From Apostichopus japonicus (lineage: Eukaryota > Echinodermata > Holothuroidea > Aspidochirotida > Stichopodidae), in contig NC_092571.1 in the NCBI RefSeq assembly GCF_037975245.1, forward strand, positions 4,201,001-4,265,000: a stretch of DNA of 64,000 nt. Reading direction: 5' to 3'. This document shows, one piece after another, positions 1 to 64,000 of this stretch. Position 1 is the first letter of the stretch. Every line of letters starts with the position of its first letter. The notes beneath the pieces were generated by a model. The model made no database searches. It saw nothing but the letters and a program-made list of their open reading frames with translations, and was not told the origin of the DNA. Made by a program: the position numbers and the translations under genes.

Positions 1-100
1 ACACGGAAATATTCGGGCACCATGATGCTAAATAAAGAAAATCATAGAATCATAGAATTGTCAGGCAAAAATTTGAAAAAGATTCGGACAAGCTACTGCA

Positions 101-134
<34 letters not shown>

Positions 135-137
<3 letters not shown>

Positions 138-358
138 CCAGAGGACAAGAAATTCGGGCAAAAGTCCTGAAAAATTCGGGCAGCCTAAGAGGAGAAATTT
201 TTTTTTATATATATATTTTTTTTCAAGAAATTCGGGCAAAAGTCATGAAAAATTCGGGCAGCCTAAGAGGAGAAAAAATATATATCTATATATATTTTCT
301 CCTCTTAGGCTGCCCGCATTTTTCAGGACTACTGCCCGAGTTTCTTGTCCTCTGGAAA
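135..358. repeat. fold-back (inverted) repeat
   Basis: Two arms of about 63 bp (135-198 and 295-358) are near-perfect reverse complements, with roughly four mismatches by eye. They start at TTTCCAGAGGACAAGAAA and end at GCCTAAGAGGAGAAA. The spacer holds a third, direct partial copy (224-276) and short TA runs. A (TA)n tract (104-135) precedes it, and a G/C homopolymer-rich tail (360-393) follows. The whole could form a long hairpin. It probably belongs to a non-autonomous transposon family, but I found no target-site duplication. Confidence 0.75.
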
Positions 359-519
359 TTTGGGGGGCAGTCTGCCCCCTGCCCCCCCCCCCGCCTCGTA
401 CGCCGTTAAATAATGAATATGGCAGAATTGTAGTCTTGATATGTGATAATACAAAGAGAACAGACAAATTTGAGTCCAGTACTGTTTCTGTAGCTATTCC
501 AGTATTTTTCAAGATATGA

Positions 520-1943
520 ATCGTTAAATATACTTAATTTCTGGAATATTCGTTTAGGCTAACTTGATGGTGACGTCGGCCCCTCATTGCAGTTTTTATA
601 GTTCATGTCGATCCGTTGTATTTGAGGTCAATCAAAATATGTTCGTTAAACTTCATATAAGCAACAGAGCACCCTTGGATGACATTCAACACCATTTGCC
701 ACTAACAAATTTGTAAAAAATTATAAACATGTCATTTGAGACCATATATTCTTAATTTTTCCTATTAAGTTTTGTTCTAGTGCAACTGAGAAACTAGTCT
801 GATGGGCTGTGTACTAAACAAAAAGGTTCAGTCACGTTAACAAATGAACCTCAACTGTTTAAAGGGTCATTCCACAAAACGAACAAAAAATAAGTAAATG
901 TGCTATAGGAATACAACCCTAGCAAGACTGAGAGCAGTGGTTTTTAACGGTCCACGGCATAGCAAAGTTAAAAAAATCCTGGTTTATCAAAACACAATAC
1001 GGGGTATTTTTTGTGAATCTTAAACAAAGTTCTTAAGAATCACTCAGTTTCCGAAACTACCTACTATCCGGTATGATCATTTGCTACAACACTGTGGCTA
1101 AGAATGGGACCATATTGACACTGGTCTACTTTGGTTTTCCTGCAAAAGTGATATAGATTGAATTCTTTGTATATTAAAATGTTATCTCATGGTCTTGCTG
1201 GCTTGTTTGTCTCTGACATTGCAACGAATATAATTATTGTTTCAGTGATATAGGTTGTGTAAATCTTTGCCAACACATTTATGTCAAACAATGAGTTTAA
1301 TTAAGTTCATGCAAACCCTTGTGAACCGCATGACTGTTTAAATATTTTGCTTGGCTAACCACAAATAACCCATTACAATAAAATTGATTCCACCTTCAGA
1401 GTGACAAGTGACAAGTGACAAAAAAGCGGCTTTTAAGGAATTCGATGGCGCTAGTTTGAAACAGGGTGTTTTTAAATATAACATAAATATATGGCTCTTA
1501 AAGGCATCCGTAAATTCACTTTTAGGAGAATAGCGCCTCATCAGGCCACGTATTTAGTGGACGGTGGCTGCAAGCATGCCGGTCGCAGAGAGTGTCTCCA
1601 TCTCTGGCCAAAGGCAAGGATTCACGCACGCCACCTAGTACGCTTCTGGTCGATTTGACCGACACTCTGCGCATCCTCCCGGGTTCTTTTGCGACAACAA
1701 GTGAGACATGGTACGGGATCCTAGGCCACAAAAAAGCACCATGCCACAGCCAGAGGTATTATCGCCAGAGGCCTGTCTTGAACTCTAGCCACGATTTACA
1801 CGACCGACGAGGAATGAGTCTTTCGTCACTCTCTTAACAGCATCGGCCATCACATCAGCTAGGAAATCATATGGTTGAATTAATATATCAAGACTTCAGC
1901 GTCGACTACTGAAAGAGAAAAAGAAATTTTGAACATGTATAAC
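520..1943. other. intergenic or intronic, nothing recognised
   Basis: AT-rich sequence with only short, unconvincing open frames. The overlapping frames at 1522-1837 on both strands lie in a more GC-rich patch, but I recognise no motif in them and no splice signals support a gene. Confidence 0.5.
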
Positions 1944-1949
1944 CAACCA

Positions 1950-2017
1950 TTGATAGAGTCGAACTCAGTTCACCAGGTTACCAGTCCCCTGCTCTACCCT
2001 CTGAGCCATTTGACAGG
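1950..2017 (-). tRNA. tRNA-like sequence (pseudogene or SINE head)
   Basis: On the minus strand a box A-like TGGCTCAGAGGGTAGAGC is followed about 35 nt later by a box B-like GAGTTCGACTC, the spacing of a tRNA. The anticodon arm pairs poorly: a GGT anticodon in a CTGGTAA loop would leave mismatched stem bases. The acceptor ends are not clearly complementary. I therefore read it as a tRNA pseudogene or tRNA-derived SINE fragment, not a working tRNA. Confidence 0.5.
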
Positions 2018-2752
2018 TTAAGTTTTAGCGAGCTTAAATTGGTATTATTGGTTGGATACAATCATTTGGTAACAGTGAATAACACTGCCTTCAACCAAAA
2101 TCTCTATTCATCCTGTCTTACTCCAATTCAGAACAACGGATCTGAATATCTTTATTAACAAGAAGCTCACGCTTCAATGTCTTTGTCTACGTTGCAGCAA
2201 GCAGTAAGAATGTCGCTTCCTTCAAAACGTAAATATACAATAGGCTTATGCCCTGATACTATCGATGACTTCGAAGCAAGCATGTGAAAGAAAAACGTAT
2301 TCCGTGAAATCTTCTTATTCACAAAAGGTTGCTCAAGATTATGCTCGCAAGAGAGGTCTTGCTGTAAGTTGTCTCCCTTTACAACTATATTCTATGCATG
2401 CGATCGTGAACTGGGATTAAGCCTGATATTTCAACAAACAATACGTATTCATATTTTAAGACCTTTTTGAATTAGGAAGGGACAATACTTATTAAGTCAA
2501 ACACGTTAAGTACATGTGACTAATCTTATTTAGGGATCTGAATGGCTGGAAATAGCCCAGTAATTCGAAACCTGAAACAGGATTAAATATGGTTTTGAGT
2601 TTATGCCAGTAGATTTGGGAAACACGGAGATCGGTAACTCGTCAACTACAAGACTTTGTTAAGTCCGCAGTGACTTGATGTGTTTATCGATCCTCTGAAC
2701 TGCGTGTAAAGCCCCCCCCCCCCCCCGCCCCAATGACTGTGTCCCACACATA
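2018..2752. other. spacer, nothing recognised
   Basis: No gene-like open frame or repeat structure seen, apart from a poly-C run at about 2712-2730. Confidence 0.5.
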
Positions 2753-2876
2753 TACTTTTTTAAGACTAGTCGCCCAGGAAAATACTTGGGCACGAAAACA
2801 AACTACCGAACGACTGATCCGCTCCCCTTGTATCGGGACTGTGTGATCATCGTCGGGTGTGCATCACATTCCCCAC
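2753..2876 (-). mobile_element. SINE tail, same family as the U2-headed copy at 63521
   Basis: Read on the minus strand, this matches the body of the element at 63570-63712. Shared blocks include CACACCCGACGATGATCACA, GCGGATCAG, GGTAGTTTG, CTCGTGCCC-like and CTTAAAAA. There is one gap of about 16 nt. The U2 snRNA-like head of the other copy is not visible here, so this copy looks 5'-truncated or its head has diverged. Confidence 0.7.
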
Positions 2877-3706
2877 ACAAATGTATATACAGAAGTGTGT
2901 ATTTAGTGTAATACAAAATATTAAAATCATCTTTATAAATATTTCAAAAATTATCTATTGTCAGCCAACTTGATCACGTTGTTAACAATTGTTGAATTTT
3001 GAAAGAATGAATGGTAATGAGGAAGGGACGGTGACGAGGACGGGGTTTGAATGTTTGATAGCTTTTATATGTGCAAAACATTTTGTCAACACTAACATGG
3101 TCGACTCTATCAGCAGCTAAAATCTCTATAAAGCATACGTTATAGGAGGCAATAGCATCCCTTTCAAAGTCATAGCTACTCTCCTTTTACCGCCGCCTCT
3201 CCTTCTCATTTCATTTGCCGATACGTTACTAAACCATGAAAATTGTATCTAAGATCTCTATAACAAAGAAATAAACGAACGGAATACAAATTAAGTTTCC
3301 TCCTATTTATTTGAAAAGAGGTATTTGAGTCGCCTCTCATAGAGTGTGGATTTGGAATAATTGAACACAGAACAAAATATTATTTGTCTTTCATCCAGAA
3401 CTCTGTTTTTTCTCTGTTTAACAAAAGATGTTGTGTCATTGAAATAGGCGTGACATGACAAAAATCAGGTATAAGCATGAAAGGTATAAACGTAGCTCGG
3501 TAAATTGGGTAACCTATATGTTCGTAACCATGGTATCGTCTTGTATTAGGGTAACAAGCAAATGTGTCACGCTAATTTCATGCAATTAAGGGCAAAGATA
3601 TCTTATCATCAAGAACATAACTTGAGAACAAGAGAGTAAAAAATGACAGGAGCGGTGCTAGGACTGATGCATGCAGAAGCACGGACAAGGGCAAAGCAGC
3701 GAAAGA
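2877..3706. other. spacer, nothing recognised
   Basis: AT-rich sequence without convincing genes or repeats. Confidence 0.45.
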
Positions 3707-4903
3707 CCCCCTCCCCCCCCAAAAAAAAATCCCTTGGGATTTTCACCATCACCTTTTGTTTCGGTTAGCAGGACCCTCAGCTATCACAATCTGCGTTTGC
3801 TATTAAATTAATTGTGGTGTGGCCACCAGCACACATTCAATAAAACTAGGAGTTTTAGCAAATGTAATATCTTTGCAATTAAATAACCTAAAAAACACAA
3901 CGTAAGTGTCTAAGTATATATATTTGAAGCTGCCCTGGTGAAACCAATCACAATCAGAAAAGACAAAGTCATCCCTAATTAGGACTGTTGCCATGGCAAT
4001 AGTCATGATGAAATTTGTACTTTTAGAAAAATGTCATGTAATATACATGTACCAAAATATACCAACTAATTGTCTTGTTACATTGATTTGGCGCTGCCCG
4101 ATTTATTGCAGTCAAGATATGGATCACTTAAGGTCACTGCCATGTCTTTATAGGGCTGTTGCCATGGTAACACCATGATGAGCAATTCAAATTATAGAAC
4201 AAAATGTAAAATTACTAATGGCTAACTGTACATTATTCTCAAATTCTAATTCTGTCAGCATAGTGTTGTCATGACAATGGTCTTCATTGGGAATGAGCTT
4301 GATCTGCAATGATAATTATCTTGATCTAATCTACCAGGAAGCCCTAAATCTATATACCTTGACACTTACATTGTGTTTCTTTGTTGTTTAGTAATACATA
4401 AATATGACATTTTGTTGTCAAGGTCCATTTCAAACTCAAATTCAGTCATACTAGTGTTGCCATGGCAACGATCTTGATTGAGTTCGATCGTGACCTTAAA
4501 TGGCCTGATATTGAGCTCAATCAACCAGAATGTCTAAAATATATATGCCAAAGACACATTGATTGTGTTTTCATGTTGTTTAGTTACAATTATATGAATT
4601 ATCTTAATTCCCCCACCCCCTTCCCCTTGAAGCGTTGTCATCGCAACGGTCCTAATTTGGCATAATAGCAACCTTAATATGACTCAAATGCAATCAACCA
4701 GGCACCATACAATTGATGTAACTAAACACTTAGATTGTGATTTTATGTTGTATACTCCTAAAAATATCATTTTTCCCAATTTTTATAGTGCTACCTGGCA
4801 ACACCCACCACTAATTTCATGGCAAAGAAAATTGTGAGAGCTGAGGGTCCTATAGCTAACCGAAAAACATGGTGGATGAAAATCCCTAAAGGGGGGGGGG
4901 GGT
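3707..4903. mobile_element. non-autonomous TIR element with internal tandem repeats
   Basis: The ends form inverted repeats. Left, 3736-3782 runs from GGGATTTTCACC to AGGACCCTCAGCT. Right, 4839-4886 is the reverse complement with a few mismatches and indels. Outside them lie a C-run (left) and a G-run (right). The inside is not coding: it consists of five or six decayed repeats of about 110-190 bp, each centred on a GTTGCCATGGCAAC-like palindrome. No transposase and no clear target-site duplication were found, so the superfamily is undetermined. Confidence 0.7.
3987..4647. promoter_or_regulatory. five X-box-like palindromes inside the TIR element
   Basis: GTTGCCATGGCAAC-type sites lie at 3987-4000 (last base T), 4158-4171 (GGTAAC half), 4265-4278 (GTTGTCATGACAAT), 4456-4469 (perfect) and 4634-4647 (GTTGTCATCGCAAC). 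A half-site lies near 4797. The perfect 14-mer equals the known consensus for RFX-family winged-helix factors (X-box). Binding here is inference; the sites may simply be part of the transposon repeat. Confidence 0.6.
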
Positions 4904-4918
4904 GTCCATTTTCTATTT

Positions 4919-7155
4919 CTACCGTAAGTGCACGTTAACAGTGTATACATACATCCGTGCTTTATAGCGTTTTACAAAAACGCATAGGTACTTTGGCTGC
5001 GTTGAACAATCAACGCTGTATGTTATAGTTTAAATGTATAGATATAAATACAAAGTACACATTATATACATATATCCGTGCAAAGCGCAAAGATATTGAC
5101 GTTGCGTCATAGCTAAGGTCGTTGCGCTTACTTTTCGTTGAACAGACAACGCTCTGTGTCTAATAGTTTTAATGTATACATATTAATGCACGTAAACAGT
5201 GTATAAACTTACATCCGTGCATTAAAGCGTTATACAAAAGCGCATAGATACTTTGGTTGCGTCATAGATAGGGTAGTTGCGCTTACTTTTTGTTGAACAA
5301 ACAACGCTGTATGTTATAGTTTAAATGTTTAGATATAAATACACGAAAAACAGTGTATACGTACATCCGGGCATTTAAGCGTTATACCAAAGCGCCTAGA
5401 TACTTTGATTGCGTCATAAATAAGGTAGTTGCGCTTACTATTTGTTGAACAAACAACGCTGTATGATATAGTTTTAATGTATAGATAGAAATGCACGGTA
5501 AACAGTGTATACATGCACCCGGACATAAAAGCGTTATACCAAAGCGCATAGATACTTTGGGTGCGTCATAGTTGGGGTAGTTGCGCTTACTTTTCGTTAG
5601 ATAGACAAAGCTGTATGTTATAGTTTAAAGATATAGATATAAATACAAAGTATACACATTGTATACATATATCCGTGCAAAGCGCATATATATTTTGTTT
5701 GCGTCATAGCTAAGGTCGTCGCTCTTACTTTTCGTTGGACAGACAACGCTGTTTGTCTAATAGTTTAAATGTATACATATAAATGCATGATCAACAGTGC
5801 ATACATACATCCGGGCGTTCAAGCGTTATACCAAAGCGCCTATATACTTTGGTTGCGTCATAGCTAAGATCGTCAGGCTTACTTTTCGTAGGACAGACAA
5901 CGCTGTGTTTTAGAGTTTAAATGTATAGATATAAATGCACGGCAAACAGTGTATACATGTATCCGGACATTAAAGCGTTATACCAAAGCGCCTAGATACT
6001 TTGGTTGAGTCATAGTTAGGCCGGGTAGTTGCGCTTACTTTTAATTAGATAGCCAAAGCTGTACGTTATATAAATACACGTTAAAGTGTATACATACATC
6101 CGGGCATTTAGGCGTTATACCAAAGCGCCTAGATACTTTGATTGCGTCATAAATAAGGTAGTTGCGCTTCCTTTTCGTTGGATAGACAAAGCTGTATGTT
6201 ACAGTTTCAATGTATATATATAAAAACAAAGTACACATTGTATACATACATCGGTGCAAAGCGCATATATATTTTGTTTGCGTCATAGCTAAGATCGTCA
6301 GGCTTACTTTTCGTTGGACAGACAACGCTGTGTGTTAGAGTTTATATGTATAGATATAAATGCACGGCAAACAGTGTATACATGTATCCGGACATTAAAG
6401 CGTTATACCAAAGCGCCTAGAAACTTTGGTTGAGTCATAGTTAGGGTAGTTGCGCTTACTTTTAATTAGATAGCCAAAGCTGTACGTTATATAAATACAC
6501 GTTAAAGTGTATACATACATCCGTGCAAAGCGCATAGATATTTTCGTTGCGTCATAGCTAAGGTCGTCGCGCTTACTTTTCGTTGGACAAACAACGCTGA
6601 ATGTTATAGCTTAAATGTATAGATATACTTGCATGTAAGCAGTGTATACATACATCCGTGCACTAAACCGTTATACAAAAATGTATAGATATAAATGCAC
6701 GCAAACAGTGTAAATACATCCGTGCGTTCAAGCGTTATACAAAAGCGCATAGATACTTTGGTTGCATCATAGATAGGGTAGTTGCCCTTACTTTTTGTTG
6801 GACAGACAACACTCTATGTTATAGTTTAAATGTGTAGATATAAATACACGTTAAACAGTGTATACAAACATCCGGGCATTTAAGCGTTATACCAAAGCGC
6901 CTAGATACTTTGATTGCGTCATAAATAAGGTAGTTGCGCTTACTTTTCGTTGGATAGACAAAGCTGCATGTTACAGTTTAAATGTATAGATATAAAAACA
7001 AAGTACACATTGTATACATACATCAGTGCAAAGCGCAAAGATATTGACGTTGCGTCATTGCTAAGGTTGTCGCGCTTACTTTTCGTTGGACAGACAACGC
7101 TGTGTGTTAATGTTTAAATGTATAGATATAAATGCCCGTTAACAGAGTTTACATA
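4919..7155. repeat. tandem array, period about 150 bp, left part
   Basis: About fourteen diverged units. Each contains variants of CATCCGTGCATTAAAGCG, TTATACCAAAGCGC, TAGATACTTTGGTTGCGTCA, TAGTTGCGCTTACTTTTCGT and AACAGTGTATACAT. Spacing between successive AACAGTGTATAC motifs is roughly 150 bp. Some units are shortened. The short open frames here are repeat-derived and not genes. The array is interrupted by the 6.2-kb element and resumes at 13387. Confidence 0.9.
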
Positions 7156-7164
7156 CACTGCAAA

Positions 7165-7335
7165 AACTCGGGTGTTAAATTTAACACCCATGGTGTTAAA
7201 TTTGTATTCTTTTTGGAGTGCATATTTGCCAACACCAGCGGGTGTTAAATTAACACCAAGTTGAGAATCCTTTTCTTTACACCACAAAGGGTGTTAAATT
7301 CATTATCTTTGGTGTTGATATTGTTACTCTGGTTG
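7165..7335. repeat. subterminal GGTGTTAAATTAACACC repeats
   Basis: At least four palindromic copies of a GGTGTTAAATT(T)AACACC-like unit lie just inside the left TIR. Matching GGTGTCAAATCAACAC and TTTTAACAC copies sit inside the right TIR (about 13312-13372). Arrays of short repeats next to the termini are typical transposase-binding regions, but the binding protein here is unknown. Confidence 0.75.
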
Positions 7336-7782
7336 GTGTAAAACTAACACTAACTGAATTGATTTTAACTCCAAAAATGGTGTTATTTAGATCTTCCCAC
7401 TGATGTTGAATTGCAAGTTTTTTATCCAATCCAGATAGTGTTAATTCTGTATTTTTGTATAACACCTTTCCAAGGTACAGTATCACCCAAGTCTGGGCTG
7501 GACAATACGCATAAGCAATAAACAACAGATAAAAACCATAGATGCCATTTGCAATGTGTTACACGTTTTTATATTCATCTTGGAAGCACCAGTTGTACAG
7601 AAAACACCTTATCGAGTGCATAAACAAGAATGAACAAAAGCTTGCCTAACATGAGCAAGCCCATAAACTGATTAGAAACTTATTTTTTAATGAAGATAAA
7701 TCAGATCATAATGCTTGCATATTATAAATGCTTAAAGTTAATATTATACCTTTGTCTCAAACTGATAAACACATGCATGGAA

Positions 7783-7870
7783 ACCAAAGGTATAACGCTT
7801 TAATGCCCGGATGTATGTATACAATGTGTACACTGTGTATTCATATCTTTACACTTGAACTATAACACAG
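7783..7870 (-). repeat. inverted copy of the tandem-array unit inside the transposon
   Basis: The minus strand reads ATACATACATCCGGGCATTAAAGCGTTATACC-type sequence, a unit of the array at 4919-7155, but in opposite orientation and isolated within the transposon. Confidence 0.7.
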
Positions 7871-8371
7871 TGTTACTTTGATAATTATATGTTTGAACAT
7901 AACTGAACCATTGGCAATCACATAACACTGATTAAAAGTTAACTTGTAGCATGTTCTCTTATATTCTAGCTGGCAAAACAAGTTAATCACTGTTCACAGA
8001 TAAATCAATTGTTGGAAATGAACACTGACTGGGTTACTTCAGTCAAAAAATGTGCAAAATTAACTCATTGAAAAATTATGTGCCTTGGACAGACATAAGT
8101 GTGATGATCACATCTGGATTGAATCCTCAGTAATGACAGTGGTTTGAAGTCAACAAGTTCACTGGTTTCCTGACATAAGTCTGCTGAGGTACTGCCTCTT
8201 TCACAGCAAATCCACGAAACAATGGTTTGTAAAACAGTGTGCTCCAAACAAAACTCTAACGAAGTTTTGTATGGTGGAGTATAAGGATCGCGAGATACAA
8301 TGTCTCAATGTGACAAGGAAAACATGGTGAAAATGACTGATTGAAGGTCAATTTTGACCGAAAATGTTAGG

Positions 8372-8938
8372 TCACTCGCAAATTACAAGAATATGTGAAA
8401 ATGAGAGTGCGACAGTCGGAAATTTTAAAGTGCGACAGTCGCAACCCCCCACACCCCCATCTAGCGACGTCCATGCCAATGACAGACATATCTCCCCCGC
8501 ACACTTGTAAATGCATGCAATCCACAGTCTAATAGCATACATGACACCAGTCAGAATACTTTGTGTCATACTCACAAGGCCTGGAGTAATCTTGAATTGT
8601 GGAAATTCCTCTATTATATGCGCTGCTGAATTCATAGCATTGACCATGTTTCTCCTCACTAATAGAGTATTTTTCATCTTCTCAAAGACCAAATTAGAAT
8701 CCGTAGATACAGCAGGGGTATGTTTCATCCAGTTTACATCTGCTGTAGTGTTATCTTCAGATTGCAGGTTATCAGACACAGCAGGTAATGCCCTTTTAAG
8801 CATGGGGCCTCCATCTTGTTTGCAGGCAGGGTCCTTTGGAGTTATGTTTGGTTGTTCAGAATGACGTTCTCCTCTATTGACGTTTTTTATCCTTGCTGCA
8901 AGGAATCCTGTATTGGTTCTTTCATCATAAAAAGCTTC
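8372..8938 (-). CDS. transposon-borne gene, last exon
   Basis: The acceptor TTATTTTCAG precedes an open frame to a TGA at the low-coordinate end. The frame starts EAFYDERTNTGFLAARIK and continues through a Ser/Asn-rich linker to a helical segment (RRNMVNAMNSAAHIIEEF). The EAFYD...TGFLAARIKNVNR segment completes the domain begun in exon 4. The final ~45 residues, Cys-rich and then read-through-like, may not be native; the true end could be earlier. No catalytic motif is recognised. The gene sits wholly between the TIRs, so it is either the element's own gene or captured cargo. Confidence 0.55.
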   Translation of the reverse strand, partial: EAFYDERTNTGFLAARIKNVNRGERHSEQPNITPKDPACKQDGGPMLKRALPAVSDNLQSEDNTTADVNWMKHTPAVSTDSNLVFEKMKNTLLVRRNMVNAMNSAAHIIEEFPQFKITPGLVSMTQSILTGVMYAIRLWIACIYKCAGEICLSLAWTSLDGGVGGCDCRTLKFPTVALSFSHILVICE

Positions 8939-9584
8939 CTGAAAATAATAATGAAATGTACTTAGCACTAGCTGTGGTTCATTTTATGTACCACTCTCCA
9001 GTTGGATACTTCTTAATAGCATTTCCCAAGTTAAGCTGTAGGTTGAAAATTGCTAGGAGTTTTCATAAGTAGCTTCCAAGACATCTTTACCATCAAAAAC
9101 ACTCTCAGAAATTATGAGTATGTGGCAGTAATTTTAGTTTGAACTAGCAAAACTACAGTGCTTATACAAGAGACATTTAACCAAAACTTCCTCTATTTCT
9201 ACTGAAGTCATGGCCTCAAGGGCATCTAAAAGAAGAATTACAAGGGGGGGGGGGAGATGAAATGTTTTCCATGGCAATGTCCAGTTCCAAATCATGCATG
9301 TCCCAACATTTAAGTGAAAAAAAAGTTCTCCTCTTGCCCTGGAAAGATCATGATACCTATAATGTAAAATTTGACTGGCCCTGCATTAGACAAACCATTT
9401 CCCCTCCTATACATGTATGCCTTTTCCCTGCATTTAATGTTAAACTATGATACTGCAGAACAACTGTTTTGAAGTATAGTTCCAAAATTTACAATAGTGT
9501 CCCTATGACAGCGAGTTTTTAATCCACAAAACCTTTGGTGGGGGTCTTGGGTCCTCCTGCAGTTTATTTAAATTAATTACTTAC

Positions 9585-9678
9585 ATGACCTGTTGGTGTG
9601 TATGGGTCTTGAGGGTTTTCAAACATGTTGACAATACCAACTGCATATTTTCTTTTTGTGACCGTAGGTGGCGTCCGT
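9585..9678 (-). CDS. transposon-borne gene, exon 4
   Basis: A strong acceptor (CTTCTATCGCAG) and donor (GTAAGT) bound 94 bp encoding TPPTVTKRKYAVGIVNMF then ENPQDPYTPTGH. The pattern of an aromatic/basic helix then an F-x-x-x-x-DPY loop recurs, as far as I remember, in multi-copy uncharacterised fish and invertebrate proteins. I cannot name a function. The exon joins exon 5 in phase 0. Confidence 0.65.
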
Positions 9679-10365
9679 CTGCGATAGAAGATGTAGGGGG
9701 AAATAAAGTGTATAATAATATAGTGTAATATTATATTATAATAAAGTGTAATATAAGTGTATTAGATGTTTGCCTTACTAAATGAGTGATTACTTAAAGG
9801 CTCTTTTCTCTCACCACAAATCTGCCATAAACCTGCAATACTGGTCAGTTCAAATGTTATGTACGTCTTAAAAACAACAATGGACCAATGCAGAATTTAA
9901 TAACCTGGGCCTTGAAATTCTCTTGCACAGAGGAGAAAAGGGTCTTTAAAGGAGCTCAGCTATCTGCTGTATTGGTCAGAGCTCCCGAATATAACATGCT
10001 ATTAACTAGGAAAGTTTCTAACATAATGAAATTGAACTGCCTGGGTTAGCCCAACTAAGTTTGTGTACACAATTTCAATAACATGTGTCTTTCAGCATAT
10101 GGTATTTTCTGTGGAGAATATTTAAAATGAAAAGCAATACCTGTTGTTCAATGGTTAATACTGAGCAAGTCACATCACTGTCCTTAAAAGGAAACACTTT
10201 TTTCTATTATTGTGCTAATTTGTAATACAATACATTTTCACAAAGATTGTTACATGCTAAGGAGGATACCAAAACTTTCTAATTGGAGCAAATGTTTTGC
10301 CAAGTTGCAGGTTTCCATTGAATGGTATGCCCTCAACATTAAAAGAAATGTTTATATGTGATTAC

Positions 10366-10495
10366 CTCAGCTGCCTCGTTTGTTGTTGCTTCTGTTTCCC
10401 TTACTCTTTTCATGGGAGGTGCAGAACTGGTGGAGGGAAGATTAGCATGATATTGAGTATCATCTTCCTCAGAAATTACATCAGTATCTGAATTG
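10366..10495 (-). CDS. transposon-borne gene, exon 3 (acidic linker)
   Basis: The open frame between an AG at 10496-10497 and a GTAATC donor (10361-10365) encodes NSDTDVISEEDDTQYHAN then LPSTSSAPPMKRVRETEA. It is an acidic, Ser/Pro-rich stretch ending in a basic cluster, like a disordered linker with a possible nuclear localisation signal. It joins exon 2 in phase. Its join to exon 4 is out of phase as drawn, so a small exon or a different donor (GTAAGG inside this exon) may be used. Confidence 0.5.
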
Positions 10496-11325
10496 CTGTC
10501 TATTTAACCCTTGCAGCTGCTGGAGATACTAAATAAAAGAAAATCTTCTGTTAAGCACATAGCTAGAGATAGATGAACACATTTCTTGTAATGAATAGGA
10601 ATGTGCATTTTCGAACAATCCATGAACTGATAACCGGTCAAATTTTTCAATCGGTTAACCAGTAATCAATCCTACAGCTACACAAAAAATGGCAATTAAT
10701 GTAACACATTGATTTCAAAACTTCACAGAACTAGTCATAAGAACCAGACATTAAAACTGCCGCAGAGCTGCTACCCCTTAGTTGCAATTAAGTCTTATCT
10801 GTTTTGCTGTACTTGGATATATACCCTCACTACATGAGACATTTCTTCAAATCTTCTGTGTTTTACGTTTGGGAATTGCCTAAATTATGGGAAAAACAAT
10901 ACAACGCTGATGAACTGCAGTCAAAATTCAACGTTCAACCCTTGTTATCTTGACTGCCACTGTATAAACTATGCTTACACACTACTCACAATGTGGTATG
11001 GAAAGTAAACAAAATTCCCAATTTGAAATGCTGGGGATCAAGGAGCCAGTCTGAGGTGTTATCCACCAAACGAGGCAAAAACAACAACAAATGTCATTTT
11101 TGAGGGACCTCTGGGATCTTCTCTGTGTCAAAAGGTATAGGCTTATTCCTTCTTAATTAAGGAAATGTTGTCAGAGATCCCACCACACTAACCTACATTT
11201 TCCCATTGGGAACACATCTGGTTATTCATGTAAGCAGAGTATTTTGCGTTGTCTGGAGCTTCCTTATTTGCCACTTACCCCACTTTTCACCTCTCTTTAA
11301 CACCATGATGGCTGTGTTTGGCTAC

Positions 11326-11422
11326 ATTTCAAGGAGAGGTGCAAGAGAATCTTCATCAAACTCTGCTCCATCCTCTCTATCCACAAGTATCACATCTTCA
11401 GCAATTTTGAATTTCTTCTTTG
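11326..11422 (-). CDS. transposon-borne gene, exon 2 (CIDE-N-like end)
   Basis: An acceptor (ACAG before 11422) joins in phase to exon 1, and the frame continues as KKKFKIAEDVILVDREDG then AEFDEDSLAPLLE. The string VILVDREDGAEFDED fits the CIDE-N signature, a hydrophobic strand, then EDG, then an acidic turn (DFF40/DFF45/CIDE families: LVLEEDGTxVDxEEFF). A donor GTAGCC at 11320-11325 gives phase 2. Without splicing, a TAG stop follows directly, so a short protein is also possible. Confidence 0.6.
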
Positions 11423-13025
11423 CTGTATCATATATGAAAGAAAATAGAATAAACCAGCAAGTGTCATACTTTTGATTTAGTCATGCATATACTTAAGTCT
11501 ATTTTGTTAGGATTAAGCCCTGAAATAGGTCTGTACGCATTAAATTTAACAGCCTTTGACCTTGTATCATTAAATTTACTCCCGTAGAGCAGGCTTGCAC
11601 AGAGAGCGTCATGTCTAACTCATGCTCAAAGTCATTTTTCTCAGCAAATTGCATGTTTGCAAGATAGTGAATACAAACAGAAACATAGTGACAAAAAGTT
11701 GAGGCTTCATTTGTCTGAATTTGTAATTCAAATGGTGGGCAACTGCTGATTTGTTATGAATTTGCCCTAATGAGGCAATTAGCCAACATTTAATGGTAAT
11801 AAAACTACCATATAGACTGCAATACATTCACCCTACACATGCCTTGCAGAAAAAGCCTACAGTAAAATCACATAGACCTGCAGTACAAGTTTTCCTTTGG
11901 AAATCAAGATTGACAATGTAAATATATGTAATGAAGTGCTTCAAAATTATCTACTTTTTTGCCTTTCTAAGCATGTACGCTAGACATGCTTCCTTTCGCA
12001 GTCAAAAGTTGGCCAAAACCAACATAACAAACAAGCTTTATATAGTTTCTTTTAATCTAAGATATGCAGTCTGTCATCAATTGACAATATTGGAAATCAT
12101 ATAAGGCCTATCACATATTTGGTCTTTGTGTTGGCTAAATCTGCATCAAATGTTCTAGTGGATTATTGAGGGATGCAAACTACTAGGCATGAAATTTGAT
12201 GCCCTATGGCTTTCCAGTGTAACAATTTCATTTAAGCCTACTAACTACTAATAATAAAAAGTCTATTCGTGAACACAGAGATGATTAGACATGCTCAACA
12301 GCAAGAGATTCAATGCAACTTATTTATTATGTATTTCGACAACAGCTTAATGTAGCACGAAACGATTGAGAACCCACCTCTAAATTATATTGCCTGCATT
12401 ATAATCAGTGTGATGATGAGTGTGAGGCTATTTAAGGGCCTTAGTCTAGACTTAGCCTAGTTTTGTTGGTGGCCAATAGAACTGTAGGCCTAATTTACAG
12501 TTGGGCGTACTTATTAAGTTAAACTAGCTGGGGCGTAAACTATACATATAGGCTAGGTCAAGTCGTCGACAACCCTTTGAACTGGGCTAGGCTACATCAT
12601 ACATGCATTATATTCGAGACTATGGAGTATGGAGTAGGCCTATGGTATCACTATCACTCTCCATTTCACATTGAATTAGTAAAAGGGAAAGAAGTACTCT
12701 AATTTAAAAGTGATACATAAAATAGTGATACACAGCCCTGTTCAAGGGAAAGTATAATTAAACTGCCAGTTCTATAGGCCTACGCAATGATATATAACGT
12801 TACAAATGATCTATGGGCCTAGGCTTTGGGCCTCTAGAGGCTATAGGGCCTTCGGCAACAATTAACCTAGGCCTAAGTTACGCAATAGGCTTCCGTTAGG
12901 CATCTGCCTATGATGAAGTTATAAAAGGCAACCTTCCCTTGCTTGCCTCCGTGGATTGCCTATCCTTTCACGAGAAAGTTAAAACCTATAGGCTATACAC
13001 AGATTATCTCCAAAAGAATGCATAC

Positions 13026-13130
13026 CTGTTTCAATCAAATCTCTGAATTCCTTGAACACCACAACTTCCCTTGCTTCATTTCGAAATAAACGAACATTTT
13101 GCCCCCTTCGTTTGCACCTCGTCTGCTTTG
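13026..13130 (-). CDS. transposon-borne gene, exon 1 (CIDE-N-like start)
   Basis: The minus-strand frame is open and ends in GAAACA-G before a GTATGC donor (13021-13026), phase 1. It encodes NVRLFRNEAREVVVFKEF then RDLIET. This resembles the first half of a CIDE-N domain: a basic strand then a helix of the type xLxELIxxA. The start codon is uncertain, because the only nearby ATG is out of frame; the true start may be further upstream or in another exon. The exon lies 250 bp inside the right TIR, so transcription would run inward from that end. Confidence 0.55.
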
Positions 13131-13386
13131 CCCAACTTTGGCTGTAACAGCTTCGCCGACGATATCGATATGATAATTACTGCCACTACTATGGACCAAT
13201 TAGGAGTTCCGGTTTCTATGACATAATGTATTTACGCGTAAGGAGAGTAACTTGGAAAGGGATTGGCTAAAACTTCTACCTGAACGAGGTTGAAGGTCAG
13301 ATATCATTCTCATTGGTGTCAAATCAACACTGAATTCAACACCGAAAAGCTAAATCCAAAATTTTAACACTGCAGTTTTTGCAGTG

Positions 13387-13580
13387 TACAGCCGTGATAT
13401 AAAGCGTTATACAAAAACGCATAGATACTTTGGTTGCGTCATAGATAGGGTAGTTGCGCTTACTTTTTTTTTGAAGAAACAACGCTGTATGTTATAGCTT
13501 AAATGTATAGATATACATGCACGTAAACAGTGTATACATACATCCGTGCATTAAAGCATAACACCAAAGCGCAGTTGACA
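13387..13580. repeat. tandem array, right part
   Basis: Continuation of the ~150-bp array (AAAGCGTTATACAAAAACGC, TAGATACTTTGGTTGCGTCA, GTAGTTGCGCTTACTTT, AACAGTGTATACATACATCC) after the 6.2-kb insertion. It fades into unique sequence near 13580. Confidence 0.85.
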
Positions 13581-13892
13581 GATAATATCAAAACGGTTAT
13601 CAGTTTGATGAAGGAGAGAATATGGTTTTGGTTCTTTCTTTAATGTTTTGATTTTCTATGCAGGAGACTCGGCGACAAGCACATCATTTAAAAAGTGGGA
13701 GTATTGGTGGAGGGGGGGGGAGATTCCAAATTTCTCCCGACTGAGTTTGGTAGGGCGTAGTTGAATGCGCCTCTGGAGAGCGTCCCCCACGCCCCCCCCC
13801 CCAACCTTGGACGCCCATGCTTTTCCGATGCGAATTTGGAATTATGTTTTTGCAGGTACCTTAATGTCATTCCTTTAACGGCTGTGAAGGAA

Positions 13893-14050
13893 CACTTGGG
13901 TAAATACGCCCTTAATGACAGTTATTCAGAGCCAGTAGAATCACTGTGGTCGAGTGGTACGGATTTCGGTTCGTGACACGAAGATCCGGGGTTCGATTCC
14001 TACCTTCGCCTGATGAGTCCCAAAAGGACGAAACCGGTCGTGAAGTGGAA
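13893..14050 (+). mobile_element. tRNA-like SINE carrying a hammerhead ribozyme, copy 1
   Basis: The element shares about 160 bp with 44281-44460, beginning at ACTTGGGTAAATACGCC and running through a pol III-type promoter. The box A-like TGGTCGAGTGGT is at 13947-13958, and a perfect box B, GGTTCGATTCC, is at 13990-14000. A hammerhead motif overlaps box B, and a (TA)n tail follows (14055-14127). Copy 2 has about 23 bp more upstream of GTAGAATCACTG. The pairing of a pol III promoter with a hammerhead recalls the schistosome Sm-alpha SINE-like family, but I cannot say whether the two are related. Confidence 0.8.
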
Positions 14051-14051
14051 T
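13996..14051 (+). ncRNA. type I hammerhead ribozyme
   Basis: All core elements are present. CTGATGA is at 14010-14016. Stem II is GTCC/GGAC (14017-14020 with 14026-14029) with a 5-nt loop. GAA follows at 14030-14032. Stem III is ACC/GGT (14033-14038), with C at 14039 as the expected cleavage base. Stem I pairs 14004-14009 with 14040-14045 (6 bp, one G-U), then after a small internal loop 13996-14000 with 14047-14051 (5 bp). Stem III has no loop: ACCGGT is a palindrome, so a dimeric (double) hammerhead is the likely active form. Cleavage is predicted, not shown. Confidence 0.85.
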
Positions 14052-14053
14052 TT

Positions 14054-14054
<1 letters not shown>

Positions 14055-14127
<73 letters not shown>
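14055..14127. repeat. (TA)n microsatellite, SINE tail
   Basis: Uninterrupted TA directly 3' of the hammerhead SINE. The YIYIYI open frames on both strands are artefacts of it. Confidence 0.95.
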
Positions 14128-14129
<2 letters not shown>

Positions 14130-17100
14130 CATATATAACACTTTCACAAAAATAGACCCTAAATGTATTCTCAAGCTCAAACTTATTAACAATAACTCAA
14201 TCGTTAAGGCTAGACGAAAGTTTTGGGCGAATAGTAAGGATTTTGTTATATATAACTCTCTTAAGTTGTAAAAAATTTCTCCTTAACGTTTTTTTTACTA
14301 GGGACTACGTACTGTACATACGTAAACTGTTATGGATGTACACACGTTATTTACATAAATACATACTGAAAAAAGTGTATTGTACTGTACATACGGTTCA
14401 ATACACTATATACACTAAGATTGTATCCTCGTACTCGACGATTTTTTCCACGGAGACGGAACACGTCTTTCAAAGAGAGGAACAATATTTTAAGCAGGGG
14501 TGGTGAAAATGGGAATATATGGGGTCGTGGTTTAGTTGTGTATGACGGAGGGGTATACTAAGAAGAAAGGTGTATATTAAGCTCAATTACGAAAGGTAAC
14601 AATATAATATAATATATACAATATAAAATAATAATAATAACAAAACTTAAAAAGAGTAAAATTATATAAGGAATACCCGCCTTCCTATGCAGACGCCCTT
14701 TCATATGCCTTACAAAAGGCCCATCTGCAGTCTAGAATCAACCTGTATCGTTTCTCACAATGCATTAGTACTTGCACAAGGTTATTAAATTGTGTGTAAG
14801 ATTGGCACACCCCTTCCTCTTAACCCCCCCCCCCCCACCCACACACCTATTGAGGTGAATCGCACACACAAATTTGGCGGCAATGTGCGGATATTTTGAA
14901 AGGTAGTTATAATTATTCATGTAACAAAGCAAGAAATATGTACCAATATAAACTCACACGTCAAGTGTCACTGGGGCTAGTGACTGAGAAGATTTAATGC
15001 TATAAAAATCGATTTGAAAATAATGGCCTAATGGGAAACTTATGACATGTAGTATGGAAATATAGCATATCTTGAAACAAGTACATATGAAAATTACTAA
15101 CACAAGATAGGGGTTGAAAACGGCAGTTCTGACTGATTGGTCAATAATGAAGCAATGTCACAAATTGAGTAGAAGATTCATATCAACATTAGGTTCAGAA
15201 TGTAATAAACCTATACGAAAAAAAGGAGAACAAATCAAACAACGAAGAACACATCTGTCACTTACAAGAGCAGGGTACAATTTCGCGAGTTCGAATGTAG
15301 GCTATCCTACCAATATGAAGACACAGTACAAGAACTTCAACAACACATTCAAGTATAAGCTTGATAATAAATGTAATTCTTCAAAGTTACACAAAGTTTC
15401 GTCTTCCTTTAATTAATAAGTGGATATAATGCTAAACTATCAATATTAACCAGGTAAAAGCATTTAGCTCAGGTACTACGCAACGTTGAAACCATTTGCG
15501 CGAGATTAACAAATGTTGGGTGTGTTTCTATGTTGATTTGTTAGTATTTTGATAGTAAGATCACCTAGACATTGAGCAATTCTATGGCATGCTCAATCTA
15601 CATGTATACCTGTCTATGAAGGGCTGGCACATCCCTACTACATAGCCACCATCACTGTACTAGATCTGAATAGTTCCCTGGATAACAAAGGCTCGTTTAC
15701 TCACACAAAAGATGGCCCAGGTAACTATCACCATAGTAAAGTACAATGGCCTATCAACTCTTATGTGACAACATCTCTGCTCCTCTTCCAATGGCACACA
15801 AACACTCTACACTGAGAAATAAGAAAGTGCCTATTCAAACAATAATACATATCTAGATTTGTCTTGAGAATATTATGTTCACACGCCCCCTCAATGTCTT
15901 CAAGAAATGAATAAACTGATTCAAGCAATTTAACTTCATGTGTCATGTTGCAACTCTCATTTGTTCTATTAGCACTCATTGCTCATCGTTCATTAACTTC
16001 ATCCTTCCTGTGCACCCTTTCTTCCGCTACTCTCGTTCATTACATTGGTGTGCACATACAGATTAATAAACATTATTATGTAGCTTTTAAACCTTTTAAA
16101 CTGTTCTCTGTATTTCCCAAACTTCTTCTGAGAGAGAAGTCTTCGTTCCTTTCCAGATACTTAACGAATTATCTAGTAGATATAATCTTGTGTGGGAAGC
16201 ATTAGGTCTTCTTTCTTATTGCATGATAATAACCCATTTACATGCTGGCAGCTTTTGTGGTTTGTTTAAGGCATTTATTCAAATATTGCCAAGTATGAAT
16301 CAAATAACATAACAATTTCTATGAGAGTCAGAGTGTTTTCAAGCAGTGATGAAGTTTCATATCGACCTATATTGTCTATGAAGGGACATACAAGAAGCAA
16401 ATTTAACTATGCATGGCATTTAATTTAACTGAACAGTTTTCAACACATCACCTAACACTTACTGTAACACTTACTTGGAATACTCTTTGTTGTCTGGTCA
16501 GTTATCATACTGTGAAATTGTTTCTCCACTAAGTTTTCGTCACTTTTTGTCCACTTGGTATATGTTCACACTAACCCCCCCCCCCCCCCAATAAAAGACA
16601 ATATAAAAAACTTATCTAGCCTGTTTTATCTGTACTAAAATGAATTGGTTGGAAACAATGATTAATTGAGAGAAGAGAATGAACTCTGGAAGCAGTTTGG
16701 CGAAGTAAACCTTGTGAAGAACCAGGTAGAGCTAATGTTGAAAGTGAATTAATATTTTTGTTTGTTTGTAGCAATCCATTGATAAATACACTAACTGGAT
16801 AGGAGAGTAAAAGTAGTGGAATGCTTTAAGCTACAGAGATGCCTAGATCCAAGTTAGTAGGCTAGCCTTTGTTTGACCAAACAGAACAGCGTAAGTGCTT
16901 AAACTTTAACTGTTATGCCAATAACCCTAGTTCTTATATATTACATCAAAAGTTAAGTTAGGCCTAAGTGAGGTAAGACCTCAACTTAAGCTGATGATCT
17001 TACAATGCAACTACGTTTTGGTGTTCAGGACTATTGGTTTACTCTCCCGATTACTTTGCGCTCAATGAAGTAGGCTAGCAACTACAAGAGCTTACTAAAG

Positions 17101-17306
17101 TTCTGAGTGCACTGTGTATCTGTCGATAATCTTGTAATGTAGTACTGAAATAACATTTGGAATACTTCAATTCATGATATAAACTGCAAGACAAATGTAG
17201 GTTTCATGCAATGTTACCGACCATGAAGGTGAAAGATGGATGTTCCTATCTGCAAAATGAGTTGTTGAAAAAGGTAACTGCTGTTTACTGTTTATCTTTT
17301 AGGCTT
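14128..17306. other. intergenic or intronic, nothing recognised
   Basis: AT-rich with poly-C runs near 14824 and 16576. The 100-codon frame at 15114-15416 is lysine/asparagine-rich, has no motif I know, and its composition matches the surrounding non-coding sequence, so I do not call it a gene. Confidence 0.5.
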
Positions 17307-17465
17307 CAATCGTCGACAAAAATAGATGGGACACCCCACTCCCCGTATCAATGTTGCAGTTTCTGAGCGCTTTTGGCTACAACATTGAACGGGGGGAAGG
17401 GGGTGCGCTGAGGCCAATATCGCTCGTTGCTGCTCATACTGTCCCATCATTTTTGTCGAGGATTG
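17307..17465. mobile_element. short MITE, about 160 bp
   Basis: The left end, CAATCGTCGACAAAAATAGA (17307 on, through TGGGACA), and the right end (17440-17465) are inverted copies over about 26 bp, with two differences. The interior is GC-richer with a G-run. No open frame, and no clear target-site duplication. Confidence 0.75.
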
Positions 17466-17535
17466 TCTGAATGGCTGTACAACGGTTCATTGGGGTATAT
17501 ATCGAGGTCTGAGCTGCCCCAAGCGTTGCGCGATA

Positions 17536-17857
17536 GCAATAGTTGTTAATATTTCCTCTTAAAGGTATTATAACTCGCAATTGCTGATTCATTCGAGGAA
17601 TTAGGTCGAACCGAATATTCAATAGGCATGCATCTTTCAGCGAATAAAGCGAATAACTTCACAAGAAAAACATAATATTTTCGATCCGTTTCTTTCATTT
17701 ATTTCGTATGTATCTTATATTGGTTTCTTACTGATGTATCACATTATATGTCATAATATATACATATTACACTTAATTCCGTGTGAGAGGAAAATAGTAA
17801 ATAAATGATAGCATGATTTTAACAGAAATTCTTGAGTTTTTCTTTATAAACTCTCAG
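17536..17857 (+). repeat. 322-bp direct repeat, copy 1
   Basis: Nearly identical to 19804-20126 in the same orientation, from GCAATAGTTGTTAATATTTC to TTTATAAACTCTCAG. It ends in a GAGTTT...AAACTC hairpin-capable sequence followed by CTCAG. The two copies flank the Tc1/mariner transposase remnant. Confidence 0.9.
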
Positions 17858-18263
17858 GATAAGAAACAAGAATAATGTTAATTAGTGTCCGGTGTAAATG
17901 TTATTGTGGGGTGTGGGCTGGGTGGGTGGGGGGGGGCGCTTCAGGCAAGAAGGGTTTCACAATTTCAATGTGCTGCAATACAATAGCCCCAGAAAATTAT
18001 GTCACAAAGTTTAGTTGTATATATAGGTTGTCAGGGCAACCCTGGGCAGGAAGCAACTTGTGGATGTACAATGACGGATTTCTAAATTGAGGTGTCAATA
18101 GTATTGTTTAGCTCCTAAACAACGGAAAGCCGCCCATTGTATGATGCATGTAAGCCTTTAATACATCGTTTAGTGGTGTAAGAATTCTCCAAAGTGTTAG
18201 TTTATAGACATACAGCCTCATTGCTACACACGAAACATCTACAACAACGACACCATTTCACGA

Positions 18264-19370
18264 ATGGCTTCTTATTCTCTCATTTCACCGTAGAGTAAGG
18301 CATATGCGCGCCTATTGCGCGAAAGAGAAAACCTTTCAGTTCGTCAAGTTGCCAAGTTAACAGGAATTTCGAAGACTTCGGTATCAAGGATTTGCAGTAA
18401 ACGTTTATTGCGGGGCGAGGCTCGACCAAGTACTCATGGAGAGGGACCGGTTCGAAAGAGGGGGCGGCCACCCAAGTTGAGCGTTCGTCAAAAGCGTGCT
18501 ATTTTGAAGGAACTTAGAAAAAACAAGGAGTGAGGGACAGTTTTCTGTGAGAACTCTCAGGACAAAGTGTGAGTTACATACAGTGTCGGAGAGAACAATA
18601 TCTCGATTTCTCAACAAGAGTGGTTATAAGTACTATCAAGCCAGAAAGAAGGGTCTCCTATTTCCCAAGGACCTGCATCAACGTTGGAAATTCGCCAGAG
18701 GAATTAAACGGTCTCGAGGTGAGGCATTCTGGACTAAAGATATATCTTTTTATTTTGATGCCACCGCATTTCATTATAAGAGCCACCCACGACAGCACGC
18801 AAACACTCTAAGTAGGCGTGTTTGGCGTAAGAAAAGTGAGGGGTTATCATTCGGTTGCACGGCCAAAGGGAGTAAGGTCGGGAGTGGCGGAAAAGTTGTA
18901 AGGGTGTATGCCGCCATCTCATATGGAAACGCGTGGTGTTAGCTAAACCATACCGCAAGTTAGCTGGCAAGCGTTTTTCGAAATTTATGAAAAAGGAATT
19001 CCCGGCAGTCTTCCAAAAATGTGAAGCAACCCATAACACTCCACGGATTTTTCTTCAAGATGGCGACCCTTCTCAGAACTCAAAGAAAGCTATCAAAACA
19101 CTAAGTCGCATGGATGCAACCATTTTTAAGATCCCTCCTAGGAGCCCCGACTTAAATCCAATAGAAAATATCTTCAAACTTTTGGGGCATCAACTGAAGT
19201 ACAATGCCATCGAGAACAATATTGAATTTGAGACATTACGAGCTTTCAGAAGTCGAGTTGTTACAACTCTCCTCCAGATGCCGCGTGCTATCATTGACAA
19301 AACAATCGCTTCAATGGGTAAACGAATTGATGAAATCATTCGAAGAAAAGGAGAGAGACTGAAATATTAG
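18264..19370 (+). pseudogene. Tc1/mariner-family transposase, broken
   Basis: About 368 codons, the normal size for a Tc1-like DDE transposase. The N-terminus has a helix-turn-helix (NLSVRQVAKLTGISKTSVSR) and a GRPPK-type AT-hook-like basic patch. The catalytic triad is visible: D in ISFYFDATAF, D in IFLQDGDPSQNS, and E in PRSPDLNPIENIF, with 34 residues between the second D and E (DD34E). Breaks: a TAG stop at 18291, a frameshift near 18531 and another near 18933. It is therefore non-functional. Terminal inverted repeats typical of Tc1 were not found; the flanking 322-bp repeats are direct. Confidence 0.9.
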
Positions 19371-19803
19371 TATTTTGGCTGTAATGCGCTATCCATGCTA
19401 TGCTTTCATATTATGATCTGCCACATGAGGGCGGTAATCTCCCGAACTGTTGGTGAACATTGTACGATTTACCAACGATGGACCCCATATTTTTCGCAAA
19501 TTTCAGCTCCAGAATACCAATATTCCGATGTTGGAGCACACTCAGTTACAGTTCAAGTTTCTTTAAATCATCACGTTCGTGAAAATTGGACAAACATATA
19601 CAAAATCGCCGATATACGAACGGTTAACCATTTATTGACGATAAAAGGCTTTGGTGAACTTATGCTTTTTTACTATTTCAACGGTTGACCATCCATCCAC
19701 ATTGAAATACTGTGTAGGTCAATGGTATACCGTGCTCGGGTCAAGTGTGTATCGTGGCGGTCTTTCACTAGGATGTCAGTCGAACTTAATATTCAATAGG
19801 CAC
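19371..19803. other. 3' flank of the transposase remnant
   Basis: No gene. Near 19777-19808 it contains a copy of the CGAACTTAATATTCAATAGG motif that recurs in both direct repeats and in the Rep insertion. Confidence 0.6.
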
Positions 19804-20126
19804 GCAATAGTTGTTAATATTTCCTCGTAAAATTATTATAACTCGCAATTGCTGATTCATTCGAGGAATTAGGTCGAACCGAATATTCAATAGGCACGCA
19901 TCTTTCAGCGAATAAAGCGAATAATTTCACAAGAAAAACATAATATTTTCGATCCGTTTCTTTCATTTATTTCGTATGTATCTTATACTGTTTTCTTACT
20001 GATGTATCACATTATATGTCCTAATATATATACATATTACACTTAATTCCGTGTGAGAGGAAATTAGTAATAAATGATAGCATGATTTTAACAGAAATTC
20101 TTGAGTTTTTCTTTATAAACTCTCAG
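19804..20126 (+). repeat. 322-bp direct repeat, copy 2
   Basis: Second copy of 17536-17857, about 97% identical by eye. It runs, after a 10-bp gap, into a pyrimidine-rich block and then the 3' end of the Rep gene, so it probably belongs to the Rep-bearing element. Confidence 0.9.
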
Positions 20127-20136
20127 TTTAGTGATG

Positions 20137-20275
20137 GTGGAACCCCTCCCCCTCCCCTCCCCTCCCCTTCCTATCCCCATCCCTTTCCCTCTCCCACCCC
20201 TCCCTCAACTCATTCCCCTCCCACACCTCTCACTCCCTGTCACTACCACACCCCTCCCAACGCTACTCGACGACG
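20137..20275. repeat. C/T-rich block, copy 1
   Basis: CCCCTCCC-rich sequence with a distinctive second half (CCCACCCCTCCCTCAACTCA, then CTCCCTGTCACTACCACACC, then CGCTACTC). It is repeated at 21038-21190. The proline-rich open frames are artefacts. Confidence 0.85.
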
Positions 20276-20319
20276 TAGTTTGAATAATAGTGTAACCAAA
20301 TATGGAGGGTTGGATTAAG

Positions 20320-21975
20320 TTAGAATAAACTTGGCAAAACATGGTCCACATGGGGGACATCAACCTGTTCGTTGGCTTGGATTTGCGAGCGGAAGGTAAA
20401 TTATCGCCATCGAATCGTCATCATCTCCGTTTCTCTTTCTTCAATTTGGGCCCCCTTTATGTATATCAGTGGATTCTTGCCAGTTGCGAACACTGGTGAT
20501 GAACCACTAAGGACAAAATCTTGGGAGAAGTGTGTTTTTGGATCGGGTAGATGTACCATTTGACCTTCTAATAGAAGCAGGAGATCATGCCACGGCATGA
20601 TCTGCGGACTCCATCTGAAGTCATTTAGGAAAATGACTTCAGCTTTCTTAGCACCAACCCACGCGAAGCTCGTTGAAGCGGGATTGGAAAATACTTTGAA
20701 GATTTGGGCCAGAGGCGCCAGAATAAACGTTTTGCCGCAATTCGCGGGACCAGTTATAAAAAATTATAAAAATTTACCCGGCCCTTCTCGAGGACGTCGA
20801 CAACAGCCCGTTGAAATGTACCGGCGGGAATATCATTCCGACGCAAAATGTCTTCCGCGATTTTGGACCATAGCCCGTTGCAGCTTTCGGGACGAGATTT
20901 CTTTCCTCGCTCCAGCTTACTCTCGGCGTCGTGTAGTTCCCACGCGACCTATCGAAAAAGACCTTTATATAGTGACAAATATAGTGAATTCGAGGAATTA
21001 GGTCGAACCTAATATTCAATAGGCACGCAATAGTTGCGTGCCCTCCCCCTCCCCTTCCCCTCCCCCCTCCCCTCCCCTCCCCTCCCCTTCCTATCCCCAC
21101 CGGTTTCCCTCTCCCACCCCTCCCTCAACTCATTCCTCTCCCACACCTCCCACTCCCTGTCACTACCACACCCCTCCAAACGCTACTCTACCACGATCCT
21201 AACCCACAACTTCATCACGCACGACCCCCCACCACCAGACCATGGCATGGTGAATGATTTATACCGTATATTCAAAATGTTGGGAAAATGTATTTATGAA
21301 TTATTGGAAAATGGATTGGCGTACCTCGATCGCTTTCGCGACACACTTTTGTCCCCGATTCACCACAAATTCAGCCAAGTCGGTTTTCCCCTCTCGTTTC
21401 TGCATTTCGGCCAAAGCCAGCAGTTCTGTCCGGGTCTTTATGTTCCGCTTAACTACCATCTGGGACACATCGAACGCGCTAAGCCGTTTGCGCTTTTTTT
21501 TTAGTGGCGCACGTGCTGATTGTTCCCCTGATGCCTGCAGGACCCTAGAGGTACTGGCCGATGTTGTGGCTGGTGGGCTGGCCCCCAGGTCCGGGTGACC
21601 TGGGGTTTGCAGGACGCCAGCGTCCTCTTTAACGACATACTGCCATGCCGTGTAATAATTAGCATGGGTTGAGGAGAAAAGCACCACATTTCCATGCTGG
21701 TTTTCTAACAGGCTCTTAACTCTTAACCATCGACGTGGCCGATCAAGCTTTACCGCCATGTGATAGTGTTTGCCGCCATCTTGGTGGGTTTCTTGACAAC
21801 ATACCCATTGGATGATATGTGCCCCTACCGACTCGAACGAACCTCGTACCTGTTCTGCGAAATTTTCACGCGAAGCGCATAGAGTTTCATCGGCTGGGCT
21901 ATATGTTATCAAATATACCATCCGAACTTGACGTACTCCTAATGTATCAGCCATGATGTTGGATAATACCTGCAA
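20320..21975 (-). pseudogene. Rep-like replication initiator (HUH nuclease + SF3 helicase), broken
   Basis: The 5' part (21975-21323) encodes a rolling-circle HUH endonuclease: motif I-like MVYLITYSP, HUH motif KHYHMAV, and catalytic YVVKED (Y-x-x-K). The 3' part (20950-20320) encodes a superfamily 3 helicase: Walker A GPANCGKT, Walker B VIFLND, and a motif C-like FATGKNP. This order is that of Rep from CRESS-DNA viruses and related elements. The likely start is the internal Met before ADTLG, but this is unproven. Breaks: a 376-bp insertion (20951-21326), a one-base frameshift in a T-run just before Walker A (about 20755-20770), and a TAA stop at about 20400. It is a dead, integrated copy; whether viral or transposon-borne cannot be told from this window. 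Confidence 0.85.
20951..21326. mobile_element. 376-bp insertion splitting Rep, with 4-bp duplication
   Basis: ACCT at 20947-20950 is repeated at 21323-21326, and the Rep frame is continuous if one ACCT and the segment between are removed. That is the pattern of an insertion with a 4-bp target duplication. The insert contains a ~45-bp piece of the 322-bp repeat (20990-21035) directly followed by the second C/T-rich block (21038-21190). This is the same order as at 19804-20275, so it looks like a shortened copy of the Rep element's own flank. No TIRs are seen. Confidence 0.75.
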
Positions 21976-22500
21976 TACTGAAATCTCCCGGTTCTATTTA
22001 ATGAGTTCTATATTAGCCTATATCTATACATATATATGTGTGTATATAAGACTTGCTGATATCATGTGGTGATCTGTATATGTCTGGTTGGATTTACACA
22101 TGACGTGTTAATCTGTCTAATAGCTAACAATTGGCCCTGAAACACATTTACCAAATTTGGGTAATTACTGACGTGTTATACTGTCAGTGGCTGGATTATA
22201 GGTTTGAAGGTGTAAGATCTTCCTGTTGTGATGAAACGGCTGATGATGCAAGCTTATAAAAGCATTCTATGAACCCTATATAACAATGTAAATGTCCAAT
22301 TCATTGCTATGATATATATATTTAAAACCATGTGTACTATTCCTACAATGTCTAATGCCCAGTAGTAAATCCTTATGCTACTATACTTATATACTACTTT
22401 TTTTTTTTTTAAAACGTTATTTAAAAAGGCTTCATGTTGAACTCACACTGTCTACAAGATGATTCAAACAAGATGATTGCTTAAGAAAATGCATAACGCC
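21976..22500. other. 5' flank of Rep, nothing recognised
   Basis: AT-rich with short TA and poly-T runs. No nonanucleotide-bearing stem-loop of the CRESS type was found. Confidence 0.5.
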
Positions 22501-23686
<1,186 letters not shown>

Positions 23687-24243
23687 ACCACTTGTGAATA
23701 TAGTAAGCACACTGTAGCCACAAATCATTGCAGTACGCTGGGAAGTTCTTTGATGGAAAACTGAGTCAGCTCCAATTTCTACAGCTTACCTCAAATGCAA
23801 ATGCAAGCAGCTCTGGTGCTGAAAACAACAACCTTCTCACTAACACAAGTGAGTGAGAAGAAAACTGGCATTAAAATTCAATTTCAGTTAGCCAACATGG
23901 CCCTTCTAACGACTATATTATGACAATGTAGCGTAAAGTAGCAACTAAGTTATCAACAACAGTTAGCCAGATACCATACCTAGTTCTTATTTTAGAAAGA
24001 GCACTGTACATTAGCCTTAAGTTAAATTCATGCTATCCTGCCCCCACTCCACTCCCTCCTCAGCTGGTATTGCATTTACTAACCATTATTCACCTATTGT
24101 CTTCCTATCACAGAAACCATGGTCTTTCAAAGACGAGTACTGCTGGTCACATGAATTTATGGTCTTTAATTTGTAACATGCTCACATGTCATGATAATCT
24201 TCTGTGTACTGTAAAGTGTCCTTAAAAATAATTTCATACAAAC

Positions 24244-24301
24244 CGACTGTTCTGTGGAAGCTTCTTGACGAACTTAAGTTTCTTTCCATCTGTATGTGCT
24301 C
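24244..24301 (-). pseudogene. candidate exon, copy 1 (58 bp)
   Basis: Counterpart of 25236-25294 with the same acceptor context (CTTTCCAG) but a GTTTGT donor and one base fewer, which shifts the frame. It is probably a decayed duplicate. Confidence 0.4.
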
Positions 24302-25235
24302 CTGGAAAGAGATGCAGAGTTTTATAGTAAATTCTGGTCTAATTTGTGAGATAAAAACATAGTATTTGAATACACCATTACAAAAAAAGTGCAGTTTTAC
24401 CCTACAGATATCAGTGCACAGTACAAAAAGTTTCATAGCATGTTTCATTTTATGTACATGTATATCTATTTCCAATATAAGTGTCATTTCCTACTTTAAA
24501 TTAACAACTTTTCCAAAATAGCAACTAGGTTATGCAAGCAGCAATTCTGAAAACCAGTTCGATTCTATGTCTCCCTTATTTACCTAGCCTAATTTTCTTA
24601 CATATACTGGGATTTGTACAGCACCAGTACAATATATTCCTATGTCTCTCAAATATATCGCATACATATGTTACATGTGTTATATAGAAAATGCCAAATG
24701 TAAGCAATGTTCCAAAAGAAATTGAAATCAGGTTGATGAAGTGTGCAGCAAGTGTAATCTGCCAAAGTTTCCAGACATACAGTAACGAAACTGTTAGAGC
24801 AATGTGACTATATCTACATGACAGCTAACTTCCACTAGATATTGAACATCTCAATATACTGCTTTGATTGCATGTCTACAAATTTTGACTTTTGGAAGTG
24901 AGTGTACATTAATATTGCAGATTGTACAGTAAGATGACATAGTTCAGGTTAAGCAATCTGGCCAGATACCTTGACTAGAACTAAGTTAGCAAGAGCATTG
25001 AACAGTAGCCATAATTTTAATTGATGCTTCCCCTCCCACCAGCCCGCCCACCTCCCCTGCCCCTATTAATCATTAATGACCTATTGTCCTCCTACCACAG
25101 AAGCCGTGGTCTTTTCAAAGAAGATAACTGCTGGTCACACTGATTGACGGTCTTTAATTTGTAACATACTTACATGTCATGAACATCTTCTGTACATTTT
25201 AAAGTGTCCTTACAAATAATGTATTTCATACATAC

Positions 25236-25294
25236 CGACTGTTCCGTGGAAGCTTCTTGACGAACTTAAGTTTCTTTCCATCTGTGTCATGCTC
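25236..25294 (-). CDS. candidate 59-bp internal exon, copy 2
   Basis: On the minus strand an acceptor with a pyrimidine tract (GCATCCCTTTCCAG) and a GTATGT donor bound an open stretch encoding EHDTDGKKLKFVKKLPRNS. This is the best-conserved part of the tandem duplication, as expected for an exon. The parent gene was not found, and the piece is too short to name. Confidence 0.4.
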
Positions 25295-26091
25295 CTGGAA
25301 AGGGATGCAGAGTTTGAGATAAAAACTTAGTATTTGAATACACCATTACAAAATAGTGCAGTTTTACCTTACAGATATCAGTGCACAGTACACAAAGTTC
25401 CATAACAATGTTTCATTTAAATGAACCTGTAGATATATATTCCACTAGATATGTGAACATCTCAAAATATCGGTGTGATTGCATGTCTACAAAATGTGCC
25501 TTTTGGAAGTGAGTGTACATAAATACTGTAGGTTGTACAGTCAAACGACACAGTTCAGTTTGGACAATCTGGCCAGAAACCTTAACTACTACTCAGTTTA
25601 GCAAGAGCACTGCACAGTAGTCCTGTATATACATTAATGTACACTATGGTTAATTCCACTCCTTCATATGTATATATCTATGTTTAATACTTACATTCGA
25701 AATGTATGCTGATATCAGTGCAGTTTCATTACAATGGTCCATTTCAATGAATATCAAAAGCTCCACTATAAGTATTATTGTCTAGCTAAATGATCTCCCA
25801 AGTATATGTAATTATCACAGACATATAAATGCATTAATGTTATATATAAATTCCAGACAAACAGTAAAGAAACGGATTCAGCTTTGTCACTATATTAAAT
25901 GTGGCAGGAAAATTTCACTAGCTATTGAACATCTCAATATTTTGCGTCGATTTCACGTCTACCAAATGTACCTCACAATAATTGTCTGTCCCAATGAAAC
26001 ATCTCTGTTGAGGAGCTTCATTCTGCCATTGTTTATTAATATAGCTTGGAGCTCCAGAATTTCTTTGGAGACTGTTAACATTCGCAGTTAG

Positions 26092-27236
26092 TCCATACGT
26101 AAACGTGAAACTATGTGGCTTTTGTTAACCTAATTACCCTCTACATTCCTGTTCTGTTATACCTCTGCATCGTCTTAGAATGGACTCTTCTTTCAATGTA
26201 TTCATTAACTATGAAACAATTGTACATGTTTGCATACCATTTCGTATGCAATGTAATGTCTTCTACTATAGTATAGGCTTCGATGCCTTTCCGTTGGTTC
26301 TGTGTTACCTGAGTGCAGAACGTGTACACGACAGTCAGTGCAGACAACAAGAAAGAAACAAAAACCTCAGACATAACAAAAGAGTTTTATAGCTCACCCA
26401 TTCTTTAATATCCCAAACGAAAGCATGGCCAGGTTAGTGAAACAACATCATGCGGTCAAGCGTCACCGAATTAAAAATACTCAAACACAAAAACGAGTAA
26501 AACAACACGAGCTATATAAATATACAGGCTTCTCGAATCAAGCGCCCTCAGTTTTTTATATCACCATGATCAAGTCTTAGTAAGTTATTTTGCATAGTAT
26601 TATTTTACTGTCACAGCAACGCAAGTATGAATCAACCAATCACATACAACGTTAGAAGGGCAAAATTAGCTCGACGCCTGCATTTCTATGTCTATGAGCT
26701 AGGTTAGAATGAAAGTTATTTTAGAATGGTAACAATTGCCCAAAATTAATAATGACATGTCACTTCGCAGTAGTTGAAATTTACTTGTTTCTCGCGGTTT
26801 TTAATAGAAAGTTAAGTATTGTGTTTCATGATATATGAGAGATTTCACGTGAAAATACATGCTGTGTAAACCCCGTTTAATTAATGAACGCGCCGAATGT
26901 AGTATGAATTGTGATGTAACCCGAATCGCTTTTTAAGTGAGTTAAACATATTATATGCCGGATAATCTGTTATTTGTTAATGTGTGTCATCTAAGATTTC
27001 AAAAATTCCTAGAAAATGTAGTGAAGAAACCTTTGCATATAATCTAATTAACCATGATGCTAAAGGTTTTATTTATGAAGCTACTTTTGTGGTAACTACG
27101 AACAGTAATTTGTTACGTGACTAAAGTATAAAGGTACTGGTAGGTTACGGTTTGTATGCTAATGGGTGTATGGTCATAGAGAGGGAGGAAATGGCGGAGA
27201 ATGGGGGTGAACCCTGACCTTCGCCATGACTCTCGC
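26092..27236. other. spacer, nothing recognised
   Basis: AT-rich, with no gene or repeat structure seen. Confidence 0.5.
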
Positions 27237-27690
27237 CATGACCCTCGAAGACGAGAGGAGGACGACGACGAGAGGGCGACGACGACGAGAGGAGGACGAC
27301 GACGAGAGGACGACGACGAGAGGGACGACGATGAGAGGACGATGAGAGGACGACGATGACAATAAGGAGAGGGACAAAGACGAGGACGCCGATAACGAGA
27401 CGACGACGTCGAGAGAACGACGAGGACAACGACGAGAGGACGACGGGATGAGAGGGACAAAGGCGAGAAGACGAAGACCACGACGAGAGAACGCCGACGA
27501 TGAGAGGACGTCGACACCAAGGACGCCGACACCGAGGACGCCGACAACAAGAGAGGACAAAGACGACGACGACGAGAGGGCTACGACGACGAGAGGGACG
27601 ACGATGAGATGACAACGATGACGACAAGGAGAGGGACAAAGACGACGACGACGAGAGGGCTACGACGACGACGAGCGGACTCAAGCTTGT
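27237..27690. repeat. GA-rich GACGACGAGAGG minisatellite
   Basis: Irregular repeats of GACGACGAGAGG and GAGAGGGACAAAGACGA. All three minus-strand frames stay open (Ser/Arg/Val-rich) because the repeat lacks stop codons. This is not evidence for a protein. Confidence 0.9.
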
Positions 27691-28186
27691 TTCGTGAATT
27701 TTCAATCGTCAGGTGCTAGTGTGCGACTGTTTCAAAGTGTGTTATTTGTATTTTTTGTGTTAGTGCGTTTGGTATGCAGCAAGTATTTTCTTGAATGACT
27801 GGAATGCGACACCAATTCAGAGGGGTTGTTTAAAGCTGATTGAAAGGGTCTATAGATGAGGAAATATTTTCGCCGTAGGCATAGATTGCAACGTTTTGTG
27901 GTGTTGCTGTATCTATATATATGGTTTGGCGTGCTTCACTAGTTTCCATTAAATATCAAAATTGATTTGTCTGTCCTTGAGTAACCAGATCTGTTTGCTA
28001 AGTTCAGTTTCGTTCCTTTTGTGGTGTGTGAATGAGCTTTTGTGGTTGTTTTTTACCGTCTCGTTAATTCAGTAGCACAAAGCCCAACGTATATGTTTGT
28101 GTATCACCGATGTCTTGTGCTGTGATACTTGCCCATGTATATAGTAACGGTAATGAGTTCAAAATCCAGAACAGTGAAAAACGTTC

Positions 28187-28258
28187 AGCCTCCACCGGAA
28201 TTGGAAACCGGCCTCCCGATTTTATATGCTGGCACCCTAACCAACTAGCACATGGAAC
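28187..28258 (-). tRNA. tRNA-like sequence (SINE or pseudogene)
   Basis: The minus strand shows a D-arm/box A-like CTAGTTGGTTAGGGTGC, and about 30 nt later a T-arm CCGGTTTCCAATTCCGG with a paired stem. The TTCCAA loop replaces the canonical TTCGAA. The acceptor stem is not clear. I read it as a tRNA-derived SINE head or a tRNA pseudogene. Confidence 0.55.
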
Positions 28259-29681
28259 TGATTGTATGGCCAGTGGTTTCAAATCAGTGAAGGACGTAGT
28301 CATTCCATTGTACGCTTTTTTATACACATAGGAAACACATTTGTATATACTTATACATATATATGTGTAAATTAAAGTCAAAGATGCCAAGAATTTGATT
28401 CACTTCGTCCACAAAACGTCGTCTCTCTATATCAATAGGGTTGTGACCTTTAATGAGATTTAACAGGGTTTATCAAACATCACAAAACTCGGACCTTCCT
28501 TTATGTCCACGGAACGTCTGGTCATATTAGTATTCATGAGTAAGGGTTTGGGGAGAACCTTCACACTGGTATTGGACTTTATGTAAACAATTAGCAACTT
28601 ACGAAGACGAACCATATCTTGCAATCTTCACGGAATTAATATTAAAGTAAATTTCATCATCCGTTATATTGTTGGCTAACCTTTCTTCCAGACAGATTGG
28701 TGGGTCATTGTGTATCCCTAGATTAGCAATCAATATCCCTTCGTCCACTTCCCAAACTCTAGGTTTCTATTTTGAGAGAATCACACTCAAAGAATGGTAA
28801 TTTATATGTGATGTGTTTGCTTAAGTATTTTTTACTTCACATTTCGACCGTGACATCGGGCAGATTTACTCGGCACAAATGTTGCGACATTGACCTAAAA
28901 TAAAAACTCCCACATTGAACTTAAAAGTTAAACCAAGGAGTTGTTATGGATCCATGACATCTACCTGGTTACATCGAGGTACATAGAGACCTCAATAGCA
29001 CCAACTTAGAATGATTGTAACTCTTTCTTACTAAAAATGCATGGTGACATCTTTGCCCCAAGTACAAAGATGGTTAGACCACTGTAAATTGCCACATGAA
29101 ATTTGTTTAATATTCCTTTGCTAGGTTAGTTAGTTAGTTAGTTAGGTAAGAATATATTTGCAAATCACATGTAGCACTTACATATACTCCGCATTGCGTC
29201 GGCGATTCTCGTCGATCAATAAATGATCTTTATTTGTGGTTAATTATAATCTGTAAACACCAACGGTCAAAGTACCGTTACAAAATGATTTATCGCATTC
29301 ATACAAATCGCCAATGGCGAAATAGAAGAGCCGTAGTTCATTCTGCAAATTCAGTTGTTAAGGCAAGACGTATATACCAATAGCACAAGAGGAGAGAAAT
29401 ATCGGGGACTCAGAGAAGGCACCAAAAGAAGTTATGTTTATTGTATTGGCCCCGATTATATGAATACATTGACAATACGGGTGGACATCTAACTTCACGG
29501 CAGGGGGGTAAGGGCCGAGGGGGGGGGACGTGTTTCCCCCACACTTTTTTTCAAAATAGCAAATATGCCCTCATGGCAAATAAAATGTGCCCCTTCAATG
29601 AAGAACTGTCTTTTGGATATCTTAAGCCTTTGTTAATTCTAAATAGAGTCACGTGCACCATAATAGTATTAATAGCATACT

Positions 29682-29723
<42 letters not shown>

Positions 29724-31324
29724 AGTGATATGGCTGGCGTGTATCGGTTTATAGCATAACGAGTGGTGTTTGTGGAATGATAAAGTGCCCCTCTGTTGTT
29801 CTACCCTCCCCCCCCCATTTTTGGAAGCTTCCTACCACCCTGCTTCACGGGCAGTGATTATGATTTTCCCACGTCTCCAGCAGCATATACTATATTTCGA
29901 AAGGCAGTCGCTTCTTTCAGATATTTTCTCCTACATGTTGCCTTACAGTTTTAATTAGTTATGGAATCAATAGTACTACGCAGTATCAATGCACTGCTCA
30001 GCTGTTTCAATCGTCTCCGAAAAACCGTGCAATAAAAGCTAGTCAACGTTTTTGTGTTACATTTGTACAGCACTTTGTAGAATGAATTATATATAAAGTT
30101 ATTTAAAAACTGGCTGCATTTTTCACAAAAATATTTGGTACTTTGAATAATTCTATAGCCAAAAATTCACCCAACTGATTATACGCATTCAAGCAGAACG
30201 TTACACCTCAATAGTCTCAAAAACAAAACCGCCAACGTAAGCATTTTGTAATTCTGTAAAGGAAAATCGTAAATATAGTTAAACTTGAGGATAACAAACA
30301 GGTTTTGATCGCAGATTGAACACTGCGACTCGATTTTGAGGAAACAAACAAAATACCTTTAACGTTTTGGCGAAGTTTCGATTAACCCCCACTATGGATT
30401 ATAATTGGGTAGCAACACGTATTTTGCTTGTGACAACTTCAACCATTCCCATTTGTTTTGTTAAAAAACATTGCGGATAGACTCATTCATTTCTCCCCCA
30501 CACACTATCGTATTGAGTTGTAAGTTGCAAAAAGCTGTTAGGATTAAATGTTTCTCTTCAAAATGAATGCGTTTCTTTCACGTCAGAAAGAAGAAAGTCT
30601 CTTGTTACTTTTAGTTGACAAAAGGTCACAAATTGTTGGTTGTCTTTAGATTGGTTTTAATGTCTTAAGTAGAAACTAATTAGTTACGTCTGATAGCATT
30701 ACAGTTTGTTAATCAGCTTTATGCGACCACGGTAATTGACTCCATCGTTATTTTGCCTACACTTTGAAGCTTTGATTCTACTAATTAAGTGTAAGTAACC
30801 AGGTTAAGGTAGGACACATATGGTTCTGGTCAATAAAAGGACTTGTTAGAGCGAAATCGTTCGAAATATAACTGCTATTAAACTGATAACAGGGAAAATA
30901 TTACTTGGCATGGTTTTCTATTAAAGTAAGCTATATTTATTAATAGTGACCCAACCGGACACTAAATCCTTAGATTTAGAGTCTACAGTCTCAATTCCGC
31001 AATAATCGAACTGGAGTAAAACTAACATTTGCATAATCCTTCAACACACCTATCTGTCATCGTCTTCTGGAATGGGGGGGGGGGGCGTATTAGTAAATTG
31101 AAAGAGGAGGGATTGAAACTGGTTTTCAAATGGAGAGAAACAGAGGGCGCATATGATAATGTCGTGTGTCTTGTGTCAATGAAAGTGAAACGCAAGTATA
31201 CAATGATTGATAACAGGATGTCAAACTTTCGGTGATTTATTCAATCTTCCTCAACCAAAATAAATTTGGACTCAAGATAAATAACTTGCATGTGGTGATA
31301 AGTAACAGTTATTCTATTGTACGT

Positions 31325-31415
<91 letters not shown>

Positions 31416-31808
31416 ATATATTTAAATATATACCTATTTCTGAGTGAGGGAAGTTAAATTAATGAAAAGATACATACGGAAAACTCTAACACTCTTTTAT
31501 ATATTGTACCAATGAAAATGGCGTACTTTGAAAGAAATTAACTTATGCAACGGATCGTAAGTAATAGGTTATATGCAAATGGTTGCAATCTTTACTAGGG
31601 ATTAATTAAGCCTAAAGTAGTACGCCAATCTAGAGGTGGTAATTTCCCAGGCAGGGAGAAAAAGCAAAGTTTATGTCACACGCTTAACCAATTGAAAGTA
31701 AAAAAACCCATGTTGAGGAGTATTGTTTCCAGCATTTTGACTATACTGTGTTGTGTTGGACAATGATCAGTATTTCGAACATCATCTGTTGGATATCATG
31801 AACTTTCT
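28259..31808. other. spacer with TA microsatellites
   Basis: No convincing genes. Holds (TTAG)n at about 29126-29146, (TA)n at about 29684-29719, and a long (TA)n followed by (TG)n at about 31326-31416. Poly-G/C runs at 29519 and 31074. Confidence 0.55.
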
Positions 31809-33292
31809 TTACGGTGGAAGTCTGAAGTTGACTACGTCACCATTAGAAAAGCAAATAAGCGCCTTTTCTCGATATCGGCATACTCCAACAGGTACACTAC
31901 CAGAAGGACACTGCCCTTCCCAACGCGAAGTGAAAGTTCCTTCTTCATCCATATCGAACGTACCGACGTTGAGAGAGATAGGTTGGTCTGTTGCAGCGAT
32001 GGTTTGCCATAATAGCAACCACTTCTTACAGCTCGGGTAAACAACAAGGGGCTGCATACCTTTGGGATGAATTAAGCTCTTCACTTTCTTCAAAGGAATC
32101 GGATTTGGAGAAACAATCCTACTGGCTCGATCATTTTTAAGCAGCGTCACTGTTTGGGTTTGAGAATCGATCACTATAAACATTGCTTCTCTGTAGGCAA
32201 TGTCAAGAAAGCCGCTTACACAATTGCCAAGCTCACCACCACAATCCAATGTGCGACGGGGCTTAGTTTCATCAATGTGGTATTCATACAGCATGTGGGA
32301 GTTACTAAACGAGACCAGGTATTCACTGCAACATTCATCGTATGGCCGATGGGCATTAATTCCTATGATATGTGAGTCATCTCGTGGACATTCAATATTG
32401 ATTGTTTTGTGCGATTTGACTCCTTCTTGAGGTTGTCCAGCACAGTTCATTTTGCTCATTATCAACTCAATCATGATTATCTTCTTTCCCGACGCCATTA
32501 GCATATACTTGCGTCCGTCTATGGGTATGCATCGGTGCGACATGACCAGCTTGGTGGAGGAACTGTCCATTATTGAATAGTCCCAAAAAAATGTGTCCAA
32601 TTGTTTGGGATCAGTGCAAATCAAGCGGATACGGCCATAACTTTGTCTTTCGTCGAATACACGAACAAATTGGTCAGGAGCTTGTCGTATCCAGTTAGCA
32701 CCCACAGCCCAACCTTTTATCATTCTACCAATGGTGAAAGATGATGCTTCCGATGTCGAAATGAATAATAGTTTCTTGTATTCTGCAGAAACTGTGGGTT
32801 CTTCGGTCAAACTGTTAATACTTTGTTTTAAACTGTTCAAAGTATTCCATACCTCGGAGCTTTTTCCGGCATAAACATAAATCGAATCAAGTTTTTCCTT
32901 GAGATCGACTGCCTTGCCTTTCAAAACGTTGCTGGTGCGATCCATTTTGTCTTTCTCTGCCAACCGATGTTGGTCTATCACCCTTAAATTCGCCAACAGA
33001 TCGTTTGTTATCTTCCCACATATCTTGTTGTAACTTTGGACTACTTCCTCCTGTAGTTTATTGTAATAGTTGTCCATGTCTTTGCACCTATCGCTTTCTG
33101 CCACGATGTTGTCGATTTGTTTTCCCAATTCTTTTGCGTGACTCTTGTATTTGGAACATTCGATGGTACCATGTCCTTTGTGAGCGTCCGCAAGACATCT
33201 TAGGCATATGCATTCAGCACAGTCTTTACAGAAAAATTCAATGTGATGTGCTTCATGTCTCTTACATACTTCTGTGTAGTCACATGGACCAT
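31809..33292 (-). CDS. TRIM-like gene exon 3: B-box 2, coiled coil, C-terminal domain
   Basis: The acceptor TTTCTCTTTGACAG leads to 493 codons plus stop. The B-box (CKRH ... FFCKDCAECICLRC ... HKGHG) is complete. Residues ~45-165 form long charged heptad-like helices (KAVDLKEKLDSIYVYAGKSS). From ~190 on, the sequence has repeating strand-like segments (FVRVFDERQSYGRIRLICTD), homologous to the exon at 40994-42069. An ATG just upstream of the shared GPCDYTEVCK start lies across the splice site, so it is not the real start. Confidence 0.85.
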
Positions 33293-36043
33293 CTGTCAAA
33301 GAGAAATTAATGTATGAATCTTAAGCCATTTCATAATTCCATGGATGACTAAAGATTGTGCAATATAACTGCAGACGATAGTATCATAGTAACCATCGAA
33401 AAAAAAACAAGCAACTGCTGGAACAGACTGCAAGGTACGCTTACTAAAATACCAAACTGGGATAATCCCAAAAGGATGGTTGCTCCCAAGCAAGATTGAA
33501 CTAAAGAGGTGCCATTGAAAAACCATTGAATACCCCCGTATAATATATTACAGCTATCCCGAATGAAATATAGTAGTGTAAAAGATTCTTTCACTGTTAT
33601 TTGCAAAATGAATGGCATATTGATTGTTCAGTTGCATGCCCTGTGGGATATCATGATTAGGCAATCTTGTTTTCTTTGAAATTCAGGTATTCTTTCATGC
33701 TCGTAACAAAGCAGGAGCCTTTTCCCTTCGTAGGTTTTAATTTTTGTTGAATTTTGTCTGTTATGACCGGGTCAAGCTTCGTCTTCTACGTTAATTTTAT
33801 TTTTAATCAGTTTTCTTATTTTTCATTGTGTCTTACGTCAAATTAAAGCCATATATGGAGGTTACAAAATCACTCATAAGTGAGGGCATGTATATGGATA
33901 TTCTTGTTTTTACAACAGTACAGTTACGGGAGTTTTATTTCATTCCCTAATTGGTCTCATCATAACATGGGAGGATCAAGTTCATGTCATGGTAAATTGG
34001 CATAAATCGCAAATGACTCTTGTATTTAATGGGTATTCACATGGCGTTTCCTAGAAAAGCAATACGTCCAATTTGTATCCGTGTATAACGTAACATTCAC
34101 TGCCAACTTGCAAATTGTTACTCTGCAAATCCCGTGCAATTATCACAAAACTATTTGTCATTAGGTAAGATATTCAAAGGCAAAACACATAGGCGGGATG
34201 AACTATAGCAGTTATTAATTTTAAAACAAGAGGAAATGTATAGAGACTTGCTATGGACAGATGCCATCCAAAACTAATGTCTTGAGGTATTTGCATTATT
34301 AATGCTGGGGTGTTTGGCTTGATAATTACATATGTGCTAACAAGATCGACGAAAATATAACTTAGTGATAATGAATCTTTCTGTGTTAGGAATATTGAGC
34401 TTGGTTAAGACATTAGCAATGTACAATACAAACGGTTTCGGGACGTATCGGCAAAAAACAGTAAACAACTATTGCAGGACAACACCATTCTCTTAAGACC
34501 TGTTGATGATGTTTGTTTAAGACTTATTAAAGAAACTTTAAGCTATGATGTAATAAATTATTAAGATTTGCAATTTTCACTTCGCAATGTAATACCTCAT
34601 TTATCTCATGTAACATGCAGCGGGCTTTCGTTGATTTGTTATTGCCAACCGCTTGTCTTACCAACAAAATCACCTCGACTTTTGAAACTCTTATGATAAA
34701 ACTTGATAACATTATGCCAGAAATTAAGGTTACTAAGTCTGCAAAAAAGTCCCAATTGTGTTAATTGTATGCACATGCCATGGCTTTCACATAAATCACA
34801 TGAAACTTCGGTTCAATACTCGAGTAATAACACTAGTTTACCAACACTATTTGCGGATTCTTATGAAATTCATAATGTATAAGAGAATCGGTTTAAGATT
34901 TAATCGATGTCCCATTTTTGTCTTGTTTGTGAAACTTGCAGAACATTGTCTGATCAAGGTTGAACAATTTCGGTCAAGTAGGTCATCGGAAGCAGCATCT
35001 TCTATTCAGAGACAAACTTCCAACTTTGAAGACTACATTTATTTCATATGTTTACACAAAACTATATACAAACAATTCATCAGCCAATAAGGAACAAAAA
35101 ACAAATTCATGGTTACCTGGTTTCGTTGATGTCGAATCATTATCTACACACGGAAAGTTTTTCGCCGCCGCGATGTTCTTGGTATCGTCGATATTTTTGC
35201 GCAATGCTTTGACGTGACTCGGATGTCTGGAACATTCGATGGTGTCATGTCCTTTGTGAACCTCTGCAAGACATTGTAGACATATGCATTCAGCACAAAC
35301 TTTACAGAAGAAGTCGATGGGATTTGTTTCATGTGTCTTGCACACTTCTGTGTAGTCACATGGACCATCTGTCAAGGAGAAATCAATGTATGAATCTTAA
35401 GCCATTTCATAGTTCCACTAAAATACTAAACTGTTTGGTTGGTTGGTTGCTCCAAAGCAAGATTTCAACTAAAGTATAGTGCCTATGCAAACGCTATTGA
35501 CTACCCCGTTTAACAGGGAACAGCTATCCCGAAAGTAAAATAGTAGGGTCAAAGATTGTTTTACTTTTATTATGCAAGTGAATTGCATATTGAGTGTTCA
35601 GTTGCATGCTCTGAGGGATATCATGGCTAAGCAATCTTGTATTTGTTTGATATGCTGCAGGCATTCTTGCTTTCTTTATTTATTCCATGTGTGTACACAA
35701 AAAAAAGAGACAAACACTTCATCAACGAATAAGAAACAAAATAAATTTATGTCAGGTTACCTGTTTTTGTTGATGTCGAATAATTATCTCGATAGGCGAT
35801 CAATAGGTTAGCAGGTTTCGTCCATTTATGGTCTGTTAGCAAATCGATCAACAGTTTCATGGTTTGTTTTTCCTGTTTCATTATAGTGTCGTGTCCAGTC
35901 TTTACACCTTTTTCAGTAAATCTCTCGATTCTCCGAACCAATTGCTCAACATCTGCATTCGAAAGTTCCTCGTTCTTCTGTACAAGAGACTGAATATACT
36001 CATAGATGGCACGAAGCTCACTATAGTTAGATGACGTGGCCAT
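31809..36043 (-). CDS. TRIM-like gene: N-terminal helical domain, two B-boxes, coiled coil (whole gene model)
   Basis: Three exons on the minus strand, all joined in phase 1: 36043-35761, 35368-35117 and 33292-31809. Together they give 673 codons including the stop. Order: a helical N-terminal domain (about residues 1-85), B-box 1 (exon 2), B-box 2 (start of exon 3), a ~110-residue coiled coil, then a ~330-residue C-terminal region of beta-type pattern with no NHL or SPRY motif I can recognise. No RING finger is visible, so ubiquitin ligase activity is not supported. TRIM-type proteins often serve in innate immunity, but that role here is inference. Exon 2 could be skipped without a frame change. 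Confidence 0.8.
33293..35116. other. intron 2 of the TRIM-like gene
   Basis: No further exon recognised. The first ~350 bp (33293-33670) repeat the intron sequence at 35369-35660, both starting GTCAA(A/G)GAGAAAT and both containing CTATCCCGAA and GTTCAGTTGCATGC. Confidence 0.7.
35117..35368 (-). CDS. TRIM-like gene exon 2, B-box 1
   Basis: The acceptor TTTCTCCTTGACAG and donor GTAACC bound 252 bp (84 codons, phase 1-1). The zinc-binding pattern is C-x2-H (CKTH), then FFCKVCAECICLQC, then H-x2-H (HKGHD), a complete B-box. It is followed by STSTKP just before the donor. The sequence is about 75% identical to the start of exon 3, and the flanking introns are also alike, so it arose by tandem exon duplication. 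Confidence 0.85.
35761..36043 (-). CDS. TRIM-like gene exon 1, possible death-fold domain
   Basis: The start ATG (36041-36043) opens MATSSNYSELRAIYEYIQ. Amphipathic helices follow, ending LLIDLLTDHKWTKPANLL. Length (about 85 residues) and a late helix of the type LLxxL...A..L suggest a CARD/DEATH-like six-helix fold, but I see no diagnostic motif, so this is a guess. The exon ends AAAACA-G before a GTAACC donor, phase 1, next to the repeated STSTK coding sequence also found at the end of exon 2. Confidence 0.75.
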
Positions 36044-37949
36044 TTTCTGGAAGGAAAATTAATATTTATTAACTAGAGTATGAATACAGTGCCCATATTT
36101 TCCAAAAAAAATCATTAAACAAGTAGTAGAGACCGATGTCGATTCTGATTGGCTACTTGCGACGATCTAACTATAGTTAAGACCGACTGTAGTGAACTAC
36201 GGGTTCCCTGTTATTATCATTCCTGAGTTGAAAGTCACCCCCCCCCCCACCGCGCCCTCCTGCCACCCTGGCGATGACCAGGCACGGAAACATGTTTGCA
36301 AATAACTGCATTATTTTCATATATATCGTCTAGATTTCAGAAAGGGGAAGTTAGGCAACTTGGAAGGTTCTAGCAAGTTATTGGGCAATCAACTTGATGT
36401 TATAGCGCAATAGGCTGAGTAAGCAGTTCATTTTACTGTAAGTAACACGTAAAATGAAAATGTACCTATCCAAGCCGAAAACCTAACTAAAAAATGCTTC
36501 CATGTGTCCCTTGATACTTGTATTGCTACTGTTTTACATGGAATGCTATGGGAGTTTGTACATAAAGTTACAGTATGCACAAGTATTGTTGAATAAAATG
36601 TAAGACACTTTAAACTTAACTAATTTTGACATAACCGAACCCTGTAGTTGTTGCAACTAAAACTCTGTTGGGACAGAATGTTGCATGCAATCATGTGAAT
36701 CTTTTGCCTTTATCGGACCTAACCACATATAGTCAAATAAAATTCTATTTCAGCTACATATAGTCAAAGTATGACTCTGTTCTTATTACTGTATACTGGT
36801 TTATTTGGATAACACACTGTTTATATGATCACGTTACACTTTGTGTTCAAAGTATTCCATATAACTGTTAGTGAATATTATCACTCACCTCTTACGACTC
36901 ACGTAGTGGATTGATGTCGAATTACCTCTTTCCAACTCTGAGCCAGTCACCTGGAATTGGCATCAAATATATCTGAATATAGTGTAAAAAGATTCTCGTA
37001 ATCCTTTGACACTACGAAGAGCTTTGGTTGTTTTCGTGCACTGTACAACGTAATCTGATGGCAAAAGTTGTATGTTCCTGTTCTTATATGCTGGTGGTTT
37101 GTTGTAGCAATATGGAGGGTATTGTAGTATGGGGAATACTGTTGATATCGTAATATTTCGGGATTTTCTTTAGACGCATAGCGTTACTCTATATATATAT
37201 AAGGAAATTCTTTGTTCCTGTGTTGAAACCTATCGAACCGTGTTCGCCAATGCAAGCACTCAATGAAATCGTATAACCGCTAACAAATCCGTTCATATCG
37301 GTCTACAAGTGCAAGTTCAAATAGTGTTTCCCATATGATGTATGGTGTAATTAATAAAACTGAGGAATGATGGCATATGTTGGACACTAGGGAAAATAAT
37401 GCTGTATAACCAGGGTGATGTTATGGAACATAACAACTCTATGGTTTAACACAACAAGTGACCAGTTAGTGTGAAAAGAAGAGAAAAAATAGTGACTTTA
37501 TTCACGATAACACACTAGAAAAAGATGCTGTTTAATAAAGTAAGCGACCAGTTGATGTTAAAAGAAGAGAAAAAATGGGTTCACTTTATTCACGATAACA
37601 CACACAAATATAAGTATATACACATCATATGTTTATATAACAGGTATTGGTATTGCTATACTGTCGAATTATGAATCAGCATAGTGGTTAGTCTTTTGTG
37701 AAAAGCTTGCAAACGATTATTTGATTTAAAATGTGGAAGGACGTTTGTGCCAGATGTTAAAACAAATTGTTATTAAAGCTGTGATTTACCATGTACAGTT
37801 TAATGGCGGGTAAACATGGAAAATAACGTGATTTGTTGTTACACAAATGGATAACATCAGCTAACACACTAGGTAGCATTGTCATTACAATACTTGAATA
37901 CAATCCCAACAATGTTGTACTAGTGAATATCTGTAATCTTTAACAGGTT
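36044..37949. other. upstream of the TRIM-like gene
   Basis: No coding exon found. A GTAATT donor-like site follows an open stretch near 36925-36962 on the minus strand and could end a 5'-untranslated exon. A ~70-bp unit (AGTGACTTTATTCACGATAACACAC type) occurs twice, near 37490 and 37575. Confidence 0.4.
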
Positions 37950-39240
37950 ATATTGCAGGTTTAACTGATTTGTTGAAAACCTTCTAGGTTTCATTGAAAT
38001 TAGTTTGATCAATACATTCTGTAAAATTTGAAGAGGATTTAAGAAACATTGCATGATGTACCATCAATTTCATTGGACAGATAAGATAGTTGAGAATAAA
38101 CAAATGAAATTTAGAGTAAATTTGAATTGTTTTTTTCATTTGGAAGGGTGTGTCTAATATGATCGTAGAGAAAATCAATGTACTTAAATTAACGTTGACA
38201 TAGATCATTAATACGTTGCTTCGATGATAAATTTTCATCAATAATCAATCCTAAGTATTTTGTCAAATGTAATTTAAAAATTACAATACCGTCAAATTAA
38301 AAACTATAGTAACATGAATGACATCTTAAGCGCATGAACAATTGTCTAGCTAGTTTTGCTAATGTGTAAAGTTAATTAGCTTGCATCAAACCAATCCTTA
38401 AGTTGCCTCAGAGCCAAGTTGACCTTCTTAATTCAACCGGCACAACATATTTGTATCATCAGCAAAATGGCGAGTGGAACATGTGATATAATAAAAGTAC
38501 ATAAAGTCTCATGTGAATAATAATAATAATAATTATAACCAGCAGTTATTTTTACGACGTTAAATTAAGGGACCATAAATGGCTTATGGATTACAACTTA
38601 CTCGTCGGGTGGTTTCCAATTCAATATTTTATCCCAAATTTGGAATCTTTCCAATTTACGAAGTCATTTCAGAAGGGAAAACCTTATTGAATGTTCACTG
38701 TATCAAAGGCTTTGAATTCTTTCAATTCCAGGTATAATCATAAAACACTATTACCCTTCTCCAACGTATACTGTAAATTTTAATAATTTATAATAAAGCA
38801 AGGCTGGTTGAGTGACCCTCCCTAAATCCAAACAAAACACTTAGAAATACAAAACATCATTTGTGTTTAAAAAAATGTTTACAACCTTTTCTCTATGTCA
38901 CTTTCAAGAAGCTTATGAATGAAAGGAAGCCCACTTGTAAATTTGAAACTTTCCGGCAAAGTTGTTTAACCCCTTCTGAACAAATGGAATAACTTTTGAT
39001 AATGTGAGAACATTATGATTAATCTAAGACAAAAAGAATCTTTGAAGATATGGACCAATACAGGGGCTATAGCACATGGGAGACGGAATTGTAATAAACT
39101 TAACAGGAATACCGTCAAAACCTGGAGCCTTTCCACGTTTTAATCCATCAATAAGCTTGATTATTTTTTGTATGGGTGATGATAACTTTAAACTGTTGCC
39201 TTGTCCATTGTACTGTTTTAGGATTGTTTGTGAATATCTT
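37950..39240 (-). pseudogene. decayed LINE reverse transcriptase
   Basis: Six-frame reading of the minus strand shows RT-like islands separated by many stops and frameshifts. GFDGIPVKFI near 39120 matches the RT entry motif (xxPGxDGIPxxxL). HKLLESDIEKRL near 38910 follows. Near 38060-38160 is a LRHTLP / YLSNEIDG stretch like the RT thumb motif YxxLPxxxLxxLY...SYCNEIWG. The order fits a non-LTR RT reading toward low coordinates. It is strongly degraded; the clade is not determined. Confidence 0.5.
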
Positions 39241-40993
39241 TATAATTTTACATTTTTAACTATTTTGTATACAGTTTACTGTTTGCGAAAATTCAAACAT
39301 TATCCTTAAATAAACTTTTTAACAGCTCAAATCAACAAATAAATATTCTTGCTTGTGATCAATGTTGTCTTCTAATTGCTCTATATTATATTTATATACT
39401 TATATAAGTACTTAAGCAAATCATTAACATCATTACAAACAAAATGTTTAATGCGCCTATAAGTCGCATTAAAACAACAGAAAATCCATGGTTTTAAACA
39501 GCAGCTGTTAATACTGGACTTGCAGGGCAAGGCTGTCATTGCGCACGAATGTGATTTGGCTTGTGATCGAATAACGTCACGCTGCGCGCGCGTGTCTAAA
39601 AGTTTCCGCTGCGATATGATTATGACTGTTGTGTTAATGTTGTAGAAATACACTAAATTTATTAGTTACCTATATCGTATGCATGTACACGTATATAGCT
39701 TGATATGGACACATACAAGTCTGGAATGCCTGGTCATACTATTATTACGACAAGGAAACAATCACTCGTTTACTCGTGATGTCAATAACCAAAAAGATAG
39801 CTGCCTTTGGCGCTCATGATTGTTCAAATCCGGTAGGTTATGGCTTGTGTTAGTTTAACATTGTCATTTTGGGTTGGTGGTTTCACTAGTCACAATACAT
39901 ATTTCAATCATTTTGAGGAATGTCAGTGCGTTATGAAGTGTACATAATTATACTTATAAATCGAAGAATCGTTGTGTATTAATGATAAAGATAAAATAGT
40001 AGCTTCAGAGAGTTTAACAAGTCCCTATGTAAATTTGTTCAAATTTGACCACCCCCCTCCCCAAATATCCAAAAATATCGAAGAAGGCATATTCACACAC
40101 CCCTTTTATTGGTTAAACTTTATTTCGCTTTCCTTGCACAGTGCGTTAAGTTAAGACCAGTTTAAGCATTGGTTACTACACAGTTCATGCACGGAGATTA
40201 ATTCACACATAACTATAATCTACAATAAATATCTTGTTTGCATAGTTTGTGAATGTGAACTCATTATAGGTTATTTGTATTAAAGTAAATTTAAATACCT
40301 ATTTATTGTTTTGAATCACGTTCCATCTCATCGTATTTATGATATTACTACTTCACATTCCATCTCATCATGTTTATGATATTACTACCTATTATGATGA
40401 TTTTACACCAAAGACAGAAGTAATAATAAGAGTATAGTAAAACGATGATCGTTTCTAGTTAGAACGAATGCAGGGGATCATGTATAAAAAACATAAGGAT
40501 GACTAACAACCCAATCAATTCATATTTATAATAACGTTGGAAGTTTACTGTCATTGGTATATCAGTATGTGTATTTATGTTCTGTTTTGTATAATTCTAA
40601 ATGTTTTTATTACAAGAAGAAAAAATAATCCGCGTTCAAGGAAACGTTTATTCAGATGCCTTTTCTTAATCGTCTATTAAGATCTCGATTCTAACATGCA
40701 CACGTGAGTTCAACCAAGCATAACCCAAGACGATTGCCTCGATTGCCTTGATCTTCCAAGCTATGCTCATGGTAAAAGAACAATGATCCTACATATTGGA
40801 AGTCAATGGCATATAGATATAGCCGTGTATCATTTTCAGTCCAGACATTTCCGAGTTTTGCCTATATATTGAAATCGAAGGTTGTATCAAAGTTGTTCTT
40901 CTTCGGACGTTGTCATACTCGATAAATTTTAAAAACCGAATCTCTTAAGTGACACATGAAAGCACATCACTGCCAAAATATTCACATAGATCT
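39241..40993. other. spacer, nothing recognised
   Basis: AT-rich. A repeated CACATTCCATCTCATC(A/G)T...TATGATATTACTAC pair lies near 40318-40387. No gene seen. Confidence 0.5.
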
Positions 40994-42069
40994 CTAAAAC
41001 TGAAACAATTTGATTGAATGGTTTTTGAAGCTGACAAAACCAGTGTTACCGAATCGTGCAAGACTTATTGGCTCGTCGCCATCACTGAATTGAGAAGAAG
41101 ATACGGAGAATTTAATAAGTTCCCCTGTATGTTTGTACGTAGAAATCATCCAAACTTTTGATCTTTCCTGACCAACCCATAGAACCATCCACATCGATCC
41201 TGTCCAAATCACTGAAACAGGGCGTTGACAGGACTTATGTTTAACAGGTATGAGCGATCCACATGCTTTGGTGGTGATATCGGATACCAACAGTCTGACG
41301 TGATCAAATTCGCGGTGGATAATGGCAATGACATCGCCGGACGATGCAATGGACGTGACGAGTGATAGTTCCTCCCGCGGTTTGATTTCCTTGACCACTT
41401 CTCCCGTTACCAAGCAACCTCTTATTTCATTCTGAACGCCGATAGAAATCAACAGGTCAAATTTTAACTTGCTGCCGGAAGAGTAATGCGCGTTGATACA
41501 AGAAATCCAAGAACCTGTTATAACGTCGTCGACCTTCAAGGAGAAAATTGACTCAACGGAGTCATACATATGACCCCGAAAATGGAACCTCGCCAAGAAG
41601 ACTCTCCTTCCGACGGCAAATGCTACAACGTTGGTCTCCTTGTCTCGTATTGTCACATTTGCCATAACCACGGGAGCCGTTTTATCGTAGGTTGTCACCA
41701 GGTATTGCCAAAGCATTCCATTCAAGTCTTGAGGGTCCTTACAAACAAGACGAACACATCCGTTCTCGATCCTTTCGTCATAAATATGGATCAACTGATT
41801 CGGCAGGATCATGACACTGCCAATCAGTTTGTTTATATTAACAGGTTGTCCTTTACTTTGGACAGAATGCGTAAGACCCGGGTTCTTTCTCTGTACGACT
41901 GGTTCAGATGTCTGTTTTTCCATATTGGAAAATAATCTATGTTGATTGTTGGGCGTCAGTTCTAATCTCTGTTGGAAACTCTCTTTCTTGTAGTCCGAAT
42001 AATCGTATTGCTGATACAGTGCAGGCGCATCTGGCGTCATATAGAACATATGTTCATGCATTAACGACT
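40994..42069 (-). CDS. TRIM-like paralogue, last exon only
   Basis: The acceptor TTTTGTTTTATATAG leads to an open frame of 357 codons plus stop, entering in phase 1 like exon 3 of the gene downstream. The segments LIHIYDERIENGCVRLVCKD, then LNGMLWQYLV, align with FVRVFDERQSYGRIRLICTD and LDTFFWDYSI of that gene. There is no B-box and almost no coiled coil in this exon, only a short polar lead. The 5' exons were not found up to 64000, so this is either a gene with distant exons or a partial duplicate. The frame is intact over 1 kb, which argues for constraint or recency. Confidence 0.75.
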
Positions 42070-42493
42070 CTATATAAAACAAAATAGAACGCAAAAAAAA
42101 CGATCAAGCGTATCAATGCAACCCTACGATTTCCAGAGGTAAAATATTCGTGATTTGATAATTATTCCCCTGAGAGATTGTAGGAGAAAATCATTTGAAA
42201 AATATAAACACTTAAGATTTCACTTGCATGAAACCACGTTTTCAAAATACAGTTTGGAACTTGCTCTTAATTTAAGGACAAATATTAGGTAATGAAAGAA
42301 TCCCAAAATTAAAGAAATCGTGTGGTTTAGAAAGAATGATTAATGAAAAGTTAACATGTTTACTCTATGTAATATTATTCAATACTTTATGATAAATTTT
42401 AGCTAGGATATTAAAATATTGGAGTTTAAGTTAATATTACATAAATATGTTATAATTACTCCAGGGAACACTATAGAGTGAGAGGGTCTAGCA

Positions 42494-42836
42494 CAGGGTT
42501 TCCCTAACTTTATCCCCCCCCCCCCACGAACACCCCTGTGGTTGTCAGAGTTGTCCACGAACCCCCAACTTTTCGAGACACGATCTGAGCCAGTATAATA
42601 CTATAATACGTATAACAGTGCTTCGTAAAAGATCAAGTTCATAGTGTAATATTGCAATGAAAAATACAAAGAGAGTTTGTCCATATAGGTACGACTTTTG
42701 TACATCACTAAATTAAATGATATGTCATATTTAAGTACAAAAAGTTTGTTTTGGCTTTCAGAAACGTCTCACGGACCCACTGGGATGGACTCGCGCACCC
42801 CCTGGGGGTTAATGCACCCCAGTTAGGGAACCCTTG
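42494..42836. mobile_element. non-autonomous hAT element
   Basis: TIRs CAGGGTTTCCCTAACT and AGTTAGGGAACCCTTG are near-perfect inverted copies. They are flanked by GTCTAGCA (42486-42493) and GTCTAGAG (42837-42844), a decayed 8-bp target duplication typical of hAT. Length 343 bp, no open frame. Confidence 0.85.
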
Positions 42837-42844
42837 GTCTAGAG

Positions 42845-44280
42845 TAGAACGTTTTACATACAACACTGCATTATATTCTACTTTGGTTACATTACCTCAG
42901 AAAATACTTTCACTTAACGTGCAAATGTCACCACTGCTCACCATGCATCTGTGTGTGGTGTCCTAAGAAGCTGAAACGGTACATCTCGTCCATTACTTCT
43001 TCGACGCGAAAACGAAACAACCGATATTTGTCAAGTTATCGACCTGGTTACACAATGTTCCAACCACAACACACAATGCTTCGGTGTATATCGTGAAAAT
43101 ATGCCGTCTTTGCACACCAGAAGCAAAACTGTTTACGTTGATTTTCCATTCAACATCGCAGAGGCAAACGGCAATGACAAATATATGGTGTGTGCTTAAC
43201 ACTATAGTGTATCATTCGCTTTGCTTTACGCGTTATGGCGTTGTATCAACAAAGTGCTTCAGTTATGATAAAATTGCTCCGTGTCATAAACATGTACGAA
43301 TGCAAACATCAAAACAGAAGAAAATTTATGATTCTGCGTTAAAGGAGAATGTACAAATTTTGATATGTCAATATCAACCGGTTTCGGAAAACAAATTTTT
43401 ATGTTAACTCCCTATACGGAAAACGTTGCATTTGCTATTCCGTACTATCAGGCGGGCGTTTAAGTACGTGATGCAATGTGTGATTTCAATTAAATTTAAT
43501 TAACATTGTATGTGATTATTGCACAAAATGAATTGTCTTAATATCATAAAACTTAAAACGGCTACCCCCCCCCTCCCCCAAAACAAAAACCTGCTTATGA
43601 ACATGGCACTTAACACTACCTTTAATTGTTGCAACGCTACATGTATATTTCTAGGACCAGTTGTGCTGAGTTCAACACGGGAATTTGGATAGTTCACATA
43701 ATTTACCGTAAAATATAACAAGAGTGGAGGTGCAATATCTATGACACGATTGTCGGATGCAATGATTAGACCGAGATGAATTTCTCTTTCGTTTATTCAA
43801 GAAGTTAGGACATACACACACGATCAACCATATTGTTGGCCTTACTCTTTCTCGAGAGTTGTTGGGACGAACAAGTGTTAGTATGTAAAAGTCCTTTAAA
43901 ATTCCCAAACTTTTCATTATCAAGCAATCGAAACAAGTGATAATCTGCATTTCTTCCTATGATTAGGTGTTACCTCTGAGAGAATGAGTCAGATCATCAT
44001 CAGTGGGTTTACAAAATTGGTTGCACTTTAGGACGTAGGAATGCTCCGTATAGAATAAGAGCAGTAGCGTAACCAGGGGGCGGGATCCCCCATTCAAATA
44101 TCTTGCCCCAACCCGCTCCCCTCCCCTCTCACAATGACATTGGTAGACGAAAAATAATAACTTAATTAACTAAATTATATAGGGCGTTTTACCCAAGTGT
44201 TATTATTGTACAGAGTGCACCCCTGGTGCTTTGAATCTGACAATTTACACAGAACAACCACTCTTTATAGGCAATCATAA
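42845..44280. other. spacer, nothing certain
   Basis: Several short frames without motifs. A CAGTAGCGTAACCAGGGGGC sequence at 44062 looks like the end of another hAT-type element, but its partner was not found. Confidence 0.4.
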
Positions 44281-44460
44281 CATTTGGGTAATACGCCCTC
44301 AATGACAGTTATTCAAAGCCAATTTATACGCATTCACACACCAGTAGAATCACTGAGGTCGAGTGGTACGGACTTCGGTTCGTGACACAAGATCCGGGGT
44401 TCGATTCCTACTTTCGCCCGATGAGTCCCAAGAGGACGAAACCGGACGTAAAGTGAAATT
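44281..44460 (+). mobile_element. tRNA-like SINE with hammerhead, copy 2 (decayed)
   Basis: Homologous to 13893-14050, with about 23 extra bp before GTAGAATCACTG. Box A-like AGGTCGAGTGGT is at 44356-44367, and perfect box B is at 44398-44408. The hammerhead region (44404-44459) has CCGATGA in place of CTGATGA, ACCGGA in place of ACCGGT before the cleavage base, and a weakened stem I, so self-cleavage is unlikely. A mixed TA/CA/TG microsatellite follows (about 44490-44678). Confidence 0.8.
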
Positions 44461-44489
44461 TTTCTGGTGTGTTGTTCTTTATTCACTTA

Positions 44490-44505
44490 CTATATATATA
44501 TATAC

Positions 44506-44552
<47 letters not shown>

Positions 44553-44641
44553 AATCACTTAATTCGGCGCGGTATATATATGTATATATATATATATATA
44601 TATACATACATATATATATATATATATGTGTGGGTGTGCGC

Positions 44642-44676
<35 letters not shown>

Positions 44677-44678
44677 TG
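44490..44678. repeat. compound (TA)n/(TG)n microsatellite
   Basis: TA runs broken by a short unique piece (44549-44573), then (TG)n. The YIYI and CVCV frames are artefacts. Confidence 0.95.
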
Positions 44679-44699
44679 TATAGTAAGTATCTAAATTGA

Positions 44700-45624
44700 G
44701 TAATGAACTGCAACTGTAGTATGTAAGTTTACTTGAATGAATGCCCAGTTGGGATATTGGCTGTATTGACAGTTTTAACGGAAAGAATAACCAGCAGGTT
44801 TAACGTCCTGTTATAATGACTGAGGGAGACTACTCTTCATTGAGATATTTACTATTTTCCTTAAAGTGAAAAGTAAATACTGTTTCGAATGGACTTGCTC
44901 CGAACCGTAAATTGGCGTCTCGATTATTTAAGATTTGTTTGAATGGTAAGTAATTTGACACATCTTTCAAAAGAATGATGCATGACTTTTTTCGATTTCT
45001 TTTAGATAGCAGAACATTTTTATTGTTAGTAAAGAACCTTTTATTTGTCAGTAAAGGTACTGGCAACAAGTTTCACACATATGTTATGTAATTTTTGGTA
45101 AGTCTGTAATATTAAATTTAAAAAGTTTTTTATCAGACTTACCCATATTAATGTGTAGCACCCCTAATATTTTCAATAGTAGTCTCTATAGTTTTGTCCC
45201 CCTGTATTATATACTTTTCCCCTTCACTTTTGTTTTTCCATTTTCCTCTATCTCTTTGTGGTATTTTCTAGTAACGCTCACAGAGTCAGTGAACTGTGTG
45301 CACTACCCCTCAGTGGACTAATTCCTGCTAAAGGACCATTAAGCCTTGTGTGGTTTGGGTTACTCTTAGGTTACGCTAAGTAAGTGATAATTAATCTGTT
45401 ATTCCCAATACTAACAGACCAGGCTTTGTTTTATTCTCCCTTAAGTGTAGTGAGTTATGTCACACTCCCTGTAATCACTGGTGGAATAAGTTAAAGATGT
45501 GGGAAGACAGTTTGTCTACTTCCTGGAGGATTGGGAGCCAAGTTAAGTAAAATCTTGTCTGGTAGGGTGGGATAACAACCTTCCCTTTGTTCTAAGGATG
45601 GCTTAAAACACCAAAGTTTGCAAG
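44700..45624. other. spacer with one unclassified minus-strand frame
   Basis: The minus-strand frame 45069-44830 (NRKKSCIILLKDVSNYLP, then FRFGASPFETVFTF-like) reads as plausible protein and may be a scrap of a mobile element, but I recognise no family. The rest shows nothing. Confidence 0.3.
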
Positions 45625-45726
45625 CAACTCTACCATTCACCAAGACACTCCAAGCTGACATACACCTGTAGTGGAAGCAAGACTGTACCAGTTAATTAGA
45701 AATTGATCACATTAATTTCTACACAG
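45625..45726 (+). repeat. ~95-bp sequence shared with 48981-49013 + 50191-50246 (empty LINE site)
   Basis: Runs from ATTCACCAAGACACTCCAAG to ATTAATTTCTACACAG. The same sequence at 48981 is interrupted after CATACAC by a LINE and resumes at ACCTGCAGTGG (50191). The GTAAGAG following ACACAG here looks like a splice donor, so this could be a duplicated exon of an unknown non-coding or UTR region. Confidence 0.75.
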
Positions 45727-45766
45727 GTAAGAGTTCATCTTTTGACTTTTCCCCAGACCTTTCAGG

Positions 45767-47483
45767 CAGTGGCGTCACCAGACTTTTTCGGTCTGGGGGG
45801 GGGGGCACAGGGGGGCACCAGCATTTGATGGGGGGGCACTTAGGTGGATACCGATCGCCGTCCTGGGGAGGGATCTAAGGGGAGGGGGTGCTCCCTCCAG
45901 GCGCGGCGGAACGGGAAAATTATTGGGGGGGGGGCTAATGTGTAGAGACTATCTAAGCGGAGCGCCACCATCGGTTGGCGCGGAGCGTACAAGAAAATTT
46001 TGGGTTTTTCAAACCCCCAGATGGCCGGAAACGGCACTTCCCGAGTGTTTTATGCTGCGAATACCTAGCCCTAAAATATGGGTCTCAAGCCTGAAATTTC
46101 TCAGATTGCACGTAAAAGTCTGTAAAAACATTGTAATTTGTGTATTCGATGGTGTTTTAAGAGAGTAGCTATTACTCGTAGTGTACTCGCAAAGACGTTT
46201 TTGAGTGTAGTAAGGGGATGTTGAGAACTGGCTGAAATGAAGCAAGTCATTGGCCTAAGACGAAGTTGTGTTGCGCTTACCGGTACTCACACTCACTGCT
46301 TCCACTTTTCACGGGGCGTGAAGACGCGGTTGGGGTGACAATGTGGTCTATAGCCAGGGGACGGGCCGAGGGTCCCCCAGCATTTACTAAAATTATTACA
46401 CCTATATAGTAACGTGTGCATCGGACAGATCGACAAGTATGCATTGAAAAATGGGCAGATGCACGTTTCGGAGCCTTGGTAAATATTGGGGGGGGGGCTT
46501 ATCATGCATTTGCCCCCTCAACTTTTTCATTGGGGGTAAGCCCCCCCGGTTCCGCCGCCACTGCCCCCCTCCCCTTTGGAAAATTTTCGCATACGGAGGA
46601 TGGGCTAGATGCAAAATGCTGCCACATTTGATGCTAAATTCGATCTGAAGATATCTCCAGAAATTGCTATTTTTGAGGTAATGATTTTAACAAGGCGCAG
46701 AATTTTGCAGAGGATATGAACCACATGCTGTCGATATTATGCCTAACCCTATATCAATAAAACCTACATTTGTTGAATTAATGTGTGCATGACCCCCGAC
46801 TCCTTTCTTGTCCTTCTCGTTTTCGCCCATTATCTATTAAGATGTAACAGGTTCCAGCATCGTTATTGGCTCCTATCAGGGATCTCACCATGCAATCCAA
46901 AGTTTGATCACACATCGAGTATGGCTCAGTATGCAGGTGTGAACATTCGCCATTTGTTCCTACAAGCATCTGACCTCAAATGACCTCTGCAACCCCTACA
47001 CAACAGGGTTAATATGTGGGTCCACAAATATAGGCAAGTATGGTGCCTGCGGACCCTCACATTCTCACATTTCGTCAGCTCCTAACCTGTCAACCTCAGA
47101 GCAAGGCAACATATTGCAGTACCCTCCCTTCTCACAGTCATGTAGCTCGCGAAGCGGACGTGTATATCCGCTGGTATGGCGTGAGCACTGACACATTCAA
47201 TGTAAATATCGACACCTGTTGTGATGGCGCGGGTTACGACTTCGATACCCGACGTTCAAGGATAAACTTTTTCATTTTTTCGCAGCTCATTTGAAGAAAA
47301 TACGAATTACTGTGCTTCTTTGTCCTTATGAAAAACCAACTCAGATGATGGGAGTTGAATATAACAAAATATATATATATTTTTTTACCAACCCAAATCT
47401 CAGATGGGGGGGGCACTCGGGGGGCACTAGGTTTTCCAGGGGGCACGTGCCCCCTGGCCCCCCCCCCCTTGGCGACGCCACTG
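45767..47483. mobile_element. hAT-type element, 1717 bp, non-autonomous
   Basis: TIRs CAGTGGCGTCACC and GGCGACGCCACTG (one mismatch) are flanked by perfect 8-bp duplications, CTTTCAGG at 45759-45766 and 47484-47491. The interior is rich in G/C homopolymers. Segments such as GGAGCGCCACCATCGGTTGG recur, inverted, near 60595 and 61305. No transposase. It sits about 30 bp after the exon-like repeat. Confidence 0.9.
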
Positions 47484-47491
47484 CTTTCAGG

Positions 47492-48980
47492 AGCCTATTC
47501 ATTTTCATTGTGCATACATAGTGTATTTTACATGTAAATGTATTCATGTTAGTTCTGTGCTGGCAATATCCACACAGAATGTATAGCAGCCCTCATTAAG
47601 TGTAATTGAGTTGTATTTACTAATTTACTTTTTACTATTATAGTGTTCCTGTGATGGCTGAATGCACATAGACTGTAGTTATTAATTAAATGTTATGTAT
47701 ACCTGTAATGGCTATAGGGAGTCTACAGGTGACATCATTATTATTGTTATCCTGTTGTTTTATAGCATGTTTTTAGGGTTGATTATGGCACCTATAATGC
47801 CCTCAACTGTTGGCATCTTATTTGTATATTGTTATGATCTAATCTACATTGAGAGTATTGAAAGTACTTTAGGTTATTGTTCTACCGAGAACCCACATTT
47901 GGATATTTATTTAGTTTATTATTTACTCTTACGATACGTCTAGCATTACCTGTCAATGTGATGTACTCACATTCTTATCTAGTTGTACTCAGTTTCCCTT
48001 ATTAGAGCTATGTTTAGATCACATGATGCAATGCTACACTATTACTAGTTGCTATAGGATTTGCAGAATTTCTGCAAACTTTTATGTTTGAAGAGAGTTG
48101 TAGCAATATGTTAGTATTCATATTGACTATTTTGTGAATCGAGACACTATTGTTGTTGTTTTCTTAGAATATTTGGGTAGTACCATGTATTTAGCCCTAT
48201 GAGTCACCCTTCACTGGTACCGACTCCACCTGACCATATACAGCGGATGGGCTAGATGACATAGTCTCCGTTTTATAGCCTGCTCTTAGTCACAAGGGAC
48301 GCTTAGGTACCTGCAGCCTAACAAGAGGTGTCAGTTCCCATAGCAACCTGTGGTCTAAGTCAGTAGAGATTCATGGGTTGAATTACATAGTTAGTATGCT
48401 ACTGTTGTTGCTATTATTACTAGCTGAGGGATTTTCCCAGTAGTACATTATTTATACTTGCAGACTCCATGTAAGTCATAGAGGGTGTACAGATTTTAGA
48501 GTTAATCACTCGCCTCTACTAGGATATGTTCGTAGTGGAAATAGTGCAACCAGTTTCGAGTTAAATATATATTAGACTACGACACATAAGATTATACTGC
48601 TATGCCAGATAGGGATAGGCAGTTTCACTTACTTTTGGAGCACTGTGTTATTGCTGTATGAGTAATATAGGCAGGTAGATGTATATTTAGCATCCAGTTG
48701 TTGTCTCGGAAGGTTCACTTGATTTTAATACTTAATAGTTTACTTGTTGTCATGCCAACCAGGTATGATGAGATGCACCATATGTTTTACTTTGTATGAG
48801 GTGATCAGGTTGACATTTGTTTATAATATTTCATTATTGTTGTGTCACCCTTACTGATTATCTTTGTTGTATATTATTGCATATTTTCATGCTTATTTTA
48901 ATTTGTTGATTACTGTGAGAGATCGTGAACCCCTTGCCCCTTGTTTAGTTCATTTGTAATGTGTTGGCAATGCATGGTGA
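47492..48980. other. spacer, nothing recognised
   Basis: Moderately AT-rich, without gene or repeat signals I can support. Confidence 0.5.
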
Positions 48981-49013
48981 CAATTCACCAAGACACTCCA
49001 AGCTGCCATACAC

Positions 49014-50190
49014 AGTCAACCACCAGCTGTTATTGGACATTCTCGAGAAGTGCTTTGGAGTTCACGGGTTAGCTAGAAAATGGGTATCGTCGTATTTATC
49101 TGAGAGACAATTCGCTGTTTGTATCAACAAATCACTTTCTACGCCGATGTAGGTCAATTTCTCCGTACTACAGGGTAGTATAAATAGACCAGTATATTTC
49201 ACCTGCAATACTACCACAATGAACACGTGTATCAGTGATGACCAATTCCTCATTGGCTACGCCGATGACCACAGTATCTACTCCAGTTTTAAACCCGGAG
49301 ATGTTTCTTCGGAATTGGAGTCAATCAGGGGTCTTTCATCAACTCTAGAAAATGTGAAACTCTGGATGCAATTTAACCGTCTTAAGATGAATGATGAAAA
49401 ATCGGAGTTTATCGTTTTCGGAAGCAATCGCCAACTACCAAAGTGCAATACAGACGTTTTATCCATTGGGGACACTCCCGTCCGTCATACTGATAGTGTG
49501 AAGCTACTAGGTGTTTACATGGATGAAACCCTCAATCTCAAACATCATATTTCCATGAAAGCTCGTGCATCAGCCCTCGCCATGTTTAATCTGAAGAAGA
49601 TCCGGGAATATTTGGACAAGTCGACATGTCTCAAAATTGCAAATGCCATGATTTTCTCCCATATGGATTATTGCAATGGTCTTTTTTATCAACCTCCCGG
49701 CCTCCACACTTCATCCTCTACAAAGGATCCAAAATTACACGGCTAAAATTATTCTCGGCAGATCAAAATATGACAGTGCCTCCGCAGTGAAGGAGCTGCA
49801 TATCCTCCCCGTCAATGTCCGTGTCGAGTACAAGATCCTCCTCCTCGTTTATAAGTGTATACATAATTCAGCACCAGCTTATCTGTCGGAGTTGCTGGAA
49901 ATTAAGACACCTGTTCGTTCAACACGCTCGTCAAAGGGCATCCTTCTCAAGGTTCCTTTCACACGCCGCAAATGTTTCGCAGGCCGCTCTTTCAGCGTCG
50001 CTGGCCCCAGACTTTGGAACGCTCTCCCCGTCGACACAAGAAATTCGAAGACCAGAACTTTTAAAGTTGCTTTGAACACTCACTTATTTAAGAAATCGTT
50101 TTTATAATTGTATTGTTGTTCAGCGCCATTGAGTGTTTTAACAGTAATGTGCGCTTTACCAAGAGTTACCACCTTAACATTAACCTTAAC
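49014..50190 (+). mobile_element. 5'-truncated LINE (CR1/L2/Jockey-like RT)
   Basis: The insert begins inside the RT domain (TVNHQLLLDILEKCFGVHGL), continues through GYADDHSIYSSF (the YADD catalytic site), a KLLGVYMDETLN segment and the thumb/C-terminal region (RIQNYTAKIILG, YKILLLVYKCIH, GPRLWNALPVDTR). It ends in TTAAC-type short repeats. A TAG stop lies at 49150 and a frameshift near 49690. The ends abut a sequence that is intact at 45625-45726. A possible short duplication (CAC/ACAC) flanks it. The clade assignment is from remembered motifs only. Confidence 0.85.
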
Positions 50191-50246
50191 ACCTGCAGTG
50201 GAAACAGACTGTGCCAGTTTCATTAATTATATTAATTTCTACACAG

Positions 50247-50930
50247 TATGTACAGATATTGATGTAGTTTTCAACCTATCGAGGGACCGTACGTGCCTAT
50301 AGATGTTCCTTATAGATGTTCCTTAGACGGTAGTTTAGACGCCGGAGCCCCTCACTCCTAGTCCGGATAACCAAGGAATGCATGATGTACCCCCACTAGC
50401 GACGCCATTTGTGGACCGAGGGACCAATCATTGTGTTAGACGAGATGGGCGTGACTCCCGAGTTATTAGATTAGTAGGCCATTAGTGTTAGGCCATGATG
50501 ACTGTCATGTGTTCATTATGTTTTAACTTTATTTGTATTTTATATGTTTTCAATAATTTTGCATATCGTAATTCACTTTTACCGTTATGGTGAATAAATA
50601 ACATTTACCCTGCGGATTACGATAGAACATGGTGTTTGTACTCATTTAAATATACTGTGTCATATATCTTCACAAAGGCAGGCGACTCATCGCAGAATTG
50701 AACCCCGTTTCCCTTGATCTTATGTCTCTCGTGGTTGCGTTACCAGCACATATTTAGTCCTAAAGCTGTTACAAATGCTAATACTTTCTCATTTCTATTA
50801 TTCACTATATAGTGACAAGCCACGCATCAGTGCATTCTTGATCTTTATCAAGCATAAATTCAACTAAAAATTATCAACAAGGCTATATAAAAGTGGCAGG
50901 TACAGTGAACATATGTAAAAGTAAGTTGTT
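50247..50930. other. upstream flank of the SLC16-like exon
   Basis: No repeat or gene recognised. The promoter of the transporter could lie here, but no TATA/initiator arrangement stands out. Confidence 0.4.
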
Positions 50931-51180
50931 ATGTTCACTCTAATACAAAACGAGCATCACACAAATAGGGGACTTCGTCTTCGTAGATTTGGACTTTTCG
51001 AAGACCGCAAAATGAATAACTATATCTACCTTGTAACCATGTGCATCAAGATGTTAATTTTCAGTGGTTCATTGAAAGCCAATGGCATTTTACTCGACGA
51101 GATAGTCATCTTCCTGAATACCACACACTCGAGGGTAGCCTGGGCTATGTCGTTCCAGAATGGCTTGGCATATATGATTG
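50931..51180 (+). CDS. SLC16-like monocarboxylate transporter, first coding exon
   Basis: ATG at 50931, donor GTAAATA at 51181, phase 1. After ~30 polar residues comes a first membrane segment (YIYLVTMCIKMLIFSGSL), then NGILLDEIVIFLNTTHSRVAW and SFQNGLAYMI. The pattern G-x-x-DE(I)-x-x-x-(F)-N-x-(S/T)-x-(S/T)-x-x-(A)-W...S-x-Q-x-G is the hallmark of TM1-TM2 in SLC16 (MCT-like, major facilitator superfamily) proteins. Such carriers move monocarboxylates or related solutes across the plasma membrane; the substrate here is unknown. The usual D-G-G-W-G-W motif before TM1 is not seen. Confidence 0.7.
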
Positions 51181-53217
51181 GTAAATACAGCAGCCGTCTA
51201 TAATTTTAAAACAATTTTTTTTTTTAAATAAAACAAATTTTGAATATTCTCTGTTAGTTAAATCAAACAACTAATCTCAATTATTTAGGCCTTAAGCTAA
51301 TATACGGTGGGAAAACGTTATTTTTTGTTGTAAAAATATTCGCATTTTGATAACTCCTTTGCATGTGGTTAACAGAGATGTAACGAGTCGTCGAGTCAAG
51401 TCGTTGCTAGTGATTATCCTGACAAGGGTCCCTATAATATCTCTATATGTGGAACACAATTGACGTCGTGTGGGATTAAGTAATGGAGTCACGCCTAAGA
51501 ATAATACGGCGAATAACTCTATACTGAAACGTAGAACTTATCTTAACATCTTTCGAACAATTGAAGAGGATGCAGCAGTACAGAGATGAAGTTTCATGTG
51601 AGAAATCCACACTGATAAGCTGTTTACTCCGCGTTAGAAGAAATTTCTTTGTCTCTGCGGAAGAGTGGGCTAAGATATTCATGTAGACTGATTTTCAACT
51701 AAGCTTATCCCTAGAGTTTAATACGAGATAAAAATATTGAGAGGATCAATACATCGGTAATCGAAATTCTTAACGTATTCCTTCAAAGAGGATTAAATTG
51801 AATTGATAAGCTCGTAATAACCTACTCTAAAATGTAGTAGTAGAAAATGTGAACGTACATCATAATTGAAAAATAATAAACTGAAAAGTAATCATCATTC
51901 AGAATGAAAGTCATTAATTCAATAAATGCTTTTCCTTCATCCAATGTCGGTAAAACACAGGATTTGTTTTTGTTTTATATCAATCGTCATCACATTATTG
52001 TTCCAAATACTTAAAGAGGAGTTAAAAGTATCGTTCATTTTCAGACCGCTATCTACACTCTAAAAAATATTTGTTTCAACATTTTCCTGATTAACTATAT
52101 TATTGACACTATAGTCAGATTATTTTGTACGAGTCCTGCATGGTTAGCGAAGCCATATCCGATAACAACTAGCTCCGGGTATACCTTCACCTATTGTATC
52201 AATTATACACTTTTGCTATATTAACTTTGTATCCTTGTAAATTGTAATATTGGCCCAAATATATTATGGACTCTTTTGTGTCAGAGAAACTCGAAGAACG
52301 GAACCTTTCTTCATTGAAAAATATATTTATAGGTAATCCCTTAGATTCCATTCTTTATCCAAAACTCGAGTTGGCCCATTAACACGGGAAAAGACGACTG
52401 GGCCTCACGTTAGACTAGTAACGTTAGGAAAACCGCCTTGCACGAAATAACGCTCAACGTCTATAAATATTGTTTACAAAAATTCAGTAAGGCCATGGCA
52501 GTTGTATGAATGAACCAACCATCGTCTTGTTTCTATGTACTGTTAAATTGAAGTTTGCTAAATATGCTAGATACGAACAAAAGGAGCACATGTCATTACT
52601 ATTACATATAGGATAAACTCAGCTAAAATACGTAGCAGAATATGTATACAGCTTTCCGAACGAACAGTCATCAACAAATATCGCCATCATCGTGTTAAAA
52701 TTTTATATAGGCCTACATCATAGAAAATTACTCGCATGTGTGATGTGCATGTACCATGAAACAACACAGTATACTGTAGATGCATAAGGTTATAACCTAC
52801 CTGCTGGATTCTAACAATATACCAACATTAGGCCTACTTAGTTTCCAATATGGCCAGTTATGAATGATGAAAACTACGAAAATTTACTACAACTATAGTG
52901 GCTTTCTTGTGTGTGTAATATAGTTGGGTTTTTGTTTCTAAGGATATTTGGAGATTGCTTCCGACGTTTTCACATTTCACTGAATTTGTAGAAATTTCTG
53001 ACAAGAAATTATATGGACGGCTTCAAATAGGCCTATATACCAAAATCCGTGCACACTCATTTATGCCGTAATATTGCAGAACTTGCCGTGCAATGCAGAG
53101 TTGCACGGCTGGCTGGCTACTAAATACCTGGATCTGCGTGACTTATTGTTTTTCATGTTTTTACAGCAGATAATATTGGTCCTATGTCTTAATATTGTAT
53201 CTTGTTGCATTCCCCAG
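51181..53217. other. intron of the SLC16-like gene
   Basis: AT-rich, with no further exon or repeat recognised. Confidence 0.6.
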
Positions 53218-53367
53218 CACCTTTCACGATACCATTACTGGACGTCTACAGCAGTAGGTCGTTGTGTATTGTCGGGGGCGTGTTGAGCGGATTAGGTTAT
53301 GTTTACTGTGGACTGGGACTGAGATTACAGTCAATTTGGCATTTGTTCATCGGTTACGGAATATCAG
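53218..53367 (+). CDS. SLC16-like transporter, second exon
   Basis: The acceptor TTGCATTCCCCAG and donor GTAAGT bound 150 bp. Joined in phase to 51180, the frame reads PFTIPLLDVYSSRSLCIVGG and VLSGLGYVYCGLGLRLQSIW, then HLFIGYGIS. This matches TM2-TM3 of MCTs (GPxxxxLxDxxxxRxxxxxGGxLxxxGxxxxxxxxxxWxLxxxYG). MCT genes typically have a ~144-bp exon at this place. The following large exons (TM4-TM12) were not found downstream; the next 8 kb are full of transposons, so they may lie beyond the window or be lost. Confidence 0.7.
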
Positions 53368-54949
53368 GTAAGTGATATTATAAAACAACAGCACATTTCT
53401 TCTGTTATATGTACACAATTAGAAATGGAGCAAATTTATAAAAATATAGATTGAAGTTTTTTCTAATTATCTGAACAATATGCAATGGTTTATGCTTCTT
53501 TTAAAACAAAAATACATAAGTCTTAAATTGGTCGTGACATTTCACAAACAACCACTCCAGAATGCTATTCCATTTAAAAAGATAATGCTTTCGAATGGTG
53601 TCAAATAGTTTTGGTCAGTTTGACTGGAAATTTGAAATGGTTTCAAATTGAATTCGTCTGAATTGAAAATATAATGCTTTCATGAAAATAAATGGTTAAT
53701 CAACAGAAATACATGACAAGTGTCGCTGAATACGCATGGGGAAAGAAGCATCAAGATTTTCAAAGTGCGGGTGGATGATGGGTGTCAAGTGGGCAAGTGG
53801 AAGACAAGTAAACAGTTTAAAGGGCAATGCTTTGAATGCCTTAAGTAGGTAGTTTTGTTTACTGCCCCGACTGGGAGAGTGGGCGAGGGGAAAGTGTTAT
53901 GAATCAAAATTGCCCCGTGTGGTCCAAACTTCCCAAAGAGAACATTGGAATATCATAGTATAGTAGTTAGGAAGTAGAAGCAGTGATACTATGTAAGGAA
54001 GAAGGTGTCCCCAGCACCCCCCCCCTTCCCACCCTCCCCTAATCCCCCTCTACACCAAAAATACATGTACGTGCAATCCTGCAGTGATGATTCACCACTA
54101 CACTAACATTTTACACTTGTGTAACTTCATGTATCACTGTGCCTAGTTGCCCTTGAGTATGGGGAAAATCTCAGTGACAAAAACAAAACAAAAACGGAAC
54201 ACTTTTGTTTTCAATTTCTACATTTTATTGAACTTCATCCTCTTTACTCTGTAAGCATGGTGATATATAAAGCAAACAGAAGATTGTCTCTAAAACGGAT
54301 ATATTTAATGAAGCATTTTATGTAATATTTACTGCTTGATTGAGCTTGAACTTGCTTATAAAACATATAAAAAAACTGAATCATTACACCTTGTTTAATA
54401 AAGCAGAACTGAACATCTGGACAGTGGTGTATTTTGCCAATAACTGATCCTACGGATGTTTATTTTCAAAAATTGCTTCAGTGTGTTAACCTACATAGCC
54501 CAAGTTATAAGCGTTTAGGATTTGCCCTGTGAGGCTGTACTCCAAATCGCTCTGTACAGTAACTTTGATTTTGGACGTATTTAAACCTTTACAATGTTCG
54601 CATTTTTGCTTGTGGAATACAGTAATTTGATCGTGTATCGTGCACTCTAACATCTGGACATTATTCTTGATAAAAGTAAAATTTTCCGCAACGGTATACT
54701 GGCCTATATCGGTTATGGTAGGCTAGCCTATCGCCTGACTGTATGTGTATAATGCGGGCACCGTATTGTAACACTACATATTGAAGCAAACAAGGAGAAG
54801 CAGTTTGTGATCGGTCAACCTAATTGGCTAAAGCCAACGTACAGTTAATTGGCTCCATTGTATCCAGTATGGCAGCCATTAACAATGACACTAGCATATA
54901 GCCGGTCGTTTCTGCTTTCCCTAGAGTCTTTCTAAACTTATCAACTAGT
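53368..54949. other. presumed intron, nothing recognised
   Basis: No exon seen. Poly-C run near 54016. Transposon remnants start near 54950. Confidence 0.5.
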
Positions 54950-55000
54950 CAACCGTGGCAAAGGCTCGCAGAAAAACTTAAAATCAACCGTTCTCGAGAT

Positions 55001-57892
55001 GTGCCAAGCACCAGGAATAGAACAAAAGTGAGTAGAAATTTAATCCAGACCATATCATCCATTGTCACTAGTGACCGCCACAAAGCAACCTCCGTATCTA
55101 CGCAGACTGGTGTAAATAATAACAATCTGATCCGCCTGATCTCTGGTCGGGGCAAACTTGCATATATCGCCAGCGAATCCAGCCAGCCGATTACCGAACT
55201 CGATTCCACAACTGGTGTAAGGTGTTTATGATGTCTCCACGTGCATCCGTCCGCGATACCACAAAGTCATACCAACTGCAAAAAACAGTTTAAGACATGA
55301 TAACTTGTAAGAGATTAGGCGTGTATCTGGGTAATATGTCATTCTCATCAAACGACCTCTCCAAGTATGTTGCTTGAATCCCCAGGTCAGTTAAGAACAA
55401 AAAGCCAGTCTCTTGGGGAATACATTAGGACAAATTACTATGATTTGGTTGCACTTACAGAAAACTGGCTCGGTTCAATAGTCGACAAGAAATGCATCAG
55501 TAAATTCGTGCCCACCAGCTACTCAATAAAACATGTCACTTGTACTAGAGGGAGACGCGATGGTGGTTTGGCGCTGCTCTATAAATCAGCACTAGATCTC
55601 CGTCTGCTGAGCTCCAGTACAGGTGTGCATTATAAAAACTTCGAACATGTGGAATGTGAACTAAGCATCGAAAACCAAAGGGTTCGACTGGCTGTGGTGT
55701 ACCGACCTCCACCATCTCAACAACATGGTCTGACAACGGCTGCGTTACTAGACGAATGGTCTACATTCCTCACAGACTACGCCATTGACAGGAAAGAAGT
55801 CCTCATCGTTGGTGATTTCAACTTTCACCTAGATGTGTAGGTACTGACAGACACGCCCAATGTTTTCTGGATACACTGAAAGCATGCGGCTTTCAACAGC
55901 ATGTTCGCAAACCCACTCATATCAATGGCCATACACTGGACCTTGTCATCAGCAGGGACACGAGTGATGTTGTATCGGATGTGATAGTTACAGACTCTGT
56001 ACTCTGTGATCACCTTGGGAAAGCATCACGTGACCATTTTGCTGTTAGCTTCACCACTAACCGGCCTAAGCCTGTCCCTATTCGAAAACTGGTTTCTTAT
56101 CGAAAGTTCAGCAAAATCGACATGGAGGCTTTCAGACGGGATATTACAAATTCACCACTGCTAGGTAGTACCTCTGGCTCCATGGGGACACACTTGTCAA
56201 CGCATACATTGATGGACTATCCTCAATTCGTGACAAACACACGCCGATCTGCGCCAAAATCATAACGCTAGGGCCGATTTGTCCATGGTATTGCGACGTA
56301 CTGCACGAAGTCAAACACACACGGCGCAAATTGGAACGAAAATGATGGGAAAATCGTTTGACAGTTGACCACCAGATTCATCGGGATTACTGTGTAAAAA
56401 TGAATAAATTACTCACGCATGGCAAGGTGACTTATTTCTCAGAGAAGATGATGGCATGCGGACGTGACCAAAAAGGAATTTTAAATGTGGATAAGCATCT
56501 GTTAAGCCACAACAAAGAATCATGCATTCCGCAAAACTACTCCTCCAATGAACTCCCCTGTGTATTCAGCAGGTTCTTCACCGACAAGATCGATACAATC
56601 CGCGATAATTTTGAGAGCGACAGGCAAACGAGAACCAACCAGAGCGTTAATAGTGCAACAGGGTTAGTACCTCTTGATCAGCTTAAGCCAGCGAGTGAAG
56701 CGAGTGATCACCAAGTCACCTTAAAAGTCATGTAGACTCGACCCTTTACCAACCTGGTTGTTAAAGTCGTGCGTGGATCAGCTATTTCCTCTGATAACCG
56801 TCATTGTTAACGCCTCCCTCTCAGGCAGCTGCGTTCCTAATAATTTCTAATGTGCGCAGATCACGCCTCTTTTGAAAGAAATCAGGACTTGACCAGAACA
56901 ACCTCAACAACTACAGGCCAACATCCAACCTTCCATATTTCTCTATATTAACGAAAAAAAGTAGTAGATGCCCGTTTGGAACACCATCTTATGACCAACA
57001 ACCTAACGAGACGATGCAGTCTGCATATCGTATATCACATTCAACAGAGACTACACTACTTAAAGTAAAGAGCGACCTCCTATCATTCCTGGACAAAGGA
57101 TATGTAGCCGCGTTAATTATGCTCGATTTATCGGCAGCCTTTGACACTCTCGATCAAAAAACCATGCTGCAACGTTTCGAGAACACATTTGGTGTTACTG
57201 GAGATGCCTTGTCCTGATGTCATCATACCTCTGCGATCGCAAACAAGTTGTGACCACCGGTGACCATCATTCTGAATCTGTCATCTTGAAGCAAGGCGTG
57301 CCTCAAGGTTCAGTTTTAAGTCATAAGATGTACAAAATGTATAGGGCACCGTTGTGCGAACTTATTCGACGTCATCGATTAAACTACCACTTTTATGCTG
57401 ACGACACATACTTGTATGTGTCGTTTAAACCTAACGATGAGGATGCACAGAAGGAAACAATGAATCCAGTATCCGAATGCTTAGCTGATTTCGAGAATTG
57501 GATGCACAATATTAAGCTAAAGCTGAACCCTGCCAAAACGGAAGTGATGTATTTTCCACTAAGCGCAACAAAAAATGTGTCAATAACATTTCATTAAATA
57601 TCGGCGATTCTGTTATCACACCAACGCCAACGGTAAGAAATCTTGTTGTAATGTTTGACTCTCATCTGAACATGTCCCAACAAGTTAATAGTGTTTGTAG
57701 GTCTGGATAAGCGAGTCTTCAAAACATCGGCCACATGAGGCGTTTTTAAACTGACGATGAAACCAAACCACTCGTGAATGGCCTAGTAACCTCGCGTCTT
57801 GATTACTGCAACTCGATGCTAACTGTGTACACGCCTAACAGAACATTGAGATCGGCTAATTCCCTTACACTAGTGGTCCCCAGAGTAAAGAC
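55001..57892 (+). mobile_element. LINE with endonuclease and RT, decayed (CR1/L2-like)
   Basis: The APE endonuclease runs from about 55367: TENWLGSIVDKK, GGLALLYKS, VYRPPP, VGDFNFHLDV, then after a frameshift HVRKPTHINGHTLDLVIS and SVLCDH...SRDHFAVSF. The RT follows from about 56880: MQSAYRISHSTETTLLKV, ALIMLDLSAAFDTLDQ, KQGVPQGSVLS, HFYADDTYLYVSF (YADD), and KLKLNPAKTEVM. At least five frameshifts or stops separate the islands. It ends in a TA microsatellite before the C-terminal region is complete. It lies in what may be an intron of the SLC16-like gene, same strand. Confidence 0.85.
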
Positions 57893-57894
57893 TG

Positions 57895-57961
<67 letters not shown>

Positions 57962-57987
57962 TATATATATATATGTATATATATATA

Positions 57988-58023
<36 letters not shown>

Positions 58024-58125
58024 TCTATAGATCTATATATCTATATACCTATATAACTTTATATCTATATATCTATATATATGTATATATATATATATAT
58101 ATTTAAATATATATATATATATATA
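57893..58125. repeat. (TA)n-rich microsatellite between two LINE pieces
   Basis: TA with scattered TATC/TATG/TAAA variants. It separates the CR1/L2-like RT from a different RT fragment. Confidence 0.95.
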
Positions 58126-58503
58126 TCGGCGGGCGACAGACGCGTCCCATCTGTGCGCGATACTGATGGGACCGTGGTTAGCGACCCTCAAGGCATTGCC
58201 TGGGCATGGTCTGGGCATGGTAACTTTGCTGCCCAAGTCCGGGGACCCCTTGGATCCTCGTAATAAGCGCCCGATTACCTTGTTAAATGTGGACAACAAG
58301 TTGCTGGCTAAGGTTTGTGCAACCGTCTTGCACTGGCTATGCCGCATCTTATGGGTGATCTCCAGACTTGTGCAGGGAAAGGGTCATTGCATCCAACAGA
58401 ACTTGTGATTGGTGCGCGACTTGACTGACTTTGTTATTGAGCGTGATCTGCCATGTGCATTTGTCTCTCTTAACCAGCAGAAGGCCTTTGACGCGGTGTT
58501 TTA
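58126..58503 (+). pseudogene. L1/Tx1-like LINE RT fragment
   Basis: GMVTLLPKSGDPLDPRNKRP, ITLLNVDNKLLAKVCATVL, then after a TGA near 58407 LVRDLTDFVIERDLPCAFVS and LNQQKAFDAVF. The LLPKxGDPxDxxNxRPITLLNxDxKLLAKVxxxRL pattern and the SLDQxKAFDxV motif fit the L1/Tx1 group and not the neighbouring LINE. Only the RT fingers are present. Confidence 0.75.
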
Positions 58504-58595
58504 ATGAATGTATTGGAGACGTTTTCTTATACTCCACCGTACAAAACTTCTTATGATTTTGAATACTACAAAAACATGCCTAATAGAACTACCGT

Positions 58596-59119
58596 CATAG
58601 GCGTAGGAGCCCAATTTGTTTTGTGGGGGGGGGGGGGGGGGGTTGTAACGACTTGCCCGAAAAATATAACCAAAATTTTTATCATGTGCATATCATACAG
58701 GCATGCATCGGCTTTTTACATCGCATGCAAATAGCATACAATCATTTTCCGTCTTATTACCCTTCCGTATTGGTGATAATTGTTGGGTAATAATAATATC
58801 AGTATAACCACTGAAAAACACATTGCAAATTATCAAAAAAGCTATCAGCATATTGCCCGAATTTCACAAAAATATTTGGTTGGGGTGGGGGGGGGGGCCA
58901 ATAAGTTTTTGAAATGAGTGGGTACAAATGTATCGCAACAAGTTCGTAACAGAAGTGCAGTCGCGAAAGATTGGGTTTTCTGACTGACACTGACCGTATC
59001 GTTCACGAGTAGCGGGAGGGTGGGGGGGTACAAAGCAGCAGTTGGAATTTTCTGGCTTCAAAACCGATTTTCAGCCACTACCCCCCCCCCCCAATCATCA
59101 GGCCTTAGCTACGTCCCTG
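58596..59119. mobile_element. hAT-type non-autonomous element (imperfect ends)
   Basis: The left CATAGGCGTAGGAGCC and right GGCCTTAGCTACGTCCCTG ends are related inverted termini, each followed inward by a G or C run. No matching 8-bp duplication, so the borders are approximate. Confidence 0.5.
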
Positions 59120-59627
59120 GGTACATGGTGGTTACATAGTACGCTCCGACCAGAATTCACCCGATAACCAGATGCAAATCCACCTAGCAACCGAGGTAAC
59201 TTGCTTGAGGACTCCAACGAACAACCACTGATTTATTTTCATGCCTTCATCACTTTAGCCACCACTCACATGGGACCTATTCTAAGTCTGACGATACATG
59301 CGCATGTGTGAGGTCCTGATAACATAATAAAAGTTGTTTGTCTTGCTATCCTTGTTTTCAAATTTCATGTAAATGTATTCTCGTAGACCTAGCAACCTGG
59401 TTTAACATGCTGGCGCCAAATTTGCGCTAAGCTCGCTATACGAACTCTTATATGGGCTGTGCCTTATTAGTTAGTTATTTAAATTATTAATAATGGCGTA
59501 TGAGGAAATGCACCATTTTGTGGTATGACTCCCAGGACAGAAAGTCGAGAAACTCACCTGCAGTCGCGGCGGATAGCTTCCTTCGCCAATATGTCCGGGG
59601 AAATTTTGGAACATCGTTCCTATAGAC

Positions 59628-59988
59628 CAGGGGTGGGCAACCTGCGGGCCACATGCGGCCCGCCAGTGATTTTTTTGCGGCCCGTGAGATGTCTCAAGAA
59701 AAAGAAAAAAATCAATCTATTTTGCATCATCACCAAAAACGAGCTAGCTGCTTAGAATTTATCTGCACTTATGATGCTGTCAGGTTGGTCTATTATCACC
59801 ATTAATTATCAACAGGACTGTATTGACATTATGGTTTTGTGAATACAGATTAGGTACACACACCTATTGCTTGAACGTCCTCAGAATCAAAGGTTTGAAA
59901 TCAGCAGCAGGCCGTTGGTTAGGTGCTGCCCTGTCAATCTTTCACTCCTAAAATCTGGCCCATTCATTCAAAAGGTTGCCCACCCCTG
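59628..59988. mobile_element. hAT-type MITE, 361 bp
   Basis: TIRs CAGGGGTGGGCAACCT and AGGTTGCCCACCCCTG are perfect inverted copies, of the kind common in animal hAT elements. The flanks TATAGAC and CAATGGGC keep only a weak 8-bp duplication. The interior has TGCGGCCCG repeats and no open frame. Confidence 0.85.
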
Positions 59989-60017
59989 CAATGGGCCTAA
60001 ATCTGAGGCCCTGGGGT

Positions 60018-61394
60018 CAGTGGCGTCGTGCCCATTGGGGCACAGGCCCCCCCCCCAAAAAAAAAATCAAAGGTGTCATAAAATTTTGTCATAATTTAAA
60101 AAAAATGTGTTTTCGAAATCGAAAAGTAGACTAAATATTCAATTGCTCTTTGATGGTCGTTGCGGATTTTCCACACACCTCAAAGACGACATATCGGGAT
60201 TAGTAATGCCATTACCTTTGAATATGTTTGTCCAAAGCTCGCGTTTGATACAGTCTCAATTAACCTGGAAAATAATCACTTCGTTATCGCGCGTTTTACC
60301 TTAGGTTTCGCTACTTTCACTTTTTCTGCCCATGTTTTCAAACGGCATGGCTTTTTCTTCACCCAGTCACCACTTCTCACGGGCATGGGCGGCAAGGGCG
60401 GCGGAACCGGGGGGCACAGGGGGCACATGCCCCCACTTTTCCCCAGGTTAAAAATGTGCCCATTTTCTACATAAAAATTGAGGTGTCTCAAGTTAGCAAG
60501 AGGCCAGGGAACCAGAATGAACACTCGGGAAGGGCCTTTTTCCGGCCATCTGAGGGGTTTGTAAAACCAAAAATTTTCTACTACGCTCTGCGCCAACTGA
60601 TGGTGGCGCTCCGCTCAGATAGTCGTGCATACAACTTTGCAACTCCTGGCTACGCTTCTGACTCTTAGTGAATTTCTGTGGGTCAAACTCAAAGCTATTT
60701 CGAATGAAACAAATTTGTTAAGATATTAACAAGATATAAACTCTAATTCGGAAGATTCCTACATTAGCAATTAGCATGATTTCGCCTCATTTTGTCTCAA
60801 AAGAAAACTTGTTCCTTGCTTCCCAATTTGCACATTGGATATTGCAGTGCTAGTATGCATATTTTCCTGGAGGGGGGGGGGGGGGCGTTGATGGAGTGAT
60901 GTGTATACACAAATAAGATAATACAATAAGAGTTATAAAGGGTACTAAATATAAGGCTGCATCAGTCCAATCGAATTGCTGCAAAGTGCCCTTTGATGTC
61001 GGTGCCCCCCCCCCCAGATTAAAAGTGCTTCCGCCGCCCTTGATAGGCGGTGATCATGGATCAGCCAACACGAAAATGTTTCGATATCTTAAATGTTGGG
61101 CGCTTCTGGGAGACGAGGAATGGTAAACTTAGGAATAAATGGCGATCACTTCCTTCGAGAATATTTCCCAAAATAAAAAATTGCCGGAAATTTTTATCAA
61201 TTTTAGGGGTGTTGCTTTCTGCCATAATGCACGGGAAATGCCGTTTCCTGCAATCTGAGGGGTCTGCCAAAAGAAAAATTTTCTTGTACGCTGCGCGCCA
61301 ACCGATGGTGGCGCTCCGCTTAGATAGTACTTACGGCCGGAATACTCGAATCGATTCCGTCCCCCCCACGTTTCAAATCGGATTGACGCCCCTG
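60018..61394. mobile_element. composite of hAT-like fragments
   Basis: Begins CAGTGGCGTCGTGCCC (same terminus as the element at 45767) and ends GATTGACGCCCCTG. Inside, two copies of TGGTGGCGCTCCGCT-type sequence (near 60600 and 61310), with the TTTTCT(A/T)(C/G)TACGCT(C/G) motif before each, show that at least two related elements are nested or joined. No target duplication links the outer ends. Confidence 0.5.
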
Positions 61395-61835
61395 CTTCCA
61401 GCTGAAGTATTAAGCAAAAGTATTAATATTAGTTCTCTCAGTTGAACACTTTAGAATCATTTCGAGAGATTCTAGATATAATTCCTGTTTATTTATGAAA
61501 TCAATATCAGATTTATCAAGTGTTTTACGTTCCACAAAACGAGATTAGAACACACAGAAGCATCCTTTATCTCATGTACTTGAACAAAGCTTGTTAAATC
61601 AATGTTTATGCGTATACCTTTAATACATTTATCTAACGCTTGAGTCTGTGAATGTTAAAACATTGAACTTACTGCAACGTTGTAACACAAGACAAGATTG
61701 ACTACACAATACTTTACAATGTAAAAGCGTGAACTCCTTGTTGTAATTGTAGTGTAGAGATACGCATTGTGATTCGATCAAGGCGGTTAATCATTAATTT
61801 ATAGGATGTAGTACTCGAGGGTCCGCGCCATTTTA
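61395..61835 (+). repeat. direct duplication, copy 1
   Basis: CTTCCAGCTGAAGTATTAAG through ATAGGATGTAGTACTCGAGG matches 62793-63283 with scattered substitutions; the second copy is about 50 bp longer. The left border touches the end of the hAT-like composite. Confidence 0.85.
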
Positions 61836-62792
61836 AAGTAGCTCTGCCATGTAGGAATTTGTCATGACGAAAATTATCCGTGCTGGTTGAGTTTCAATAT
61901 AATAACAGAACAATAAAGAGGGTGTTTAACCCAATAAGGTGAGAGTAACCTAAGGATCAACTGACCAACAAGTGACCTACTGATCCAAATCAAGGCCAGT
62001 ATTATCGCTTTTCGAGACCTGTTTTCTCGGGCCGCTTGTACTCACGATTAGGGGGAATGGTAGGCCTACGGGCGTGCCGACCCATTTGCACTTTTGAAAA
62101 AGGTAACCTATTTAGCTCAGTGTCGGGGGTTGGGGATTAGGTGGGTGTGTGTGGTACTTTATGTTGCTGATTTTAGTTACAATACGATTAGGGTTTGGTT
62201 TTGAGCGCCTTTTAGACGGTGACGATTTCGATTCCGCTAGACAGTTTCACATAAAAGCTCCGATGAGGACTGTTTTGATTCCCAGGTTCTGGCACTCCGA
62301 CTTAAGAAGCAGTCTTTATATAGATATGATTGTTTTCATATGAATAAAACAGCTTTCATTTCTCGACATATCTTGTTACGTAAAACACGTAGTTTTGACA
62401 TGCTTGCTTGCTAGCTGGAATGTGTTGAAAGAATCCATATACAAAGAAAATATCTGTTTATCCGAGAAAGCTGTCAATCACTTAACTGATAAATGAAAGC
62501 AGAATAAGATAGTGTGCTTGTTTCCTTCTTGAGCATTGTTTCACCTCGTAGGATTCAAAAACAAAGAGAAATTACACTTTTGGGTTTTATTTTCACAACT
62601 CAAACAGCATGTGTTTAAAAAAATTGGAATTAAATTTTCTCACGAATGTCATTTATAAAGAGTCTTTATTATAACTTTAATTTAAAGTTTTAAAAACTTA
62701 ATCAGTTATGAATAATTGACGTAAGATTCCACAATGTGACGTTGCAGTGTAGACACCTATACCTCGTGAATCACGACTAAGTTAACCATTCT
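61836..62792. other. spacer between duplications
   Basis: No gene or repeat recognised. Confidence 0.5.
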
Positions 62793-63283
62793 TCCAGCTG
62801 AAGTATTAAGCAAAAAGTATTAATATTAGTTCTCTCAGAAGAACACTAGAATCATTTCTAGAGATTCTAGATAGAATTCCTGTTTATGTATGAAATCAAT
62901 ATCATATTTATCAAGTGTTTGACGTTCCACAAAGCGAGATTAGAACACACAGAAGCATCCTCTATCTTATGTACTTCAACAAAGCTTGTTAAATCACTGT
63001 TTATGCGTATACCATTAATAAATTTATCTAATACTTGAGTCTGTGAAGGTAAAAAAAATGAACTTACTGCAACGTCGTACACAAGGTTGTAAGGCATGAT
63101 TGACCTTACAATACTTTACAATGTTAAAGCTGATAGTTATATTCGAACTCCTTGTTGCAATTGTAGTGTAGAGATACGAATTGATGGTTTCCGTCATCAG
63201 TAAATGTATACTCAAAATTGTGATTCGATCAAGGCGGTTCATCATTAATTTATAGGATGTAGTACTCGAGGACCCACGCGAAT
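62793..63283 (+). repeat. direct duplication, copy 2
   Basis: Second copy of 61395-61835, including GAACACACAGAAGCATCCTC and ACTCGAGG. It has an extra ~35-bp stretch near 63180-63220. No open frame is conserved between the copies, so it is probably a non-coding repeat or segmental duplication. Confidence 0.85.
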
Positions 63284-63520
63284 TGTTACCCCAACAAGGT
63301 GATAAATCTAGCATGTATCACTAGTGTTACCTATATCATGTGATAAGAACAAAAAGCGAATATCATTGTTCATGAATATAGTCGCAATCAGATTGAGATA
63401 TAACATTCACATCATAAATATGAGACGGAACTGATCCTTGAGTGATAGTAAAATCACATCTTGTTGTGAACAACACGAAAAGTGAACAACAACAGTGAAA
63501 AACATACCATGATTTTGTTT

Positions 63521-63712
63521 GCTTCTCGGCCTTTGGGTAAGATCATGTGTAGTATATGTTCCCTTTCGAGGGGAATTGTGATTCACACCCGACGATGATC
63601 ACACAGTCACAGTCCCGATGCAAGGAGACTGGGGTTGAGAGCGGATCAGTTGTTTGGTAGTTTGATTCTCGTGCCCAGGTTCTCTCCTGGGTGACTTTTC
63701 TTAAAAAGTGTT
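63521..63712 (+). mobile_element. SINE with U2 snRNA-like head
   Basis: Positions 63521-63562 (GCTTCTCGGCCTTTGGGTAA then GATCATGTGTAGTATATGTT) match the first ~42 nt of U2 snRNA after its initial bases, with about three substitutions and one missing T. The U2 identity stops abruptly before the Sm site. A body shared with 2753-2876 follows, with a weak box B-like AGTTTGATTCTC and a final CTTAAAAAG. The U2 branch-point-pairing sequence GTGTAGTA is kept. This is a snRNA-headed SINE or a U2 pseudogene joined to a repeat, not a working U2 gene. Confidence 0.75.
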
Positions 63713-64000
63713 TTGTTTGCAAGACGCTTTTCCAGGTTAAAGTGATAGCGTCTTGTCGATCCGACGAGGGGGTGTACACAAATTAAAAACTAAAAACGAA
63801 ACTTTTAACAGCCCTACCAACGGAGAAATAATCCAAACCATGATACCAAAAATATCATTCAAGAACGAGATAGAATTTAAGTGATGGGTATGAAATGTAT
63901 TCGATTCGATCCCAAAAACTTCCCTTAACTTTTCTTCATAATTTGAGCTACAACGGTAAATATCAAGCATTGAAATATGGTACGATATAACATGGTTTAC
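63713..64000. other. window end, nothing recognised
   Basis: No gene or repeat supported. Confidence 0.5.

Follow-up and report, generated by a model that had tools for sequence, protein, structure and literature searches.

A dispersed 339-nt hammerhead repeat of Apostichopus japonicus with pol III-like boxes and Penelope-like copy ends

In a 64,000-nt stretch of the Apostichopus japonicus genome (contig NC_092571.1, positions 4201001-4265000; the whole stretch is called the window, and positions are counted from its first letter), we identified a copy of a 339-nt repeat on the forward strand at 13891..14054. It carries, all on the forward strand, a box A-like TGGTCGAGTGGT (13947..13958) and a box B-like GGTTCGATTCC (13990..14000), which form a consensus pair and are followed by a hammerhead ribozyme. 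The type I core and inner stem I (14004..14045) were recognised by the Rfam model RF00163 with 38.8 bits (E 2.8e-6) against a gathering score of 34, the sole gathering-level Rfam match in the 64 kb. Inner stem I pairs 14004-14009 with 14040-14045 and encloses CTGATGA (14010-14016), stem II (GTCC 14017-14020 with GGAC 14026-14029), GAA (14030-14032) and the loopless stem III palindrome ACCGGT (14033..14038), all legible in the sequence. The predicted self-cleavage site (14039..14040) lies between C14039, where GTC ends, and G14040, a position that we take from the hammerhead rule GUC^. Unit positions (U) are numbered on a circular 339-nt working reference in which U1 is the base directly 3′ of this site; the window copy has 85% identity to the reference and runs from U170 through U339 to U15, with an internal deletion of ∼22 nt between its 5′ part and its tRNA-like part.

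Outer stem I joins the two kinds of signal. In the RNA fold of the window copy its 5′ strand (13995..14000) pairs with 14047-14052, and the last five bases of box B (ATTCC, 13996-14000) are complementary to GGAAT (14047-14051), so that they double as the outer part of the ribozyme stem. Between outer and inner stem I, an internal loop TAC (14001..14003) faces T14046; this is the position where canonical type I hammerheads contact loop II, and a tertiary contact between loops I and II may form here as well. A second model, RF02275 (HH9), aligned through the loop and over most of box B and outer stem I (13992-14061), scoring 41.7 bits, which is below its gathering score of 52. Just 3′ of stem I is a T4 run (14051..14054) resembling a pol III terminator, which in the family reads T5 (U12-16), and a (TA)n microsatellite (14057..14137), the usual neighbour of these insertions, adjoins the 3′ end of the copy.

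An earlier note, made from the letters alone, had placed both boxes, the core, the palindrome and the cleavage site exactly here and had recognised the sharing of box B with stem I; direct reading of the sequence agrees throughout. Chance was considered as the source of the motifs and ruled out by the Rfam score and by two controls. Exact box B occurs twice in the window against 0.07 expected from shuffles, the second match falling in the other family copy of the window, and box A followed within 20-60 nt by box B occurs a single time over both strands of the window, at 13947, and in 0 of 60 Markov-1 sequences of 64 kb. Elsewhere, the box B-hammerhead layout was found in no stretch of viral contigs (stricter pattern), while genome contigs gave 19 pattern matches, none with CGAAA downstream and two passing a looser GAAA test.

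The second family copy (44181-44497) consists of an inverted 5′ piece (U97-U190) on the reverse strand at 44181..44274 and a main piece on the forward strand at 44272..44497, which runs from U163 through U339 to U50 and then into (TA)n. Its hammerhead core is broken (CTGATGA to CCGATGA, GTC to GAC). The window also holds a satellite-like tandem array at 5000-7024 (periods include 152, 292 and 444), a Tc1/Tc3-like transposase remnant at 18508-19370 (PF01498 on 18508-18942, a second frame to 19370 by eye) and a TCTA microsatellite at 22530-23686 (289 units, 100% match), three frames of which are open as a YLSI repeat. LINE-like reverse transcriptase (RT) and endonuclease pieces lie at 49153-49746, 55319-55840 and 57145-57597, the RT piece at 49153-49746 scoring just below the Pfam cut-off. 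Two Rep-like reading frames on the reverse strand (20401-20763, 21301-21993) include a P-loop-like stretch seen by eye, where Pfam gave no match; a piece of them matches Pfam REP_ORF2-G2P with 26.1 bits, just below the cut-off of 27.8, and they are perhaps a decayed rolling-circle replicon insertion.

The loopless stem III bears on how the ribozyme could fold. Within a monomer, ACCGGT can form a single A-U pair with CCGG as its cap; in a dimer it forms six pairs. For the 58-nt monomer, RNAfold gave a minimum of -17.4 kcal/mol with stem III misfolded, whereas RNAcofold of two 58-nt copies returned an exact double hammerhead joined by ACCGGU at -38.9 kcal/mol. The window copy (67 nt) folded alike, with -18.0 kcal/mol for the monomer and -40.1 kcal/mol for the dimer. 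By minimum-energy prediction, a hammerhead is obtained for the dimer only, in keeping with the suggestion, made in the earlier note, of a dimeric ribozyme working through the palindrome.

To place the window copy in its genome, RF00163 was run at E <= 1e-3 over the 671.6-Mb assembly (35 contigs). Since 74 of 66307 candidates were scored, the match count is a lower bound: the genome contains at least 59 matches, 50 of those listed being above the cut-off, and all 59 matches listed (L001-L059) are the same 339-nt repeat. A repeated family with a type I hammerhead, as had been foreseen, is thus present, and the window copy is a truncated member of it. The element had been taken to be ∼160 nt long; that size belongs to a fragment, and the repeating unit is ∼339 nt. 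The copies lie on many contigs with differing flanks and most are single and truncated; none was present in six hand-picked 5-kb stretches at round coordinates (30 kb), against two in the 64-kb window. The 61 mapped copies are not a random sample, since 59 were chosen by hammerhead score, and we therefore also counted a distinct set (n = 53) without the near-identical duplicates L007, L017, L018, L019, L034, L036, L044 and L055. Nine of the 53 exceed 339 bp and run head to tail across the cleavage site, the longest reaching 532 bp, although two barely exceed the unit (L043, 340 bp; L053, 351 bp). These agree with the multimers anticipated earlier; no long head-to-tail array was seen among the 53. 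In the multi-unit copies the tail region is followed at once by another 339-nt unit, with no intervening ORF, so it is apparently the unit as such that is copied. The unit is non-coding: a protein frame through the ATG of the core was considered and rejected, as the reading frame is lost among copies.

Conservation was assessed for the ribozyme and the boxes. CTGATGA, GAA and NUH were kept in 38 of 44 distinct primary copies (the window copy and L001-L050, seven duplicates dropped), all but the window copy having been chosen by hammerhead score; copies outside that selection include broken cores, such as the second window copy. In 45 rows (six duplicates dropped), pairing was retained in 225 of 244 cells of outer stem I, the box B helix, and in 260 of 270 cells of inner stem I. 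The loop TAC/T within stem I was kept, as in the canonical type I form to which the RF00163 score assigns the family. Covariation in the box B-stem I helix was not found in the 45 rows, where pairing is kept through conservation; the sole two-sided change in a stem I pair, C-G to T-A, affects the inner stem of one copy. Compensatory change being almost absent, stem I pairing is conserved but not proven by covariation. Among 34 copies covering both boxes, the consensus was kept in 28 for box A, 23 for box B and 19 for both. The boxes showed no extra conservation, as their windows rank 82 (box A) and 72 (box B) of 339 in 73 aligned segments.

The ends of the copies are distinctive. In the 61 mapped copies, 31 3′ ends fell at U48-52, 15 at U74-87 and 15 elsewhere; in the distinct set the numbers were 29/53, 12/53 and 12/53, with the window copy among the last. 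The two classes are 24-37 nt apart and both lie downstream of the cleavage site, at which none of the 61 mapped copies ends (one ends 6 nt past it). Ends near U50 are exact to ∼7 nt only, the unit's own TATATAT merging with (TA)n. Internal (TA)n expansion was also considered as a cause of the U50 ends and rejected, because no copy was seen in the BLAST maps to resume at U51 past (TA)n. Directly beside the 3′ end, 39 of 53 distinct copies, and 36 of the 41 within the two classes, have a run of (TA)6 or longer (U48-52, 26/29; U74-87, 10/12; elsewhere, 3/12), compared with 1.4% of random 68-nt window stretches. On the 5′ side such runs were present in 18/53, a rougher count because inverted copies were scanned over longer stretches. 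Head-to-head inversion of a 5′ piece was found in 17 of 61 mapped and 16 of 53 distinct copies. Among the 37 distinct copies that lack an inversion, 5′ starts range from U27 to U302. Six of these copies, including the window copy (from 13891), begin at U168-176, where reverse transcription may tend to stop or where the true 5′ start may lie.

These ends, together with the distribution of copies, bear on another reading, a transcribed family of satellites or segmental duplicates that carries the hammerhead and boxes as functionless passengers. Several sets of copies do resemble segmental duplicates (L016-L019; L006, L007 and L036; L032/L034; L043/L044; L054/L055), and the unremarkable conservation of the boxes and the broken core of the second window copy, which lies outside the score selection, would fit. 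However, the copies are scattered over many contigs, their flanks differ, their 3′ ends are defined and adjoin (TA)n, and most primary copies keep the core (though these were picked by hammerhead score), all of which makes this very unlikely. We regard the family as almost certainly a mobile, non-autonomous hammerhead retroelement.

We then considered the promoter. The earlier note had described the boxes as a tRNA-like promoter, and this holds for the presence of both boxes and for their tRNA-like spacing but not for a tRNA fold. ARAGORN found no tRNA in the element in the window and 30 of 59 fetched loci, nor did the Rfam tRNA model in the window and 10 loci, and the few tRNA calls made by either in the loci fall outside the element. 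A tRNA gene or intact tRNA-like fold in the element was accordingly rejected. Use of pol III is plausible from the two boxes and their spacing and, weakly, from six starts near U235; whether the boxes act as a functional promoter we rate as possible, at somewhat less than an even chance. A pol III transcript from them would be an RNA of ∼120 nt ending in the hammerhead, which might regulate or feed the cycle, or might be extended by read-through. The lack of a recognised tRNA, the retention of both consensuses in only 19 of 34 copies and the unexceptional conservation ranks of the box windows speak against pol III use, as does the T5 run. This run directly follows the ribozyme and separates the boxes from the 3′ ends of the copies, so pol III transcription would probably terminate short of the positions where copies end.

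The same evidence weighs on the proposal, made in the earlier note, that the element is a SINE. A tRNA-derived SINE of the Sm-alpha type, depending on pol III for transcription and on a LINE for mobility, with the hammerhead as an accessory that trims or multimerises the RNA, would account for the boxes at tRNA-like spacing and for short, dispersed, 5′ truncated copies with no kept reading frame; LINE pieces are present in the window. As the earlier note pointed out, schistosomes provide a precedent for a hammerhead in a SINE-like repeat, Sm-alpha being described as combining a tRNA-Gln-like part with a hammerhead (PMC2770079, PMC4918200). Such a SINE would be expected to start ∼12 nt before box A, and 6 of the 37 non-inverted distinct copies do begin at U226-240, but only those six. 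No tRNA is recognised by either method, T5 precedes the 3′ ends of the copies, and two 3′ ends, inversions in 16/53 and lengths beyond 339 bp in 9/53 are not ordinary features of a SINE. A SINE in the usual sense is therefore improbable, and the insertion marks are instead of Penelope type. A 339-nt retrozyme-like unit is a more fitting description of the family than a classical SINE.

Traits published for Penelope-like elements include 5′ truncation, partial tandems, inverted pseudo-LTRs (pLTRs), a 31-bp tail and AT-rich targets (PMC3846280, PMC8969392). Rotifer Penelope elements have an optional tail of 31 bp, 5′ inverted pLTRs, partial tandem copies and a reported preference for simple AT-rich targets, and their pLTR sequences were enough to move unrelated DNA in trans (PMC3846280). 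For Poseidon, an Anolis element, RT is described as beginning internally at two sites next to each other; genomic copies may carry the 30-40 bp lying between these sites, downstream of the hammerhead, as an optional tail, and cleavage prefers AT-rich DNA (PMC11167929). The sea cucumber family has corresponding traits: two 3′ ends whose spacing matches an optional tail of 30-40 nt, inverted 5′ pieces (16/53), partial tandems (9/53) and AT-rich simple targets (39/53), which together point to Penelope-like elements. The 339-nt unit has no RT/GIY-YIG ORF, and in 63 sequences (221,294 bases) a GIY-YIG-like Penelope motif gave two chance-looking matches only. We think it probable that Penelope-type machinery copies the family, and the copy ends give a hint as to the enzyme that copies such ribozyme repeats.

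A related reading makes the copies stray pLTRs of an autonomous Penelope-like element and denies them the status of an independent family. The insertion marks fit it too, in both systems RT begins downstream of the cleavage site, and the distance from the ATG of the core to the cleavage site is 27 nt here and 26 bp in the Anolis element (PMC11167929). Against this, the copies longer than one unit (9/53, two of them barely) pass from the tail into the next unit with no ORF, and the frame from the core ATG is lost among copies. The internal loop of stem I is moreover that of a canonical type I hammerhead, as opposed to the minimal form described for Penelope-like elements (PMC7761336). We judge stray pLTRs to be about as improbable as a SINE.

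The reading that we favour, with a probability of roughly 0.6, is that the window element is a truncated copy of a non-autonomous, non-coding retroelement with a replicating unit of ∼339 nt, moved by Penelope-type copying. The unit contains boxes A and B, the type I hammerhead, a short region with the two 3′ ends and ∼140 nt more that close it head to tail. Its RNA would be made either by pol III acting on the unit's own boxes or by read-through, and multimeric RNA would form double hammerheads through ACCGGU and be cut to monomers, some of which could be ligated into circles. Multimeric, uncut or religated RNA would then be copied by the RT of a Penelope-like element, whose enzyme would cut AT-rich (TA)n DNA. 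Reverse transcription would start inside the RNA, ∼50 or 74-87 nt downstream of the cleavage site, and yield truncated, sometimes multi-unit and sometimes head-to-head inverted copies. A circular template has slightly less than an even chance, as the multi-unit copies fit linear multimers equally well. Insertion of Poseidon in vitro did not need hammerhead cleavage (PMC11167929), which counts against assuming a role for the ribozyme here.

The family touches on two questions about animal retrozymes, namely what transcribes them and which RT copies them, since it offers both a candidate internal promoter and an insertion footprint that points to Penelope-like elements, so that a single organism would serve for testing either idea. 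Where box B and the ribozyme stem overlap, one sequence is possibly under two constraints, a compact case of its kind, although no extra constraint was seen. That it is a Penelope-mobilised, pol III-driven retrozyme, with dual use of box B and stem I and with ends that identify a Penelope-like RT for animal retrozymes, is an attractive but doubtful extension of the favoured reading.

Animal retrozymes are described as type I hammerhead repeats of 170-400 nt, found as linear and circular RNA (PMC7229834). The family resembles these metazoan non-LTR retrozymes in its type I hammerhead, its non-coding unit within that size range, the lack of LTRs and, less clearly, the head-to-tail arrangement of some copies (PMC7229834). 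It differs in that the copies are mostly single and truncated, that box A and box B are present, and that a partner is indicated by the two classes of 3′ end next to (TA)n. According to a 2020 review, retrozymes seem to have no promoters, and those of metazoans carry no motif by which a partner could be recognised (PMC7761336); for a plant retrozyme, a promoter has since been reported (PMC9695139, PMC12029980). Penelope-like elements have been proposed, from shared traits, as a strong candidate partner of animal retrozymes (PMC7229834). The resemblance to Penelope-like elements with hammerheads extends to an optional tail between RT starts, inverted 5′ copies, partial tandems, AT-rich targets and a hammerhead said to be dimeric (PMC11167929, PMC3846280). 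In contrast to those elements, the sea cucumber family has no ORF, a unit of 339 nt, a stem I loop of canonical type and pol III-like boxes.

Newt and axolotl hammerhead satellites share a unit of ∼330-350 nt and dimeric activity, and one of these families has a near-loopless palindromic stem III (PMC7229834). They are unlike the present family in being tandem repeats, with ∼60,000 hammerhead motifs per family in axolotl, and the account drawn on here mentions no internal pol III boxes in them (PMC7229834). The loopless stem III and predicted dimer behaviour of our family resemble one of the two axolotl hammerheads, which has a single pair and a palindromic tetraloop and is a poor ribozyme as a monomer but cleaves better in dimeric form (PMC7229834). 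Schistosome Sm-alpha likewise unites tRNA-type sequence and a type I hammerhead in one short dispersed repeat, but its tRNA-Gln-like part is recognised by tRNA finders, whereas none is recognised here, and the Penelope-type ends have no counterpart in the descriptions of Sm-alpha consulted (PMC2770079). A SINE with a hammerhead is thus already known. The literature searched, which does not cover key older work and so leaves absence unproven, appeared to contain neither a metazoan retrozyme with pol III boxes nor a SINE moved by a Penelope-like element. Compared with these systems, what seems new is the sharing of sequence between box B and stem I, together with Penelope-type ends on a retrozyme-sized unit.
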